Shown here piece by piece: positions 1-64,000 of a stretch of 64,000 nucleotides of DNA (its first letter is position 1; each line of letters begins with the position of its first letter). Where the stretch lies: contig JBBFKT010000003.1 of the NCBI GenBank assembly GCA_037482015.1, positions 116,645 to 180,644 on the forward strand. Direction: 5' to 3'. The notes beneath the pieces were generated by a model. The model was not told the origin of the DNA and did no database searches. It was given only the letters and a program-made list of their open reading frames with translations. This DNA comes from Thermodesulforhabdaceae bacterium (GTDB lineage: Bacteria; Desulfobacterota; Syntrophobacteria; Syntrophobacterales; Thermodesulforhabdaceae). A program made the translations under genes and the position numbers.

Positions 1-1
1 T

Positions 2-577
2 TATTCCGACGATGAAGGTAAGACCTGGGAAAGGAAAGCTTTGGAAGTCACAAGAGGTCTAGATCTTACGGGGATGCAGGCAGTATCTGGTGGTGAGGGA
101 CAGAGTGTTTATCTTGCCATAAGTGGAGTTGATATAAAAGTAGCTGAGAAGGATAAGGATAAAAAAGAGGAGCAGGAAGATGTAAAGAAGAGGAAAGATA
201 CTGTTTACCTTCTCTATTCTCACGATGGCGGAAAAACTTTTTCAAATCTCATTCATCTACGTCATTATCCTTACAGTCACACCAGAGCAAACCTTCCTAA
301 TATAGCAGCTCGAGGAAAAGATTTAGTCGTAGCCTGGACAGATTATAGAAACATAAGATCCAACATTTACATGAATTACTCTAAAGATGGGGGAATTACC
401 TGGCAGAAAGAAGATATTCCCCTGGAAGAACCAGGAAAATTCAATACGGTGCTTCACTGGGATGTTAATAATCTTGTGTCTCTCAAAGACAAATACTACC
501 TGCTATGCCACCGGTTTAAAGACGATAGCATGGATGTGGCTTATCCTGTAATTATCGAATTCAAGATCGATAAGTAA
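2..577 (+). CDS. Asp-box (BNR) repeat protein, 5' end cut by window edge
   Basis: The reading frame is open from base 2, so only the last 191 residues are present and the start lies upstream of the window. Three sialidase-type Asp-box motifs (S-x-D-x-G-x-T-W/F) are visible: YSDDEGKTW at the very start, YSHDGGKTF about residue 75, and YSKDGGITW about residue 125. Asp-boxes cap beta-propeller blades in sialidases and many non-enzymatic exo-glycan or exported proteins, so the fold (beta propeller) is much safer than any enzymatic function. A Lys/Glu-rich insert separates the first two motifs. A lipoprotein gene follows after 16 bases, so the two are probably co-transcribed. Confidence 0.8.
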   Translation, partial: YSDDEGKTWERKALEVTRGLDLTGMQAVSGGEGQSVYLAISGVDIKVAEKDKDKKEEQEDVKKRKDTVYLLYSHDGGKTFSNLIHLRHYPYSHTRANLPNIAARGKDLVVAWTDYRNIRSNIYMNYSKDGGITWQKEDIPLEEPGKFNTVLHWDVNNLVSLKDKYYLLCHRFKDDSMDVAYPVIIEFKIDK

Positions 578-593
578 TCGAGGAGAAAGTATC

Positions 594-1079
594 ATGAAAA
601 ATCTGCTAAAAATTTTAACGATATTTATATTCCTGGCTTTCCTCGCCAGTGGTTGTGCTTCAGTGCCGGGAGCAAAACCAACATCCCTTGTGAATGACTT
701 AGGCTCTCCGAAAAAGTCAAAACTTCTGGAACAAAGAGCATCCCTTTTCTGGACGGCTATGGTTAAAGGTGATCTGAAAGAAGCTTATAAATACTACGAC
801 CCATTCTTGCGGTCTAAAATGAGTGTTGAGGAATTTATTACTAAGCATGGGCTTGTAAAATATCACGAATTCAAAATTACGGGCGTCAAAGTTGAAGGAA
901 ATATCGGGACTATAAAGGTCAAGGTGAAATATTCTGTGCCGAAAACAAAGATAAAGCAGTTAGAAGCTTCCGTTCCCGAAACTACCCAAGAACTAGAAGA
1001 ACGGTGGCTTTTTATATACGACGAATGGTATAAAGAGTACTATCTGAAATTTTTCGAAACGGGCGCTGCTTTTTACTAA
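594..1079 (+). CDS. small lipoprotein of unknown function, possible NTF2-like fold
   Basis: 161 residues with a clear lipoprotein signal: positively charged start, hydrophobic stretch, and lipobox LASGC, giving the lipidated Cys near residue 21. The mature part resembles short NTF2-like or DUF4878-like domains: a helical segment (LFWTAMVKGDLKEAYKYYDP) followed by alternating beta strands. That fold guess is inference from the pattern only. A GAGGAGA ribosome site precedes the ATG. It follows the Asp-box gene closely, suggesting an exported pair. Confidence 0.8.
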   Translation: MKNLLKILTIFIFLAFLASGCASVPGAKPTSLVNDLGSPKKSKLLEQRASLFWTAMVKGDLKEAYKYYDPFLRSKMSVEEFITKHGLVKYHEFKITGVKVEGNIGTIKVKVKYSVPKTKIKQLEASVPETTQELEERWLFIYDEWYKEYYLKFFETGAAFY

Positions 1080-1112
1080 TTCCCAAGAAATGTTTGAAAC
1101 TGTTAAAATGAT

Positions 1113-1147
1113 CCTGAGAGAAAACCTTAAATGGGGTTCCTCTCAGG
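1113..1147 (+). terminator. stem-loop downstream of the lipoprotein gene
   Basis: An 8-bp perfect stem, CCTGAGAG (1113-1120) with CTCTCAGG (1140-1147), continues inward with an imperfect AACC/GGTT extension. No T-run follows, so it is a poor intrinsic terminator. It may be an mRNA 3' end-protecting hairpin or the remnant of a repeat. Confidence 0.35.
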
Positions 1148-1171
1148 GTCTCTAAAAGTGGGTCACAAAAA

Positions 1172-2298
1172 ATGGGATATGATGTTTTGATAGTCCATCC
1201 AACTGTGGGATGGGGAGGAGCAGAAAAAACCACTTTAAACATTGTCGAGGCACTTTCGAAAAACTCTTTTAGAGTAGCTCTTACGACCAATCAAGAGAGA
1301 TTCCAAAATGCTGCAAAGAGCAAAACATCTCTTATGATTGATTCTTTTAGCGGATGGTTTGGCACATGGTCAGACATAGTAAAAGACATTAGAAAACTCG
1401 CCAGAATAATAAAGATCATAAAACCTCAAGTAGTTTTGGCAATGATGCCCTACGGGTGTTTTTTAACATCACTTGTGAGATTTTTTTCCCAGTATAGATA
1501 TACCTACATAGCAAGCCCCAGGGGTTCTGCTGTGAGCTATCTCCGAAACTTTGTGCCTGAACGTTATAAGCGTTTGAAGTATAGAATTTTTTTTTAACCG
1601 CTTTCGCCTTATCAGATTATTTCTTGACCCCATCCTGGGGATCGCTTAAAGACTACTGTTCTCACTTTTTCGTAAATCCTAGAAAAGGTGTTGTTATTCC
1701 TAATGGGGTTCCTTTGCCTCCTATGGATTGGAAAGAAGTCACAAGAACAAGAATTTCAAGCCGGTCTGCTCCAAGGGTAATTTGGGTGGGAAGAATATCT
1801 CTGGAGAAGCGAATTGATTTCATCATGAAAGCCTTTTCTATCTTTTCGAAGGAGAAAAGTAACGCAAGGCTTATTCTTGTGGGTGATGGTCCATACAAAG
1901 ATCATTATTTTCGGTATAGTCAAGACATTGGCATAAGCGATAAGGTTGAATGGACAGGCTATAAAGAAGATGTTTTTACCTATCTCCTGGAAGGTCATGT
2001 TTTTGTTCATGCTTGTATTTCTGAAGAATTTGGCTACACTCTTGTGGAAGCCATGGCAACCGGACTTCCTGTAATAGCTTATGACTGCCCCCACGGTCCT
2101 GGTGAAGTTTTAGATGGGGGAAAATATGGATTACTTGTAAAATCAGAGGAAGAAATGGGTCTTGGTTTGCTGGAAATGTTTGAAGATCTTTCTCTATGGC
2201 GATACTTTTCCGAAAAGTCTATTGAAAGATCAAGATATTACGACATTGAGCTTATTTCGAAGCAATACGCAACATTTTTTGAACGCATACTGAGATGA
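1172..2298 (+). pseudogene. family 4-type glycosyltransferase interrupted by a frameshift in a T9 tract
   Basis: Two reading frames together make one GT-B glycosyltransferase. The N-terminal part (1172-1597, 141 residues) starts MGYDVLIVHPTVGWGGAEKT, the usual donor/acceptor loop. The C-terminal part is open from before 1624 to 2298 and has the GT4 core: VVIPNGV, VWVGRISLEKRID, ILVGDGPY, and EFGYTLVEAMATGLPVIAYD with the catalytic E-x7-E region. The break is at nine consecutive T (1587-1595), where the first frame meets TAA. One extra T, or two fewer, would give a continuous product through FFLTAFALSDYFLTPSWGS. It may be a true lesion, a phase-variable homopolymer, transcriptional slippage or a sequencing error. 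The last codon overlaps the wzt start (ATGA), placing it in the polysaccharide operon. Confidence 0.8.
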
Positions 2299-3464
2299 AA
2301 GAGAAAGCTATTCTTACTCTAATCAATGTTTCCAAAGCTTACAGGCTTTATGCCAAACCATCTGACCGTTTAAAGGAAATCATATTTAGACAGCCCTACC
2401 ATAAGCTTTTCTACGCTCTAAAAAACATTTCCCTTGAACTGAAAAAAGGAGAATCTCTTGGCATTATTGGAGATAACGGAGCCGGAAAGAGCACTCTACT
2501 CCAGATTATCGCAGGAACTCTCAAACCCACCTCTGGAACTGTGGAAGTTAGCGGCAAAGTTCTGGCAATACTGGAGCTCGGTATAGGTTTCCACCCTGAA
2601 CTCACAGGACGAGAAAATGTCATCCAGTATGCTCAGATTCTGGGATACAGTCTTTCCTACATAGAGGAAAAACTTCCCGAGATTATGGAATTTGCAGAGT
2701 TGGGAAGCTTCATTGAACAGCCTGTTAAAACCTATTCTTCCGGTATGGTCATGCGTCTTGCCTTTTCAGTCGTAGCCTGCCTTGATCCGGAAATTATGAT
2801 CATTGATGAAGCCCTGGCAGTGGGAGATGTGTATTTCCAGAAAAAATGTATAGACAAAATTACCGAATACAGGAAGTCAGGAGGCACTCTTCTCTTCTGC
2901 TCTCACGCGTTATACCAGGTAACAAGAGTCAGTGATAGAGTAATCTGGATAAAGGACGGTTCTATATGGATGGACGGCGACCCTGAGGAAGTGGTAGCAG
3001 CCTATGAGTGGGAACTCCTGGAAAGAGAACGAAGAAAGCAGGAGGAGGCGGAAAAGCCCAGAACGTTATCAACCGCTCCGGTTAAAATAATTGATTTCTA
3101 CATTGAAAATCACCAGCCCCTCAGGCGTGGATCTGATATAGTCTTTTACATAAAAACTAAATCGGCTGTAGAAACCGCAAAATATCATGTTTCTGTTTCT
3201 ATAAAATCTCCTACCGGTTGGGGCATTTATGTTGCGGCAACTCATTTTGATGGCATGTCGCCTCTTGCAGGAAGCCAGACTTTAATTTTACGATTCCCCA
3301 AAGCACCCATTATTGGAGGACATTATTACGCTCAGGCACGAATACTGGATAGCGAAGGGCTTATGATATACGACGAAAAAAGAATAGATAATTTCCAGCT
3401 CGAAAAAGTTCATGGAGAAATTGGAAGTTGTTACCTGGAGCACCTATGGGAAATAGCCGGGTAA
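2295..3464 (+). CDS. wzt: Wzt-type polysaccharide/O-antigen ABC exporter ATPase
   Basis: 389 residues. The N-terminal ABC ATPase has Walker A GDNGAGKST, signature YSSGMVMRLAF, Walker B PEIMIIDEAL and the H-loop in FCSHAL. From about residue 250 there is an extra beta-rich Wzt_C-like domain. In O9a-type systems this domain recognises the terminal modification of the finished polysaccharide, so export is tied to chain completion. It would work at the inner face of the cytoplasmic membrane with a Wzm permease, which is not in the window and may lie upstream. The ATG overlaps the stop of the preceding glycosyltransferase, and a radical-SAM gene follows with overlap, so it is in an operon. Confidence 0.92.
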   Translation: MKEKAILTLINVSKAYRLYAKPSDRLKEIIFRQPYHKLFYALKNISLELKKGESLGIIGDNGAGKSTLLQIIAGTLKPTSGTVEVSGKVLAILELGIGFHPELTGRENVIQYAQILGYSLSYIEEKLPEIMEFAELGSFIEQPVKTYSSGMVMRLAFSVVACLDPEIMIIDEALAVGDVYFQKKCIDKITEYRKSGGTLLFCSHALYQVTRVSDRVIWIKDGSIWMDGDPEEVVAAYEWELLERERRKQEEAEKPRTLSTAPVKIIDFYIENHQPLRRGSDIVFYIKTKSAVETAKYHVSVSIKSPTGWGIYVAATHFDGMSPLAGSQTLILRFPKAPIIGGHYYAQARILDSEGLMIYDEKRIDNFQLEKVHGEIGSCYLEHLWEIAG

Positions 3465-4519
3465 GACTTAATATGAAAAGCAAAATATTCAATCAGATAA
3501 AACACTTTCTGGAAAAATGGGCGAAAACTGGAGATGCAGAGAAAGATGTTATATCATCGCCAATACTTACTCCAATGCCTCAGATGGTATATCTTGAACT
3601 TACCAACCACTGCAACCTTCGCTGTATTATGTGCACTTTTCACAGTCCCTTTTCGCCGTGCCTTGTTGATGGCAAACCTCCAAGGAAAAAAGGTTTCATG
3701 AAAAAAGAGCTTGCTTTCAAAATAATAGATGAATTGGGCTTATCCGAACAACCCATTACAGTGGCTCTTCATGGGGCTGGCGAACCACTTCTTTATAAAG
3801 AAGTGCCTGAAGTGGTGGCTAGAGCGAATTGCTATCCCAATTTAAACATCGGATTTCTAACAAATGCCATGTTGCTTACTCCGGAAATATCCAGAAAACT
3901 TATAGAAAGCGGACTCAAATGGGTAAGCTTCAGCATAGATGGCAACAGTCCAGACCTGTTTGAAAGATATCGAAAAGGTGCCGACCTGGAGACAGTTTTG
4001 AAAAATGCAATGAATTTTCTTGAAATAACTAAAGAAATTGGAACTGGCATCGTAACTCATGTAAACATGACGGTCCAGGAAGAAATGTGGCAACAGGTTG
4101 ATGACTTTGTGGATTTCTGGCTTCCTCTGGTAGATCGAGTCTCGATTTCGCCATGCCGACCTATGGGAAGCAGACGTAGTCCTCTGGTTACACCCGAAGC
4201 ACAAAGAATCCCCTGCCCTATGCTTTTTTTCATGATGGTTATTTATTGGGATGGCAAAGTGGGATTGTGTTGTGAAGACTGGTTCAATGAAGGATGCATG
4301 GGAGATGTTGAAAAAGAAGGAGTTGCTGGAGTCTGGAGGGGTAAGCGTTTTCAATGGGCAAGGCAAATGCATAAGAAGAAACTTTATCATAAAGTGCCTT
4401 TATGTGGCGACTGTGATATATGGTTTAATGGAACACCTGAAATAAGCAGAGATGAATTTAGAAAATGTACCGTAACCAAAAACGCCTGGCAATGGGAGTA
4501 CAGGAAAGATGCCTTATAG
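3446..4519 (+). CDS. radical SAM/SPASM-domain protein
   Basis: The radical-SAM cluster motif is CNLRCIMC (C-x3-C-x2-C) within ELTNHCNLRCIMCTF. The Gly-rich SAM site HGAGEP follows, and a C-terminal SPASM-type Cys region (VGLCCEDW, VPLCGDCDIW) would hold auxiliary Fe-S clusters. The substrate cannot be read from sequence. I chose ATG 3446 because GGAG sits five bases upstream; it overlaps the wzt end by 19 bases. ATG 3473 is an alternative. Its place between wzt and a methyltransferase suggests modification of a glycan or lipid intermediate, but that is inference. Confidence 0.85.
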   Translation: MGNSRVRLNMKSKIFNQIKHFLEKWAKTGDAEKDVISSPILTPMPQMVYLELTNHCNLRCIMCTFHSPFSPCLVDGKPPRKKGFMKKELAFKIIDELGLSEQPITVALHGAGEPLLYKEVPEVVARANCYPNLNIGFLTNAMLLTPEISRKLIESGLKWVSFSIDGNSPDLFERYRKGADLETVLKNAMNFLEITKEIGTGIVTHVNMTVQEEMWQQVDDFVDFWLPLVDRVSISPCRPMGSRRSPLVTPEAQRIPCPMLFFMMVIYWDGKVGLCCEDWFNEGCMGDVEKEGVAGVWRGKRFQWARQMHKKKLYHKVPLCGDCDIWFNGTPEISRDEFRKCTVTKNAWQWEYRKDAL

Positions 4520-5066
4520 TAATCTAGAACAGCTTCCAGCTATCATTTATGAAATCAAGAACCAAAAGCCAAGATCAATTATTGATGTGGGATGCGGCAT
4601 TGGAGTTTATGGCTTCATGATTCGAATTTATCTGGAAATGTATGACGACGAAAAAAACTTCCTGAAAAAACTTCTTTCATCCCTCTGGGACATAAGAATA
4701 GATGCCATAGAGGGATTCAGACCATACCTGGATTTCATTCCTCGCTGGGCTTATGACAGAATTATGGTGGGAGATGCACTGGATATACTCCCAAAAATCC
4801 GTGAGAAAAGTTATGACCTGGCTCTAGCTGTGGCTATACTGGAACATCTAGAGAAACAAGATGGAGACTTATTCTTAGAAGAACTCAAAAGGATCTCTCG
4901 TAAGGTGATCGTTAGCGTTCCCCAAATATGGGGTCCTCAGAATGTTCCGGATAATCCACTGGAAAATCACAGATCACACTGGGTCTGGAAAGACTTTGAA
5001 AAACGGGGATTTTCACGATTTGTTCCTCATGAAAGATCTCTTATTGCTGTGTGGGAAGACCAGTAA
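4509..5066 (+). CDS. class I SAM-dependent methyltransferase
   Basis: 185 residues with motif I IDVGCGIGVYG near residue 28, an acidic strand-2 end (IDAIEGF) and a post-core LALAVAILEHLEK region, as in small class I methyltransferases. The start overlaps the end of the radical-SAM gene by 11 bases. With wzt next door, a sugar or lipid carrier methyl transfer is possible, and capping methylation is known to end chains in Wzt_C systems. The substrate is unproven. The 3' end overlaps by 40 bases the convergent gene on the minus strand. Confidence 0.82.
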   Translation: MPYSNLEQLPAIIYEIKNQKPRSIIDVGCGIGVYGFMIRIYLEMYDDEKNFLKKLLSSLWDIRIDAIEGFRPYLDFIPRWAYDRIMVGDALDILPKIREKSYDLALAVAILEHLEKQDGDLFLEELKRISRKVIVSVPQIWGPQNVPDNPLENHRSHWVWKDFEKRGFSRFVPHERSLIAVWEDQ

Positions 5067-5806
5067 AGTAAAACCTTGCGGCATATAAGAAAGCTCAAAG
5101 AGAGCACAACCATATCAGCTGCAAGCAATTGCCAGGCTCCAATGTAAGCCGTCACAGAAAGATTGAAAATAAGCACGGCAATGTAAAGTCCTACAGCCAG
5201 GAAAAGCCCTGAATTACGGGGTGGAAAAGCAAGTCGGGGCTTTCCAAACCACTGAAGAAAACGCATAAGCACAATACCCACAAGAAACCATCCCCCAAAG
5301 TTCGAAAGAGGCACACCGAAATAGATCCCTCCCGAAGGATATTCGTAAATTTTCCCGAGAAACCATTCATCGCCTCTAAGTGCAACAGGATCAATGATTA
5401 TATCCAGAACAATGAGAAGGAATGCTCCCAGAAAAGTAAACCGCCATGATGAAAAACTTTCTATAGGCAACTTATACCGCAAAAACAAAAAGAAAGTTGT
5501 TCCATAGGCGGCATAACTCAGAAAAACGTAAGAAAGAGAATCCATGAAAGGAACACCCCCTACCCACAGTTCCTTATGAATCGTGTCGGGAATGTAACGA
5601 TAGAAGCCGTAGGGAATTCCGTAGTGAGTCGAACACCATTCTGATACCCAGGCAACTGAATATCCCAGAGGTATAAAGGCAAGGGTTCTTTTCACGCCAA
5701 AAAATAGAGAAGCGGAAAGTATGTAAAATCCCAGAAAAATAAAAACATAAGGACGAAATAAAATCGTATTCCAGAGCAGATGAATAAAATCGGTTACGGT
5801 GTTCAT
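5027..5806 (-). CDS. CruF-like (DUF422, carotenoid biosynthesis family) membrane protein
   Basis: 259 residues with about seven hydrophobic segments. It carries the hallmarks of the DUF422 / carotenoid 1,2-hydratase CruF-like family: EWCSTHYGIPYGFYRY, PFMDSLSYVFLSY, LDIIIDPVALR and the YFGVPLSNFGGWFLVG motif. CruF hydrates the psi end group of carotenoids in cyanobacteria and others, and many homologues occur in loci without carotenoid genes. Here it lies 10 bases downstream of hpnH in a hopanoid operon, so action on a polyprenyl or hopanoid substrate is a fair inference. The convergent methyltransferase overlaps its last 40 bases. Confidence 0.85.
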   Translation of the reverse strand: MNTVTDFIHLLWNTILFRPYVFIFLGFYILSASLFFGVKRTLAFIPLGYSVAWVSEWCSTHYGIPYGFYRYIPDTIHKELWVGGVPFMDSLSYVFLSYAAYGTTFFLFLRYKLPIESFSSWRFTFLGAFLLIVLDIIIDPVALRGDEWFLGKIYEYPSGGIYFGVPLSNFGGWFLVGIVLMRFLQWFGKPRLAFPPRNSGLFLAVGLYIAVLIFNLSVTAYIGAWQLLAADMVVLSLSFLICRKVLLYWSSHTAIRDLS

Positions 5807-5816
5807 ACGGCTGGAG

Positions 5817-6821
5817 CTATAAACCGAGGTTCCATTTAATCATGCGAAGTATTCCTTTAAGATTCATGGTTCTTACAACCGTAGGTTCATAGCCGCAATG
5901 AACCATGCATTGCTGACATCGAGGGTCTTTCCCGGAAGCATAATAGTCCCAGTCAGTCTTTTCCATAAATTCCTGATAAGTATTGTAATGTCGATCCGTA
6001 ATGAGATAGCAGGGCGATTTCCAGCCCAGTGGGTTCCTGGTGGGATTTCCCCAGGGGGTGCATTTAAGAGAAAGCTCGCCGGCACAGAAGTCCATATAAA
6101 GAGGATTGCTCATGATGGGAAAACGCTTCTGCCACGTCTTGATGATTTTGAAACGTGAAGTGATTTCCTGACGATCCAAGAAATGATCTTCACCGGATTT
6201 TTTAACCTCTACGTAGCTGAATCCTGGAGCAACAAGAATACCGTTTACGTCTTCGGCGGTGAGAATTTCAAAGAGCTTTTCCAGGTCTTTTATGTCGGTT
6301 TCTTTGTAAACCGTGGTGTTTGTCGTCACCTGAAAACCTTTCTGTTTTGCTAAGCGTAGAGCTCGCAATGCCTTATCAAAGCCACCCTTTCTGCCTATAA
6401 TTTCATCATGCACTGAAGCTGTGCCGTCAAAATGAATATTCCAGTAAAAGTGAGGATGAGGCTTAAAGCGAGGAAGAGCTTCCTCAAGAAGCAAGCCATT
6501 TGTGCAAAAAAATATAAAGCGTCCTCGCTTAAGAACTGCCTCTACAAGTTCTAAAACCCGACTGTAAAGTAGCGGCTCTCCACCTGTTATGGTAACAACG
6601 GGGGTTACGGTTACGTCGACTGCTTCGAGACACTCCTCCAGGGTCATTTCTCTATCAAGGGTATCTTTGTATTCTCGAATTCGGCCACAGCCAGCGCATT
6701 GCAGATTGCACCTATGGGTCGGTTCAAGCATAAGAACAAGCGGATAACGTTCGACTCTGTTAAGCCGCTGCTTTATAAGATAAGAAGTCATAGCGAGTGC
6801 AAGATCGAGAGGAAACTTCAT
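5817..6821 (-). CDS. hpnH: HpnH, adenosylhopene synthase (radical SAM)
   Basis: 334 residues. The radical-SAM motif is C-x3-C-x2-C in HRCNLQCAGC, SAM site TGGEPLL, followed by CTNGLL and the typical HpnH tail CSPC-like KSPCYL, CQQCMVHCGYEP. HpnH couples diploptene with a 5'-deoxyadenosyl group to give adenosylhopane, the first step to extended C35 hopanoids. ATG 6821 is chosen because GGGAG lies nine bases upstream and the ATG overlaps the hpnA stop (ATGA). A longer start at 6851 would run into hpnA. Hopanoid synthesis without oxygen is known in several Desulfobacterota. The squalene-hopene cyclase is not in this window. Confidence 0.93.
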   Translation of the reverse strand: MKFPLDLALAMTSYLIKQRLNRVERYPLVLMLEPTHRCNLQCAGCGRIREYKDTLDREMTLEECLEAVDVTVTPVVTITGGEPLLYSRVLELVEAVLKRGRFIFFCTNGLLLEEALPRFKPHPHFYWNIHFDGTASVHDEIIGRKGGFDKALRALRLAKQKGFQVTTNTTVYKETDIKDLEKLFEILTAEDVNGILVAPGFSYVEVKKSGEDHFLDRQEITSRFKIIKTWQKRFPIMSNPLYMDFCAGELSLKCTPWGNPTRNPLGWKSPCYLITDRHYNTYQEFMEKTDWDYYASGKDPRCQQCMVHCGYEPTVVRTMNLKGILRMIKWNLGL

Positions 6822-7834
6822 AGAATTTTTCTCCCTATCGGTTTTTTGCAATATCCGTTTTCAATATACCATGCTACTGCGTCACGAACTGCCTTTTCTA
6901 GAGGCTGTTGAGGCAACCCTAATTCCCTTACTGCTTTATCAGCCGAAAAATACATAAAATGACGGCTCATTTTTACTCCTTCAAGAGGAATGGCGGGAGG
7001 GGAACCGGTAAGGCGAGAAAGACCTTCTGAAAGTGTAGCAAGGAGAATAATCGGAGTCAGGGGGAATTTAATTTTGGGAGCGGGTATGCCCGTAATTTGA
7101 GAAAGCAGGTTAAAAAAATCTCGTAAAGTCACATTGTGAGCCCCAAGAATGTATTTTTCTCCAATTCTACCGCGATGATAAGCCAGAAGATGCCCCAGGG
7201 CCACATCGGATACATGAATAAAATTAAGTCCAGTATCGACATAGGCGGGCATGCGACCGTTGAGAAAATCTACAATGATTTTTCCTGTTGGAGTAGGTTT
7301 ATGATCACGAGGACCAACAGGCGTAGAAGGATTAACAATTACAGCGGGAAGCCCTTTAGCAATAAAGTCTTCCACCACGCGTTCTGCCAGATATTTGGAT
7401 CTTTTATAATGTCCAACCATATCTTTGATGGTTACAGGGGTCGTTTCATCCGCGGGAGTGCCGTCTTTTTTTAATCCCAGAGCTCCAACACTGCTTGTAT
7501 AAACTACTTTTGGAACTCCAACATCCAGCGCCGTTTTCATTACATTCCTTGTCCCATCAATGTTTGAGCGATAGATCTCCTCGGGGTTTCGGCTCCAGAG
7601 TCGGTAATCTGCGGCAACATGAAATACTGCATCACAACCATCCATGAAACGATAAAGACAGGAAATATCCTGCAAATCTCCCTGAACCCACCTGACACCA
7701 TCAAAGTGCAGGAAGCCTGGGAGACAGTTACAGCGACTTAGCGCTGTCACCTGCCAGCCATTTTTCAAAAGAACTTCTACCACATGACTGCCGATAAAAC
7801 CCGTTGCTCCAGTTACAAAGGCTCTTAGGCTCAT
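6818..7834 (-). CDS. hpnA: HpnA, hopanoid-associated NAD-dependent sugar epimerase/reductase
   Basis: 338 residues of the extended short-chain dehydrogenase family. The N-terminal Rossmann motif is VTGATGFIGSHV; the catalytic region has YTSSVGALG, then Y-x3-K as HYKRSKYLAE; a downstream VNPSTPVGPRD is typical of HpnA. Its biochemical role is not settled; it tracks with hopanoid gene clusters. ATG 7834 is preferred over an upstream TTG at 7861 because CCGGAG sits six bases before it. First gene of the hpnA-hpnH-CruF-like operon. Confidence 0.9.
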   Translation of the reverse strand: MSLRAFVTGATGFIGSHVVEVLLKNGWQVTALSRCNCLPGFLHFDGVRWVQGDLQDISCLYRFMDGCDAVFHVAADYRLWSRNPEEIYRSNIDGTRNVMKTALDVGVPKVVYTSSVGALGLKKDGTPADETTPVTIKDMVGHYKRSKYLAERVVEDFIAKGLPAVIVNPSTPVGPRDHKPTPTGKIIVDFLNGRMPAYVDTGLNFIHVSDVALGHLLAYHRGRIGEKYILGAHNVTLRDFFNLLSQITGIPAPKIKFPLTPIILLATLSEGLSRLTGSPPAIPLEGVKMSRHFMYFSADKAVRELGLPQQPLEKAVRDAVAWYIENGYCKKPIGRKIL

Positions 7835-7903
7835 TTTATGCTCCGGATCTTTCCCTACCAAATGCTGCTCTTAACTGTAAGGCTGTTCAAAACAAAAGAT
7901 TGC

Positions 7904-7923
7904 GATAAAAACCCTGATGGGTT
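7904..7923 (-). terminator. weak intrinsic terminator after the coiled-coil gene
   Basis: On the minus strand a 5-bp stem AACCC/GGGTT with an ATCA loop is followed directly by a short T-run. It lies 64 bases after the stop of the coiled-coil nuclease-like gene and before hpnA. The stem is short, so confidence is low. Confidence 0.35.
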
Positions 7924-7986
7924 ACCACATGTATAGTCACTTTGCAACGTGTCCACACTTAAATAAGCGAGAATTTTCGAGCATCT

Positions 7987-9138
7987 TCATTTGAACTGGT
8001 ATGACCAGAAATAAATAGCCTCTCTCTTCTTGAGATAAGCTTCAACTTCAGGTGGAAAGTCGTGAGCTATGAAAATAGGGACAACATCCCCTACGATCTT
8101 TCCCTCTTTCTGAAGACGACCGATAATTCTATCAAACCGGCTGATTTCTTTTCTTGAAAGCCTGGTCTTGCATTCTCCTAAAATTGTAACTTCTTTATCC
8201 CCACGACGAGCCTTGCCAAAGACATTAATCTGATGTTCACCAATATAGCACCTGATCAGTTCCCCTTGAACTACGATGCCATATTTCTCAAGAAGGGGTG
8301 GTAGAGCCTGGTAAGCTCTGTTCTCAATTGAATAGCCTACGGAATCGGAAAGATCTTCAACTCGCTTGTGAATGAATTCCACTCTTGCGGTGAGGATATC
8401 AAGTCGTTTTTCTGTCTTTTTCTGGGCTTCCGCAAGCTCTTCGAGGCGCTGTTCTGTCAGCTTTTGAGCTTCTGCAAGTTCTTCAAGACGTTGTTCTGTT
8501 CGTTTCTGAGCCTCCGCAAGTTCTTCCACTCGCTGGGAAAGTCGATCAAGCCGCTCCTCTGTCTTCTTCTGGGCTTCCGCAAGTTCCTCGAGACGCTGTT
8601 CTGTCCGTTTCTGAGCCTCCGCAAGTTCTTCCACTCGCTGAGAGAGTCGATCCAACCTTTCTTCTGTTTTCCTTTGAGCTTCTGCAAGTTCTTCCATTCG
8701 CTGGGAAAGTCGATCAAGCCGTTCTTCTGTTTTCCTTTGTGCCTCCGCAAGTTCTTCCACTCGCTGAGAGAGTCGATCCAACCTTTCTTCTGTTTTCCTT
8801 TGAGCTTCTGCAAGTTCTTCCATTCGCTGGGAAAGTCGATCAAGCCGTTCTTCTGTTTTCCTTTGTGCCTCCGCAAGTTCTTCCACTCGCTGAGAGAGTC
8901 GATCCAACCTTTCTTCTGTTTTTCTTTGAACTTCTGCAAGTTCTTCGAGACGCTGTTCTGTCCGCTTCTGAGCCTCTGCAAGTTCCCCCACCACTGCAAC
9001 AAGTTTGTTAAAATCGTCTCTTGTAACAGCCTGGCTCAGATCTCGATAGACTCTACCCACGACCTTAGCAATAGACCTTGCGGGAGCGTCGCCCAGACTA
9101 GAAAGCAGTTCTTCATAAATTTCGTAAGTATCAATCAT
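7987..9138 (-). CDS. long coiled-coil protein with C-terminal PD-(D/E)XK-like domain (DUF3782-like)
   Basis: 383 residues. After a roughly 50-residue helical N-terminus comes a coiled coil to about residue 265, built from a 21-residue unit around ELAEAQRKTEERLDRLSQR and a shorter 11-residue variant (ELAEAQKRTEQ). The last 110 residues hold an alpha/beta domain with EHQINVFGKARRGDKEV, then ILGECKTRL. This fits a PD-(D/E)XK nuclease fold with E-x-K retained, but the usual first Asp is Asn here. AGGAG lies 11 bases before ATG 9138. Two other coiled-coil nuclease-like genes lie at 12.5 and 18.2 kb. Cellular role unknown; proteins of this type are common in thermophiles and cyanobacteria. Confidence 0.8.
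   Translation of the reverse strand: MIDTYEIYEELLSSLGDAPARSIAKVVGRVYRDLSQAVTRDDFNKLVAVVGELAEAQKRTEQRLEELAEVQRKTEERLDRLSQRVEELAEAQRKTEERLDRLSQRMEELAEAQRKTEERLDRLSQRVEELAEAQRKTEERLDRLSQRMEELAEAQRKTEERLDRLSQRVEELAEAQKRTEQRLEELAEAQKKTEERLDRLSQRVEELAEAQKRTEQRLEELAEAQKLTEQRLEELAEAQKKTEKRLDILTARVEFIHKRVEDLSDSVGYSIENRAYQALPPLLEKYGIVVQGELIRCYIGEHQINVFGKARRGDKEVTILGECKTRLSRKEISRFDRIIGRLQKEGKIVGDVVPIFIAHDFPPEVEAYLKKREAIYFWSYQFK
8641..8945 (-). repeat. 126-bp in-frame tandem repeat within the coiled-coil gene
   Basis: Bases 8641-8766 and 8767-8892 appear identical, and a third partial copy begins at 8893 and diverges after about 30 bases. Each unit encodes 42 residues (two 21-residue coil units). Near-perfect identity at synonymous sites points to recent duplication by recombination or slippage, so copy number may differ between strains. 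Confidence 0.85.
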
Positions 9139-9238
9139 AAATCTAAAGCGCTCCTGAAAACCCGTTTTCGATTGATTCCAGCTAACAAATTATTTATACC
9201 AAAATACCCTGGAAAATCCAATTCAAGGATTCGATCAC

Positions 9239-10207
9239 ATGATAACGAAAAAAATAGGATTAAGAGAAGTTATTGAAGGAAGTGCTAAATTTTTTTCCAT
9301 GAAGTTCGGACTTTCCCTATTTAGCATGCACATTGAAGTTACTCGCCGTTGCAACGCCAGATGTTCTTTCTGCAACTACTGGAAAGAACGGCAAGAACGG
9401 GAAGAGCTAAGCGATTACTCGCCTATCGTGCGCAAATTCAGACCACTCAGTGTAACCCTAACTGGTGGAGAACCTCTTTTGCGTCGCGATCTTAAATACA
9501 TTATACGACAAATTGTTGAAAAAAATAGCTTTCTTTATATAAATTGCATCTCTAACGGTATTCTGATGACCCCCGACCGTGCTCTTTCTTTGTGGCAAGC
9601 AGGACTTACTCAAGTCTCTATTTCTCTTGACTTTCCGGATGAACGCCATGATGAACAAAGAGGCATAAAAGGTCTCTGGGAACATATAAGACTCCTATCA
9701 ACTGAATTGCCACGAACAGGTATCGACAACCTGACTTTCAACACGGTTATAATGCAAGAAAATCTGAAAGATCTGCCTGCTATTGTTAAATTTGCTTACA
9801 AACATGGCTGGAAGGTTTCATTTAGTACCTACAATCCGTATAAAAACCAAAATTTTGATCACAAACTGGATCCTGGTGAAATCCACAACATAGAAAAGAC
9901 GGTGGAACAGTTGCTAATGCTAAAGCGAACCTATCGAAACATTACCAATTCCGACTTCTATCTTAAGATGATTGTTTCTTACGTTCGAAACGGTGGCATC
10001 AAAGGATGTTTAGCTGGCAAAAAGTGGTTTCATGTTAGTCCCGATGGTCGCATAAGAAGATGTTCTGAAAAAGAGTTCCTGGGCAATTGGGAGGAAATAA
10101 ATATAAAAGATGTGTCTTTAACTGAATGCACGGAGTGCTGGTATGCCTGCCGAGGGGAAGCCGAAGCGCCGCTAGGCATATCTCGAATAATAGAATTGAA
10201 CCGATAG
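9239..10207 (+). CDS. radical SAM protein of unknown substrate
   Basis: 322 residues. The cluster motif is CNARCSFC in EVTRRCNARCSFCNYW, the SAM site TLTGGEPLL and a short Cys-rich C-terminus (RRCSEKEF, CTECWYACRGEAEA) that could bind an auxiliary cluster. The general plan matches MoaA/SPASM-like enzymes. It is a lone gene with an AAGGA site ten bases before the ATG, transcribed away from the coiled-coil gene. I do not recognise a specific pathway; the neighbouring thrC appears unrelated. Confidence 0.85.
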   Translation: MITKKIGLREVIEGSAKFFSMKFGLSLFSMHIEVTRRCNARCSFCNYWKERQEREELSDYSPIVRKFRPLSVTLTGGEPLLRRDLKYIIRQIVEKNSFLYINCISNGILMTPDRALSLWQAGLTQVSISLDFPDERHDEQRGIKGLWEHIRLLSTELPRTGIDNLTFNTVIMQENLKDLPAIVKFAYKHGWKVSFSTYNPYKNQNFDHKLDPGEIHNIEKTVEQLLMLKRTYRNITNSDFYLKMIVSYVRNGGIKGCLAGKKWFHVSPDGRIRRCSEKEFLGNWEEINIKDVSLTECTECWYACRGEAEAPLGISRIIELNR

Positions 10208-10341
10208 CATGCTTCTTAGCTACAGGAAGTAACTAATGTATTCTATGGAAGTAATAGGCTTGAAAGAAGTTAGGATTCCGAATGTTTCAAATTTTATAAA
10301 CTGTGAAAAGAAGCAGAATAAGACCCTAAAGGAGAAGGTGG

Positions 10342-11859
10342 GTGAATATGAAACTTAAGGATTTTCCAGAAGAAATAAGATCTTACATAATTCCAAAACC
10401 CGAAGGGGAATATTTTTACCGATGTCTTGGCTGTAGTAGAGAATACGGTGTTGAAAAGCTTTTATATGTATGTCCAGAATGTCGCGGAGTGCTAATGATC
10501 GAGGATAGACAATGGGATAGATTAAAAGCTATTCCAGGATCAAAGTGGCGTCAGATCTTCGATTACAGAAGCATGATTACGGAACCAGCTCTAAAGGGCA
10601 TTTATCGCTTTCATGAGCTTCTTGGGTCTATACTGCCACTGGAGCACATTGTCTATCTAGGGGAGGGCCATACTCCCATTGTAGCAGCCAACAGTCGCCT
10701 GATGGATTGGGTTGGGCTTCCGTTCTGGTTCAAAAACGATGGACAAAACCCCAGTGCGTCCTTCAAAGATCGAGGTATGGCAAGCGCTTTTAGCTATCTT
10801 CGTCATTTAATTAAAACTCAGGGGCTAACCAACGTTCTTGCTATTTGCGCTTCTACCGGAGACACATCTGCCGCAGCAGCTTTGTATGCATCTTACCTTG
10901 TGGAAGATGTTCGCTCTGTTGTGCTCCTTCCTCAAGGCAAAGTAACACCACAACAGCTTGGGCAGCCTCTTGGAAGCGGTGCCACTGTAATTGAGCTACC
11001 GGGTGTATTCGATGACGCTATGAAGGTTGTTGAATATCTTTCTGAACATTACCCTGTAGCACTTATGAATTCTAAAAATGCATGGCGCATTCTGGGGCAG
11101 GAGTCTTACAGCTTCGAAATTGCTCAGCAGTTTGACTACAATATGGATGGACTCGCAGTTGTTGCTCCTATTGGTAACGCCGGAAATATCACAGCAATTA
11201 TAAATGGATTTCTCAAGCTTTACGATATAGGAATCATAACACGCCTTCCTACTATAATAGGTGTTCAGTCTGAACATGCCAACCCGGTGTATCTATACTA
11301 CCTTGAAAAAAGCCGAGAAAAACGAGTTTTCCAACCGGTTTCAGTGAAGCCAAGCGTGGCTCAGGCAGCCATGATTGGAAACCCTGTGTCTATGCCCAGG
11401 GTCATAGAATTAGTGGAACGCTACAGAGAAACCTACGGTTCTGAGGAAGGGTTCCTGACTGTTGAGGTTTCGGAACAGGAAATTATGGATTCCATGCTCA
11501 CAGCAAACCGAAACGGCCATATAGCCTGTACTCAAGGGGGAGAGTGTCTTGCAGGAATAAAGAAGTTAACGGAAACGGGAACGCTTCCTCGCCGAGTCAA
11601 CCGAGCTGTATTAGATGCCACCGCTCATGCACTTAAGTTTTCTGTTTTTCAGGAAAAATATTTCACCAATACCTTTGAACCAGAATACAATGTGGTTCCA
11701 AAGACTGAACTTCAGAACCGACCTATCATTGTAAAACTTCCAGAAGGAGTGCCAACACCCAGCGCAGGTAAAGTCCTTGATAAAGAAGAATTTCGTCAGT
11801 TCATAGAAGCGGCGGCGAAAAAAATAGCGGAAGTTCTGGGAATTAACGGCAACAGATAA
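10342..11859 (+). CDS. thrC: threonine synthase
   Basis: 505 residues, a PLP-dependent fold-type II enzyme converting O-phosphohomoserine to threonine. An N-terminal zinc-ribbon-like segment (CLGC ... CPEC) precedes the catalytic core. The PLP lysine is in NPSASFKDRGM, the phosphate loop is IGNAGNITA, and the substrate region ASTGDTSAAAALYA is typical. The start could be GTG 10342 or ATG 10348: AAGGAG lies seven bases before the GTG, and a second AGGTGG lies six before the ATG. A gamma-carbonic-anhydrase-like gene follows after 25 bases, probably in the same transcript. Confidence 0.93.
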   Translation: MNMKLKDFPEEIRSYIIPKPEGEYFYRCLGCSREYGVEKLLYVCPECRGVLMIEDRQWDRLKAIPGSKWRQIFDYRSMITEPALKGIYRFHELLGSILPLEHIVYLGEGHTPIVAANSRLMDWVGLPFWFKNDGQNPSASFKDRGMASAFSYLRHLIKTQGLTNVLAICASTGDTSAAAALYASYLVEDVRSVVLLPQGKVTPQQLGQPLGSGATVIELPGVFDDAMKVVEYLSEHYPVALMNSKNAWRILGQESYSFEIAQQFDYNMDGLAVVAPIGNAGNITAIINGFLKLYDIGIITRLPTIIGVQSEHANPVYLYYLEKSREKRVFQPVSVKPSVAQAAMIGNPVSMPRVIELVERYRETYGSEEGFLTVEVSEQEIMDSMLTANRNGHIACTQGGECLAGIKKLTETGTLPRRVNRAVLDATAHALKFSVFQEKYFTNTFEPEYNVVPKTELQNRPIIVKLPEGVPTPSAGKVLDKEEFRQFIEAAAKKIAEVLGINGNR

Positions 11860-11884
11860 TAAAAAATCTGGAGGAAATATCTTT

Positions 11885-12442
11885 ATGGAAGGTGTATTGA
11901 GCTTTAAAGGCGTTTATCCCCAAATTGCCGATGACGTTTACATTGCACCGGGCGCCATAGTCATAGGAGATGTGGTAGTTGGTTCAAAATCAAGCATATG
12001 GTTTTATACCATTGTGAGAGGCGATGTAAATTTCATAAGGATAGGTGAAGAAACAAACATTCAGGATCATTCAATGCTTCACGTTACCACCGATACTTTT
12101 CCACTTTATATTGGAAATCGAGTCACAGTCGGTCACAGAGCCGTAATTCATGGATGCACCATAGGTGATGAATGCCTTATAGGAATGGGGGCAATTATTC
12201 TGGATGGTGCCAAAATAGGCAAACACTCAATTGTAGCAGCCGGTGCGGTAGTTCCACCAGAAACGGAAGTACCTGAACGCTCTCTCGTAATGGGGATTCC
12301 CGGAAAAGTTCAGAAACAGCTATCTGACGAAGAAGTGGATCGAATTATTGAGACTGCAAAGCACTATGTGCGCCTTGCTGGGGAGTATATGAAGCCCAAA
12401 TATCTCGAAAGCGACAAAATCATTAGAGGCTTTGTTCGCTAA
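11885..12442 (+). CDS. gamma-class carbonic anhydrase family protein
   Basis: 185 residues forming a left-handed beta helix of hexapeptide repeats (YIGNRVTVGH, CTIGDECLIGMG, AKIGKHSIVAAGA). The three zinc-ligand histidines of the family are plausible in MLHVTT and VGHRAVIHGC. Members include Cam-type carbonic anhydrases and proteins annotated YrdA/PaaY, so activity needs proof. GGAGGAAA lies upstream of the ATG. It is probably co-transcribed with thrC, a common but functionally unexplained pairing. Confidence 0.9.
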   Translation: MEGVLSFKGVYPQIADDVYIAPGAIVIGDVVVGSKSSIWFYTIVRGDVNFIRIGEETNIQDHSMLHVTTDTFPLYIGNRVTVGHRAVIHGCTIGDECLIGMGAIILDGAKIGKHSIVAAGAVVPPETEVPERSLVMGIPGKVQKQLSDEEVDRIIETAKHYVRLAGEYMKPKYLESDKIIRGFVR

Positions 12443-12499
12443 TAATTTGCTTAATTGGAAGACTTACCCACCGTAAATTAAATTGCGGCAAAAGACGAG

Positions 12500-13381
12500 C
12501 TATAGAACTATAACCCCCAGTTGATCGGCCAAGTCCGACGCCTGGGGGTTAACTTCTTTACCAAGGACTACTCCAATAGTTTCAATCCCATAAGTCCTAG
12601 CTATAATATCAGCTCTTACCGATGCTCGTTCTACATCTTTTAGATCAACAGTAATAGACACTTCGAAAGCTAAAAGCACCTCTTTAGCTTGGAGATCTTT
12701 CGTAATTCCTCTAACAACACCATCCAAAAGAAGACCTTCCTGCTTTTCGCTTTCACTAATCAAACCCTTATCAACTGCATCTTCCAGCACTTCAGCAAGA
12801 TCTTCTATGCTAATCAACCTGCACCTTCTAATAAGTCGCCCAAAATATGCTGGCGCTCTAAATCTGACTTTCATCTCAAACATCTCGCCTTTAAGATCTG
12901 CAACATCCTGTTTAAGAATTGCCAGCTCTTTCTTGATTTTTTCAATCTCTTCCTTGAGAGCAGCAACATCACGTTTGAGAATTTCCACATCTTGCTTGAG
13001 AATAGCTACGTCTTGTTTGAGAATAGCTACGTCTTGCTTGAGGACCCCCACATCTTGTTTCAGAGTAGATACATCTTGTTCCAAAACAACTGTTTTATTC
13101 TTAAGAACTCTAACATCCTCTTTAATAACGTATACGTCCACGGTGAGTTTATCTACATGAGCTGCCAGAGGCTTGAATTCTTTTTCGACAAAATGCTCGA
13201 ATTTCTGAGGGAGCATCAAAAGTTCGTCTGTAAGAATAAGCCGCCGCATTTCATCACGCCATTCAGGCCGCTCCCTCAAGGCTCTTACTATGTCGTTAAA
13301 GGTTGTAATCTGCATGCTAGATTTTTCTATTACCTCAAGTAAGATTTCAAATTCTCTACAAAAATAATTATAGTTGAACAC
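12500..13381 (-). CDS. heptad-repeat coiled-coil protein with PD-(D/E)XK-like domain
   Basis: 293 residues and a paralogue of the gene at 18.2 kb. The N-terminal helical module reads DIVRALRERPEWRDEMRRL followed by ILTDELLMLPQKFEHFV. Next is a coiled coil dominated by the heptad ILKQDVA and variants (LKQDVG, LKRDVA, LEQDVS). The C-terminal 120 residues contain LLLDGVVRG and LLAFEVSITVD, resembling a degenerate PD-(D/E)XK core where E-V-S replaces E-x-K. The GTG start at 13381 has no clear ribosome site. The alternative ATG at residue 23 would cut residues that align with the paralogue, so I keep the longer form. Function unknown. Confidence 0.78.
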   Translation of the reverse strand: MFNYNYFCREFEILLEVIEKSSMQITTFNDIVRALRERPEWRDEMRRLILTDELLMLPQKFEHFVEKEFKPLAAHVDKLTVDVYVIKEDVRVLKNKTVVLEQDVSTLKQDVGVLKQDVAILKQDVAILKQDVEILKRDVAALKEEIEKIKKELAILKQDVADLKGEMFEMKVRFRAPAYFGRLIRRCRLISIEDLAEVLEDAVDKGLISESEKQEGLLLDGVVRGITKDLQAKEVLLAFEVSITVDLKDVERASVRADIIARTYGIETIGVVLGKEVNPQASDLADQLGVIVL

Positions 13382-13443
13382 ACCTCAAACACCAAAAATT
13401 TTTCCAACATTACACGTCAATTTAGCTTTTATACCCCATCTTC

Positions 13444-14613
13444 TTATTCCTTTAACGATTTTATCTTTTCAGCCAAAGTATCACTTGGATAATTAAGAAC
13501 TCTGTCTTCCAAAAATCTAATGGCATCCTCTCTCTGTCCTAATTCTACAAGATACTCAGCATACTCAATGGCAAGCTTGTCACTGGAGTTATCAGAAGCC
13601 AGCGCATCACGGTAAAGATCCAGGGCTTCATTCACATGTCCAAGATCTCTATGAATCCTTGCAAGTCTTTTAAGAGCCTTAGGATGACCAGGAAGAATTG
13701 TCAAAGCTTTATGCAGAGCTTCCGCCGCCCCGTAAAAATCCTGTGCCTTGAAAAGTTTCTTCCCCATGGAAATGTAGATTTCCCCAACTTCTGGCGAAAG
13801 TCCTTCCCCACTCCACGAAATTCTGGAAAGGAGTGCAGACACATCATCATAAAGCCTCCAGGCCTCCTCGTTGAAAGGATTATGCTGTATGTGAAGCTTC
13901 ATAAGATCACGGGCATCTTCCAGAAAACCGGCAGCAATAAGAGCATTGAAGGAATTGAATACGACATCCTGATCGAAAGGGGTTTCGTGAAAAGCTTGCT
14001 GAAAATGATCCAGAGCCCCCATAAGATCTCCCGACTCCCATAGTATCACTCCCAGGTTGTTGTGAGCTCGAGCGTGACGAGGGTTATGTTCAAGAGCCAT
14101 CTCAAAACACATTTTTGCTCTGTCCACCTTGCCCTTTTCATACTGAGATTCCCCTTCTTTTACCAACAGATCCGACATGTTATCATCGTGAGTAACTTCC
14201 TGGGGCTTCGACAATGTTTCCACGGAAGGAGAGCAAATTTCAACGGGGATGTTTTCAAATTCTTTCAGACGTTCTCTAATTTCATCGTCCCAGGGGTTAC
14301 GAGCAAGATATGCCTTAAGCACATCTAAAGCGTTATCCTTCTGACCAACTGTCATAAAAATATTCGCACATTGTTCAATGACTTCCGGATCGTCAGGATC
14401 GATCATAAGAGCTTCATTGATCTTCTCAACTGCTTCTCTGTATTTTCCTTTCTGCCACAAGACCTTACTAAGTCCGCAAAGAGCCTGAGTATAATAAGGA
14501 TCCAGTTCTAAAGCTTGTTCAAAAGATCGACAAGCTTCGTCAAAATTCCCTTTAGCAAGCCATTCTTTACCTTCATCAAACCATTCCTGAGGCAACTTAA
14601 ATACTTGATCCAT
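13444..14613 (-). CDS. TPR-repeat protein
   Basis: 389 residues, nearly all tetratricopeptide repeats: GNFDEACRSFEQALELDP, GKYREAVEKINEALMIDP, GKVDRAKMCFEMALEHNP, GDLMGALDHFQQAFHETP, QDFYGAAEALHKALTILP and GHVNEALDLYRDALASD. No signal peptide or catalytic domain is seen, so it is probably a cytoplasmic scaffold. Three in-frame ATGs cluster at the 5' end; ATG 14613 is chosen because GGAGGAG sits six bases before it and would itself overlap an upstream ATG. No functional context is apparent. Confidence 0.88.
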   Translation of the reverse strand: MDQVFKLPQEWFDEGKEWLAKGNFDEACRSFEQALELDPYYTQALCGLSKVLWQKGKYREAVEKINEALMIDPDDPEVIEQCANIFMTVGQKDNALDVLKAYLARNPWDDEIRERLKEFENIPVEICSPSVETLSKPQEVTHDDNMSDLLVKEGESQYEKGKVDRAKMCFEMALEHNPRHARAHNNLGVILWESGDLMGALDHFQQAFHETPFDQDVVFNSFNALIAAGFLEDARDLMKLHIQHNPFNEEAWRLYDDVSALLSRISWSGEGLSPEVGEIYISMGKKLFKAQDFYGAAEALHKALTILPGHPKALKRLARIHRDLGHVNEALDLYRDALASDNSSDKLAIEYAEYLVELGQREDAIRFLEDRVLNYPSDTLAEKIKSLKE

Positions 14614-14710
14614 CGCCATCTCCTCCATCGTATTTTAGGTGAGAATTTTCAACTGAATTCATTTTATACTATTTCAGCAAAAACAATTCCAGTATTATAG
14701 TTTTTTGTAA

Positions 14711-14739
14711 TTGAAAGACGGTACAATTTTGCATAAAGA
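14711..14739 (+). promoter_or_regulatory. possible sigma-70 promoter for the thioesterase gene
   Basis: TTGAAA (14711-14716), 17 bases, then TAAAGA (14734-14739), within an AT-rich 200-base intergenic stretch between divergent genes. The -10 box is a weak match, so this is only a candidate. Confidence 0.3.
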
Positions 14740-14816
14740 TAATATGTGAGCTTTTTGCCAAAAAACGACTTATTTTACACTTTTCACCCGCTAACCCTCA
14801 AACAAAAGGAGGTGTT

Positions 14817-15230
14817 ATGGCTCTTCCATCCCTTAAAGAGGGTTTAACTCACGAAGTATCCCTTAAAACTTCCCAGGAACATTCAGCTCAAAAGTTTTTC
14901 CCTCATCTACCAAACGTTTTTGCCACCCCATTTTTAGGGGGACTCATGGAACAGGTTTGCGCCGAACTGATACAGCCTCATCTCGAAGAAGGTGAACAAT
15001 CTGTAGGAGCCGCAATGGACCTGAAACACCTGGCACCAACACCTCTTGGCATGACTGTAACAGCGAAAGCTACTCTCAAGGAAGTCAAAGGTAAACAACT
15101 CATTTTCCACGTTGAAGCCTTTGATGAAGTAGAAAAAATCGGTGAAGCAACTCACCAGCGATTCATAATTAACGCCGAAAAATTCAACCAGCGTGTTGCA
15201 CAAAAGGCTCAGGCAAAAAGTACTTCCTGA
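14817..15230 (+). CDS. hotdog-fold thioesterase, fluoroacetyl-CoA thioesterase (FlK)-like
   Basis: 137 residues of the FlK-like hotdog family. The motif FATPFLGGLMEQVCAELI carries the conserved Thr and Glu, and LKHLAPTPLGMTV carries the conserved His, matching the Thr-Glu-His set of FlK. Family members hydrolyse small acyl-CoA thioesters or act as housekeeping thioesterases; the fluoroacetyl activity itself is special to one producer. AAAGGAGGT gives a strong ribosome site. It stands upstream of an ADP-forming acyl-CoA synthetase, so an acyl-CoA role is reasonable. Confidence 0.87.
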   Translation: MALPSLKEGLTHEVSLKTSQEHSAQKFFPHLPNVFATPFLGGLMEQVCAELIQPHLEEGEQSVGAAMDLKHLAPTPLGMTVTAKATLKEVKGKQLIFHVEAFDEVEKIGEATHQRFIINAEKFNQRVAQKAQAKSTS

Positions 15231-15300
15231 TATTACCATCTCCCGCTCCTGGTAATCACGTTCTCAAGACAATTTTCTCTGCTTCATATTTAACAATCTT

Positions 15301-15332
15301 CCGTAGGAGCAATTTCTCCTCTGCTCCTACGG
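15301..15332 (+). terminator. perfect 11-bp stem-loop between thioesterase and acyl-CoA synthetase genes
   Basis: CCGTAGGAGCA (15301-15311) pairs exactly with TGCTCCTACGG (15322-15332) across a 10-base loop. There is no T-run after it on the plus strand, so termination is uncertain. It may be a REP-like unit or an RNA-stabilising hairpin. Confidence 0.45.
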
Positions 15333-15398
15333 CTTAAAAGTCATGTTTAAGAAATTACCTTTGTTTCACTAACACTAACACCATGGAGGGTAACAACC

Positions 15399-17426
15399 AT
15401 GACGGATGCCCTGAAAGGACTTTTTCAACCAAGAAGTGTAGCTGTAATTGGTGCATCCGATAACCCGGCAAAACTTGGGCATACTATACTGAAAAATATC
15501 GTTGACAGCGGATTCCAAGGAGCCATCTATCCTATCAATCCAAAGGCTCCGGAAATTTTAAATCTAAGGTGTTTTAAAAGTGTAGCCGATGTGCCTGACT
15601 CCATAGACATGGCTGTAGTTGTCGTGCCAGCACCAGCGGTACCTCAGGTTATAAGCGAATGTGGAGAAAAAAGAATAAAAGCTGCTGTAATTATCACCGG
15701 CGGATTTGCGGAAGCAGGGCCTCAAGGAGAAAAGCTCCAGCAAGAAATCGTCAATATAGCTAAACAAAACGACATCAGGCTACTTGGACCTAACTGTCAG
15801 GGAATTAACATACCTTACCTTCCCATTTGTGCATCCTGGCCTCTTCTTACCGCAAAGGGTCGCGTGGCAGTTATAAGTCAGAGCGGCACGGTGGGAGCCG
15901 CTATGATGGATTGGTTTTCTAGAGAAGGTTTAGGAGTTTCCGCTTTTGTAAGTCTTGGTAACCGATGCGATATTGATGAAACAGATCTCGTAGCCTATTT
16001 TGGAAAGGACGACAAAACTGCCGTTATAGCGCTCTACATTGAAGGGCTTAAAAATCCCGAAGCCTTCAAACAAGTTCTTGAATCGGTTCAAAAACCCATT
16101 GTGCTCCTAAAATCTGGTAGAACTCCCAAAGGAATAAAAGCCGCCGAATCCCATACAAGATCACTTGCAGGCGATGACGCCCTTTACAATGCTCTGTGCC
16201 GAAAGTATCAGATACATCGTGCTGACACAATAGAAGAATTCTACGATCTTGCTAAAGCCTTTGCCTATCTCCCCAAGCCCAGTGGTAATAAGATATTCTT
16301 CGTTACCACATCTGGTGGAGCTGGTATTCTTGCCACGGATCAAGCGGAAAGGGAAGGCCTCGATGTAGCTTCTCTTCCTGAAGATCTGGCCATACAACTT
16401 AAACCTATTATTCCCCCCCATGCTATCTGCTCCAATCCGCTTGATCTCACGGGCGATGCCACGGCAGCTATGTTTGGAGAAGTGATAAGAATAGTTCGCA
16501 GTTCCTACGACATTGTGGGAGTAATCTTTGGTGATCCAGTGGTAGGGGCTTCAGATGTCGTAAATCCATCCAGTAATGAACTAGTAATATTCCTTGGAGG
16601 AGCTGATGTAGAAGAAGCAGAGAAACAGAAAATGCATCAGATAGGCATACCTGTGTTCCCTACTCCAGAACGGGGAGTGCACGCCATAGCCCAACTTGTC
16701 CCGCCCGATAAGAAAGGCAAAAAGGAACTTCCTTACTCTATGCCCAAATTAGACTCTCTCCCGGATAATTCAGAGCTTCTAACACCTTCGCAAGCTCTTA
16801 CATTTCTGAAGGAGGCAGGCTTTCCATGCGTCCATTTTCAACATGCCGAAAGCGCAGGTAAAGCAGTGCATATAGCTCATCTCATGGGATTTCCTGTTGC
16901 GGTTAAGATCGATTCAGCTCTTGTAGCCCATAAAACCGATGTTGGTGGAGTAATTCTTAATGTTCAATCGGCTACGGGGGTGCGCCGCGCTTTTGAGCAG
17001 ATACGCGAAAGGTTTTCTCAGGTCTTTCCATCCCTCCCTTTTCCCGGTGTGGTCATAATGCCTATGGCTGAGCGGGGACAAGAGTTTATAATGGGCGCAC
17101 ACAGAACGCCCGATTTCGGAACGGTAATTCTCTTTGGACTGGGTGGTCTTTATGTTGAACTTTTCCAGGATGTTTCTATAAGGCTCCTTCCCGCAAGCCG
17201 AAGAGATATCGACGACATAATAAGCGAGACTAAAGCATCCGCTTTCTTTGCTGGCATTCGGAATAGAGAACCTCTCGATAAGAAAGCCATTATAGACGGA
17301 TTGGAAACGCTCGCCAGACTTATGGAAGAACACCCTGAAATTGTTACTATAGACATCAATCCACTCATAGCTTATCCCGAAGGCTATGCGGTGGTCGATG
17401 CGCGTATAATTATCAGGAAGTCCTAG
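15399..17426 (+). CDS. acdA: ADP-forming acetate/acyl-CoA synthetase (fused alpha-beta)
   Basis: 675 residues. Order: CoA-binding Rossmann domain (SVAVIGASDNPAKLG), succinyl-CoA ligase-like domains with the phosphohistidine loop AESHTRSLAGDDALYNA near residue 250, then a C-terminal ATP-grasp domain (FPVAVKIDS, VVIMPMAERGQEFIMG, DINPLIAY). This is the fused ACD architecture, interconverting acyl-CoA + ADP + Pi with acid + CoA + ATP. In anaerobes it makes ATP from acetyl-CoA or works in acid activation; direction and chain length are not visible. GGAGGG precedes ATG. The last 14 bases overlap a convergent aldolase gene. Confidence 0.92.
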   Translation: MTDALKGLFQPRSVAVIGASDNPAKLGHTILKNIVDSGFQGAIYPINPKAPEILNLRCFKSVADVPDSIDMAVVVVPAPAVPQVISECGEKRIKAAVIITGGFAEAGPQGEKLQQEIVNIAKQNDIRLLGPNCQGINIPYLPICASWPLLTAKGRVAVISQSGTVGAAMMDWFSREGLGVSAFVSLGNRCDIDETDLVAYFGKDDKTAVIALYIEGLKNPEAFKQVLESVQKPIVLLKSGRTPKGIKAAESHTRSLAGDDALYNALCRKYQIHRADTIEEFYDLAKAFAYLPKPSGNKIFFVTTSGGAGILATDQAEREGLDVASLPEDLAIQLKPIIPPHAICSNPLDLTGDATAAMFGEVIRIVRSSYDIVGVIFGDPVVGASDVVNPSSNELVIFLGGADVEEAEKQKMHQIGIPVFPTPERGVHAIAQLVPPDKKGKKELPYSMPKLDSLPDNSELLTPSQALTFLKEAGFPCVHFQHAESAGKAVHIAHLMGFPVAVKIDSALVAHKTDVGGVILNVQSATGVRRAFEQIRERFSQVFPSLPFPGVVIMPMAERGQEFIMGAHRTPDFGTVILFGLGGLYVELFQDVSIRLLPASRRDIDDIISETKASAFFAGIRNREPLDKKAIIDGLETLARLMEEHPEIVTIDINPLIAYPEGYAVVDARIIIRKS

Positions 17427-18072
17427 AATGGACAGCGTGGAAAACGCTAGAAAGGCGAGCCAAATCTTCTGGCGAGAGAGGTTGAGGAATTTTACCTCCG
17501 GAAAGGATAAAGGAAAGTATAAATATAAGAGCTGCATGTTCAAGTTTTTCAAGTATAAAAAAAGCTCGCTCCAGATCGGACGCCATGGTTAAAGAGCCAT
17601 GGCGTTCAAGAAGTATTGCGTTGTGGTTTGGAATAAAAGGTGCTACAGATTCAGGTAGATCCGTCGTTGATGGGGTAGCATAGGGAGCAATAGGGATTGA
17701 TTTTACAGTCAGCCAGAGTTCGGGGAGAAGTGCCGCATCAAAGGGAAGTTTTGCCAGAGTAATAGCTGTAAGAATTGGCGGATGAGCATGAATTACAGCA
17801 TCAATATCTTTTCTTAAAGCATACACAAGAAGATGAAGTCGAATTTCCGAAGAAGGTTTGCCCTTTCCTTCTATAATCTGGCCGTTGCTGTCAACTACTA
17901 TCAAATCATCTTCTGACAGAAACCCCTTGGAAACACCGGACGGAGTTACCAAAAGGCGATTATCTCCAAGTTTACAACTCATATTGCCGTCTGTTGCACT
18001 AACCAATCCCTTGGCGTAAAGTCGCTGTCCTATAGTAACCATCAAATGTCGAAGTTCTAATTCATTTTTCAT
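17413..18072 (-). CDS. class II aldolase/adducin family protein
   Basis: 219 residues, the length of L-fuculose-1-phosphate aldolase-type enzymes. It contains GLVSATDGNMSCKL, the phosphate-binding LVTPSGVSKG, the zinc pair in VIHAHPP, a further His in LLERHGSL and the catalytic Glu-bearing PELW segment. Family members cleave sugar phosphates or act as dehydratases/epimerases; the substrate cannot be told. It lies convergent to and overlapping the acyl-CoA synthetase. Confidence 0.88.
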   Translation of the reverse strand: MKNELELRHLMVTIGQRLYAKGLVSATDGNMSCKLGDNRLLVTPSGVSKGFLSEDDLIVVDSNGQIIEGKGKPSSEIRLHLLVYALRKDIDAVIHAHPPILTAITLAKLPFDAALLPELWLTVKSIPIAPYATPSTTDLPESVAPFIPNHNAILLERHGSLTMASDLERAFFILEKLEHAALIFILSFILSGGKIPQPLSPEDLARLSSVFHAVHSRTS

Positions 18073-18100
18073 GGTGAAATTCCCAGTGTAATAACAATTG

Positions 18101-18124
18101 AGGCAACCTCATGGGTTGCCTTTT
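18101..18124. terminator. short stem-loop with T-tail between minus-strand genes
   Basis: AGGCAACC (18101-18108) pairs with GGTTGCCT (18114-18121), followed by TTTTG on the plus strand and flanked by AAAA when read as minus. It lies about 95 bases after the stop of the 18.2-kb coiled-coil gene. It resembles the GGCAACC/GGTTGCC arm of the repeat at 41.9 kb, so it may be a fragment of that repeat family rather than a dedicated terminator. Confidence 0.4.
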
Positions 18125-18216
18125 GATTGTATCTTGGCGTGGTTAATCATTTTACTGTATCGCCCAAATAACAACGAAATTATCCCCAAAAAGCCAATCC
18201 TAAAATTCATCAAGGG

Positions 18217-18945
18217 CTAATAATCCGTTTTCACTATTAAAATTCCCTGCTCATCCGCTTTCTTTTCTACATCTTCCTTAACTTCGACCGCAACCACACA
18301 AGGAATAACTTCTTCGCCGAGAACATGAGCAAGAATGCTAGCTCGTTCTGTAGCCCTATCCAGATCATTTTCAAAAAGGCTGTACGACACTTCTACCGCA
18401 AGCACTACTCTTTTCTTAGTCGACTTGATTTCACCTCTTAAAACAATGTCCACCTGTAAAACGCTCAAACGTTCTTCTTCTGTGATAATTCCACTTTCTT
18501 CGAGTTCATCAATTCTAGGTAAGAGTTCTTCTATCGGAATTAGTCTGGTTTTTCTTAGCAATTTTCCAAAGTAAGCGTAGTAACGCTCTCTTATTGTTCG
18601 TTCAAAGTCTTTCCCCTTAAATCTCCCGAATTCACCCTTGAGATAAGCCACATCCTGCTTAAGAATAGCTACATCCTGCTTAAGAATAGCTACATCCTGC
18701 TTAAGAATAGCTACATCCTGCTTGAGAATGGCTACATCTTGTTTTAATTCCTCCACATCTCTTTCTATCCTGTCTACGCGTTTTAGAAGTTCATCAAACT
18801 TCTTTGGTAGTGCAAGGAGCTCTTCAGTAAGGATAAGTTTGCGCAATTCTTCCAACCAATCTGGGTGAGCCCTTAGAGCACGAATAATATCAGCAAAGGT
18901 AAGCACAGGGTATTTTTCCATTTCTTTAAGTATTTCTTCCTGCAT
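18217..18945 (-). CDS. heptad-repeat coiled-coil protein with PD-(D/E)XK-like domain (paralogue of 12.5-kb gene)
   Basis: 242 residues. The N-terminal module (TFADIIRALRAHPDW, LILTEELLALPKKFDELL) aligns with the gene at 12.5 kb. The coil has five consecutive LKQDVA heptads, ending in YLKGEFGRFKG. The C-terminal domain shows VLQVDIVLRGE and VVLAVEVSYSLFENDLDRATERA, like the paralogue's E-V-S core. Two paralogues plus the 8-kb gene within 11 kb suggest a locally expanded family. It starts 32 bases downstream of tRNA-Ala on the same strand and may be read from the tRNA promoter. Role unknown. Confidence 0.78.
   Translation of the reverse strand: MQEEILKEMEKYPVLTFADIIRALRAHPDWLEELRKLILTEELLALPKKFDELLKRVDRIERDVEELKQDVAILKQDVAILKQDVAILKQDVAILKQDVAYLKGEFGRFKGKDFERTIRERYYAYFGKLLRKTRLIPIEELLPRIDELEESGIITEEERLSVLQVDIVLRGEIKSTKKRVVLAVEVSYSLFENDLDRATERASILAHVLGEEVIPCVVAVEVKEDVEKKADEQGILIVKTDY
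18650..18720 (-). repeat. 21-bp tandem repeat encoding the ILKQDVA heptad
   Basis: Three exact copies of a 21-base unit (containing CTGCTTAAGAATAGCTACAT on the plus strand) run head to tail, flanked by degenerate copies on both sides. Each unit adds one coiled-coil heptad without changing frame, so unequal exchange would lengthen or shorten the coil by whole heptads. Confidence 0.85.
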
Positions 18946-18976
18946 GTCTCCAATCCAGCAAGTATTTGCTAATTTC

Positions 18977-19052
18977 TGGTGGAGATGACGGGATTCGAAC
19001 CCGTGACCTCAGCCTTGCGAAGGCTGCGCTCTCCCACCTGAGCTACATCCCC
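18977..19052 (-). tRNA. tRNA-Ala, anticodon CGC
   Basis: A complete cloverleaf of 76 bases with encoded CCA. Acceptor GGGGATG pairs with CATCTCC including the G3:U70 wobble that identifies alanine tRNA. The D-arm is GCTC/GAGC, the anticodon stem CAGCC/GGCTG with loop TTCGCAA (anticodon CGC, reads GCG), and the T-arm ACGGG-TTCGAAT-CCCGT. Confidence 0.97.
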
Positions 19053-19204
19053 ACATTCCAAAGACTCAGACAACCAGGATAGACCATATTTTGGCTTTTC
19101 ACTATACAATCCGGGAGGGATTGTCAACATCGTTCAGAAAAACCTTGAACTTATCTTCCATCCCAAAAACTAACTGGTTTGAGCCAGGGCTAAGCCAAAG
19201 CTTT

Positions 19205-19681
19205 TCATTGCATCAAATAAAAACCAAGCACCTTATCATAACTTCTATCTTGCACGAATTCAAGCCCAGCAAAGTGCTTATTAACATGTCTCACAACAGC
19301 AATCCTTTCAATGAGGGATTTATGCGTATCATCAAGATTAAATTTTACCTCGACTTGATCCCCTTCTTTAAGTTTATCGACAAAAGGGGATCGAATTCCA
19401 ATACCACTAAAAGAAATATTCTCAACAATCATTGGGTATTCACGCCCATCTTCGCTTATACGGAATGTCCCCCTCAGGTTAACCGCCTTACGATAATGCT
19501 TTCTGGCATCCATCACAATCCTGAAGCTGTTTCCACAGGGACAGGTAACCATAACAGGCTTGGACATCATCTGAGGGCTTATGCCTGAGAGCTTTTTTGC
19601 TCTACCGCAGATGTCGCACACCACAACAGCACTTCCATCTTTGACGAACACTCGTTTAATCTGTAAATTCCTGGTGTTCAT
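19205..19681 (-). CDS. PilZ-domain protein with N-terminal zinc-ribbon-like segment
   Basis: 158 residues. The N-terminus has CDICGRAKKL and CPCGNSF, a possible zinc ribbon. The PilZ domain shows the cyclic-di-GMP motifs: RKHYRK (R-x3-R, about residue 60) and ENISFSGIG (D/N-x-S-x2-G, about residue 87). It is likely a c-di-GMP receptor, cytoplasmic, acting on motility, adhesion or secretion. It ends the long minus-strand run that begins with a chemoreceptor and two hybrid kinases, which supports a signalling role. Targets are unknown. Confidence 0.88.
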   Translation of the reverse strand: MNTRNLQIKRVFVKDGSAVVVCDICGRAKKLSGISPQMMSKPVMVTCPCGNSFRIVMDARKHYRKAVNLRGTFRISEDGREYPMIVENISFSGIGIRSPFVDKLKEGDQVEVKFNLDDTHKSLIERIAVVRHVNKHFAGLEFVQDRSYDKVLGFYLMQ

Positions 19682-19792
19682 TCCTCTCAGGCACCATCTT
19701 AAACTAAGTTTTCAAAAAAATCTTAGTTTTAATGCAGGCTTTCTATTTTCAAAATATAAACAAAGACTACATCTTAGCAACATTCACGAACG

Positions 19793-20437
19793 CTAAAATT
19801 TCTCAGCTATCACATCCATAAGCCCATGCAACATAGCAACAGCTACCGGGCTACCCCCTTTTCTCCCTTCAACGGTAATCGATGGGACAAAAGAAATTTC
19901 CCGCAACAACTTCTTAGACTCAACAGCCTGCACAAAACCCACAGGAACACCTACTACTAAAGACGGAAGAGCAACTCCTTCTTCAACAAGCCTAACAATT
20001 TCAATAAGAGCCGTCGGAGCATTTCCCACCGCAACAATAGATCCATCCAACTCACGCCCCACAGAACGAAATGCCGCTACAGAGCGAGTAACACCCCATT
20101 CTTTAGCCAGCCTGTGAGTTTCAGGATCGGACACCGGCACCTTAACTTCTACCCCAAATTTCTCAAGTCGTCTTGGCGAGAGACCTGCAGCAATCATACG
20201 AGTGTCAACAAAAATGGTAGCACCTCTCCGTAAAGCCTTCTTGCAAGAGCTAATAGCTTCAGGATGAAAATGAATAAGCCTTGCAAATTCAAAATCTCCC
20301 GTCGTGTGAATAACTCTTCTCACTATAGGCCAGTGAAGTTCGTCAAAACCGTGAAAACCTATTTCTTCATCGATTATCCTGAAGCTTTCTTCCTCAATAC
20401 TTTTCCCCACCGGAACAATTTCTCTAATATCCATCAT
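19793..20437 (-). CDS. cbiC: precorrin-8X / cobalt-precorrin-8 methylmutase
   Basis: 214 residues with the CbiC/CobH signature: SFRIIDEE, the catalytic-His segment RRVIHTTGD near residue 43, IFVDTRMIAAGL and the GNAPTAL and GVPVGFVQAVESK loops. The enzyme migrates a methyl group from C-11 to C-12 to give (cobalt-)hydrogenobyrinate, a late corrin-ring step. No other corrin-ring gene is adjacent; it sits between menG and a PilZ gene. GAGGAGG lies 14 bases before ATG, rather far. Because corrin synthesis is otherwise absent here, the rest of the pathway must be elsewhere. Confidence 0.93.
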   Translation of the reverse strand: MMDIREIVPVGKSIEEESFRIIDEEIGFHGFDELHWPIVRRVIHTTGDFEFARLIHFHPEAISSCKKALRRGATIFVDTRMIAAGLSPRRLEKFGVEVKVPVSDPETHRLAKEWGVTRSVAAFRSVGRELDGSIVAVGNAPTALIEIVRLVEEGVALPSLVVGVPVGFVQAVESKKLLREISFVPSITVEGRKGGSPVAVAMLHGLMDVIAEKF

Positions 20438-20498
20438 GAATAAAACTCAAACCTCCTCAAGACCTTCTGAAAGTCCAATATTTTCACGCAAAGCCAAA

Positions 20499-21230
20499 CT
20501 AGACTTTTCGTGCTCTCACAAAATACGACACACCGGCAAGAAACATGTGAACTTCTTCAACCCTGAATTTTTCTGCTTCAAGAGCTTGCACCATATCGGC
20601 GGGAGAAATAAAATGTTCAACCGAGGTAGGAAGATATCTGTAGGCTTCCCTGTCGCCGGAAACAATTCCACCAATAAAAGGAAGAATTTTCTGAAAATAA
20701 AAAAGATAAATCGATCGAAAAAGTGGCTTAGGGGGTATGCTAAATTCCAGTATGAGAAGCTCTCCAGAACGTTTCAGCACACGCCGAAATTCTTTCAAAA
20801 TAGGCGATAAGCCTTCTTTACCTTCCAGCGCACCAGGCATATTTCTTATTCCATAGGCAACCATCAAAGCATCCGCAATGTCAGATTTGACCGGAAGAAA
20901 CTGGGCATCCCCTCGAACAACCCAATATCCTTTATAATTCCTACCTTTAATTATCGCTCGCCTTAGCATAGCTTCGGCAATATCGATCCCTATAACCCTA
21001 ACCGAAGGCTTTATACGAAGGAGCGAAAAAGCCAAATCACCTGTCCCGGTAGCCACATCCACAACATAAGCACCATCAGAAAGCCTAAGAGACTTTACGG
21101 CTTCTCTACGCCACCACAAATCCATCCCGGAAGACAAAAGATGATTCAGAAAATCATAAACCGGTGCAATGCGATCAAACATGGCACCGATGCGTCTTGG
21201 ATTTTTATCGAGCGAAACTGAAGAACACAT
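20499..21230 (-). CDS. menG: demethylmenaquinone methyltransferase (UbiE/MenG family)
   Basis: 243 residues. It begins near IGAMFDRIAPVYDFLNHLLS, the usual UbiE/MenG opening, and has motif I VVDVATGTGDLAF, ARGDAQFLP-like VVRGDAQFLPV and FGIRN-like VAYGIRNMP. The C-methylation completes menaquinone. ATG 21230 is chosen over 21266 because the longer form lacks a ribosome site; it overlaps the upstream prenyltransferase by 26 bases, showing tight coupling. A menaquinone product fits the Qmo complex encoded at 50 kb. Confidence 0.9.
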   Translation of the reverse strand: MCSSVSLDKNPRRIGAMFDRIAPVYDFLNHLLSSGMDLWWRREAVKSLRLSDGAYVVDVATGTGDLAFSLLRIKPSVRVIGIDIAEAMLRRAIIKGRNYKGYWVVRGDAQFLPVKSDIADALMVAYGIRNMPGALEGKEGLSPILKEFRRVLKRSGELLILEFSIPPKPLFRSIYLFYFQKILPFIGGIVSGDREAYRYLPTSVEHFISPADMVQALEAEKFRVEEVHMFLAGVSYFVRARKV

Positions 21231-22083
21231 CTGCCCCAATACCCACAAAGAGAAAAATGGATACAAGACTGTTTACATGAAAAAACGCTACAGGAACTTT
21301 TGACAGATCATCAGGTTTTACCATTCTGTGTTCCCATACAAGCAGCAGACCAATTACGATTAGAAAAAATCCGTAGATTTTTCCCAGTCCAAAAAGCGGG
21401 ATAAGCAACGCCAAAAAGATAAAAGTCGCACAATGAAGTATCGATGAAATAAGAAGAGCCTTCCTGACTCCAATTCTTGCCGGTATGGAATAGAGCCCGA
21501 TTTGACGGTCAAAATCTATATCCTGGCAGGCATATAAAATATCAAAGCCGGCGATGTAAGTAAGAAGAGCAAGAGAAAGAGGAACAATTCGCCAGTCCCA
21601 GGTTCCCACCACCGCAATCCAGGCACCAAGAGGTGCAAGACCTATAGCAAAACCGAGATAAATATGACTCCAGGCGGTAAAACGCTTTGTATAGGAATAA
21701 CTAAAAAGCACGGCAAGAACCGGAAAGGAAAGCCAAAAGCATAACTTCCCAAGCTGATAGGCACTCAAAACAAAGAGCGCTGAAAAGGCAACAACCAGCA
21801 AAAGAATAGCCTTAGAAGAAATCTCACCGGTTACCGAAGGTCTTGAAGCAGTGCGAGGATTCAGTCGATCGAAGTGTAAATCCGCCCATCGATTAAAGCC
21901 CATTGCCGCAGAGCGAGCCCCCACCATTGCAAGAAGAATCCAGAATAGAGTTCTCAACGTGACGGGGCGAGCATGCACGTGAGCCAGCACCACAGAAGAA
22001 AGCGCAAAAGGCATCGCAAAAACTGTGTGACTAAATTTTATGAGTCTTCCAAAACGATAAATAGCTCGAACTACAACTTCCAT
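21205..22083 (-). CDS. mqnP: UbiA-family prenyltransferase, probable MqnP of menaquinone synthesis
   Basis: 292 residues with about eight membrane segments. The first Asp-rich motif is NRWADLHFDRLNPRTASRP and the second is ACQDIDFDRQIGLYSIP, both typical of UbiA aromatic prenyltransferases. The form NRxxDxxxDxxNxRTxxRP plus co-location with menG suggests the menaquinone enzyme of the futalosine route (MqnP-like) rather than ubiquinone synthesis; an anaerobe would need menaquinone. The other mqn genes are not in the window. It starts four bases after the upstream kinase stop. Confidence 0.88.
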   Translation of the reverse strand: MEVVVRAIYRFGRLIKFSHTVFAMPFALSSVVLAHVHARPVTLRTLFWILLAMVGARSAAMGFNRWADLHFDRLNPRTASRPSVTGEISSKAILLLVVAFSALFVLSAYQLGKLCFWLSFPVLAVLFSYSYTKRFTAWSHIYLGFAIGLAPLGAWIAVVGTWDWRIVPLSLALLTYIAGFDILYACQDIDFDRQIGLYSIPARIGVRKALLISSILHCATFIFLALLIPLFGLGKIYGFFLIVIGLLLVWEHRMVKPDDLSKVPVAFFHVNSLVSIFLFVGIGADVFFSFAR

Positions 22084-22087
22084 TCCT

Positions 22088-24421
22088 TCAACTGCTGCCT
22101 TTCCTGTTCTGATTCCTTCCCAAAAACTCTACATCAGATCTTTCCAAAGAGGCAAATATTTCCTGAAGCTTAGTCGCAGAAAATGGCTTGTAAAGCAAAA
22201 GAATATTCTCAGCTCTGCAAGCTTCAATTACCTCTCCTCTGACATATTCGGTCATTAGAACAGATTTAATATGCGGCAGGCGACGAGAAATTTCCTTAAT
22301 CATTTCATACCCATCACCATCAGGAAGTCCTATATCAGAAATAACCACATCCAGATCTTTTCCGATTCTCTCTACCAAATGAAGCGCTTCCTTAACCGAT
22401 CCGGCTTTTTCAACCTTATGACCAAAAGACACCAGCATCTCACATAAAACATTTCTGAGAGCCAGATTATCTTCCACAACCAGCACCCTTCTAGGTTTCA
22501 ACGATTCTACAAGGAATACTTTCTCTTCCTGATCAGATTTTACACTTTCTACCTCCCAATCCTCCCCTTCTTCCTCCCACACCGGGAAATAAACATGAAA
22601 AGCCGTTCCCAGAGAATAGGAGCTTTCAACTCTCACAAAACCTCCAAGCCTCTTTAATTCGCTCCAAACTATATAAAGCCCCAACCCATGCCCACCACTT
22701 TCCTTCCTAGAATAAAAAGGCTCAAATATTTTCTGAAGCGTTTTTTCGTCCATCCCCACCCCAGTATCCTTCACCGTGACAAGCACAAATCTGCCAGGCT
22801 TCACGTTTTCCTCACCAGGCGGAATTTCTTCGGGAGGAACTCGAACATCCCTGCTCTTTACCAAAAGTGTGCCTCCTTCGGGCATGGCATCCTGAGCATT
22901 AAGGAAAAGATTAAGCAGGATGCGATCAATCTGCCCCGGTAAGGCTTTGACACTTCCAGCCAGAGGATCAAGTTCAAACTGCAGATGGATATTTTCCCGA
23001 AAAATTCGTCGAACAAATTTTTCCAGAGTCTGAATAACTCCATTCACACTTATAGCCCTGGGCTTTTCTTCCCTTTCCTCTTCGCCTCCCCTTGCAAATC
23101 CCATCAACTGACGGCAAAGAGAAACTCCCTGACCTAAAGCCAGTTCTATCTCTCTTCTATGCCGAGCTATTTGAGAATGATCTTTTAACTCCCGAACAAT
23201 GAGCTCCATGCTGTTCTGGATGACCATCAAAATGTTTCTAAAGTCGTGAGCTATACCAGCAGCAAGCCTTCCCAAAGCTTCCATTCTTTGAAGATGAGAC
23301 ATGTAGCGTTCCATAGAGCGTTCCAGAGTAACATCATGAGCGATCTGAATAGCCCCGATCAACCGTCCCTTTCGATCATAAAGCCTTGACGCAATTAGTC
23401 TTGCAATCTTGGGTTTTCCCTCAACTTCGAAGATAACCTCGCAGGTAATCGCTTCCGGTATCAAGGGATACCTAGAAACACCTTTTTTGCTCATCTTTTT
23501 AACAAGTGTTTCAGCATCAAATGTGATAAGAAGTTCAGCCAATGTAGCTGGAGGAATTTCCCTTCCCGGATAAAGCACTCCAAAACCTTCCCCTGGTTTT
23601 TTGCCTATTATTTCTGTTCTCGAAATACCAGTAAGATTCTCACAGGAGGTGTTCCATAACGCAACTCTCCCTTCCTGATCTATAACAAAAATGGGCATAG
23701 GATTCCTATCTAGCACCAATTCCAAATACTCCCAGCTTTTCCTGAGTTCTCGCTCAGCCTGCTTTTCCCTGGTCCGATCCCTAAATACACACAAAATCCC
23801 CTCTTCACCATTGGTAACCAACCGACTTGCTCGAACTTCTGCTTCAATCCTTCTCCCATCTTCCCCTATTAATATCCACTCATGGCTCTTACCACTGTTT
23901 TGAATACCCGAATGAATTATTTCCTGAACGGAAGTTCCTTCGATCTGATCAGGGGCGCTAAAAAGAGAAAGGTGCGAACCTCGTAGCTTATCGATAGAAA
24001 AGCCGAAAAGCTTCTCCGCCGAACTGTTAGCATCCAAAATATTCCCTTCCCTACCAATAATCAAAATAGCATCGGAAACATTATGAAAAATCGCTCTATA
24101 GCGTTTTTCGCTCGTTATTAGCTTTTGAGTAGTGTTTTGAACAAATCTAAAAAGAAATCCCAAACGGTAAACACCTAAAAGAAGAAGCAAAGAAGTTCCA
24201 AGTCCAATCGATTCTTCCACAAAACTGACTGTTTCCAGTATCTCACCCGATCCGGTTGTTATTCGAATAAGTCCGAAAAACCTTCTAAAAACCATAAGCA
24301 AAATAGCAATACACACAAAAAGCCAGGCTCCTTTAGCAGGGTTTTCCTTGAAGAACCTGGCAGCCATAACAGCGGCTGTAAGCTGAATGCATATTGAAGT
24401 TAGAATAATCCATTCAACCAT
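22088..24421 (-). CDS. membrane-bound PAS hybrid histidine kinase with receiver domain
   Basis: 777 residues. Three hydrophobic N-terminal segments (to about residue 90) are followed by two or three PAS domains (YRAIFHNVSDAILIIG, LELVLDRNPMPIFVIDQEGR). The HisKA phospho-acceptor is His in LAAGIAHDFRNILMVIQ; the HATPase has N-box NLFLNAQDAMPEGG, DTGVGMD and GHGLGLYI. A C-terminal CheY-like receiver contains DVVISDIGLPDGDG with the phospho-Asp. No DNA-binding partner is adjacent. It lies in one run with the split kinase and the chemoreceptor, and four bases before mqnP. Confidence 0.9.
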   Translation of the reverse strand: MVEWIILTSICIQLTAAVMAARFFKENPAKGAWLFVCIAILLMVFRRFFGLIRITTGSGEILETVSFVEESIGLGTSLLLLLGVYRLGFLFRFVQNTTQKLITSEKRYRAIFHNVSDAILIIGREGNILDANSSAEKLFGFSIDKLRGSHLSLFSAPDQIEGTSVQEIIHSGIQNSGKSHEWILIGEDGRRIEAEVRASRLVTNGEEGILCVFRDRTREKQAERELRKSWEYLELVLDRNPMPIFVIDQEGRVALWNTSCENLTGISRTEIIGKKPGEGFGVLYPGREIPPATLAELLITFDAETLVKKMSKKGVSRYPLIPEAITCEVIFEVEGKPKIARLIASRLYDRKGRLIGAIQIAHDVTLERSMERYMSHLQRMEALGRLAAGIAHDFRNILMVIQNSMELIVRELKDHSQIARHRREIELALGQGVSLCRQLMGFARGGEEEREEKPRAISVNGVIQTLEKFVRRIFRENIHLQFELDPLAGSVKALPGQIDRILLNLFLNAQDAMPEGGTLLVKSRDVRVPPEEIPPGEENVKPGRFVLVTVKDTGVGMDEKTLQKIFEPFYSRKESGGHGLGLYIVWSELKRLGGFVRVESSYSLGTAFHVYFPVWEEEGEDWEVESVKSDQEEKVFLVESLKPRRVLVVEDNLALRNVLCEMLVSFGHKVEKAGSVKEALHLVERIGKDLDVVISDIGLPDGDGYEMIKEISRRLPHIKSVLMTEYVRGEVIEACRAENILLLYKPFSATKLQEIFASLERSDVEFLGRNQNRKGSS

Positions 24422-24437
24422 ACTTCATATTTCCTCT

Positions 24438-25559
24438 TTATAGACGTTCTTGAACTGACTCTTCGTGAGCCTTTCCAATCTCTCCACAAGCTTGAAGGAT
24501 GGAAACCATATCGCTCAGTGAAACTGGCTTCACTATCACGAAGCGAACACCTAAGAGTTCGGCTTCCTTTTTCATTTTTTCTTCCAAATATCCCGTCATA
24601 ACTACCATGGGAAAGTCTGGACGAATACTGAAAAATCGCCTGACAAGCTCCAAACCGGTCATCTTTGGCATCCGATAATCAACAATTGCCACATCGAAGC
24701 TAAAGGGCGATTCCGCAAAGCTTTTTAATGCTTCGTAAGGACAGGAAAAGGTCGTAACATGAAATCCTTCCATTTCAAGTTCAATTTTAAGCATCTTTAG
24801 TAGAGCTTCGTCATCATCAACAACAAGAACTCTCATAAGCTGTCGATAAGCTTTAGAGACATCCTTGCTATCTTCTCCAACCCATTCTTTTTGAGTTTCA
24901 ACAGCCTTTTTGTCCAAAACTGGTATAAGAATCTTGAAGGTTGTCCCCTTTTTGGGTCTGCTTTCTACTTGTATCATACCTCCCATGTTTTTTACGGCGT
25001 TATAGACAATAGTAAGTCCCATTCCTGTGCCTTGCCCAGGTGGCTTTGTTGTAAAACAGGGATCAAAAATACGATGGATAATCGAAGGATCAATACCACA
25101 ACCGGTATCGCTAACGCATAACTTCATGTAAGAACTCTTTCCGACTTCCAGGCCGTTCGGAAACCCATCCTCAGTAAAACACTTTCTTAAGCTTATAGTG
25201 ATCCTTCCTCGATCCTCTATCGCCTGCACAGCATTAACAACAAGGTTCATCAAGATCTGCTGAAATTCGGTGGGTGAAGCCAGAACGGTATCATCTTCTC
25301 CGGGTGTAACCTCAATTTTGCTTACAAATTCTATGTTACTCGGTATAAGCTGTTGCAAAAACTTGACGTTTTCCTTGATCAGAACCGACAGAGAAACCGG
25401 AATTTTATCCTCCGGTGCCCCTCTGGCAAACCGCAAAATACCATCCACAAGACGTTTGGCTCTGTTACCAGCCTGAAAAACTTCTTCTAGAAAAGATCTC
25501 AATGGATGATTTTCTGCCATTTTCATAAGAGCGATCTCGGTATAGCCCAGGATAATCAT
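24438..25559 (-). CDS. C-terminal half of a frameshifted hybrid histidine kinase (HATPase + receiver)
   Basis: 373 residues starting MIILGYTEIALMKMAENHP, which is the sequence that normally follows the H-box in HisKA domains. It has the HATPase N-box LVVNAVQAIEDRG, DTGCGID, GTGMGLTIV and a receiver with VLVVDDDEALLK and VAIVDYRMPKMTG. The missing N-terminal half is the next gene upstream. Its ATG overlaps that gene's TGA (ATGA), so it could be translated by reinitiation, but without the phospho-acceptor His it could not autophosphorylate by itself. See the companion entry for the lesion. Confidence 0.82.
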   Translation of the reverse strand: MIILGYTEIALMKMAENHPLRSFLEEVFQAGNRAKRLVDGILRFARGAPEDKIPVSLSVLIKENVKFLQQLIPSNIEFVSKIEVTPGEDDTVLASPTEFQQILMNLVVNAVQAIEDRGRITISLRKCFTEDGFPNGLEVGKSSYMKLCVSDTGCGIDPSIIHRIFDPCFTTKPPGQGTGMGLTIVYNAVKNMGGMIQVESRPKKGTTFKILIPVLDKKAVETQKEWVGEDSKDVSKAYRQLMRVLVVDDDEALLKMLKIELEMEGFHVTTFSCPYEALKSFAESPFSFDVAIVDYRMPKMTGLELVRRFFSIRPDFPMVVMTGYLEEKMKKEAELLGVRFVIVKPVSLSDMVSILQACGEIGKAHEESVQERL

Positions 25560-27454
25560 AAGGATGTTGTTGAAATCATGAGCAATCCTGTTGCAAGAGT
25601 CCCCAGGCTTTCCATTTTTTGGGCAATAAAGAGCTGATTCTGAAGGCTTACTTCTTTTGTCACATCTCTAAAGAAAAGAAGTTTTCGTTGCTTATCTTCT
25701 TTGCTCGTCCACAAGGAAATCGACACGTCCCACACGGAAGCTTCTTTATCAGGCTTGGAAAAGACTCTTACACGCCCTCTCCAAGCTTGTCCCTCTTCCA
25801 AAGCTTTTAGAAACTCCATGCCAGCCTGGTCAAGCGCTATGATAGGCAAAAGAATAGCTTTTATCTCTTCACAAAGTTGAATATCAGGACATTCTGTCAT
25901 CATCAAAAAGGCTTTATTTGCCCACAAAATCCGTCCCTTACTTCCCACAAGCACAAATCCATCGGAACTTCTATCAAGAGCTTCCCTCAGAAGTCTTATT
26001 TCCCAATCTGATCTGATTCTCCAGGAAATATCTCGCCATATCCCCTGAATTACGAACTTCTTGCCGTTATAGATTTTAATTGCTTCATCTCGAACCCACT
26101 TAACAATACCCGATTTATCCACAACTCTATATTCCAGGCGAAGCAGAGTAGCTTCAGCATCATGGACGAATCGTTTTATCTCGGCAAGAACTCTGTCTTT
26201 ATCCTCCTTGTGGATAACATCGAACCATGGGAAGGGATATTCAACCGCTTCTTCAATCCCTAGAAATTCCCTAATCTGCGAACTGACAAAAATATACGAA
26301 AGTGGAGAATCCGGTTCTGCACGGTAAAGAATCCCCGGAATTTGATCCACAAGACGCCTGAGATCTGTTTGACTCTCTTCGTATTTCCTTATGGACTCTG
26401 ATAGCCTATCTCCCATATCGTTAAACGCAAAAGCGAGACTTTTAAGTTCCAAAGGCCATGATGATGAAACAGGAATCCTATAGCGAATATTATGAATAAA
26501 TTCCTCCACAGCTTTTCTAATTGCATCCACCGGTTCGAGAATAACTCTTTTCCCAAATAACCATCCTGCAATCACAGCAAGGAGACAAACCCCGGCAGCA
26601 ATAATACCTTCGATCATCGCTTGTCTTCTTACTGGTTCGAGGACCTTTTCAGCAGGAATACCTACAGAAAGGTAAATACCTCCTTGCTCGAAGGAACCGC
26701 CTATGAAGCTGTAAACGTAAATTCTCTCGATACCATCAATACCTCTAGCTTGTAGGGAGGCTCTACCGATTCTACCGCTGATTTTCTGAAAAATATCCGC
26801 CTCGGGTAGCTTTTTTCCGATCCATTTTTCCGGCTCCAGAGTTCTGGCAAGCACAAGCCCTTCAGAATCCCGAATTGTTGCTATAGCATCGGGAGGAAGA
26901 ACAAAGGACGTCAAGATACTTTGCAGGTAAGTCCACCGAATAACAACAAAAGCGGCTCCACCAAAAGAACCGTCCGGCTTTTCAACAGCTCGAGCCAGCA
27001 CAAGGCCAGGCTGTCCAGTCACACGCTCCACAAGATAATGTCCCACAATTGGGCCTTTTAAGCTTCGGACTTTTTGAAACCAGGCTCTATCGCTTACATC
27101 AATAGAAAACAGCACTGGTGGAAATGTTTTAGCCACCAGCCCGTTTTCATCAACCAGACCTGCGCTGGCGTAGCGATCTTTAAGGGACTCCATCAAAAGA
27201 TTAATAAGACGTTCCGATTCCTCAAAAGATTGCTGGTTGGCGGCTTGAATAATCTGAAGAAGCAAATCACATGATGAAGTCATAAGGTGTTCAAGTGGTT
27301 TTTCAATATCTTCGAGTGTTCTAAAGAGCTTTTCCTCCGCATGTCGCTTCTTCGCATCGGTCATACGAATCAAAATGGACGCATCAAGAACAACGAATGG
27401 AAGAATGATGAGAATCATGAGAAGGACTATGATGGTCTTTACGGAAACTTTCAT
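25556..27454 (-). CDS. N-terminal half of a frameshifted hybrid kinase (Cache-HAMP-PAS-PAS, truncated in H-box)
   Basis: 632 residues. A membrane anchor (residues about 7-28) and a periplasmic double-Cache-like sensor (GLVDENGLVAKTFP, GHYLVERVTGQPGL, IATIRDSEGLVLAR) are followed by a second membrane segment, HAMP and two PAS domains. The frame ends abnormally in the H-box: it reads ESLGTLATGLLMISTTSL, whereas one added A on the coding strand near 25586 gives GTLATGIAHDFNNILMIILGY and joins the downstream half perfectly. The gene was therefore once about 1,000 residues long. It lies five bases downstream of the chemoreceptor gene. Confidence 0.82.
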   Translation of the reverse strand: MKVSVKTIIVLLMILIILPFVVLDASILIRMTDAKKRHAEEKLFRTLEDIEKPLEHLMTSSCDLLLQIIQAANQQSFEESERLINLLMESLKDRYASAGLVDENGLVAKTFPPVLFSIDVSDRAWFQKVRSLKGPIVGHYLVERVTGQPGLVLARAVEKPDGSFGGAAFVVIRWTYLQSILTSFVLPPDAIATIRDSEGLVLARTLEPEKWIGKKLPEADIFQKISGRIGRASLQARGIDGIERIYVYSFIGGSFEQGGIYLSVGIPAEKVLEPVRRQAMIEGIIAAGVCLLAVIAGWLFGKRVILEPVDAIRKAVEEFIHNIRYRIPVSSSWPLELKSLAFAFNDMGDRLSESIRKYEESQTDLRRLVDQIPGILYRAEPDSPLSYIFVSSQIREFLGIEEAVEYPFPWFDVIHKEDKDRVLAEIKRFVHDAEATLLRLEYRVVDKSGIVKWVRDEAIKIYNGKKFVIQGIWRDISWRIRSDWEIRLLREALDRSSDGFVLVGSKGRILWANKAFLMMTECPDIQLCEEIKAILLPIIALDQAGMEFLKALEEGQAWRGRVRVFSKPDKEASVWDVSISLWTSKEDKQRKLLFFRDVTKEVSLQNQLFIAQKMESLGTLATGLLMISTTSL

Positions 27455-27459
27455 TTATC

Positions 27460-29307
27460 CTACTCCTGCTTTTCAACCATACGTGCCAGGAGCTTGCCTT
27501 CTTCCTTTGACTTCTCAAAAAGTCGATTTTTCTTAGCAATAGCTTTGGTTCTAATGATTTGAAGAACCGGTTTCTTTTCTTCCCTGGGCTCTATCTCTAA
27601 AGTTTGTTCTGTATCGACTCCGCTTACTAGAGTTCTAAGTTCATTAACAGCCTTACGGATATCTCTTACGCGAACTCCCAGTTCTTGAGCCATAGAGGCT
27701 ACCTGTTCTGCTGTAGCGGCATTTCGATTAACTACAGTGTCGATTTCTCTGAGAGCCACAGAAAGCTGTTCTATACCTACGGACTGTTCCTGGGAACTTT
27801 GAGCAATTTCTTCTACCAGAGAATTAACTTTCTTTTCCAAAGCCAGCACTTTTTCAAAGGATTCTTCGACCTTAAGAATCAAGGTTCTCCCGTTGGTAAT
27901 CTTTTGAGCAGATAACTCAATAAGCTGGCTGGTTTCTTTTGCTGCTTGAGCTGCTTTTAAAGCAAGAGATCTGACTTCGTCAGCTACGACAGCAAAGCCG
28001 GCTCCAGCCTCACCAGCTCGAGCTGCTTCTACAGCCGCGTTAAGAGCCAGTAGGTTTGTTTGGAAAGCTATCTCATCAATCTTTTTCACAATAGAGTAAG
28101 TCTCTTCACCGGCTCGCTTAATATCATCCATAGCTGATACTGTATCTTTCAAAGCGGCATTAGCCTGAGTCATTGCTAATTCTGTGGTTGTCATTAGCTG
28201 TTTAATTTCATCGGCCCTTGCACTGTTTTGTTTTGCCATGGACGAAATTTCTTCAATGGAGGCAGAACTTTCTTCAACTGAAGCTGCCTGTTCAGATGCG
28301 CCCTCAGCAAGCTTGTGATTCTCGGAAATGAGAACAGATGAAACCGAAGCAATTTCTTCAGTGCCTCTGGAAACCTCTTTTTCCACCTTAGAAAGAGATT
28401 TTGTTATGGATCGAGTCACCAGAAAACCTACAACCAAGCCGATAATGAGTCCTCCAAAAGAGCAAGCCGCAAGGAGCTTTTGAAGAATGTTTATATTGCG
28501 AAAAGAATCATTCCGAAGCAGATTGCTTAATTCATCGATCTTATCAAGCGCTTCTCGGCTCGTAGCTATCATTTCTTTTTCACCCTGAACCCCCATTCTC
28601 ATGGCATTGCGATATTTTTTTCCGACATCTCCGTATGAATCAACAGAACCTTTTAGAACAGAAAAGTTCTCTTGGGGGATGTTTCCTTCTAGCTTTGCAA
28701 GCGCATTTTGAACTACTTTCAACTGATTTTCGTAGGCATCAAAAGCTTTATCATCCTGGAAATGAACAGCGTAAAGAGCTCTAAGCCTCATGAAAAGAAA
28801 AGCTTCTTTAAATTCGTGAAGCTTTTCGGCGTTCTCCATTGATTGAAGTTGTCCCGTAATTTTTTCAGCTAGATCTCGCCATTCATTAAAGGCATCCTCT
28901 TTTGGCTGATAGGACGCTACGTATTTCGAAATAAAGGCATCGCGATATTTTTTGAGCCCATCCACTGAAGCTTCCAAAAGCTTACGGTAAGAATCAGGCA
29001 AATTTTTATCTTTCATTATATCTGAACAAACTTCTATAAGTTTGCCATATTCTACTTCCCATTTTTCAACAGAATTCAGCTTATCACCTTCAACCTTTCT
29101 GAACCCCCTTAGAGCGAAGTTTTTTTCATGCCTTCTAAGTTCAAGAATTTCTCTGGCTATCTCATCTGTTTTTGCCAGGACGAGACTGTTGTTTTTAATT
29201 TTAACAAGACTCCAAATCCCAATTCCTGAAACAATGAATAAAAGCCCGAGCAGAATTGATATCAAGCAAAGAATGCGAGTTGATACTTTCTGGAGACCAT
29301 TTTTCAT
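27460..29307 (-). CDS. methyl-accepting chemotaxis protein with helical-bimodular-like sensor
   Basis: 615 residues. One N-terminal membrane segment, a roughly 240-residue all-helical periplasmic domain with [17 protein letters not shown], as in HBM-type sensors, a second membrane segment ([17 protein letters not shown]) and a HAMP-like stretch. The signalling tip [20 protein letters not shown] and [16 protein letters not shown] is the strictly conserved MCP hairpin. HBM domains in other bacteria sense small organic acids, but the ligand here is unknown. It is the first gene after a sigma-54-like promoter and five bases before the split kinase. Confidence 0.93.
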
Positions 29308-29370
29308 TTTTTCTCCCTCCTTGTTTTCTTAATCCATCTTTTTAGAGCAAAACTTATCATTGTGAGAAAT

Positions 29371-29387
29371 TGCACATAACGTGCCAG
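29371..29387 (-). promoter_or_regulatory. sigma-54-type promoter for the chemoreceptor/kinase run
   Basis: On the minus strand the sequence is CTGGCACGTTATGTGCA, close to the RpoN consensus YTGGCACGN4TTGCW: the -24 GG and -12 GC are both present with the required 10 bases between them. It sits about 60 bases upstream of the chemoreceptor ATG. Many chemotaxis and motility genes are RpoN-controlled in this group. No enhancer-binding regulator is in the window. Confidence 0.6.
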
Positions 29388-29615
29388 GAAAATGGTATCC
29401 TTAAAAAATAGGATTAGAAAGGCATGTTCTAGGAAGTAAAAACTCACTTTCTGTCACATTTACATGACAATTTATCACTTCGATGAAACAGAGGCGCCCG
29501 CAAGCCCATAAAAATAATGCAAAGACATAGGTGGATAGAGTCAACTCGAAGTGACAGTTCAAAGAATGGGACATCAGGTTGCGTTTCTAATTTTTATGAA
29601 CCCTGGAAAACTATC

Positions 29616-29644
29616 TTGACTCCGGAAAATTTCTTACATAAAAA
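29616..29644 (+). promoter_or_regulatory. probable sigma-70 promoter for the leu leader and leuA
   Basis: TTGACT (29616-29621), 17 bases, TAAAAA (29639-29644). It lies about 65 bases upstream of the leader-peptide ATG. The region 29308-29712 otherwise holds only this promoter, the opposing sigma-54 promoter and no gene I can support. Confidence 0.5.
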
Positions 29645-29712
29645 ATAAAAGCGTCTGGATCTTTTACAAAATGTAAAAAAGCATAACATCGAGGTATTAG
29701 AGGTAATAGTTG

Positions 29713-29817
29713 ATGGTGATTGAGCGGCGCAATAAAGGGTTATGGCTACTTCTCCTCCTATCTTGTGAGGTTCCGGTCCGGGAACCCAGGGGGGATGCTG
29801 TTCGGTCACCTGGTTAA
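29713..29817 (+). CDS. leuL: leucine-rich leader peptide of leuA attenuator
   Basis: A 34-codon frame: ATG at 29713, GAGGT eight bases upstream, TAA at 29815-29817. Codons 10-16 are TTA TGG CTA CTT CTC CTC CTA, that is Leu-Trp-Leu-Leu-Leu-Leu-Leu. Six leucine codons of four kinds are set about ten bases before the first arm of the attenuator stem. This is the classic arrangement in which the ribosome pauses when charged Leu-tRNA is scarce. The frame is too short for usual gene finders. Confidence 0.88.
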   Translation: MVIERRNKGLWLLLLLSCEVPVREPRGDAVRSPG

Positions 29818-29874
29818 ACATAAAGGCCGAAGGAAGCAGAAAAAGCCATGGGTTCCCGCCCATGGCTTTTTTAT
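29769..29874 (+). promoter_or_regulatory. leucine transcription attenuator (1:2, 2:3 and 3:4 stems, terminator)
   Basis: Arm 1 GGTTCC (29769-29774) pairs with arm 2 GGAACC (29781-29786). Arm 2, as CGGGAACCC (29779-29787), can instead pair with arm 3 GGGTTCCCG (29850-29858): nine perfect base pairs. Arm 3 within AAAGCCATGGG (29842-29852) pairs with CCCATGGCTTT (29859-29869), an 11-bp terminator followed by T-rich sequence. Ribosome stalling on the Leu codons would cover arm 1, free arm 2 to sequester arm 3, and allow read-through into leuA. Confidence 0.9.
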
Positions 29875-30018
29875 TTTCAATCATCACAAAAGGCGAAGAA
29901 AGGGGGTGATGGGTAATGGGACTTCAAGCGGATTTGTCTGACGGACTAGTTCACCTATGGTTAATGGAAACGGAAAAAACAAACATCAACGAAAACTCAC
30001 GGGAAAAAGGAGTAAGCA

Positions 30019-31551
30019 ATGAGCCGAAAAATACACATATTCGATACTACATTAAGAGATGGGGAACAAGTTCCGGGAGCGAAACTCAACAAGCGCCAGA
30101 AACTGGAAATAGCCGAACAGCTTGCACGCCTTGGGGTGGATATTATCGAAGCCGGCTTTCCATGCTCTTCACCCGAAGACTTTCAGGCAGTGAAAGCGGT
30201 AGCGGAGCAGGTCAAAGGACCCATCATCGCCGGTCTTGCTCGAGCCGTTGCTCAGGATATTGATATAGCCTGGGAAGCAGTGCGCAATGCTGAACGCCCC
30301 AGAATCCACGTATTCCTGGGATCTTCAGATATTCATCTCCAGAAAAAACTAAGACTCGATCGTGAATCGGCTCTGGAACAGGCAGTATGGGCAGTAACCT
30401 ATGCTAAAAAATACTGTAGCGACGTGGAATATTCCACCGAGGACGCATCAAGAACTGATTTCGATTATCTCTGCCGGGTAGTTGAAGCGGTTATCAAAGC
30501 CGGAGCAACGGTAGTAAATATTCCCGATACGGTTGGCTATGCTATCCCTGAAGAATTTGGAGAAAGAATAAGGCTTCTCAAGGAAAGAGTCCCGGCACTT
30601 GATAATGTAATCCTCAGCGTCCATTGTCACAATGATTTGGGTCTCGCCGTAGCAAACACTCTCGCCGCGGTAAAAAATGGCGCCGAACAGGTAGAATGCA
30701 CCATAAATGGTATCGGTGAACGAGCCGGAAACGCAGCGCTGGAAGAAATCGTTATGGCTATAAAAGTTCGACCCGAACATTATAACGCCTATACCGACCT
30801 TAAAACCCAGGAAATCTATCGCACAAGCCGTATGGTAAGCCGCATAATGAACATTCCCGTTCAGCCCAACAAAGCCATTGTTGGATCGAACGCCTTTGCA
30901 CATTCATCGGGGATCCACCAAGACGGCATACTCAAAGATAGGCGCACCTATGAAATTATCCGTCCTGAAGATGTGGGCATTAAGGAACACAAGCTTGTGC
31001 TTACTGCCAGATCAGGTCGAGCAGCCCTCAGACATCAACTTGGACTTCTGGGATATGTGCTCCCGGAAGAGCAGTTTGAAAAAGTTTATCAAAGATTTCT
31101 CAATGTGGCGGATCGCAAAAAGGAAGTATCTTCAGAAGATTTGATAAGCATAGTAGAAATCGAACTGACTAAAGTTCCAGAAACATACTCTTTCCATAGC
31201 ATTCAGATCATGAGCGGTAACACAATAACCCCCATAGCGTCGGTAACTCTTGTAAAAGGTGAAGAATACCTAAACGAAGCAGCAACTGGAAATGGTCCCG
31301 TTGACGCTGTTTTCAAGTGTATCGAAAAAATCGTTAAAAAATCGGCTAAACTGAGGGATTACGACCTGAAAGCCGTTACCACCGGAACGGATGCTCTCGG
31401 AGAAGCTATGGTTCGAGTGGAAATTGAAGGAACTATTTATTCGGGACTTGGCACGAGCCCTGACGTTATAGAAGCCAGCGCTAGAGCTTACCTTAACGCA
31501 TTCAATCGCTATTTTGCGGCAAAGAATGGAAACAACAGCGTGAAAGTGTAA
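30019..31551 (+). CDS. leuA: 2-isopropylmalate synthase
   Basis: 510 residues, the first committed step of leucine synthesis (acetyl-CoA + 2-ketoisovalerate). The HMGL-like TIM barrel has [13 protein letters not shown], the catalytic/metal motif [14 protein letters not shown] and [14 protein letters not shown]. The C-terminal part (about 390-505) is the LeuA allosteric dimer domain ([31 protein letters not shown]). That domain, and the leader with Leu codons, favour LeuA over homocitrate or citramalate synthase. AAAGGAG precedes ATG. It stands alone: no leuBCD follows before the terminator. Confidence 0.95.
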
Positions 31552-31563
31552 CTTATATTATTC

Positions 31564-31598
31564 AAGGCGAAGCCCTCTACATGCAGGCTTCGCCTTTT
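31564..31598 (+). terminator. intrinsic terminator of leuA
   Basis: AAGGCGAAGCC (31564-31574) pairs perfectly with GGCTTCGCCTT (31586-31596) over an 11-base loop, followed by TTTT. It lies 13 bases after the leuA stop. Confidence 0.9.
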
Positions 31599-31634
31599 CG
31601 GTCGTTATAAAATCACCCAGAAATGCAGGTCTAT

Positions 31635-33668
31635 CTAGAAACGATACTTTATAGACGCGCCTATTAGATAGTTGAATTCCGGAATGTAGGTATTAATGTC
31701 CGTTTTTTTCCTTTCGTCGAAAATGTTGTATAAGTCCACATAAAATTCGATAAGATCTCTCCATCCGACACCAATTCTAGAAGTGTGATACCAGTAATCA
31801 CCCACTTTTTCAACAACTGGAGGATTTGACCAGCTCGTGCTCCTGTAACTTCCTCTGTATCTAGCAGAATAAGATCCGAAAAAGAGCCATTCTTCGTTTA
31901 ATTGATAGTTTGTCCTGATGCCCAGTGAAGCTGAATGCTTTGGATAGCCGTCAAGAATCTGATCGGTTTTATCATTTCTTGTTTCGTTGTAAGAATAGTT
32001 TGAAAAGACCGTAATGCCCTTCGTAAGGGCATAGTCCAGTTCAACATCGACGCCCTTTATTTTAACTTTATCAATATTTTCCGGTCGCATTATCTGTCCC
32101 CCCGGATTAAGAGGATCAGGTCTTCTTACAGAAGTGATAAAATCTTTTCCTGTTGTATAATAAGGTGTAACCCTTCCGTGGAGTTTTCTATCCAGAGCAT
32201 ATTGTTCCAAAGAAAGCTGATAACTCCAGGTTGTCTCTGCCTCAAGATCGGGATTGCCCTGATAGACAACGTAAGGCGCTATAGACCATGGTGGAGAATA
32301 AAGCTCATTCAAACTGGGAGCTCTGAAACCTTTTCCAACAGACAACTTTATGTTTCCGTCCTTTTTCATGTAGTTCCATATTATCGAGGCCTTCGGGGAG
32401 AATTCACTTCCGTAAGTGTCATGATGATCGAATCGTCCTCCTAAAACGGCTTCGAAATCTTCAAAAAAAATCCAGTCGTATTGAGCATAGACTGATGTCA
32501 TAATATCATCTACATCTGCTTTGGTCCCTGCTCTTCCCTGGACTGGAAGTAATTGACCTGTTTGAAGGTCGTATATACCTTTTTCGGCATCCGAATAAGC
32601 GACTTCTGAACCAAGAGTGAGTATCATATTATCAGAAAATTTATAATTTCCCTGAAGGTCTGCGTGGTATCTATCTCCTGTAGTCTTATTCAAAGAGGCT
32701 TTATAAATAAACCTGGGAGGTGGAGGTGCTGGTATGACTCTTTCGAGGGTTTCTCCGTGGTAGTTGTGACTGACTTTAAGCCAGTCCAGTTGTGCTTTTA
32801 ATTCAAAGGAGGAAGAAAACAGGGTGGTCGACTGAAAGTTGACGTAAGGATGACTTACTTCTTGATGGTTTTCCAATTTGAGATTGTTGGATATGCCAAA
32901 ACCAGTGTCGGCGTCGATAAATCCTCCTGATAAAGAGAAGAAGGTGTTCTGTCCAATTGTTCCCGTCAATTTCCCGTGGAACCGATCGTGGGTATAGTCT
33001 CTATTTCTGGTGTCAAGTCCTCTGTCGTTGTAGCTATAGTAATTATCGGTATGCTTTCGATCGTAAAACAATCCCAGAGAAAAACCTTTCCAGACTATTC
33101 CTGCATCAACTCCAGCGTCGTAGCGACCAAAGTTTCCTGCCTGTCCCCAGGGAGATACGTAACTTCGGGAGCCTCCATCCTTTGTTATTATGTTTATAAT
33201 TCCGCCTCCTGCAGAAGAACCATAAAGAGCGGAAAAAGGTCCACGGATAATTTCAATTCTATCTACTGCATGAACCGGGATTGTGGTTAAATAGGCATAA
33301 TCCGTAAAAGGCGTATTTACCTTTTGACCATCTAAAAGTATAAGATTTGCTCCTGGAAATCCTATACCCTGTAAAGTGACGGATTGAGGCGTTACAAGTC
33401 CTTCTCCCTGAGGTTCGGAGGGATATACTCCTGGCAGATCTTTCAGTAAATCCCCCACTGTTTTTGCAGGCAAAGTTTTTATTTCATCAGAAGTTATAAC
33501 CCTTACTACTGCAGGGACGTTTTCAAGTTTTTTGGTAGTTTTTGTAGCAGTCACAATCACTGTTTCCATTTCTTCTTCCTTGTATCCTTGTGTAGCTAGA
33601 ACAATAGATGGTAAAACAAAAAAGATTGGAATTAACATAAAGACGAAGCGCCCCATTGATGTATTCAT
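31635..33668 (-). CDS. TonB-dependent outer-membrane receptor (BtuB/haem-receptor-like)
   Basis: 677 residues. After a signal peptide, a TonB box-like METVIVTATK precedes the plug domain (VPAVVRVITSDEI, LLKDLPGVYP, LQGIGFPGANLILLDGQ, VDRIEIIRGPFSALYGSSAGGGIINIITK). A 22-strand-type barrel follows and ends in the outer-membrane terminal signature with final Phe (IGASIKYRF). The family takes up cobalamin, haem, siderophores or metal complexes. The neighbouring CobN-like chelatase and ECF importer suggest a tetrapyrrole or cobalt/nickel ligand. No B12 riboswitch is visible in the 60 bases upstream. Confidence 0.9.
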   Translation of the reverse strand: MNTSMGRFVFMLIPIFFVLPSIVLATQGYKEEEMETVIVTATKTTKKLENVPAVVRVITSDEIKTLPAKTVGDLLKDLPGVYPSEPQGEGLVTPQSVTLQGIGFPGANLILLDGQKVNTPFTDYAYLTTIPVHAVDRIEIIRGPFSALYGSSAGGGIINIITKDGGSRSYVSPWGQAGNFGRYDAGVDAGIVWKGFSLGLFYDRKHTDNYYSYNDRGLDTRNRDYTHDRFHGKLTGTIGQNTFFSLSGGFIDADTGFGISNNLKLENHQEVSHPYVNFQSTTLFSSSFELKAQLDWLKVSHNYHGETLERVIPAPPPPRFIYKASLNKTTGDRYHADLQGNYKFSDNMILTLGSEVAYSDAEKGIYDLQTGQLLPVQGRAGTKADVDDIMTSVYAQYDWIFFEDFEAVLGGRFDHHDTYGSEFSPKASIIWNYMKKDGNIKLSVGKGFRAPSLNELYSPPWSIAPYVVYQGNPDLEAETTWSYQLSLEQYALDRKLHGRVTPYYTTGKDFITSVRRPDPLNPGGQIMRPENIDKVKIKGVDVELDYALTKGITVFSNYSYNETRNDKTDQILDGYPKHSASLGIRTNYQLNEEWLFFGSYSARYRGSYRSTSWSNPPVVEKVGDYWYHTSRIGVGWRDLIEFYVDLYNIFDERKKTDINTYIPEFNYLIGASIKYRF

Positions 33669-33721
33669 CTATTTCCTCCTTGTTTGGTTTTAATTATACA
33701 CAATAAGCCCCACTTACAAAT

Positions 33722-33757
33722 AAAAAGCCACGAAAGTCTATATAAGACCTTCGTGGC
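33722..33757 (-). terminator. intrinsic terminator downstream of the CARF-RelE gene
   Basis: On the minus strand GCCACGAA pairs with TTCGTGGC (8 bp) plus a further 4 bp after one mismatch, ending in GGCTTTTTA. It separates the CARF-RelE gene from the TonB receptor gene. The reverse reading also has CTTTT, so it may act in both directions. Confidence 0.8.
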
Positions 33758-33914
33758 CCTTTTGTGCGACTTCAGTCAGCTTTTACAAGGGATTTAATAA
33801 CAAATAATAAATTTTTCGGTCAATAATCCTAAAGCACTAAAAAATTCTTATTTCTTTCAAAATTGCGAGAATTGCCTTAAAAATCCTATTTTGGCTATAA
33901 GATAACTTTCCAAG

Positions 33915-35030
33915 CTATCTTAGTTTCTTTCCTAGAAACCTTATCTCAAATCGTTTGTTGTTATTATCGTAAACTCCATAAATTCTTCTGGCATCCTTAT
34001 CACTCCAGGCGTAAATCTCGTGAGTGCACCCTTCCACAGGATTACCCACCAGCTTTTTACAACTCAGAGAGTCCGGATTTGGATGGTTATCGTCTTCAAG
34101 ATATCTTGCCAGTTCATCCATTCTCTTGTTAAGTTCATATAGACGATCTTTTTCAAGATCTCTAACTTCTTTCTCGAACTTATCGAACCCCTGGTAAAAA
34201 GTAATCCTATCAGAAGGTGGCTCCCAAAACCGCTCTTCGTAAATGTCTTTCTTTATTTGATTCCATACCAATTCTCCCCAGGGAGATAAAGTCACCTCCT
34301 TTTCGTAGAAGAAAAGAAAAGCATCCGAAATTCTCGAACACTCTGAAGGAGTTATAGCTAGATTCAAAGCCAGCCTTCTCCAAGTTCTCAAATTATTTCG
34401 GACTTCATCTTTTACATCTAGCTTTATTGGAAGACGAGGGAAGCGGAGAAGTTCATCGCTTTTTTCAAATACGTAAATTGATTCATCCGCATAGAATTGC
34501 GAAATAGTATGGAGAACTCCCTGAATACTTTTAAAGCCGCCTGTTAAGTTAAAAACAATTCTATATTTGTTTTCTCTGTAGCCTGGGAGAGTTTCGTGAA
34601 GTCGCTTTATTAAATCTGTTACGGCAATATGAAAGTCATACAAATTATCCGTAGAAAGACCTGTAATGTCGTTCCATATCATCATACGTTTAATGCCATT
34701 ATTTTGCAACCAGCTGCCAATAATAGCCGTTGTTTCCTTGCCTAACAGAGTGTCCGTGGCCAATAGAATGTGCTCATCGTTTTTACCTTTTTCTAACTTT
34801 CCCTTGTAAAATTTATATAATCCGTTAATTTCCGCAGATCTTCCCGCTGCTTCCTCAGGTAATAATCTGGTAAAGTCTTGCTTTATATTTTCCACGTATT
34901 CTATAACCTGCTTGTCTTCAATTTTTTTGGCATTGGCATACTTTTTTATAAGGCTACTAATCTCCTCTGGTGCATTATTCGTCAATATACTGGTTCCACA
35001 AGGAGACAAAACAAGCCTTCTTTCTTCCAT
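33915..35030 (-). CDS. orphan CRISPR-associated CARF-RelE protein (Cami1-like)
   Basis: 371 residues. The N-terminal 200 residues look like a CARF domain of the APE2256/Card1-like type: LVLSPCGTSILTN at the start and IVFNLTGGFKSIQGVLHTI, the ligand-loop motif, near residue 165. A helical linker follows. The last 85 residues look like a RelE/ParE toxin: FEKEVRDLEKDRLYELNKRM, KKLVGNPVEGCTHEIYAW, RRIYGVYDNNN, FEIRFLGKKLR. CARF-RelE proteins (Cami1) are cyclic-oligoadenylate-activated, ribosome-dependent mRNA cleavers of type III CRISPR immunity. No cas10, other cas gene or repeat array is in the window. AGGA lies before ATG. Confidence 0.82.
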   Translation of the reverse strand: MEERRLVLSPCGTSILTNNAPEEISSLIKKYANAKKIEDKQVIEYVENIKQDFTRLLPEEAAGRSAEINGLYKFYKGKLEKGKNDEHILLATDTLLGKETTAIIGSWLQNNGIKRMMIWNDITGLSTDNLYDFHIAVTDLIKRLHETLPGYRENKYRIVFNLTGGFKSIQGVLHTISQFYADESIYVFEKSDELLRFPRLPIKLDVKDEVRNNLRTWRRLALNLAITPSECSRISDAFLFFYEKEVTLSPWGELVWNQIKKDIYEERFWEPPSDRITFYQGFDKFEKEVRDLEKDRLYELNKRMDELARYLEDDNHPNPDSLSCKKLVGNPVEGCTHEIYAWSDKDARRIYGVYDNNNKRFEIRFLGKKLR

Positions 35031-35043
35031 TTTTCCTAATTAA

Positions 35044-35126
35044 CCAAACAGTGCGAAAATACACACAGTTTGGGCTGGAGTATTTGTAGTCCGCCTCTTC
35101 AGGGCTTCCCGAACTCCAGCAGGCGG
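35044..35126 (-). ncRNA. candidate structured leader RNA of the CARF-RelE gene
   Basis: On the minus strand, ending 13 bases before the start codon, three helices are possible. CCGCCT (35126-35121) pairs with AGGCGG (35096-35091). GCTGGAGT (35120-35113) pairs with ACTCCAGC (35081-35074). A third hairpin, CCAAAC/GTTTGG (35073-35044), abuts the second. The first two helices interleave, so they form either a pseudoknot or two alternative folds. No known riboswitch class matches by eye. The element fills much of the 192-base gap after the ECF operon. Confidence 0.5.
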
Positions 35127-35222
35127 TATTTTCGGAAAACCCCATAACTCCCACTATCATCAATGTTCCCAATTTAGTTCATTCGTTATTCTACTTCAAT
35201 AACTACATAAAAGCTAAAGTGT

Positions 35223-36557
35223 CTATCTAATTTCCCCCAGTTCTACAACATTATGCCCAAAAGCCTTTGCCACTCGATCGTCATGGGTGGCGATAAGAAG
35301 GGCTCCTCCATTTTCTAAATAGCGATTAAGCCTTCTTACCATCATGGCAAGACTCAGGTCATCCTGCCCTACCGAGGGTTCGTCAAGAAGCATCAATTTT
35401 GGAGCTCTAGCGAGAGAAGAGGCAATAGTAAGACGCCTCTTCTGCCCCATGGAGAGACTTCTTGGATGACGCTCCGATAATTCCGAAAGCCCTAAAGCTT
35501 TGAGTTCTTCGTAAGCGGCATCTCTGCTTGTAGCTCCCAAAAGGACTTCATCGAGGACTTTGGAGAAATATATCTGATGGTCCGGCAGCTGAAAAACAAA
35601 AGCCACTTTATCAGCAATATCCTTAATAACTCCCCTAGAAGTATCGTAACCGCAGGTAACCACCCTGCCCTTTAGCGGTTTCAACAATCCCACAGCAAGA
35701 TTCATAAGTGTAGTTTTCCCACTCCCGTTTTTACCAAGAAGGACTAAACTTTCACCTTCTCTAATCTCAAAGGAGATTCCCTCGAAAAGGGGATTTTCAT
35801 CACCCCAGCTAAAAGAGACATTTTCATAAGCAAGAACCGTGCTACCTGAGGAATAAGTCTCCAGGACACCAAAAAATTCTTCACACGGGGTTTCCGAACT
35901 GATTCTCCCTTCCTTCATCCAAATCTCCCGGGGAAAAACTCTTTTGAAAGGTTCCCGCCGATGTTCAAAAACAATGATGGTTTTGCCCCTCTGAACCAAC
36001 CGAGACAGTAGTTCTACCAAACTTCGCTGACCTTCTTTGTCCAGATAAGCTAGGGGTTCATCAAGAACCAGCGTATTCTGATTAAGCGACAAAAGAGCAG
36101 CCAGCATTACTCGCTGTTTTTCTCCTGCCGACAGTTTTCGAAATGAGCGGTTTATCAACTTGCCCGCTCCCACCAGGTTAAGAACTTCTTCGACTTTAGC
36201 GGGAATCTCTTCCGGCGGAACCCTGAAATTCTCCAGACCAAAGGCGACTTCGTCAAAGACTTTATCTGTGAAAAACTGGTATTCCACATTCTGCATCAGA
36301 AAACCAAGTTGTTTTGCTCTTTCGGAAACTGGTTGAGAAAAAGATGTTTCTCCGTTTATAGATACCGAACCCCATATAGTTCCCGGAATAAGATTCGGTA
36401 TGGCTCCGGCAAGCACAAGCCCCAGAGTGGATTTACCACAGCCAGTAGAACCCGATATCAGAACCATTTCGCCTTTTCTAATTTCAAGGCTTATATCATC
36501 AAGAGCCTTGAAAGGCTGATCCGCATATTTAAAAGAAAGATCTGATACAGCGATCAT
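35223..36557 (-). CDS. ECF transporter ATPase, fused EcfA-EcfA'
   Basis: 444 residues containing two complete ABC ATPase halves. Half one has Walker A GSTGCGKST, signature LSAGEKQRV and Walker B NTLVLDEPLAY. Half two has GKNGSGKTT, LSMGQKRRL and KLMLLDEPSVG. The Q-loop LMQNVEYQFFTDKV and the second FQLPDHQIYF are typical of energy-coupling-factor ATPases, here fused in one chain. It starts one base after ecfT. Substrate is set by the S component. Cytoplasmic face of the inner membrane. Confidence 0.92.
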   Translation of the reverse strand: MIAVSDLSFKYADQPFKALDDISLEIRKGEMVLISGSTGCGKSTLGLVLAGAIPNLIPGTIWGSVSINGETSFSQPVSERAKQLGFLMQNVEYQFFTDKVFDEVAFGLENFRVPPEEIPAKVEEVLNLVGAGKLINRSFRKLSAGEKQRVMLAALLSLNQNTLVLDEPLAYLDKEGQRSLVELLSRLVQRGKTIIVFEHRREPFKRVFPREIWMKEGRISSETPCEEFFGVLETYSSGSTVLAYENVSFSWGDENPLFEGISFEIREGESLVLLGKNGSGKTTLMNLAVGLLKPLKGRVVTCGYDTSRGVIKDIADKVAFVFQLPDHQIYFSKVLDEVLLGATSRDAAYEELKALGLSELSERHPRSLSMGQKRRLTIASSLARAPKLMLLDEPSVGQDDLSLAMMVRRLNRYLENGGALLIATHDDRVAKAFGHNVVELGEIR

Positions 36558-36558
36558 C

Positions 36559-37260
36559 TCAAATGGTCCTTCTCTGGAACCAGATAGAAAGGCCTATGAC
36601 CCCGAAGGAGATGAGAAAAAATACGAGATCTCCTGCTCCCATTTTGACGGGATTATAGCAAGTCCTCTGACCTGACGGTGTAAAACCCCGAAGTTCCAGG
36701 GCTAGAGTGATCCTATCAGTATATTCTATTACCATGAAAGCAAGGGGCACAAGGAAGCCTCGATATATCCTCGCTACAAAGCTTCCCGGAATGTTTCCCC
36801 GAAGCAGCAAAGCCTTCTGGATTTGATCCATCTCTCGAGACATCGCAGGGAAGAACCGCCATACCAGAAGAAGTGCCATGGTGAGACCTGAAGGAAGAGG
36901 GGTTCTTGATAGAGCCTGAGCCATCTGTCGCGGGTCTGTGGTGGCAGCAAGAACGGGCATAGCCGTGAGAAAAATGGCAAAGCGCAAAGAGTAAATTGCT
37001 GCATGGCTTAAACTCTTGCTTGCCAGAAGATTCAGAATGGTTAGCACAGACAGAAACAAAATTCCCAGAAGGATTTTTCGGCGGCTAAAGCGAACTTTAG
37101 CAATGCCCAGAAGAATTATCACAAAGGACAGCAAAACACACAGGGAGAAAGGATTTTTTAAGCAAAGGGCAACAACAGAAATGGCAATCCCTGCCAGTAG
37201 CTTACTGAATGGATGAAGGCGATGAATAATGGACGAGAAAGAGTCCTCGCAAGCTCTCAT
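36559..37260 (-). CDS. ecfT: ECF transporter transmembrane protein EcfT
   Basis: 233 residues. N-terminal HRLHPFSKLLAGIAISVVAL is the usual EcfT/CbiQ opening; several membrane segments follow, and the coupling helix region has the A-R-G-type motif ALELRGFTPSG (and LLRGN earlier). EcfT joins the ATPases to the S component. The start overlaps the S-component stop by four bases. Confidence 0.9.
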   Translation of the reverse strand: MRACEDSFSSIIHRLHPFSKLLAGIAISVVALCLKNPFSLCVLLSFVIILLGIAKVRFSRRKILLGILFLSVLTILNLLASKSLSHAAIYSLRFAIFLTAMPVLAATTDPRQMAQALSRTPLPSGLTMALLLVWRFFPAMSREMDQIQKALLLRGNIPGSFVARIYRGFLVPLAFMVIEYTDRITLALELRGFTPSGQRTCYNPVKMGAGDLVFFLISFGVIGLSIWFQRRTI

Positions 37261-37805
37261 GACTCCAGCCTCAATTTGCCTGCTCTGGCGAGTTCCTGAG
37301 CTACCCTGAGTCCTGCCAGAGCACCAAGAGTAGATGTAATAAAGATAGCGCCTTCGGCAACAATAAACACCCAGGGGGCTACATCTTTGTATCTTTCAGG
37401 AAGAAAAAAGAAGGACAGAACCATAGCGGCGGGAAACATGCCCATTTCGTAGAGGACGGCACCTGCAACAGGAGCTAGCTTCCCCTTATAGCCTCCAAAA
37501 AACAAACTGCAAATGAGTTCCCCGAAAAGTCCTCCGAAGAGAACAAACCCAAAAACCACAGGTGATACAGAAAGGCATATCAGAGAATAAATGCCCGTAA
37601 TCAAGATAAGAGCTCCCCTTTTGCGAAGTCTTACAAGACCGATAACCACAAAAAAAGAGCCAAACAGACCATTTACGGCATTGGCAAGGCCGGGAATGCG
37701 AAGAGGCAAAGTAAAAGGGATGACAATACTTGCTACAAGAAGAAGAGCCACAGCTATCATTGCAGCAAAAACATATTCTCGTGTTGTCCAGTATGGGAAC
37801 TTCAT
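37257..37805 (-). CDS. ECF transporter substrate-binding (S) membrane protein, specificity unknown
   Basis: 182 residues with about six membrane segments. The opening YWTTREYVFAAMIAVALLLV, the Gly/Ala-rich GLANAVNGLFGSFF and LRKRGALILITGIYSL resemble the YkoE/MptD-like group of S components. I cannot assign a ligand by eye. It begins four bases inside the CobN-like gene and is followed by ecfT with a four-base overlap, so chelatase and importer are translated as one unit. This linkage makes a tetrapyrrole, its precursor or a metal the favoured cargo. Confidence 0.85.
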   Translation of the reverse strand: MKFPYWTTREYVFAAMIAVALLLVASIVIPFTLPLRIPGLANAVNGLFGSFFVVIGLVRLRKRGALILITGIYSLICLSVSPVVFGFVLFGGLFGELICSLFFGGYKGKLAPVAGAVLYEMGMFPAAMVLSFFFLPERYKDVAPWVFIVAEGAIFITSTLGALAGLRVAQELARAGKLRLES

Positions 37806-40800
37806 TCTTCCATCTTCTCCTCAATCACTTCTTCCAGTTCTAAATAACGATCCTTCAGTAACTTTATTTCTTCCTCGGTGGCTTTGAAATATCCTCGTCT
37901 TTCCGCTTCAAGAAGTCTCTTTAAGATTTCCTCAGCGGCGAATCTGTTGTTAGAAACGATACGCCTGAACATCTTTTCGTCTCTTATGTAACGATCCACA
38001 ACGGCTGACCAGACCCAGTTCTCCACGGCATGAGTGGTGGCAGCAAACCCGATAAGATTTTCAACACGATCGGCAATCTTCTGAAGTCCATGGTAGTCAT
38101 GTTCCAGAAGTGCATCAATCCATTTGGGATTAAGAAGACGAGTCCGAATGCCTCTGTTAAGCGCCTCAGTAACGGTTTCGGTTCTTACAACCTCTTTGGT
38201 AGTGTCTGTTATCAACATCTCTGGAGGCGATCCCTTTACGGACTGAACAGTTCGAGCCAGTCCTCCGAAAAATTCATAATAATGGTCTAAATCCATTATC
38301 TCGTATTCGTGAGAATCCCGTATCTGGCTCACTACATCAACTCGGGTAAGTCCTTCCCGGTAAGCTTCGGTGTATCGCTCACCATGGATGTTATCGCCAT
38401 AAAGATGTCCCATAGTGGTTGCATAAAGGCGAGCAATTTCTTCTTCGTCTTTCCATGCCCCCGTCTCGATGAGATGAGTAGTCCGAGTGCCGTATTCCCC
38501 GGGGGGAGGCCCGAAAATTCGCCCTGCAGACACCTTTTCCAAAAGATTATCAGAAATTTTTCCCTGTAGTTTCTCTTTCAACTGAAGCGTGTGCTTTCTC
38601 ACATAATTTTCTTCCTCACCTTCTTCTAGACCTGACACCAGACAAAAAGCCCGGTTCAAAAGATCCATTACATTGGGATACATGTCTCTGAAAAATCCGC
38701 AGATTTGAACCAAACAGTCTATTCGGGGTCGCCCCAACTCCTTCAAAGGTATAACTTCTATCTTCTTGTGATAAGGATTAGAATTATGAACCACCCTGAC
38801 TCCCAGGTAACCGAGGATCTGTCCCACCGTTTCACCTCGGGTTTTGGTGGTTTCAAATCCCCAGAGGATAACACCAGCACTTTCGGGGTAAACACCGTGG
38901 ATCTTCTTATAGTGATTTATTGTGTTTTCGGCGATTTCCATGCCTCGAAGACAGGCTTCTTCAGAAGGAACCAAGCGAGGATCAAACTGAAAAGAGTTCC
39001 TTCCAGTAGGAAGAACATCGGGATTTCTCAAAGGATCCCCACCCAGAGAGGGTTCAACATAACCCCCAGAAAGAGCAACAAAAAAGTTTTCTATCTCCCA
39101 TCGTCCCTCAAGTTTTCGTGCGGCTTCCAATGCTTTTTCGACTGCTTTCCTGGCTGGCTCTGAAGAAGGGAAAATAGATTGATGCCAGGCTTTTCGCACC
39201 ATCTCTTCTACTTCTTTTTCGATGATTTCCAGAACTCCAGGAGGCACATTGACCTCACCCTTTGCCCGAGATGGACATAAAAGAACTTCATAGTCATAAC
39301 CTTTAGATTCAGCAATCAAGCGATGAAGGGAAGGAAGTCCTTCTCGGTCATACCTGAGAAGGAAGGTAGCAAAGGCTATACGATCATCTTCTTCTATATC
39401 GTTACCGATAACATGAAGACCCTTTGGAATAATAGAACGCTTCATCATGGAGAGTTCTTCCTGAAGAGAAGGCAAATTATCTGCTTTAAGGTGAAGTTCT
39501 TCCGCTTTTTCCAGAACCCGTTTTTCAAGCCTCTCAGCCCTTAAAGGATCCAGGACTCTTGCTTCGATACATTCGTTTATGAGATCTTCCAAGGATGCGT
39601 AATCATCATAGAGTCCTGCCGCCGTAAAAGAAGGAGAATTGTAATTAATAAGGACCCCCAGAGTGCGGCGTTTGGCAATGGTTGCTTCCGAAGCATTAAC
39701 TACATGGTAAAAATAAAGGTGGACCACGTCTCCAATGAGAGCCTCAGGAAAGCAATACTGGCTAATTCCCGTTTCTTTTCCCTTCAGAAATTCCAGAGTG
39801 CCGTGGGTTCCCACATGGACTATGCAGTCCGCCTGCCAGACTCTTTCGAGCCATCTGTAAAAGGCTACATACTGGTGATGGGGAGGAAGAGATTTGTCGT
39901 GGCTTATCTTATCTGGATCCGAATGAAAACCTCGGGTAGGCTGGACCGCCAGAAGGATATTTCCAAATTGAACTGCCGGGATCAGGATTCTATCGCCAAG
40001 AGTCATTATATCTCCTGGCGGTGAACCCCATTCGTCAATAACCTGCTGACCTGGGGGTATTTCTTCTAAAAGCTTAACGTATTCATTTCTGGAAATGTGA
40101 AAGCCTTCCTTGAAGGCTTTTTCTTTCTCTACCCAGGAACTATCATTAACAAGCCCTCTTTTGACCAGAAATTCGTGGAGACTTTCCCCCCGGGGAAGAT
40201 CTTTTACGATGTAGCCCCTTTTCTCCATCTCCTTGAACAATACTCCTAGACTTGCAAAGGTATCCAGGTAGGCTGCCGATCCAAGATTGTCTTCTCCAGG
40301 AGGATTGTCGTAGATGACGAAGGCAATGCGCTTTTCATGGTTTGGTTTTTTCTGTAGTTTTATCCAGTTCCTTATTCTTCTACAGGCTCGATCCACCCGA
40401 TCTTCAATGGAGACTACCTTCTTTATGCCACCCTCAAGAATTCCTTCTGTTACCTCTACAAGACCTGCTGAAGGAAGGGGTTCTATCATGCCGTCCAGTT
40501 CCGGTAAAATTATAGTGGTCATTACTTCAATGGGCGAAAGTCCCTGATCAGACTGAACCCATTTTTCTATTTCCCTTCCATACATGGGACAGGCCGTAAA
40601 GATGGGCACCCCCAGTTGTTTCAGAAGCTCAATACCGTCCTTTGGAGAATCATCAGCGAAAGTGGTCAGTTGAAACCACTGAAAGTAAACAACTGCGTTC
40701 ACCTTTTTTGAGGAGTTCAGGAAAAAGGTCCTGATGGCTTCGAGATTTCTCTGGGCGGTGGAAAATACCGGCACTGTGTTTATGCCCATTGCCTTGAGAC

Positions 40801-41542
40801 GACGGGCAAAAGCCTTTGCGGGAACGACGCTCTGAGAGAAATGCATGCCTCCGTAAAAAAGTAATCCTACCGAGGGCTTATCAGGATCTAAGCCTTCTTC
40901 TTGCCAGTATTTTTCAAGGGTTTCGTAAGTTTTTCCTGAGAGAGGATCAAAAATACCAAGGTCAGGATACTTTCTGGGTTTGGGAGGTTTTGGAAGTTTC
41001 AGACCGAGATATTCTCTCGCCGCAAAGGCAAGCAGGTTTTTAATATTCTCCTGCCCTCCCTGATGCCAGTATTGCATCATTCGGGCCCAGTTACGAGCAT
41101 GCTTGAGTTTTCCAAAAGGAAGAAGGCTGCCACAGGTTTCTACAAGTTTTGTTAAGCGTTGCAGGGTGGCAAGAGAGGGAGGTTTTGATGAAGACGATTT
41201 GCTGAAGATAGCCTTCATGGAGAAGGATCCCAGTCTTAAAAGAGCCATAATATCCGGTGAGCCCCCCAGAAGGACGGCCACAGGTTGCTGGGTATCCGGT
41301 AGGATCCTGGCGCACAGAGCGGCACTTTTGCCACCTCCTCTAATGTCAAGGAAAACCATGTCAGCTTCCTTCAGACTCTCAGCAACTGTTACTGACGTAA
41401 TAGACTCTTCTTCAATGTCGGAAGTGCTAAAGGCTCTGACGCGAAGGAGATCGCCGTAGTTTTGCCGAAAAAGCTCTACACCCCTTAGAAGAACTTCCGT
41501 AAGGGAAGAATTTATGACGAAAAGAACAAGAGGCCGAGCCAT
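37802..41542 (-). CDS. CobN/BchH-family chelatase large subunit
   Basis: 1,246 residues, the full length of the family. Typical segments are HVGTHGTLEFLKGKETGISQ (about residue 570), PSEA-like NASEATIAKRRTLGVLINYNSPS, GFETTKTRGETVGQILGYLGV and DSHEYEIMDLDHYYEFFGGL. In aerobic B12 synthesis CobN inserts cobalt with CobS/CobT, and BchH inserts magnesium with BchI/BchD; neither ATPase set is in the window. HmuS, a relative in haem-uptake loci of Bacteroidota, has been linked to removing metal from haem. ATG 41542 is chosen because AGGGG lies eight bases before it. First gene of a four-gene operon with an ECF transporter. Confidence 0.9.
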   Translation of the reverse strand: MARPLVLFVINSSLTEVLLRGVELFRQNYGDLLRVRAFSTSDIEEESITSVTVAESLKEADMVFLDIRGGGKSAALCARILPDTQQPVAVLLGGSPDIMALLRLGSFSMKAIFSKSSSSKPPSLATLQRLTKLVETCGSLLPFGKLKHARNWARMMQYWHQGGQENIKNLLAFAAREYLGLKLPKPPKPRKYPDLGIFDPLSGKTYETLEKYWQEEGLDPDKPSVGLLFYGGMHFSQSVVPAKAFARRLKAMGINTVPVFSTAQRNLEAIRTFFLNSSKKVNAVVYFQWFQLTTFADDSPKDGIELLKQLGVPIFTACPMYGREIEKWVQSDQGLSPIEVMTTIILPELDGMIEPLPSAGLVEVTEGILEGGIKKVVSIEDRVDRACRRIRNWIKLQKKPNHEKRIAFVIYDNPPGEDNLGSAAYLDTFASLGVLFKEMEKRGYIVKDLPRGESLHEFLVKRGLVNDSSWVEKEKAFKEGFHISRNEYVKLLEEIPPGQQVIDEWGSPPGDIMTLGDRILIPAVQFGNILLAVQPTRGFHSDPDKISHDKSLPPHHQYVAFYRWLERVWQADCIVHVGTHGTLEFLKGKETGISQYCFPEALIGDVVHLYFYHVVNASEATIAKRRTLGVLINYNSPSFTAAGLYDDYASLEDLINECIEARVLDPLRAERLEKRVLEKAEELHLKADNLPSLQEELSMMKRSIIPKGLHVIGNDIEEDDRIAFATFLLRYDREGLPSLHRLIAESKGYDYEVLLCPSRAKGEVNVPPGVLEIIEKEVEEMVRKAWHQSIFPSSEPARKAVEKALEAARKLEGRWEIENFFVALSGGYVEPSLGGDPLRNPDVLPTGRNSFQFDPRLVPSEEACLRGMEIAENTINHYKKIHGVYPESAGVILWGFETTKTRGETVGQILGYLGVRVVHNSNPYHKKIEVIPLKELGRPRIDCLVQICGFFRDMYPNVMDLLNRAFCLVSGLEEGEEENYVRKHTLQLKEKLQGKISDNLLEKVSAGRIFGPPPGEYGTRTTHLIETGAWKDEEEIARLYATTMGHLYGDNIHGERYTEAYREGLTRVDVVSQIRDSHEYEIMDLDHYYEFFGGLARTVQSVKGSPPEMLITDTTKEVVRTETVTEALNRGIRTRLLNPKWIDALLEHDYHGLQKIADRVENLIGFAATTHAVENWVWSAVVDRYIRDEKMFRRIVSNNRFAAEEILKRLLEAERRGYFKATEEEIKLLKDRYLELEEVIEEKMEE

Positions 41543-41721
41543 CAAATTATCCCCTGTTTTTTAAAATTAAGCTGGTTTTACTCTAATGAAATAAATGAAT
41601 GAGAGCCTTCTTGGCTTTGTTTATTAAGAAGTTTTAGCCTTACTTAAAGTTATCATGCTACTTCAGTAGCAAAGTTAGTATCTCGTTTAACGAAATATTT
41701 TTGATTTGTCAATTGATCCTA

Positions 41722-42075
41722 GAGGGTGTTCTAAAAAGTGGGGTGATATGTTCGTAACGTCGGCCATTTTACGATATTGGTTGATGCGCGTATAAGGGGA
41801 TATTGTGGGAGTGACCGCCGGTTGCCCTTACATGTAAAACAACCTCACAGGGGGAGGATGAAGTCTGTAGGGGCAGGCCTTGTGCCTGCCCTATTATGCG
41901 GCAACCACAAGGGGTTGCCCCTACGATGATGCCTTGAATGACGAAATTCAGCTTGGAAAATCTCCCCAGACTCAGGTGACTAAAAACGACCTCAATATAT
42001 GATTCACCACATAACTGTGGGACGACGCATGGGGTGCCCCCCACAATTTATTACAGAGTTTTTTAAAACACCCTC
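41722..42075. mobile_element. MITE-like element with inverted ends
   Basis: The ends are GAGGGTGTTCTAAAAA (41722-41737) and, on the opposite strand, GAGGGTGTTTTAAAAA (42075-42060): 15 of 16 positions match. The 354 bases between have no open frame of substance and contain a separate palindromic repeat. This is the layout of a non-autonomous miniature transposable element; no clear target duplication was seen. The gene-free stretch 41543-42467 is otherwise made of these repeats and AT-rich sequence. Confidence 0.6.
41867..41924. repeat. composite palindromic repeat (REP/BIME-like)
   Basis: Outer arms GTAGGGGCA (41867-41875) and TGCCCCTAC (41916-41924) enclose two hairpins: GGCAGGC/GCCTGCC and GGCAACC/GGTTGCC. 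The whole can fold as a three-way junction. Repeats with GTAGGGGC ends are scattered in many bacterial genomes. Confidence 0.7.
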
Positions 42076-42085
42076 AGTGATCTCA

Positions 42086-42246
42086 GAGGATGTTCGAAAA
42101 GTTTTATCTACCTCTGTGTTCCCTGCGTTTCTGTGATTAGGCCATACCTTAAGTCGTTCCCTATCTCTCCACTCCCAGAAAGATCTTACAAATAGGGAAG
42201 GGAAGCTTATAAATTCACCCAATAACAGGAATTTTCGAATCCCCTC
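42086..42246. mobile_element. second, smaller MITE-like element
   Basis: GAGGATGTTCGAAAAG (42086-42101) and the reverse complement of the segment 42231-42246 (GAGGGGATTCGAAAAT) are imperfect inverted ends about 160 bases apart. Inside lies an ACCTCTGTGTTCCCTGCGTT-type stretch (42109-42128), a short quasi-periodic CACAG-rich motif on the other strand. The ends resemble those of the neighbouring 354-base element. Confidence 0.45.
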
Positions 42247-42467
42247 ATACTATTATGGGGTCAGCATAAATTTTTAATTACGTAATTGAGAAAATAGCAA
42301 GAGCCACCAAAAAAGTTCTAGGTTTCTTTAAAATTATCCACTTAGGAGATAAGAGTTCTTTCAAATTTGTCTTATTTCACTTTATAAAGATTTACAAAGG
42401 GCTGCTGTCTGATAAAGATAAATTATGAATAATAGCTATGAAGATTTAATTAGATAGTGGGTGTAAG

Positions 42468-43043
42468 ATGAACACGTCCTGGAAGTATATTGTGCTTTTA
42501 GGAATTTTGGTTTTGCTAATTTCGCTGGGAGGATGTGAGCATTTTATGGAAAAAAGTAGTCCGGATAGTAAAAACCTGGAAACCGTTGGTTATGTCGATT
42601 TAAGCAATTATGTAGGTCTTTGGTACGAAATTGCCAAGATACCGAATAAATTTCAGAGAAAATGCGATAAAAACACCACTGCTTTTTATAGTCTCAATCA
42701 AAACGGGGACATAGTGGTGGTTAACAGTTGTGTTACATCCTCTGGGGAAAGAATTGAAGTTAAAGGTCTTGCAAGGGTTGTGGACAAAAATACCAATGCA
42801 AAACTAAAAGTCAGCTTTTTTAATTTCTTGGGCATAAACCTTTTCTGGGGAGATTACTGGATTATTGGTCTTTCCCATGATTACAACTGGGCTGTTGTGG
42901 GAACACCCGGTAGAAAGTATGGCTGGATTCTCAGCAGACATCCCAGCCTTGACGAACAAACCTTAGGAAAAGTTAAAAACCTTTTGCGCGAAAAGGGCTA
43001 TAATCCTGAAGATTTTCAAATGACTTCCCAACTCTGGCCGTGA
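42468..43043 (+). CDS. blc: bacterial lipocalin (Blc-like outer-membrane lipoprotein)
   Basis: 191 residues with signal peptide and lipobox LISLGGC. The lipocalin motif is VGLWYEIAKIPNKFQRKC; further conserved parts are TAFYSLNQNGDIVVVNSC, GDYWIIGLSHDYNWAVVGTPGRKYGWILSR (split in the usual strands) and LDEQTLGKV near the end. Blc proteins bind lysophospholipids or fatty acids at the outer membrane and are often stress-induced. It is a single gene, convergent with radA, following the repeat-rich intergenic region. Confidence 0.93.
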   Translation: MNTSWKYIVLLGILVLLISLGGCEHFMEKSSPDSKNLETVGYVDLSNYVGLWYEIAKIPNKFQRKCDKNTTAFYSLNQNGDIVVVNSCVTSSGERIEVKGLARVVDKNTNAKLKVSFFNFLGINLFWGDYWIIGLSHDYNWAVVGTPGRKYGWILSRHPSLDEQTLGKVKNLLREKGYNPEDFQMTSQLWP

Positions 43044-43164
43044 ATAAGACTATAGGCAGTGACTTTTTGCTAAGCTACTGGAATTCTACCGGCATCCAAG
43101 TAAGGATAGGATTTGGTCTAACTTTAAAAACAAAAAAATCTTGCGAGTGTCTTGCGTGTCTTAA

Positions 43165-44562
43165 TTACTTCTGGTGAAAAAAAACCTTTTTCATAACTTC
43201 TTTTAGAGTTTTTACTCCTATAAGTTTTGCGTCTTTTGCTATGGGCTCATGATTTAATTGATCGGCAGTAGAGGCAGGAATCAGAATCTCGTTAAACCCA
43301 AGTCGCATAGCTTCTGTAAGCCTAAGAAGGCTGTAGCCCACTCCCCGGATTTCTCCTGTAAGACCTACTTCTCCCCAGGCTACCATCTGAGGTGGCAAAG
43401 GACGATCGAGGCTACTGCTCATGATGGCAAGACAGACAGGAAGATCGGCAGCCGGTTCAGTAAGACGAATGCCTCCTGCAACGTTTATAAAAAGGTCATT
43501 CTGAGCAAAGGAAAGCTGAAGTTGTTTTTCCAGAACCGCCATAAGAAGCGAAGCTCTTCCGCTATCAAATCCTATGGTTGTTCGGCGTGGAAGAGCGAGA
43601 GAACTGTAAGTTACAAGCGCTTGAATTTCCACAAGTAGAGGTCTTGTGCCCTCGACCATTGCCATTACCACGGAACCGGGAGTGTCAACAGGGCGTTCGG
43701 CAAGAAGCATCTGAGACGGATTCGTAACTTCTTGAAGTCCCCGTTCTTTCATTTCGAAAACGCCCACTTCGTTGGTAGAACCATACCGGTTTTTGACTGA
43801 ACGAAGAAGACGAAAAGCGTGAGTAGGATCACCTTCAAGATAAAGCACCACATCAACAAGATGTTCGAGAGCCTTGGGACCTGCAATCGCTCCCTCTTTG
43901 TTCACATGTCCCACGACAATGACCGTAACCTGAGAAAGCTTTGCAAGCTGTAGCAAACGATCAGCACAGTAACGTATCTGGCTCACAGTGCCAGGAGCAG
44001 CATCAACAAGAGAAGATGCCACAGTTTGAATCGAATCTATTGCAAGAATTTCAATTCCGTTTCGCTGAGAATGAACCACATCCAAAACAGCCTCAAGAGA
44101 TGTTTCGGTAAGTAGCATGATAGGGCGATCAGCGAGACCAAGTCTTTCGGCTCGAAGTCTGATTTGCCTGGCACTTTCTTCCCCAGACACATAAAGCACT
44201 TTGTGGGAAGTGCTGAGAGTTGCAAGAACCTGAAGGAGAAGGGTGGATTTTCCCATACCCGGATCTCCGGCAATGAGCACCAAAGATCCAGGCACAAGAC
44301 CACCGCCCAGGACTCGATCCCACTCCAAAATGGGCGTGTTAATACGATATTCCGGCGTAAGCTCAACATCACTAAGGAATTGAACCTCGGGCGGACTTGA
44401 TGTAAAAGATCTGCCCCCTCGAATTGACGATTCTCGAGGAACAGCGACAACATTCTCAAAGCTATCCCACAGACCACACTCCGGGCACTTTCCCAGCCAC
44501 TTTGGAGATTCGTAACCGCAAGAGGCACACCTGTAGAGACTTTTTTCCTGCTTTTTTGCCAT
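43165..44562 (-). CDS. radA: DNA repair ATPase RadA/Sms
   Basis: 465 residues. Zinc finger CASCGYESPKWLGKCPEC at the N-terminus, RecA-like ATPase with Walker A GDPGMGKST, the RadA motif KNRYG (usually KNRFG) near residue 255 and a C-terminal Lon-protease-like domain (GFDSGRASLLMAVLEKQ). RadA extends heteroduplex during recombination. The start at ATG 44562 follows the DtxR-type regulator stop by two bases, so the two are co-transcribed. The alternative TTG at 44568 would overlap. Confidence 0.95.
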   Translation of the reverse strand: MAKKQEKSLYRCASCGYESPKWLGKCPECGLWDSFENVVAVPRESSIRGGRSFTSSPPEVQFLSDVELTPEYRINTPILEWDRVLGGGLVPGSLVLIAGDPGMGKSTLLLQVLATLSTSHKVLYVSGEESARQIRLRAERLGLADRPIMLLTETSLEAVLDVVHSQRNGIEILAIDSIQTVASSLVDAAPGTVSQIRYCADRLLQLAKLSQVTVIVVGHVNKEGAIAGPKALEHLVDVVLYLEGDPTHAFRLLRSVKNRYGSTNEVGVFEMKERGLQEVTNPSQMLLAERPVDTPGSVVMAMVEGTRPLLVEIQALVTYSSLALPRRTTIGFDSGRASLLMAVLEKQLQLSFAQNDLFINVAGGIRLTEPAADLPVCLAIMSSSLDRPLPPQMVAWGEVGLTGEIRGVGYSLLRLTEAMRLGFNEILIPASTADQLNHEPIAKDAKLIGVKTLKEVMKKVFFHQK

Positions 44563-44564
44563 GT

Positions 44565-45107
44565 TCAAGTCTTTTCGGGAACAGGTAAATCTGTCCTGGA
44601 AGGTTCAAGAAGAGATGAAAGTTTTTCCATGCACTGCTCAATGCACGTTCGACAAGATTCAGGAGATATTCCCTGTTCACAAAACTCCTCAAAGGCGTCA
44701 AACCATTCGGAACCCGCTCTAGGACATCGATTAAGGAATTCCAAAAATTTTACCAACCGTTCAATAGCATGAGGCTGTATAGCATGCTCTATCCGGCAAG
44801 CGTTTTGTTCAGCTTCTTCCGGACTGAGTTTTAAGACTTTGCTGAAAAACTCTTTAAGAATTCGATGTCTGTAGAGAATTTCTTCAGCTATTTTTTTTCC
44901 TTCTGCTGTAAGAGTCACGTAACTATAAGGTGTGTAATAAATAAGTCCTCGCACTGCAAGCGCCTTCAGTGCACCAGTAACCGATGCTCGCTGGACGTGC
45001 ATATAATCCGCAATATCCTTCGCTCGAGCGACTCGGTATTTTTGTTCGAGGACGTAGATTGCTTCGAGATAGTCTTCAAGACTTGCAGAAACCTTATGAC
45101 TTTCCAT
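44565..45107 (-). CDS. DtxR/MntR-family metal-dependent transcriptional regulator
   Basis: 180 residues. The N-terminal winged helix (SASLEDYLEAIYVLEQ, RAKDIADYMHVQRASVTGALKAL, LTAEGKKIAEEI) is followed by a metal-binding/dimer domain (EEAEQNACRIEHAIQPHAIERLV) with the Cys/Glu/His ligands typical of the family. A Cys-rich tail (PESCRTCIEQCMEK) is unusual and may bind metal or a cluster. The start is MESHKVSAS at ATG 45107; an open frame extends 77 codons upstream but has no family similarity. Likely controls iron or manganese transport; targets are not evident here. Confidence 0.9.
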   Translation of the reverse strand: MESHKVSASLEDYLEAIYVLEQKYRVARAKDIADYMHVQRASVTGALKALAVRGLIYYTPYSYVTLTAEGKKIAEEILYRHRILKEFFSKVLKLSPEEAEQNACRIEHAIQPHAIERLVKFLEFLNRCPRAGSEWFDAFEEFCEQGISPESCRTCIEQCMEKLSSLLEPSRTDLPVPEKT

Positions 45108-45266
45108 GATTAGTAGCCCCTGTCCCTCATAAAAAAATTCTTTTCGCTTCAACAATGTTAATCTACTCCTTAAAGAATTTGTTAGCAAAAACTTTTTTGT
45201 TGCCCTTGATATTTTTTCATGATAAAAAGCCACCATCAAAATTAACGAAAGAAAAGGAGAGCAAAG

Positions 45267-46178
45267 ATGAAAGGGAGAGTTCAAGGAAGCTTGATTCTTC
45301 TTTTCACCTTCCTTGTTGCTTTTTTGGTTAATTTTCAATGTCTTGCAGAAACAGTATCAAGCGGGAAGATTACCTTTGAAAGGCAATTGGTTCGTGAACC
45401 TGGATTATTTGACCTGGACCACCCGCTGGTAAATCACTATGTAGAAAAACTGGGGAAGAACAATTTTCATCTCATAATGAAAAGATTGAATCGCTACGAA
45501 GACATGATAAGGAAGGTGTTAAGAGAAAATGGAGTGCCAGAGGAGTTGATTTTTGTAAGTTTTGTGGAAAGCGGGGGACATCCAAGAGCCATAGGAAGAG
45601 ATGGCTCAGGAGCAGCGGGGCTCTGGCAGCTTACCCCTTCTACAGCTCGTTCCATTGGTCTTACTGTAAACAAGCGAATAGACGAGCGCCTGGATCCCTT
45701 CAAGTCAACTTTTGCTGTAGCTCGTTTTTTTCGTGATCTTTACGAAAAATTTCACTCTTGGCCTCTGGTGCTAGCTGCTTTCAACATGGGTGAAAATGCT
45801 CTTTTTAACAAGCTAGCAAAACACAGAACTGAAGACTTTAATGATCTTTGCAAACGTGGTGCAATACCAAAACAAACCAGAAACTACATATTCAAAGTCT
45901 ATGCAGCAGCTCGCCTTGGTAGAAAAAGCGATATAAAAGATGAGGAAACAAAGCGATATGTAAAAATCGACGCTACCTGGAATGTTGTCCTTACGGAATC
46001 CGTCACAATGGAAGAGCTTGCTGAGATCACCGGCGTCCCTCTGGATGTCTTAATGAAGATAAACCCTGCTTTCGTCTCCCCCTTCGTCAGGATCAAAAAA
46101 GGAACCTTTGTAACCATTCCTATTGAAGCTAAAGAACGGTATATAATGATATTGGGTTATGGTGGAAGTCGGTATTAA
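45267..46178 (+). CDS. lytic transglycosylase (SLT domain) with LysM-like C-terminus
   Basis: 303 residues with a Sec signal peptide (to about residue 27, FQCLA). The SLT domain has the catalytic Glu in FVSFVESGGHP, then GSGAAGLWQLTPSTAR and VLAAFNMGENAL, matching MltD-type enzymes. The C-terminal EELAEITGVPLDVLMKINPAF followed by KKGTFVTIPIEA resembles a LysM peptidoglycan-binding motif. It cleaves peptidoglycan glycan strands in the periplasm. It is divergent from the DtxR-type gene and followed by two small helical genes. Confidence 0.92.
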   Translation: MKGRVQGSLILLFTFLVAFLVNFQCLAETVSSGKITFERQLVREPGLFDLDHPLVNHYVEKLGKNNFHLIMKRLNRYEDMIRKVLRENGVPEELIFVSFVESGGHPRAIGRDGSGAAGLWQLTPSTARSIGLTVNKRIDERLDPFKSTFAVARFFRDLYEKFHSWPLVLAAFNMGENALFNKLAKHRTEDFNDLCKRGAIPKQTRNYIFKVYAAARLGRKSDIKDEETKRYVKIDATWNVVLTESVTMEELAEITGVPLDVLMKINPAFVSPFVRIKKGTFVTIPIEAKERYIMILGYGGSRY

Positions 46179-46211
46179 TTAAAGAGCTTTAGGGAAGGGG
46201 AAAAGACTCTC

Positions 46212-46394
46212 GTGAGCATAAGGCAACTTGCGGCAGAACTTTACCGCATAACAAAAAAGGTGGAAGAATTAGAAAAAAAGCTTTCTGAACCTCTTGCGGA
46301 AATTGAGCGAAGAGAGCTTGAATTAGAACTAAAAGGAGCAAAAGCCGAGCGCGATAGACTAAGGCAGATGCTCGAAAAAGCAAAAGAAGCTTAA
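46212..46394 (+). CDS. small coiled-coil protein, unknown function
   Basis: 60 residues, GTG start with an AAGGGG 11 bases upstream. Almost entirely charged helix (ITKKVEELEKKLSE, IERRELELELKGAKAER, LRQMLEKAKEA). It follows the transglycosylase by 33 bases and resembles in layout the next small gene. No function is recognised. Confidence 0.6.
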   Translation: MSIRQLAAELYRITKKVEELEKKLSEPLAEIERRELELELKGAKAERDRLRQMLEKAKEA

Positions 46395-46497
46395 AGTTTA
46401 GGTATTAGCCAAAAAGCGTGGATTTTAATAAAGGTTTTTCGCAAAGTTATCATATACCTTTTTGGGTCATTAATTGCCTGATTTAGAGGTAATAAAA

Positions 46498-46785
46498 ATG
46501 CAGGAAAAAAAGCAATCTAACGGTGATGAAGATAAAATTTGTGTGTGTTGGGCGAGAGATGGGCGAGTAATGACGCCTCGGGAGGAAGAAATTCTCCGAG
46601 AAATTAGGTTAGTTCGCCAAGAATACGAAAGAATAAAAGAGCTACTTGAGAGATCGACATCTGATTCAGAGCGTAGCGAGCTTGAAAACAGGCTTCAAAA
46701 TCTTCGTTCCCGTCGCGAAGAACTGGAAAAAATTCGCATTGAAGCAGCTAAAGAACGTATGAAACTTTTGGGTCATGAAGAATAG
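46498..46785 (+). CDS. small helical protein, unknown function
   Basis: 95 residues from ATG 46498, chosen because GAGGT lies eight bases before it; a TTG at 46474 is less likely. A short N-terminal ICVCWARDGRVMTPREEE segment is followed by a charged coiled coil (EIRLVRQEYERIKELLE, SELENRLQNLRSRREELEK). The layout is similar to the 60-residue protein upstream, so the two may be related. It lies just before the aprBA promoter. Confidence 0.65.
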   Translation: MQEKKQSNGDEDKICVCWARDGRVMTPREEEILREIRLVRQEYERIKELLERSTSDSERSELENRLQNLRSRREELEKIRIEAAKERMKLLGHEE

Positions 46786-46794
46786 AAAAATTTT

Positions 46795-46810
46795 TTGTGA
46801 CAATTTGTGA
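46795..46810 (+). promoter_or_regulatory. direct repeats TTGTGA upstream of the aprBA promoter
   Basis: Two TTGTGA hexamers at 46795-46800 and 46805-46810, ten bases (one helical turn) apart and 17 bases upstream of the -35 box. The half-site resembles Rex, CRP/FNR and HcpR half-sites, but the repeats are direct and not palindromic, so the regulator cannot be named. Confidence 0.4.
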
Positions 46811-46827
46811 AAATCATCTTTTTTTTC

Positions 46828-46856
46828 TTGACTGATGTTTGAGAAAAGGATATTTA
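46828..46856 (+). promoter_or_regulatory. candidate sigma-70 promoter of aprBA
   Basis: TTGACT (46828-46833), 17 bases, TATTTA (46851-46856). It would give a leader of about 105 bases before the aprB ATG. The -35 is good and the -10 moderate. Confidence 0.5.
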
Positions 46857-46966
46857 TCTTGAGCGAAAAAGCACAATAAGGCATAAATCCCTAACAGCTT
46901 AGGGCTGTAGGGGAGTTGGTGAGTGGTAGGTGTTTGAGAGGAGTTAACCGTTTAGGAGGTGGAGAG

Positions 46967-47413
46967 ATGCCGAGCTATGTAATCCTGGAAAAATGCGATG
47001 GCTGCAAGGGGCAGGACAAGACAGCCTGTATGTACATCTGCCCCAACGACCTGATGGTGCTCGACAAAGAGCGGATGAAGGCTTACAACCGTGAGCCTGA
47101 ACTCTGCTGGGAATGCTACAACTGCGTAAAGATTTGTCCTCAGCAAGCTGTTGACATCCGAAGCTATGCGGACTTTGTGCCGCTTGGAGCAGCCGTTGTT
47201 CCGCTTCGTGGTTCTCAGGACATTATGTGGACCGTTAAGTTCCGCAATGGTGAAGTAAAACGCTTCAAGTTCCCCATCCGCACGACTCCTGAAGGTCAGG
47301 CAAAGCCCTGGCCGGATGAATGGGCAACCGGAACCGACGACATTAAGAGCCCGATTCTGTGCACCGAACCTGGTTCTACCTTGGCAGCAGAACTGCCAAC
47401 TTTGAAAAAGTAA
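46967..47413 (+). CDS. aprB: adenylylsulfate reductase, beta (iron-sulfur) subunit
   Basis: 148 residues. It opens PSYVILEKCDGCKGQDKTAC, then MYICPNDLM and CWECYNCVKICPQQAVDIR: two [4Fe-4S] sites as in AprB. The C-terminal tail (FRNGEVKRFKFPIRTTP) wraps around AprA in known structures. With AprA it reduces APS to sulfite and AMP in the cytoplasm, taking electrons from the Qmo complex. ATG 46967 follows TAGGAGGTGGAG, a very strong ribosome site. C-ending codons are frequent, consistent with high expression. Confidence 0.97.
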   Translation: MPSYVILEKCDGCKGQDKTACMYICPNDLMVLDKERMKAYNREPELCWECYNCVKICPQQAVDIRSYADFVPLGAAVVPLRGSQDIMWTVKFRNGEVKRFKFPIRTTPEGQAKPWPDEWATGTDDIKSPILCTEPGSTLAAELPTLKK

Positions 47414-47456
47414 GAAAGTTGTGTGAACCTGCGAAACACCTTAAGGAGGTGGAGAT

Positions 47457-49364
47457 ATGCAGCCTTTTGAAACTGTAGTAGTCGATACTGATCTTTTGAT
47501 TCTGGGTGGTGGTATGTCCGCCTGTGGAGCCGCCTTTGAGGCAGCCTACTGGGCGAAGAAGTATGGCCTCAAGGTAACGCTCGTTGACAAGGCGGCGGTT
47601 GACCGTTCTGGCGCCGTAGCAATGGGCCTTTCGGCTATCAACGAGTACATTGGTTACGGCAAGGGACAAAACACTGTTGAAGACTACGTCCGCTACGTCC
47701 GTCAGGACCTCATGGGCATCTCCCGTGAAGACCTGGTTTACGACATTGCTCGCCATGTTGACTCCTCTGTCCATCTTTTCGAAAAATGGGGTCTCCCCAT
47801 CTGGAAAGACGAAAAGGGCGAATACGTCCATGAAGGTCGTTGGCAGATCATGATCAACGGCGAATCCTACAAGGTAATCGTCGCTGAAGCTGCCAAGAAC
47901 GCAATGGCAACTCTGGGTGACAAAGGTGAAATTATTGAGCGTGTATTCATCGTTGAGCCTCTTGTAAACGGTGACACCTGTGTTGGTGCTGTAGGATTCA
48001 GCGTTCGTGAGCCCAAATTCTATGTTTTCAAAGCCAAAGCAACCATCGTGGGCATGGGTGGTGCGGTTCACGTGTTCCGTCCTCGTTCAGTCGGTGAAGG
48101 TCTTGGCCGTGCATGGTATCCACCTTGGAACTGCGGTTCCTCTGCCTACTTCACCATCAGGGCAGGAGCCGAAATGACCTGCCAAGAAGTGCGATTCATC
48201 CCCGTTCGATTCAAAGATGGTTATGGTCCTGTTGGTGCATGGTTCCTCCTTTTCAAATCTCGTGCAACTAATGCATTCGGCGGCGAATACATGGTTGAGC
48301 GAGCTGGCGAACTTCCCAAGTGGGCACCTTACGGAACAGGCAAGCCCATTCCAGCCAACCTCCGTAACTGGCTCGGTATGGAAGACATCATGGCTGGTAA
48401 GGGCCCAATCTACATGAGAACTGAAGAAGCTATCGCTAACCTCGCCGCTGCATACAAAGACGATCCCAAGGCCTTCAAGAAGAAAATGAAAGAACTTGAA
48501 GCCGAAGCTTGGGAAGACTTCCTTGACATGACCATTACTCAGTCCTTCCTCTGGGCTGCAACAAATGTCAAGCCCGAAGAAAAACCATCTGAAATTGCAG
48601 CTGCTGAGCCTTACTTCATCGGTTCTCACTCCGGTGCTTCCGGTGCCTGGGTATGTGGTCCTGAAGATGTGATGCCAGAAGAATACAAAGCCATGTGGAA
48701 AGACATCGGGCTCTACAACCGGATGTGCACCATTAAGGGCATGTTCTGCGCCGGTGACGCTGCTGGTGCTTCCAGCCATAAGTTCTCCTCCGGATCCCAT
48801 GCTGAAGGTCGTATCGCCGCTAAGGGCGCCATCGCTTACATCCTTGATAACAATAAGGCTCCCGAAGTCGATATGGCTAAGGTCGAAGAACTCAAGAAGC
48901 GCATTCTTAAGCCTCTCGAGATCTTCGAACAATACAGCCCGATTTCGAGCGATCCAGAAATCAACCCCAACTACATTATGCCCAAGATGTTCATGTTCCG
49001 TCTCCAGAAGATCATGGATGAATACGCAGGTGGCGTGACCGCTCAGTTCACCACCAACAAGCCAATGCTTGAAAGAGCCCTCGAACTCCTTACCTTCCTC
49101 AAAGAAGACTCTGAAAAACTCGCTGCTCGTGATCTCCATGAACTCATGAGGGCATGGGAAAACGTCCATCGTATGTGGATTGCTGAAAGCCATGTGCGTC
49201 ATGTTCTCTTCCGTGAAGAATCCAGATGGCCTGGTTACTACTTCAGAGCTGACTATCCCGATATGGACGAAAATAACTGGAGAGTCTTCGTAAACTCCGT
49301 GTGGAATCCTGCAACAGGCGAATGGACTATGAAGAAAGTTCCGGTGGTGAATCTGCCTGTCTAA
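47457..49364 (+). CDS. aprA: adenylylsulfate reductase, alpha (FAD) subunit
   Basis: 635 residues of the fumarate reductase/AprA flavoprotein family. The FAD-binding start is DLLILGGGMSACGAAFEA, followed by VDKAAVDRSGAVAMGLSAIN and, later, GMFCAGDAAGASSHKFSSGSHAEGR. RAWYPPWNCGSSAYF and the C-terminal RHVLFREESRWPGYYFRADYPD (arginine-rich active-site segment) match AprA. It follows aprB by 43 bases with AAGGAGGTGGAG before ATG. Strong codon bias produces long antisense frames that are not genes. The pair is followed by a strong terminator. Confidence 0.97.
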   Translation: MQPFETVVVDTDLLILGGGMSACGAAFEAAYWAKKYGLKVTLVDKAAVDRSGAVAMGLSAINEYIGYGKGQNTVEDYVRYVRQDLMGISREDLVYDIARHVDSSVHLFEKWGLPIWKDEKGEYVHEGRWQIMINGESYKVIVAEAAKNAMATLGDKGEIIERVFIVEPLVNGDTCVGAVGFSVREPKFYVFKAKATIVGMGGAVHVFRPRSVGEGLGRAWYPPWNCGSSAYFTIRAGAEMTCQEVRFIPVRFKDGYGPVGAWFLLFKSRATNAFGGEYMVERAGELPKWAPYGTGKPIPANLRNWLGMEDIMAGKGPIYMRTEEAIANLAAAYKDDPKAFKKKMKELEAEAWEDFLDMTITQSFLWAATNVKPEEKPSEIAAAEPYFIGSHSGASGAWVCGPEDVMPEEYKAMWKDIGLYNRMCTIKGMFCAGDAAGASSHKFSSGSHAEGRIAAKGAIAYILDNNKAPEVDMAKVEELKKRILKPLEIFEQYSPISSDPEINPNYIMPKMFMFRLQKIMDEYAGGVTAQFTTNKPMLERALELLTFLKEDSEKLAARDLHELMRAWENVHRMWIAESHVRHVLFREESRWPGYYFRADYPDMDENNWRVFVNSVWNPATGEWTMKKVPVVNLPV

Positions 49365-49392
49365 TAAAACAGTGACTGCTTAGATAAAATAG

Positions 49393-49427
49393 CCCCGGAG
49401 GCTCATGGAGCTTCCGGGGTTTTTTTT
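49393..49427 (+). terminator. intrinsic terminator of aprBA
   Basis: CCCCGGAGGCTC pairs with GAGCTTCCGGGG (12 bp, one G-U pair) across a three-base ATG loop, followed by eight T. It separates the aprBA transcript from the qmo genes. Confidence 0.92.
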
Positions 49428-49624
49428 GATGGAAATTGAATTTACTCTTCAGCTTTCTATGTGCTATTGAAACACTCGTTAATGTCGTTCTGGGAGGGGG
49501 AACCAAAATATAATATATTTGCCGACACTTTGACCAGAAAATGGCAAAAAGCTTTTCCCACATTCCAGAGTGACAAACTCGCCTGAAGAAAGCTGAAGAA
49601 AAAAGAATGATGGAGGAATGGAGC

Positions 49625-50881
49625 ATGAGTGGATCGACTAATCGGAGCATTCTTGTAGTGGGAGGAGGTATCAGCGGAATTAGTGCTGCAATAGAAGCCG
49701 CTGAAGCTGGTTGTCAAGTCTATCTTGTTGAAAAGGAACCCTATCTTGGCGGGCGAGTTGCAAGAATGAACAAATACTTTCCTAAACTCTGCCCACCAAA
49801 TTGCGGCTTAGAAATCAATTTCCGCCGTATTAAAAACAACCCCAGAATCCGATTTTTCACTATGGCAGAAGTGACAAAGATTTCCGGAACGCCCGGAAAT
49901 TTTGACGTCACCATTAAACTTAATCCCCGCTACATCAATGAACACTGCACCGCCTGCGGAAAATGCGAAGAAGCCGCTACAACAACCTTCCCCAATCCAT
50001 TTAATTACGGCATCGATACGGTAAAATCAGTTTATTTGCCCAACGATTTCTGCTTCCCTCTCCGCTACGTGCTTGATGCAAGAATTATCGGCACAGAAGA
50101 AGCAGAAAAGATCAAAAACTCTTGTCCTTATAATGCTGTTGATCTTTCCATGACACCCAAAGAGTTTGATCTAAATGTTAGCGCTATCGTCTGGGCTACG
50201 GGATGGAAACCCTATGACGCTGAAAAAATTCTTTACTATGGTTTTGGAAAAAATCCAGATGTCATCACAAACGTCATGATGGAACGTTACGCCTCTACCG
50301 ATGGTCCCACCAATGGACAGATTGTTCGTCCATCTGATGGAAAACCAGTAGAAAAAGTTGCCTTTATTCAATGTGCAGGTTCCCGAGACGAAAATCATCT
50401 TCCCTATTGTTCAGGCATATGCTGTCTTGCATCGCTTAAACAGGCTACTTACGTGCTGGATCAAAATCAGGAAGCAAAAGTCTTTATCTACTATATCGAC
50501 ATTCGTGCTCTCGGGCGATACGAAGATTTCTTCAACAAAGTGCAGTCTGATCCTCGCGTTACGCTCATAAAAGGCAAAGCCGGAGAAATAAGAAGGTTGC
50601 CGTCGGGTAAGATTATGGTTCAAGCTGAAGATCAAACAACTGGAACAATAACCAAAGAAGAATTTGACCTGGTGGTATTAGCTACCGGTATGGTTCCTTC
50701 TACAGCAGATGAAACTCTCCCAATGGATGTGGCTCTCGATCCAAGTGGTTTTTTACTCGATAATGACACAACCGGTATAATCCCTGCTGGATGTGTAAAA
50801 CAACCCGCTGATGTAGCCACATCGGTTCAGGACGCTACGGCGGCTGCCTTAAAGGCTCTTCAGTTTACGGTGAGGAGGTAG
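49625..50881 (+). CDS. qmoA: quinone-interacting membrane-bound oxidoreductase subunit A (HdrA-like flavoprotein)
   Basis: 418 residues. FAD-binding opening SILVVGGGISGISAAIEAAE, then VEKEPYLGGRVARMNKYFPK, PPNCGLEINFR and a cluster motif HCTACGKCEEA. These match QmoA, a HdrA-related flavin/Fe-S protein that passes electrons between menaquinol and AprAB. ATG 49625 is chosen over an ATG at 49607 because GGAGG lies eight bases before it. It has its own upstream region after the aprBA terminator and is four bases from qmoB. Confidence 0.95.
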   Translation: MSGSTNRSILVVGGGISGISAAIEAAEAGCQVYLVEKEPYLGGRVARMNKYFPKLCPPNCGLEINFRRIKNNPRIRFFTMAEVTKISGTPGNFDVTIKLNPRYINEHCTACGKCEEAATTTFPNPFNYGIDTVKSVYLPNDFCFPLRYVLDARIIGTEEAEKIKNSCPYNAVDLSMTPKEFDLNVSAIVWATGWKPYDAEKILYYGFGKNPDVITNVMMERYASTDGPTNGQIVRPSDGKPVEKVAFIQCAGSRDENHLPYCSGICCLASLKQATYVLDQNQEAKVFIYYIDIRALGRYEDFFNKVQSDPRVTLIKGKAGEIRRLPSGKIMVQAEDQTTGTITKEEFDLVVLATGMVPSTADETLPMDVALDPSGFLLDNDTTGIIPAGCVKQPADVATSVQDATAAALKALQFTVRR

Positions 50882-50885
50882 TCCA

Positions 50886-53102
50886 ATGGAAAAGAAAATC
50901 GGTTTTTACGTTTGTGCTGGTTGCGGTATAGGCGAAGCAATTGATGTTAATGCTCTTACAGAGCTGGCAAAAAGTGAGTTTCAGGTAGAGATATGCCGCA
51001 GTCATGAATGCCTGTGCCAGCCTGAAGGAGTTGACATTATAAAGGCCGACATCGAGAAAGAAGGTGTAAATACCATCGTTGTAGCGGCATGTTCTCCCAG
51101 AGTTATGTATGACATCTTTGATTTTGGCATAGACAAGGTTGTTGAGCGAGTGAATTTGAGAGAGCAAGTGGTGTGGTCTCACCCCGCTGGCGACGAAGAC
51201 ACTCAAATGATGGCAGAAGATCAAGTTCGTATGGGCATCACAAAGGCCAAAGAGGTAGAACCTCCGGATCCATTTACAGCCGAAAATATGAGCACAAGAA
51301 TCCTTGTTGTTGGCGGTGGTCTTGCGGGTATGACTGCAGCAAAAGAAGCTGCAAAAGCCGGTTATGAAGTGGTGCTGGTTGAAAAAGATGCATCTCTTGG
51401 TGGCTATCTTAAAACCGTTTATAAACTTCCTCCCGAAAATTCTCCATACGAAGTTCCAGAAGAAAACCCAATTGATAAGCTCATTCAGGAAGTAACTCAA
51501 GAAAACCGCATAAAGGTTTATACGTCTAGTTCTGTAGCATCGATTGCGGGAGGTCCATGCCTTTTTGACGTAAAGATTTCTCAAAACGGGTCGGAAGCCA
51601 CAGAGCGAGTTGGTGCGATAGTGCTTGCTACGGGAGCCATTCCTTACGATGCTACCAAGTTAGACAACCTTGGCTATGGAAAATATCCTGATGTAGTGAC
51701 GATGGTCCAGATTGAAGAGATGTTCAAATCCGGCGAAGTGAAGCGACCATCTAACGGAGAACCCATAACAAGTGTTGCCTTTGTGCTTTGCGCCGGATCG
51801 CGAGATCCTAACCACCTTCCCTACTGTTCTTCTTCATGCTGTGTGGAAGCACTAAAACAGGCGGCTTACTTCAAGGAAGCTAATCCTGATACTACGGTTT
51901 ACATCTTCTACAAAGATATGCGAACTCCTGGAAACTATGAACTCTTTTACAAAAAGCTTCAGAAGGATGGGGTTTTCTTCGTGCGAGGCAACGTAACATC
52001 TGTTGACGATGACGGTTCTGGCAACCTTGTTGTCTCGGCGGAAGATGTGCTTACGAGAGCTCCCATCATGTCCGAAAGCGTGGAGCTTGTAGTTTTGGCA
52101 ACAGGTATGGTGCCAACGACAGCTTTAGGAGAACCCTATCGGGCACCTCAAGCTGGACAGGAAGGAGAAGTGGAAATTCCAGCGGACGCTATTCTTGTAT
52201 CCAACATTCTCAACCTGCAATACCGTCAGGGTCCTGAAGTGCCGGCATTGAAATACGGCTTCCCTGATTCTCACTTCATCTGCTTCCCCTATGAGTCTAG
52301 AAGAACCGGTATTTATCCTGCTGGATCGGTAAGAGCTCCAATGGATTATGCTCGAACTGTAGATGATGCCACTGGTGCAGCATTAAAAGCCATTCAGTGT
52401 GTTGAATTAACATCCAAGGGTATGGCTGTTCATCCCAGAGCTGGCGACATGAGCTATCCGCAGTTTTTCATGCAGAGGTGCACTCAGTGCAAGCGATGCA
52501 CCGAAGAATGTCCTTTTGGAGCTATCAACGAGGATGAAAAGGCGAATCCACTTCCCAACCCAACTCGATGCCGCCGATGCGGTGTTTGTATGGGAGCCTG
52601 CCCGGAACGTATTATTTCGTTCAGAAACTACTCTGTTGGAATGATCGGCAACATGATCAAAGCCATCAATGTTCCGGACGAATACGAAGAAAAGCCTCGC
52701 ATTCTCGTGCTTGCCTGCGAAAACGATGCATACCCCGCTTTCGACATGGCGGGATTAAGGCGTATCCAGTACAATTCCTGGGTGCGTATTATTCCGTTGC
52801 GATGCCTGGGTTCAATGAACATCATCTGGATTGCAGATGCTCTCTCTAAAGGCATAGATGGCATTATCCTGCTTGGATGCCGTCATGGCGACGATTATCA
52901 GTGTCATTTCATCAAAGGAAGCGAGCTTGCTAACATCCGTATGTCCAAAATTAAGGAAACTCTCGATCGACTAGCTCTGGAATCCGATCGAGTAAGAGTT
53001 GAGGAAGTTTCCATCACGGACTACCATCGACTTCCTCAAATTCTTGATAGCTTTGCGGAACGGCTTGCCGAACTTGGACCCAATCCATACAAAGGCTTCT
53101 AG
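50886..53102 (+). CDS. qmoB: Qmo subunit B (HdrA-like flavoprotein with MvhD-like C-terminus)
   Basis: 738 residues. N-terminal GFYVCAGCGIGEAID domain, FAD-binding ILVVGGGLAGMTAAKEAAKA near residue 140, and FVLCAGSRDPNHLPYCSSSCC. Two ferredoxin-type clusters (CTQCKRCTEECPFGAI and CRRCGVCMGACPERII) precede a C-terminal MvhD-like domain (LACENDAYPAFDMAGL, LLGCRHGDDYQCHFIKGS). In methanogens MvhD links hydrogenase to HdrA, so this tail is an electron-transfer docking module. GGAGG lies six bases before ATG. It is followed by a HdrCB fusion rather than by qmoC. Confidence 0.95.
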   Translation: MEKKIGFYVCAGCGIGEAIDVNALTELAKSEFQVEICRSHECLCQPEGVDIIKADIEKEGVNTIVVAACSPRVMYDIFDFGIDKVVERVNLREQVVWSHPAGDEDTQMMAEDQVRMGITKAKEVEPPDPFTAENMSTRILVVGGGLAGMTAAKEAAKAGYEVVLVEKDASLGGYLKTVYKLPPENSPYEVPEENPIDKLIQEVTQENRIKVYTSSSVASIAGGPCLFDVKISQNGSEATERVGAIVLATGAIPYDATKLDNLGYGKYPDVVTMVQIEEMFKSGEVKRPSNGEPITSVAFVLCAGSRDPNHLPYCSSSCCVEALKQAAYFKEANPDTTVYIFYKDMRTPGNYELFYKKLQKDGVFFVRGNVTSVDDDGSGNLVVSAEDVLTRAPIMSESVELVVLATGMVPTTALGEPYRAPQAGQEGEVEIPADAILVSNILNLQYRQGPEVPALKYGFPDSHFICFPYESRRTGIYPAGSVRAPMDYARTVDDATGAALKAIQCVELTSKGMAVHPRAGDMSYPQFFMQRCTQCKRCTEECPFGAINEDEKANPLPNPTRCRRCGVCMGACPERIISFRNYSVGMIGNMIKAINVPDEYEEKPRILVLACENDAYPAFDMAGLRRIQYNSWVRIIPLRCLGSMNIIWIADALSKGIDGIILLGCRHGDDYQCHFIKGSELANIRMSKIKETLDRLALESDRVRVEEVSITDYHRLPQILDSFAERLAELGPNPYKGF

Positions 53103-53125
53103 CAAGCAGGAAGGAGATGAAGAAG

Positions 53126-54289
53126 ATGGAACCGAAATATGTTTCTCGAGAGATGAGAGATTACATCATCGAGATGGGCGCCGAAACAATAAGCTGGTGC
53201 ATGCAGTGTGGACTTTGCACGGCGCTATGCCCCTGGCGACTTGTTCCAGGCGAAACCAGTGAGAAATTCAGTATCCGATACATGCTTCGCTTAGGACAGA
53301 TGGGCATGGAAGGTTTCGAAGATGAAACCGTGCTCTTTGCCTGTTCAACTTGCGGGATGTGTGTGAAAAACTGTCCTAGAGGCGTGAAAATCATCGACAA
53401 TGTTAGAGCAATGCGAGCAAGCATTGTTGGTGGCGGAGTTGTTCCGGCAAATCTAAGACCAATACTTGGGAGTGCTCACGCTAACGGCAATCCCTGGGCG
53501 GGACCCAGAGAAAAAAGGACCGCATGGCAAGAAGGGCTTGATGTGCCAAAGTTTGGTCCTGATACGGAGTATTTTCTCTTTGTGTGCTGCCATTCCTGTT
53601 ACGACCCAAGAAGCACCAAGATAGCAAAAAGTATCGTAAAACTCCTTAAAGCTGCTGGCGTAAGCTTTGGAGTTATCGGAGAAGAAGAATCCTGCTGTGG
53701 TGAAAGCATGAGAAAGCTCGGAGATGAAGAACTCTTCCAGAAACTCGCTCAGTCCAACATCGAACTTTTCAACCAAAAAGGCGTAAAGAAAATTATCACC
53801 ACATCTCCCCACTGTTATTGGACCTTTACCCAGGAGTATCCAGCTTTCGGCGGAGAGTGGGAAGTCATTCACTACACTCAGTTACTTGCAAAGCTCGTTG
53901 AAGAAGGAAAGTTGAAATTCTCTAAGGAAGCATCCAAGAAGAAAATCGCTTATCATGATCCATGTTACTTGGGACGTCACAGCAATGTTTATGATGAACC
54001 AAGGAAGCTTTTAGCATCTGTCCCAGGTGTAGAACTAATCGAACTCGATCGCTCTCGTGAACTTAGTCTTTGCTGTGCCGGAGGTGGAGGTCGTATCTGG
54101 GCAGAAGTTCCTATGGGCGAGCGTTTCGGTGAATTAAGAATAACCGATGCAGCCGAAAAAGCCGCCGCAATGTTAACAACATCCTGTCCTTATTGCATGA
54201 ACATGCTAACGGACGCATGCACCAGTCTAAACAAACAGGAAAGTTTGGAAATCACCGAACTTTCAGAAGTTCTAGCTGAGGCTCTGTAA
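53126..54289 (+). CDS. soluble HdrC-HdrB fusion (HdrD-like) in the place of qmoC
   Basis: 387 residues. Two [4Fe-4S] motifs form the HdrC part: C25-x2-C28-x2-C31-x3-C35 (CMQCGLCTALCP) and C73-x2-C76-x2-C79-x3-C83. Next come two CCG (CX5CCG-type) domains as in HdrB: FVCCHSCYD ... SCCGESM ... SPHCYW and HDPCYLGRHSNVYDEP ... LCCAGGGGR ... SCPYCMNM. No membrane segment is present, whereas true QmoC carries a cytochrome-b-like membrane domain. Start ATG 53126 is chosen because AAGGAG abuts the earlier ATG 53117. The gene is 23 bases after qmoB. Some Gram-positive sulfate reducers also have hdrBC instead of qmoC. Confidence 0.93.
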   Translation: MEPKYVSREMRDYIIEMGAETISWCMQCGLCTALCPWRLVPGETSEKFSIRYMLRLGQMGMEGFEDETVLFACSTCGMCVKNCPRGVKIIDNVRAMRASIVGGGVVPANLRPILGSAHANGNPWAGPREKRTAWQEGLDVPKFGPDTEYFLFVCCHSCYDPRSTKIAKSIVKLLKAAGVSFGVIGEEESCCGESMRKLGDEELFQKLAQSNIELFNQKGVKKIITTSPHCYWTFTQEYPAFGGEWEVIHYTQLLAKLVEEGKLKFSKEASKKKIAYHDPCYLGRHSNVYDEPRKLLASVPGVELIELDRSRELSLCCAGGGGRIWAEVPMGERFGELRITDAAEKAAAMLTTSCPYCMNMLTDACTSLNKQESLEITELSEVLAEAL

Positions 54290-54297
54290 TCTGCTTC

Positions 54298-54327
54298 TGC
54301 CGCCGTTTCCACCATGGGACGGCGGCA
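54298..54327 (+). other. intercistronic stem-loop after the HdrCB gene
   Basis: TGCCGCCGT (54298-54306) pairs perfectly with ACGGCGGCA (54319-54327). The following bases are AAAAACT, so it is not a standard terminator. It could protect the 3' end of the qmoAB-hdrCB message and lower expression of the genes behind it. Confidence 0.55.
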
Positions 54328-54353
54328 AAAACTAAATAAAGGGAGGTAAAAAC

Positions 54354-54626
54354 TTGGCGGTTTACGTAGATTTTGAAGAGCTAAAGAGCCGTGACGAACC
54401 CTTTTTCCTTGTTTTTCGGGAAAAGGAAGAACTGGTTATGGAGCCAAGATGTTCCTGCGGGGAAGTCCTTGAAGAAAGCTTTGTTTGTATAAAGTGCGGA
54501 AAAGCCTGTGATATCTCTTGCTTTGTATGCAAAACAGCCGATGTTGCTTCGGTTGCAGAAAAACTTATAAGAGGCAATCCAGAATTTCGACACTTTAAGC
54601 TGTATCTTTTAAGGGGAGGTCTATGA
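54354..54626 (+). CDS. small cysteine-rich protein, unknown function
   Basis: 90 residues from a TTG start with GGGAGG seven bases upstream; no earlier ATG is available. The centre is a run of paired cysteines: CSCGEVLEESFVCIKCGKAC then ISCFVC, giving eight Cys that could form a zinc ribbon or Fe-S site. N- and C-termini are short and mixed. The stop overlaps the start of the next gene (ATGA), so it is translationally coupled to the YkgJ-type genes and transcribed with the qmo genes. I do not recognise a family. Confidence 0.75.
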   Translation: MAVYVDFEELKSRDEPFFLVFREKEELVMEPRCSCGEVLEESFVCIKCGKACDISCFVCKTADVASVAEKLIRGNPEFRHFKLYLLRGGL

Positions 54627-55342
54627 GCGAAACAATTAATAACGCTGAAGTATTGACGGAAGAAAGCCGTATCTGCTTTGCCTGTAATGAAAATCTTCCA
54701 TGTTTTACTCAATGCTGTCGAGATGTTAACATTTACCTCACTCCATACGATGTTCTAAGATTGAGAAAAGCTCTCGGAATGGGCTCATCAGAGTTTCTTA
54801 ATCGTTACACTCGTTCCTTTCTTGCAAAAATAACTCATATCCCGGTCGTTCAGCTCATTATGGATCCACAAACTCTTGCCTGCCCCTTCGTAACATCCTC
54901 GGGATGTAAAGTTTATAACGACCGTCCCTGGTCATGCCGAATGTATCCTCTGGACATCGATGTTAAGCACCCAGGCTGTTACAAGCTTATAAGATCATCA
55001 GAAAAATGCCTTGGACTTAAAGAAAAAGACGAATGGACGGTAGCGGAGTGGCTCACATCTCAGGGAATTAATCCTTACAAGGAAATGGAAGCCCTTTACC
55101 AATCCGTTATGCCACCCCAATTTTCTCCAGGATCCAAGATGGACGCTGGACTTGGAAAGCTTCTCTTTCTTGCTTACGATCTAGATACATTTAAAGAAAT
55201 GATTCAACACCCATCCTTCAGGAAATTCCACGGCGTAGACGAAGAAAGCTATCAACAGGCTATGGAAGATGAAGAAAAACTTCTCATGCTGGCTTTTTCT
55301 TACATAAGAACTCAACTTCAAGAACTCTTTAACGTAATGTGA
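54623..55342 (+). CDS. YkgJ-family cysteine-cluster protein (first copy)
   Basis: 239 residues. The YkgJ-type (zinc/iron-chelating, CxxxCxxCC) motif appears as ICFACNENLPCFTQCCRDVNI and the later ACPFVTSSGCKVYNDRPWSCRMYPLDID, giving a conserved eight-Cys set. Proteins of this family are annotated as metal or Fe-S binding, but no reaction is assigned. AGGGGAGG precedes ATG. A related second copy follows after 31 bases. The position behind qmoAB-hdrCB suggests a role in maturing, repairing or extending that electron-transfer system; this is inference. Confidence 0.88.
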   Translation: MSETINNAEVLTEESRICFACNENLPCFTQCCRDVNIYLTPYDVLRLRKALGMGSSEFLNRYTRSFLAKITHIPVVQLIMDPQTLACPFVTSSGCKVYNDRPWSCRMYPLDIDVKHPGCYKLIRSSEKCLGLKEKDEWTVAEWLTSQGINPYKEMEALYQSVMPPQFSPGSKMDAGLGKLLFLAYDLDTFKEMIQHPSFRKFHGVDEESYQQAMEDEEKLLMLAFSYIRTQLQELFNVM

Positions 55343-55373
55343 CAGCAAAAAACGCTGCACAAAGGGGAAAGCG

Positions 55374-56135
55374 TTGACATACGTAAAAGAAGATATTCTT
55401 CCCGAACATCTGGTGCCAATAAAAGAAGATGAAAAATTTTTCTTTGCATGCCATCCGAATATTTCCTGCTTTGGAGAATGTTGCCGTAAACTTCGACTTA
55501 TGCTCACGCCCTATGATGTTGTAAAGCTCAGAGAAAAACTGGGGCTATCTTCCAGAGAGTTTATAGATCGTTTTACAACGATGGAATTTCGTCCTCCATC
55601 TTACGCACCCATACTTTTTCTAAAAATGTCAGAAGTAGATGATCAAATTTGTCCTTTTTTGTCCCCAGAGGGATGTTCCGTTTACAGTCATCGTCCTTCT
55701 GCCTGCAGAATTTATCCCGTTGCTCGCGCAACGCGTTACCATGGAATTCACGGAATATTGCTGGAATCGTTCTTTTTGGTAAAGGAGGCTCACTGCCGCG
55801 GTTTTGAAGAAAATGTTGAATGGAATGTTGGAGAATGGCTAAAAGATCAAGGGTTAGAAGAATATCACAGATTGAATGATGAGTGGATGAGGACCCTGAT
55901 GAGTCCCAGGCTTAAGAAAGGGCTTACGGGACACCAACAGGAACTTTTTTATATGGCAACTTATGAGCTCGATATGTTTCGCCGAATTGTTTCTTCGCAG
56001 AAGTTTCGAGCCAATTTTGAAGTTGGAAATGTTCTGGAAGGCGATGATAGAACTCTGCTTGAATTTGGCTTAAAGTGGCTTGCCTTTTCCCTTAATGGGG
56101 AAAATTCATCGGTTGTTAGAAAGGCACAAAAATGA
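55374..56135 (+). CDS. YkgJ-family cysteine-cluster protein (second copy)
   Basis: 253 residues from a TTG start with AGGGG six bases upstream. It is a paralogue of the preceding gene with the same motifs: FFACHPNISCFGECCRKLRLMLTPYD, ICPFLSPEGCSVYSHRPSACRIYPV (shown in two parts of the protein) and the helix VKLREKLGLSSREFIDR. The pair probably arose by tandem duplication and diverged well apart. The stop overlaps the next gene (ATGA). Confidence 0.88.
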   Translation: MTYVKEDILPEHLVPIKEDEKFFFACHPNISCFGECCRKLRLMLTPYDVVKLREKLGLSSREFIDRFTTMEFRPPSYAPILFLKMSEVDDQICPFLSPEGCSVYSHRPSACRIYPVARATRYHGIHGILLESFFLVKEAHCRGFEENVEWNVGEWLKDQGLEEYHRLNDEWMRTLMSPRLKKGLTGHQQELFYMATYELDMFRRIVSSQKFRANFEVGNVLEGDDRTLLEFGLKWLAFSLNGENSSVVRKAQK

Positions 56136-57319
56136 AAGCGGAAGTGCTCGTCGTTGGTGGAGGCATTATAGGGCTTACCATAGCCAGAGAACTCCTGAAT
56201 AGAGGTTACGAGGAAGTCGTTGTTATAGAAAAAGAAAAGACCCTGGGCGCTCATGCTTCAGGGCGTAATAGCGGTGTGCTTCATGCGGGAGTTTATTACA
56301 CACCGGAAAGCCTTAAAGCTCAATCCTGTCTTCGAGGCAACCAGCTTCTGAAAGAATATTGCCGTTCCAAAGGGATACCCTTAAAGGAAACAGGCAAAGT
56401 TATTGTAGCGAGTAGTGAACATGATCTGGTTTGTCTGGAAGAACTATTCAAAAGAGCTGTGGCAAATGGCGCAAAGGTTAAGTGGATAAGTGATCGCGAA
56501 TTAACCGAAATAGAGCCGGCGGCGAGAACAATCGAAAAAGCAATTTATGTTCAAGAAACGGCTTCAGTTGACCCAAAAGAGGTTCTTAAGGCTCTACATA
56601 AAGATCTTGAAACTTCAAAAAAAGTAAAAATTCTCTTTGGATGTGCGTTCAAAAACTTAAAAGGATCTTCGATAGCTGTAACTTCCCAGGGAGAAATCCG
56701 GTTTGAACGATTTATTAACTCTGCCGGGGCTTTTTCCGATAAAGTGGCACATTGTTTCGGTCTGGCTAAAAACTATCAACTGGTCCCTTTTAAAGGCATT
56801 TATTGGAAAGTTAGACAGAACCATCCTCTATCGAAAATCATCAGAGGACACATTTATCCAGCTCCGGATCTTCGTTATCCTTTCCTTGGCGTTCATTTTT
56901 CTAAAAACGTGTATGGTGAAGTTTTTGTGGGACCAACGGCAATTCCAGCTCTGGGAAGAGAGCATTACGGAAAACTTCGGGGAATTGACAGTGAAGCTCC
57001 GCTAATATTAGCCAGAAATGCTACACTTTTTATAAAAGATCCTTCTTTCCGAAAAATGGCTTTACGAGAACCGCTGAAGTATCTCCGTCCCTTCTTCTAT
57101 AGAGACGCTGAACGTCTTGTCAAAGGACTCACACAAGATGCTCTTGTGCCATCATCTAAAGCAGGCATACGCCCTCAGCTTATCGATCTTCACCAGAAGA
57201 AACTCATTATGGATTTCGTTGTGATCCAGGATGGAGATTCTCTCCACGTTTTGAACCCAATTTCCCCAGCGTTCACAGCTTCTATGGATCTAGCGAAAAA
57301 AATTGTGTCCATGTGGTAA
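56132..57319 (+). CDS. lhgO: L-2-hydroxyglutarate oxidase/dehydrogenase-like FAD protein
   Basis: 395 residues. FAD-binding opening VLVVGGGIIGLTIARELLNRG, then SGRNSGVLHAGVYYTPES, which is characteristic of LhgO (YgaF), and VPFKGIYWKV, PFLGVHFSK and a C-terminal HVLNPISPAFTASM. LhgO oxidises L-2-hydroxyglutarate and feeds electrons to the quinone pool in E. coli. In an anaerobe a dehydrogenase role is more likely than an oxidase. It closes the qmo operon with a four-base overlap to the second YkgJ gene. Confidence 0.9.
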   Translation: MKAEVLVVGGGIIGLTIARELLNRGYEEVVVIEKEKTLGAHASGRNSGVLHAGVYYTPESLKAQSCLRGNQLLKEYCRSKGIPLKETGKVIVASSEHDLVCLEELFKRAVANGAKVKWISDRELTEIEPAARTIEKAIYVQETASVDPKEVLKALHKDLETSKKVKILFGCAFKNLKGSSIAVTSQGEIRFERFINSAGAFSDKVAHCFGLAKNYQLVPFKGIYWKVRQNHPLSKIIRGHIYPAPDLRYPFLGVHFSKNVYGEVFVGPTAIPALGREHYGKLRGIDSEAPLILARNATLFIKDPSFRKMALREPLKYLRPFFYRDAERLVKGLTQDALVPSSKAGIRPQLIDLHQKKLIMDFVVIQDGDSLHVLNPISPAFTASMDLAKKIVSMW

Positions 57320-57346
57320 AAAATCTTCCGATGGATCAAAAAAAGC

Positions 57347-57374
57347 TTGCACTTTGCCAGATAAAGTGTATAGT
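57347..57374 (+). promoter_or_regulatory. probable sigma-70 promoter of the cold-shock gene
   Basis: TTGCAC (57347-57352), 16 bases, TATAGT (57369-57374). Both boxes are good. Transcription from it would give a leader of roughly 240 bases before the csp ATG. Confidence 0.65.
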
Positions 57375-57450
57375 CGGGGTGAATTTAGATTTTAAGATAA
57401 AGGAATTTGATGTTTTTAGATGGTCAACAAAGTAAAATAACAAAGGAAGG

Positions 57451-57484
57451 AAGCGAGCCTGCGGTGTGCAGGATCGCTTTTTTT
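57451..57484 (+). terminator. intrinsic terminator inside the cold-shock leader
   Basis: AAGCGA-CCTGC pairs with GCAGG-TCGCTT around a GGTGT loop with one internal G-A mismatch, followed by seven T. It lies between the csp promoter and gene, so it either attenuates the csp transcript or ends a small RNA of about 100 bases. Confidence 0.75.
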
Positions 57485-57495
57485 GTGTGTGGTGA

Positions 57496-57578
57496 GTTGG
57501 AAGGAAGAAATCCGGAAGGGATGAAGAAAGCCTGGGTCCGGTTGAGCGTGGTAGTTCCCGGGAGGCTATCCTTCCAAC
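57496..57578 (+). ncRNA. candidate structured leader RNA upstream of csp
   Basis: An 83-base domain closed by a perfect 10-bp helix GTTGGAAGGA (57496-57505) / TCCTTCCAAC (57569-57578). Inside, CCGGA (57512-57516) pairs with TCCGG (57537-57541), and a CCCGGG-containing segment could form a further or competing stem. It ends 41 bases before the csp ATG. No known riboswitch is recognised; long leaders that refold with temperature are known for cspA-type genes. Confidence 0.5.
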
Positions 57579-57619
57579 GAAGTAAAGTTGGTTCAGCTTT
57601 TTAAGGAGGTAGGAGTACC

Positions 57620-57832
57620 ATGGCTGAAGGAAGAGTTAAGTGGTTCAATGAGAAAAAAGGTTATGGGTTTATTGAAACCGAGACCCAGGGTGATGTGTTT
57701 GTGCATTACACTGCGATCGAAGGCAAGGGTTTCAGAACGCTCCATGATGGAGATCGAGTGAGCTTTGAAATAGAACAGAGCTCTAAGGGACCTCAAGCCG
57801 TTCGCGTAAGGCGGTTGAACGGAAACAAATAA
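57620..57832 (+). CDS. cspA: cold-shock-domain protein
   Basis: 70 residues, a single cold-shock domain. RNP1 is KGYGFIE and RNP2 is VFVHYTAIE, with the conserved [15 protein letters not shown] opening. It binds single-stranded RNA/DNA as an RNA chaperone. AAGGAGGT precedes ATG, a very strong ribosome site. The long structured leader and the flanking terminator suggest post-transcriptional control. Single-gene transcript. Confidence 0.97.
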
Positions 57833-57860
57833 TCCGCTTCTAAGAATCACTAGTTAACAA

Positions 57861-57892
57861 AAAACCCAGAGCTTAACCGCTCTGGGTTTTTT
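57861..57892 (+). terminator. intrinsic terminator of csp
   Basis: AAAACCCAGAGC (57861-57872) pairs perfectly with GCTCTGGGTTTT (57879-57890) over a TTAACC loop, followed by more T. Confidence 0.95.
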
Positions 57893-58014
57893 GTTTGTCG
57901 CAACTTACAAAAGGAAACAGTGGCATATTTTATCCGGTTGATATAAACTCCGACTCGGCAAATGAGACAGGTCATTTTGAAAACTTCTAACGGGTTGGCA
58001 AATTAGGTTAGGAT

Positions 58015-59949
58015 ATGTGGTATCGAATAAAAGAAGTTCTTTCTTCTATTCAGCAGGAAGTGGTGTGTTGCCAAAGGGGACCGATACTGGTATCAGCCGG
58101 GGCAGGAAGCGGCAAAACTAGAACTCTCACCGCTAAAATAGCATACCTTATAAGCGAACTCGGTTACGATCCATCCCGCATCTTGGCTATAACTTTTACC
58201 AACAAGGCTGCGGAAGAAATGAAATCCAGGCTTGAAGCCATAACAGGACTCTCTCGACAGAATTTCCCTTGGATAAGAACATTTCATAGCGCATGCTTTA
58301 GAATTCTTAATCGGGAAGCAGCTAAAGTTGGTTACCAAACACCAATTTCTGTTTACAGTGAATCCCAACAAAAGACTCTCCTGAAAAGAATTCTCTTAAG
58401 CTTGAACGTAAGCACAGAAAAATTCCTCGGGTCGACTCATAAAATCGTTTCCCTTGCTAAAAACAGTGGTTACCCGGAACGGTTTCTGGAACAGTATCCT
58501 AATATACCTAAACTATTTGATGCTTATCTAAAATACAACGAAGCCCTAAGAAGCCTCAATGCTGTTGATTTTGATGATATTCTGCTTCTGGCAAGAAATC
58601 TCCTCAAAGAGGACGAAACAGTTAGGAAAACCTATCAGAACGCCTTTGATTACATTCTGGTTGATGAGTTTCAGGATTCAAATCGTTTACAGAATGAAAT
58701 CACAGAACTTCTCATGCGGGACGGTAATTTGATGGTTGTAGGGGACGATTACCAGAGTATTTACGGCTTCAGGGGATCCGACCTGGCTTATTTTGTATCT
58801 TTCCCCGAACGCTTTAAGAAAAGTGCTGTGTTCAGACTTGAAGAAAATTTTCGCTCCACAACGCCCATAGTATCAGCCGCTGATGAACTTATAGCCCACA
58901 ATAAAATGCGTCTTGAAAAACGATGTTTTAGCAGACGCCCTGGTCCTCCAATTGTGATTGCGGAATTTGCTAACGAGCGAGAAGAAGCCAGATGGGTAGC
59001 CTTGAAGTGCATCGAATACCATCACCAACAAGGTATCCCTCTTCACGAAATAGCCGTGCTTTACAGAACGAGGTTTTGCTCGCTAAGTTTTGAAGAGGCC
59101 TTTCGAAAACTTAAAATCCCGTATCGGATTGTAGGCGCAAGAGGATTTTTTGAAAGCAAAGAAATTCAGGACATTAACGCCTACCTTGTAAGCGCTCTAA
59201 ATCCCAGGGACGATATGGCTTTTGAGCGAGTGTTCGGTGTTCCTCAAAAAGGAATAGGATCGGCTACATTAAAGAAAATCGAAGCCCTTAAAAAACCCGG
59301 TATGTCATTACAGGAAGCAACATGGGCGGCGCTTCAGGCAAATATTCTTTCTAAGAAGGTTACCAAAGCTTTAGTAAGCCTAAAAATCCTTCTTGAAGAC
59401 ATTGCTAAACTGCCACCCAGGGAAGCTATAGAATGTTTTCTTTCTCGCACATCCTATCTCGAATATCTTCGAGACTACTCCAAGAATGAAGAAGACTTCT
59501 TCCACCGCCAGGGTAATATCGAACAGTTTGTTTATATGGCGTCGGAAAGTAACACAATAAGCGAATTGCTCGAAAAGGCGGCTCTGGTTCAGGAAGAACA
59601 GGACGAAGCCGGTAAAAGCGAAAAAACTTCCGCTGTCCAGCTCATGACCTTTCACGGAGCAAAGGGATTGGAGTTTAAGGTTGTGTTCGTCATTGGGGTT
59701 GAAGAAGGACTTCTGCCTCACTGGAGATCGATTATAACCGTACCGGGCAACTGGGAAGAAAATTTGGAAGGTATTGAAGAAGAAAGGCGTCTTTTGTATG
59801 TTGCCATGACGAGAGCGGCGGAATATCTCCATTTGAGTTGGGCTCTTGAAAGGCAAGGAAAACCAGCCGAACCTAGCCGATTTTTTAGAGAAATTCCTAA
59901 AAAATACGTCGTTATTGAAAGTTATGTTAGACGTAGAAAATCAAGGTAA
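58015..59949 (+). CDS. pcrA: UvrD/Rep/PcrA-type superfamily 1 DNA helicase
   Basis: 644 residues. Helicase motifs in order: I GAGSGKTRTL, Ia ITFTNKAAEEM, II LVDEFQDSN, III GDDYQSIYGFRGSD, IV FRLEENFRS, V MTFHGAKGLEF and VI EERRLLYVAMTRA. The Q-motif region LSSIQQEVV is slightly degenerate against the usual LNxxQxxAV. A 3'-5' helicase for repair and replication. Which member of the UvrD/Rep/PcrA set it is cannot be decided by eye. ATG 58015 has a weak AGGAT site. Confidence 0.93.
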   Translation: MWYRIKEVLSSIQQEVVCCQRGPILVSAGAGSGKTRTLTAKIAYLISELGYDPSRILAITFTNKAAEEMKSRLEAITGLSRQNFPWIRTFHSACFRILNREAAKVGYQTPISVYSESQQKTLLKRILLSLNVSTEKFLGSTHKIVSLAKNSGYPERFLEQYPNIPKLFDAYLKYNEALRSLNAVDFDDILLLARNLLKEDETVRKTYQNAFDYILVDEFQDSNRLQNEITELLMRDGNLMVVGDDYQSIYGFRGSDLAYFVSFPERFKKSAVFRLEENFRSTTPIVSAADELIAHNKMRLEKRCFSRRPGPPIVIAEFANEREEARWVALKCIEYHHQQGIPLHEIAVLYRTRFCSLSFEEAFRKLKIPYRIVGARGFFESKEIQDINAYLVSALNPRDDMAFERVFGVPQKGIGSATLKKIEALKKPGMSLQEATWAALQANILSKKVTKALVSLKILLEDIAKLPPREAIECFLSRTSYLEYLRDYSKNEEDFFHRQGNIEQFVYMASESNTISELLEKAALVQEEQDEAGKSEKTSAVQLMTFHGAKGLEFKVVFVIGVEEGLLPHWRSIITVPGNWEENLEGIEEERRLLYVAMTRAAEYLHLSWALERQGKPAEPSRFFREIPKKYVVIESYVRRRKSR

Positions 59950-59990
59950 CTTTTTATTGCAACAAAAAGATAAAAAAGGAGAAGTTTAAT

Positions 59991-60191
59991 ATGGCAACAA
60001 TAATGCCGGAAGGCGAAGCGATCAAAAAAGCTATTAAGTGGGTTTCTTCCATGATTGAAGAAAAAGGCATGGAGCATCTAAACAGCTTCATTAATGAAGC
60101 AATCCTTAAGTTTGACTTATCCCCCAAGGATGCAGAATTTCTTATCCAATTCTATAAAGGAAAAGGAGGTAAAGAAGGATGCAATCGGTAA
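59991..60191 (+). CDS. small conserved-type protein, unknown function
   Basis: 66 residues, AAAGGAG before ATG. The sequence is helical and soluble (GEAIKKAIKWVSSMIEEKG, LSPKDAEFLIQFYKG). The end overlaps the purC start by 13 bases, so it is translated with purC. I do not recognise it; its good ribosome site and tight spacing support a real gene. Confidence 0.75.
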   Translation: MATIMPEGEAIKKAIKWVSSMIEEKGMEHLNSFINEAILKFDLSPKDAEFLIQFYKGKGGKEGCNR

Positions 60192-61081
60192 GTTCTTCCC
60201 TATACAGAACCCATTTTGAAGGACTTAAGCTTTGGGGCACAGGCAAAGTAAGAGACATTTATGATCTAGGAGACAATCTTCTTATTGTTGCGACTGACAG
60301 AATTTCGGCTTTCGATGTAGTTATGCCGGACCCGATTCCAGATAAAGGAAAAATCTTAACAGCTCTTTCTTTGTTCTGGCTGGAATTTCTCAAAGACATC
60401 TGCAAAAACCATCTGGTATCGGCAAATATAAAGGACTATCCCTCTGAATGCCGCCCCTATCTCGAGGTGCTTGATGGAAGATCTATGCTTGTTCGCAAAG
60501 CAAAAGTATTTCCGGTAGAGTGTATTGTTCGAGGCTACATTGTAGGATCGGGATGGAAGGACTATCAAAAAACCGGCAAGGTCTGCGGCATTCCCTTACC
60601 ACCAGGACTCAAACAAGCTCAAAAACTTCCCGAACCCATTTTCACTCCTTCAACCAAAGCTGAAATTGGTCAACACGATGAAAATATTTCATTTGAGCAG
60701 ATGGAAGCAATTGTCGGTCAAGATATTGCAAACAAACTAAAAGATCTAAGTATAAGGCTTTACAAAAAAGCTGCTGAGTATGCTGAGGAGCGAGGCATAA
60801 TACTCGCCGATACAAAGTTTGAATTCGGAATGATAGACGGCGAAATCGCTCTCGTGGATGAAGTCCTGACACCCGATTCAAGCCGATTCTGGCCAAAAGA
60901 TCGTTACGAAGTGGGTAAAAACCCAGAAAGTTTTGATAAACAATATGTTAGGGATTTTCTGGTGGAAATTGGATGGAAATCCGATGATCCGCCCCCTCAT
61001 CTTCCACCTGAAGTAATAGAAAATACAAGACTACGCTATCTAGAAGCACTGAAAAGGCTCACAGGTCGCGATATAAATTAA
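60179..61081 (+). CDS. purC: phosphoribosylaminoimidazole-succinocarboxamide synthase
   Basis: 300 residues, the long (yeast ADE1-like) form of SAICAR synthetase in purine synthesis. Visible motifs: GTGKVRDIYDLGDNLLIVATDRISAFDVV, VECIVRGYIVGSGWKDYQ, and DTKFEFGMIDGEIALVDEVLTPDSSRFW, covering the ATP- and CAIR-binding loops (each listed part is conserved). AAAGGAGG upstream of ATG. It follows the small 66-residue gene with overlap; no other pur gene is present. Confidence 0.95.
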   Translation: MQSVSSSLYRTHFEGLKLWGTGKVRDIYDLGDNLLIVATDRISAFDVVMPDPIPDKGKILTALSLFWLEFLKDICKNHLVSANIKDYPSECRPYLEVLDGRSMLVRKAKVFPVECIVRGYIVGSGWKDYQKTGKVCGIPLPPGLKQAQKLPEPIFTPSTKAEIGQHDENISFEQMEAIVGQDIANKLKDLSIRLYKKAAEYAEERGIILADTKFEFGMIDGEIALVDEVLTPDSSRFWPKDRYEVGKNPESFDKQYVRDFLVEIGWKSDDPPPHLPPEVIENTRLRYLEALKRLTGRDIN

Positions 61082-61098
61082 TCATTCTCTGGAATCTT

Positions 61099-61947
61099 TT
61101 ACTTAGGCTCACGAAGTTGGACCCTCAAATATACGTCCCATCGTGAGCCATCTTCTCCCTTTGTGGGTCCTATACTTTTAAGACGGATACGCATACCCGG
61201 CCTAACCCCAGGGGGGATTTTAACACTTACGGTTTTTCCTTCCGAACCATAAGGAAGAATAACCTCGATTTCATCCCCTTTTTCCATCTGCTCTGCCGAT
61301 AGAGGAAGATCAAGCACAGGATCAGAAGCAGGCGATTCAGATATTTTTTCCTTATCACGGCGTTTCTTGATATTATCTTTGATGAATCCAAAAACCTTTT
61401 TGCCTATAATGGCAAGAGAACCCAGAGTATCTTTAAGAAAAGACTCTCCTTCGGAATAGGGTTCGCCTTTTTTGTAATCTTCCCAATTGGATTTTGATGA
61501 GTCATTCCTGTAGGTTCCCGGGCCGAAGAAAACACTCTTGAAAATAATCCTTCTTCCTCCACCAAAGAAAATGCTATTTAGAAAATTCTCATCAAAACGA
61601 ATTCCCATTTTGGCAAGTTCGCGTTGAAGTTCCTGAAACACATCCCAGGCTTCACGATTGGAGAAAAAGGTTCGAAAGATTTCTTCCTGTGAATAAGAAA
61701 AACCGTAGTCATAGGTATAACTTTCACCAACAGTCCGCATACGGTCGTATTGAGTTCGCTTGGAAGGATCCATTAGCACAGCGTAGGCTTCGCTTACGAG
61801 CTTAAATTGTTCTTCAGCCTGAGGATTTCCTGGATTTCGATCAGGGTGATATTGAAGAGCAAGCTTTCTATAGGCTTTCTTTATTTCTTCAGGAGTTGCT
61901 CCTGGGGAAACTCCCAAAATATTGTAATAATCGGGCACATTTCGCAT
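61099..61947 (-). CDS. J-domain (DnaJ/CbpA-like) co-chaperone
   Basis: 282 residues. N-terminal J-domain [17 protein letters not shown] and the HPD tripeptide in [10 protein letters not shown] (about residue 35). The central region lacks the Gly/Phe and zinc-finger parts of DnaJ; the C-terminus ([32 protein letters not shown]) is one beta-domain like the DnaJ substrate-binding fold. It would stimulate a DnaK-type ATPase; a special client is unknown. It is convergent with purC and downstream of the radical-SAM gene. Confidence 0.9.
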
Positions 61948-61983
61948 ACTTTGTCTCTTTTTTCTCCCTTCTGAACAAAAATT

Positions 61984-63720
61984 TTAACTTTTCTTAAGCC
62001 TATTACACACTCCGCAAAAACCACAGCCATTTACAGAAGGACATCCGGGTGATTCGCTACCGGCAAGAGCCTTTTCATATTCATGCCAGAGAAATTCTTT
62101 GTCAATCCCGTGATCTACAATTTCCCAGGGAAAAAGCTCATCTTTCCTTCGTTCTCTCATGACAAAAAAGTCAGGATTCCACGGTAGTTCTCTAAAAGCT
62201 TTCGACCAACTGATGCCGTCCCGCACCACTTTTTCCAGCAAATCCCCTACCATTCGATCTCCTCGGGAAAGCAATGCCTGGATATACGCCCATTTTGGCA
62301 CATCGGTATGAACTCTAAGATTGGAAAAACCAGCAAGCAGTCTTTGAATTTTTTTTGCTTTTTCTTTAAGTGCTACCACCCCATCAAAGGATACCCACTG
62401 AAAGGGAGTAAAGGGCTTGGGCACGAAGGAGTTGATGTTGATAACAATAGTTCCTAAATTTTTCAGCCCCTTAGAAGTTCGGATAACTTCGTGGCGAATA
62501 CGTTTTACAAGATGTGCGATCGCAGCCACGTCTTCATCTTTTTCTGTAGGTAGTCCTATCATAAAATAAAGCTTCAGATGGCGAATACCAGCCTCGGTCA
62601 AGAACACGCAAGCTTCACAAATCTGGTCGTCGGCAAGTTTTTTATTGATCACTCGACGAAGTCTTTCTGATCCTGCTTCTGGAGCTATCGCTACGGCGTG
62701 ATGCTGACCTGCTTTGAAAATTTCTTTAATAATCGGCTGAATGCCGTCAGCTCGAAGTGAAGAAAAGGAAACCTCCACCCCTTCTTCAATAAGAAAACGA
62801 GCCAACTCATCAAGGTATGGATAATCTCCTACAGCGGCGCTTACTAGACCCCATCTTTTAGGAAACTCTCCTTTCGACACACTTTTTAAGACTGCTTCCA
62901 CCTTATGGAATCTAGGGGGACGGTAAACATAACCTGCGGCACAAAATCTACAACCTCGCCCGCAGCCCCTTCCGATCTCCACAAGAAAGGCATTACTGAA
63001 TTCTGTATTCGAGGTAAATATGTGGGTTTTAGCAGGTTCAGCATCCACTAAAGGGCTTTTCTGAACTCGAATGCGGGCTGGCAAATCCGGCATGGGACGG
63101 AGAGATTTAATTGTTCCGTTGGAATTATAATCTTCATGGTAAAACTCTGGTACATAGATGCCTTCAACCGATTGAGCCAGTTTTTTAAGCCATTTCTGTT
63201 TTTCTTCAGATTTTGTAAAGGGCTGGCTTTTCCAAAAATCCCAAAAAGTATCAACGAAAACTTCGGCATCTCCCAGGAAGAAAAAATCCATAAAAGGGGA
63301 TAAAGGTTGAGGGTTCAAAAAGGTAGTCACTCCACCTGCCGCAACAAGAGGATGAGCACTCGTGCGATCGCTCGATCTAAGGGGGATGCCAGACTTTTGA
63401 AGAATCTCAAGCAGATAAGGGTAATCCATTTCAAAGGGAACAGAAAAAACGACAATGTCAAATTCTGATAAAGGCTTTTGAGATTCAAGCGAAAGAACGG
63501 GGAACTTTTCCGAATCAGGATAAAAAAAGCGCTCACATACTACGTAAGGAAGAGCATTAAAAAGGCCGTAAACATTTTGAAATCCAAGATTGGACATACC
63601 AATGAAATAAGTGTTGGGGAAAGCAAGAGCTACTCTGGTCTTGCCTCCCCAATCCTTAATGACGTAACCACTCTCATCTTCTAGCCTTTCCCGAAGGATT
63701 TTACGATCTTTCCATGACAT
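61984..63720 (-). CDS. TIGR03960-like radical SAM protein
   Basis: 578 residues. N-terminal half contains RVALAFPNTYFIGMSNLGFQ and FDIVVFSVPFEMDYP, resembling the B12-binding-like region of this family. The radical-SAM motif is C-x3-C-x2-C in VEIGRGCGRGCRFCAAGYVYRPPR (a few residues longer than the core), with APEAGSERLRRVINK and the C-terminal Cys cluster CGFCGVCNRLKKS. Function is unknown in this widespread anaerobe family; tRNA modification is often suggested but unproven. It follows ftsZ by about 50 bases. The ribosome site is weak. Confidence 0.88.
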   Translation of the reverse strand: MSWKDRKILRERLEDESGYVIKDWGGKTRVALAFPNTYFIGMSNLGFQNVYGLFNALPYVVCERFFYPDSEKFPVLSLESQKPLSEFDIVVFSVPFEMDYPYLLEILQKSGIPLRSSDRTSAHPLVAAGGVTTFLNPQPLSPFMDFFFLGDAEVFVDTFWDFWKSQPFTKSEEKQKWLKKLAQSVEGIYVPEFYHEDYNSNGTIKSLRPMPDLPARIRVQKSPLVDAEPAKTHIFTSNTEFSNAFLVEIGRGCGRGCRFCAAGYVYRPPRFHKVEAVLKSVSKGEFPKRWGLVSAAVGDYPYLDELARFLIEEGVEVSFSSLRADGIQPIIKEIFKAGQHHAVAIAPEAGSERLRRVINKKLADDQICEACVFLTEAGIRHLKLYFMIGLPTEKDEDVAAIAHLVKRIRHEVIRTSKGLKNLGTIVININSFVPKPFTPFQWVSFDGVVALKEKAKKIQRLLAGFSNLRVHTDVPKWAYIQALLSRGDRMVGDLLEKVVRDGISWSKAFRELPWNPDFFVMRERRKDELFPWEIVDHGIDKEFLWHEYEKALAGSESPGCPSVNGCGFCGVCNRLKKS

Positions 63721-63769
63721 GAAATCTTTATTAGACGGCTATACCGCCCTTTTTACCTCCCCTGCCACA

Positions 63770-64000
63770 TCATTTCTTAGATTTTCTGCGGATGAATGTA
63801 GGAATAGAAAGATCTTCTTCATCCTCATCAGAAGTGAATTTTCGTTTAAATCGATCTATAAAAGACTGCTTTTTTTCTGACTCAATGTTGTATTCCGGTC
63901 GGGATCTTTCAAGATCCGATTCGGAAGAAATCAAATCAGAATCTTCGTAAACATCGTCATCTATAAATATTCTCCTGGGTTCTTCTTTCTTAGCGGAAGT
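63770..64000 (-). CDS. ftsZ: cell-division protein FtsZ, C-terminal tail only (window edge)
   Basis: 76 codons open to the window end, in the minus strand, stop TGA at 63772-63770. The sequence is a charged, low-complexity linker followed by DLSIPTFIRRKSKK. This matches the FtsZ C-terminal conserved peptide ((D/E)-I/V-P-x-F-I/L-R-R), which binds FtsA and other partners at midcell. The GTPase domain lies beyond the window, so the identification rests on the linker and tail. No other protein of this layout is more likely. Confidence 0.78.
   Translation of the reverse strand, partial: TSAKKEEPRRIFIDDDVYEDSDLISSESDLERSRPEYNIESEKKQSFIDRFKRKFTSDEDEEDLSIPTFIRRKSKK

Follow-up and report, generated by a model that had tools for sequence, protein, structure and literature searches.

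Which signal can be answered by a CARF-RelE effector whose gene stands apart from any CRISPR locus? This question is raised by a gene on contig C3 of a Thermodesulforhabdaceae bacterium, within the 64,000-nucleotide stretch of DNA analysed here (C3:116645-180644, hereafter the window; the assembly comprises 2.7 Mb in 32 contigs). A first-pass annotation, made from the sequence itself, described the product as an orphan, Cami1-like protein without a CRISPR locus, which might respond to a CRISPR system encoded in trans or have been recruited to a different nucleotide signal. Our analysis favours the former: in all likelihood, the protein is a type III CRISPR ancillary effector encoded away from the source of its signal. 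Because no type III gene is present near the open reading frame, the link between this effector and type III immunity is made by the genome and not by an operon.

The gene and its product

The open reading frame (33915-35030, minus strand) is intact, begins with ATG and encodes a protein of 371 amino acids, the sole member of its family in the genome. Reading of the sequence upstream of the ATG reveals a likely ribosome-binding site, AGGA (35034-35037, minus strand). The leader measures 192 bp and contains, directly 5' of the start codon, a 30-bp imperfect palindrome, CCAAACAGTGCG...CACACAGTTTGG (35044-35073), that was recognised by RNA folding, has no second copy in any other fetched locus according to a pattern search, and is a possible operator or hairpin. 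Between the CARF-RelE gene and the downstream gene, RNA folding and an inverted repeat delineate an intrinsic-terminator-like hairpin (33721-33762, minus strand) whose 18-bp stem leads into a U-rich stretch (minimum free energy z of -4.6 for the surrounding 101 nt), which would end the transcript ahead of the receptor gene. The leader and terminator proposed in the first-pass annotation are thus present, and its account of the flanks was accurate: genes for CobN, CbiQ and an ABC-ATPase lie upstream and a TonB-dependent receptor gene downstream, all on the same strand. An Rfam scan around the gene for cobalamin or other riboswitches returned no match up to an E-value of 0.1, a sigma-70 scan of the leader found no promoter better than chance, and neither the leader nor the downstream intergenic DNA matched other fetched DNA.

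A RelE-type toxin–antitoxin module was rejected, as no separate small antitoxin-type open reading frame was found beside the gene on the same strand. Base composition does not mark it out as foreign (GC content of 38% vs 43% for the window, with GC3 within the range of its neighbours). An empty-site search in same-genus and same-family genomes recovered CobN homologues just 31-37% identical, so that there is no orthologous neighbourhood for comparison and insertion of the gene is not demonstrable.

The PADLOC CARF7--CARF_RelE model PDLC01934 covers residues 4-369 of the protein (E 1.6e-113), and three regions can be distinguished. The CARF ligand-binding domain (residues about 1-205; 34416-35030, minus strand) is defined by the Pfam model Cas_APE2256 (PF09651; residues 64-200, E 5.7e-27), by conserved columns among 68 relatives and by structural matches to Sis0811 and Cami1. 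It is followed by a winged-helix-like linker (residues about 206-266; 34233-34415, minus strand), assigned from the AlphaFold2 secondary structure and included in the alignments with the same two proteins, and by a RelE-fold toxin domain (residues about 267-371; 33918-34232, minus strand), assigned from the domain model, structural matches and conservation. The full-length AlphaFold2 model, built from the 68-sequence alignment, reached a pLDDT of 95.7 and a pTM of 0.89. Its top Foldseek match was Cami1 (8phj chain X, bound to cA4 and the 70S ribosome; E 3.6e-14), and VIA aligned residues 5-371 of the model with residues 2-347 of the same Cami1 structure (Z 20.1; 328 residues, rmsd 6.3 A). Sis0811 and SSO1393, both Crn1-type ring nucleases, ranked next. 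Modelled alone, the C-terminal 106 residues gave a pLDDT of 96.3. Foldseek placed HigB, YoeB and RelE toxins first for this domain, with E-values that are modest (none below 0.007), whereas in VIA the best match was YafQ (Z 9.1, 87 residues, 3.2 A), and RelE-superfamily proteins made up all but one of the 50 entries listed. The RelE fold of the C-terminus is demonstrated by predicted structure and not by sequence: the RelE/ParE signature that had been read there has no counterpart in a Pfam RelE match, either in this protein or in the RelE part of the family as a whole. Since CARF and RelE folds were both found in the models, the CARF-RelE identification stands. A Crn1 ring nuclease, in which the CARF domain lacks an effector domain, is ruled out by the RelE domain. 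The protein is a full-length CARF-wHTH-RelE effector of the ordinary Cami1 type, a newly described member of a known family.

Residues G12, S14, S65-A66-E67, T94, G97, F160-N-L-T163, G165-F-K167, R218, N301 and R349 are invariant in the 68 relatives, and T336-H337-E338 and A341-W342 almost so. The window protein and its operon-encoded orthologues share the same CARF ligand residues, and S14 and K167 occupy the positions of S12 and K169 of Sis0811, the residues changed in the variants whose structures were solved (7pq6 and 7pqa). A histidine within the last eight residues is found in 61 of the 68 relatives (a count that includes the truncated L047, whose His sits elsewhere), but is missing from the window protein, which ends in GKKLR. 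By analogy, this histidine may correspond to the terminal catalytic His of YoeB- and YafQ-type toxins. E. coli RelE itself relies on Lys and Arg in place of a terminal His. Lacking this His, the window protein could serve as a naturally occurring variant in studies of how the RelE active site of such effectors works.

Type III systems in the genome and beside the relatives

The window contains no CRISPR array and no match to RAMP, Cas10 or Cas1 proteins, as the first-pass annotation had it. The genome, however, harbours two arrays, two cas1 genes and four type III loci, so that the CARF-RelE gene is an orphan in the local sense only. One array has 104 repeats with a period of 66 bp (C1:74-81 kb; L130:4100-11100) and adjoins cas1, and the other has 13 repeats (C3:90-91 kb) with cas1 near. 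The type III loci were found by RAMP and Cas10 searches and then annotated with PADLOC; weak PF22335 matches (about 20-40 bits) were set aside as probable GGDEF cyclases, since E. coli also gives such matches. An intact GGDD cyclase motif is present in the Cas10 of three of the four loci, whose complexes could in principle produce the activating signal. The first of these, a III-B locus at C3:64-71 kb, carries a Csx1-type CARF-HEPN and a Card1-like CARF nuclease alongside; it shares a contig with the CARF-RelE gene and, about 76 kb away, provides the nearest type III-associated genes. The second is a III-A locus at C1:286-294 kb, in which a CARF-HEPN effector is fused to a Csx20 ring-nuclease domain (L015:10344-12038). 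The third, also III-A (C1:196-204 kb), includes Cas6 but no recognised CARF effector. The HD motif is missing from its Cas10 (LHNL instead), and csm3 runs over two overlapping frames (L016:8172-8992; C1 about 200.2-201.0 kb), a break that may reflect real inactivation or a sequencing error; unless it is an error, the complex may be inactive. In the III-C locus on C9 (L014:5782-13049), which a transposase-like open reading frame adjoins, Cas10c lacks the GGDD motif. The CARF-RelE gene lies outside all of these loci, placement within them being usual but not obligatory for such effectors.

The nearest relatives, 55-58% identical and of the same length and motifs, are encoded by Thermodesulfatator autotrophicus (L047), Thermosulfurimonas dismutans (L048) and related metagenome-assembled genomes (L046, L049), and form one clade with the window protein (support 1.0). 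Their genes belong to III-A or III-B operons, with csm5 or cmr6 as a neighbour, whereas the window gene stands alone, and L046, L048 and L049 have the C-terminal His that the window protein lacks, the L047 sequence ending early near a contig end. In Thermodesulfatator and Thermosulfurimonas, the III-A genes next to the CARF-RelE copies are closer to those of the effector-less III-A locus than to those of the other III-A locus; for example, the Cas10 beside these copies matches with an E-value of 5.9e-54 vs 3.2e-18. The neighbour of the L046 orthologue instead resembles the III-A locus at C1:286-294 kb, and L049 has a III-B neighbour.

With each species represented by a single genome, a wider scan yielded 119 relatives, of which 80 were fetched. 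Core type III genes occur in the fetched DNA of 51 of these 80, and type III genes occur in the genome or fetched DNA of 73; no RAMP match was obtained for five, and two were left out of the whole-genome search. Further stand-alone copies exist, e.g. L054 and L067, whose contigs carry RAMP genes at distances of about 135 and 27 kb. Across 395 genomes of the phylum, RAMP genes were detected in 20 of 22 carriers of CARF_RelE-model matches vs 119 of 373 others (Fisher p 3.7e-8), a count that ignores relatedness and in which most carriers are weaker, more distant CARF7 matches; with the six strong matches alone, RAMP genes accompany five (p 0.02). A relative of about 38% identity (L026) is encoded in genome G083, reported to be 99% complete and devoid of RAMP matches; it has a stronger claim to true orphan status than the window gene.

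Probable signalling in trans and its alternatives

According to the account in PMC11229360, cA4 binding to the CARF dimer of Cami1 activates its RelE domain, which cuts mRNA in the ribosomal A-site. By analogy, a Cami1-like mechanism triggered in trans is likely for the window protein. On detecting foreign RNA, the Cas10 of at least one type III complex encoded elsewhere in the genome would produce cyclic oligoadenylate, most likely cA4. The messenger would diffuse and bind a presumably dimeric CARF domain, and physical linkage to a type III locus would be unnecessary because the messenger diffuses. Binding would activate the C-terminal RelE domain to cut mRNA in translating ribosomes, which would slow growth during infection. 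The CARF domain probably degrades its own ligand and limits the response, self-limitation being likely since the Synechocystis homologue degrades cyclic oligoadenylate and the Ser and Lys positions of Sis0811 are kept. The best candidate partner is the III-A locus at C1:196-204 kb, in which no CARF effector was recognised. Hoikkala et al. 2024 (PMC11229360) report an over-representation of cyclase-positive loci without effectors in genomes that carry several type III loci.

Signalling in trans is supported by the architecture, fold and conservation of the protein, by the GGDD Cas10s and arrays of the genome, by the operon linkage of the relatives and by co-occurrence. Against it count the lack of type III genes near the open reading frame, the csm3 frame break in the effector-less III-A locus, the absent C-terminal His, the absence of a Cami1-like C-terminal extension and RAMP-less carriers such as G083. 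Three other explanations must be weighed. The chief role of the protein might now be to lower cyclic oligoadenylate, as a ring nuclease or messenger sink, with a RelE domain that is weakened or dead, as could be argued from the invariant S14 and K167, from the missing His and from the CARF-RelE protein Sll7062 of Synechocystis, which cleaves cyclic oligoadenylate but no RNA in vitro (PMC9676260). Ribosome-dependent cleavage, however, would escape assays on naked RNA, and the RelE domain is intact, confidently folded in the model and conserved in R349 and T-H-E. The lost His also weighs less in view of E. coli RelE, with its Lys and Arg, and we consider this explanation improbable.

Still less probable, and to the same degree, are a recruitment to a non-CRISPR nucleotide signal and a decaying relic. 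As a true orphan sensor-toxin, the protein would fit a window devoid of type III genes, the few relatives in genomes where RAMP genes were not detected, and the CRISPR-unlinked CARF genes known in every CARF family (PMC4012209), but this is hard to reconcile with three GGDD Cas10s in the same genome, with CARF ligand residues that are the same as in operon-encoded orthologues and with the strong co-occurrence of carriers and type III genes; the different nucleotide signal envisaged in the first-pass annotation accordingly has no support, and the CRISPR system in trans that it offered instead is well supported. A gene left behind by a former type III operon and now drifting might be suspected from its separation from type III genes, the frame-broken csm3 of the most similar III-A locus and the loss of the His. 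Such drift sits poorly with an intact open reading frame in which all invariant CARF and RelE columns are kept, with 54-58% identity to close orthologues, and with the gene's own Shine-Dalgarno-like site and terminator.

Signalling in trans remains the preferred explanation, and the locus provides a specific example on which the action of a type III effector in trans can be tested, in a genome with four type III loci of which one is effector-less but cyclase-motif-positive. That type III loci signal to one another in this manner has been suggested on statistical grounds (PMC11229360). More speculatively, and on balance doubtfully, the HD-less, effector-less III-A system could depend on the distant CARF-RelE protein, one pool of diffusible messenger linking several loci to an effector that is regulated on its own, acts on the ribosome and has a RelE active site without histidine. 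The remaining interest of the protein lies in this possible sharing of effectors between loci and in its variant RelE tail.

Comparison with characterised CARF proteins

The mRNA interferase Cami1 (PDB 8phb, 8phj) is the best full-length structural match of the window protein, in line with the Cami1-like label of the first-pass annotation, and contains CARF, winged-helix linker and RelE domains in the same order, at about 17-19% sequence identity. The two proteins differ in several respects. The window protein falls in the PADLOC PDLC01934 group and is encoded outside a type III locus; it stops at the end of the RelE domain, whereas the solved Cami1 chain runs past aligned residue 347 and the residues beyond have no counterpart. 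The Crn1-like proteins Sis0811 and SSO1393 have the CARF and winged-helix fold and the catalytic Ser and Lys positions in common with the window protein, but lack a RelE domain. The CARF7 CARF-RelE protein SyCsm6 (Sll7062) of Synechocystis has the same architecture as the window protein and, in contrast to it, is encoded in a III-D operon.
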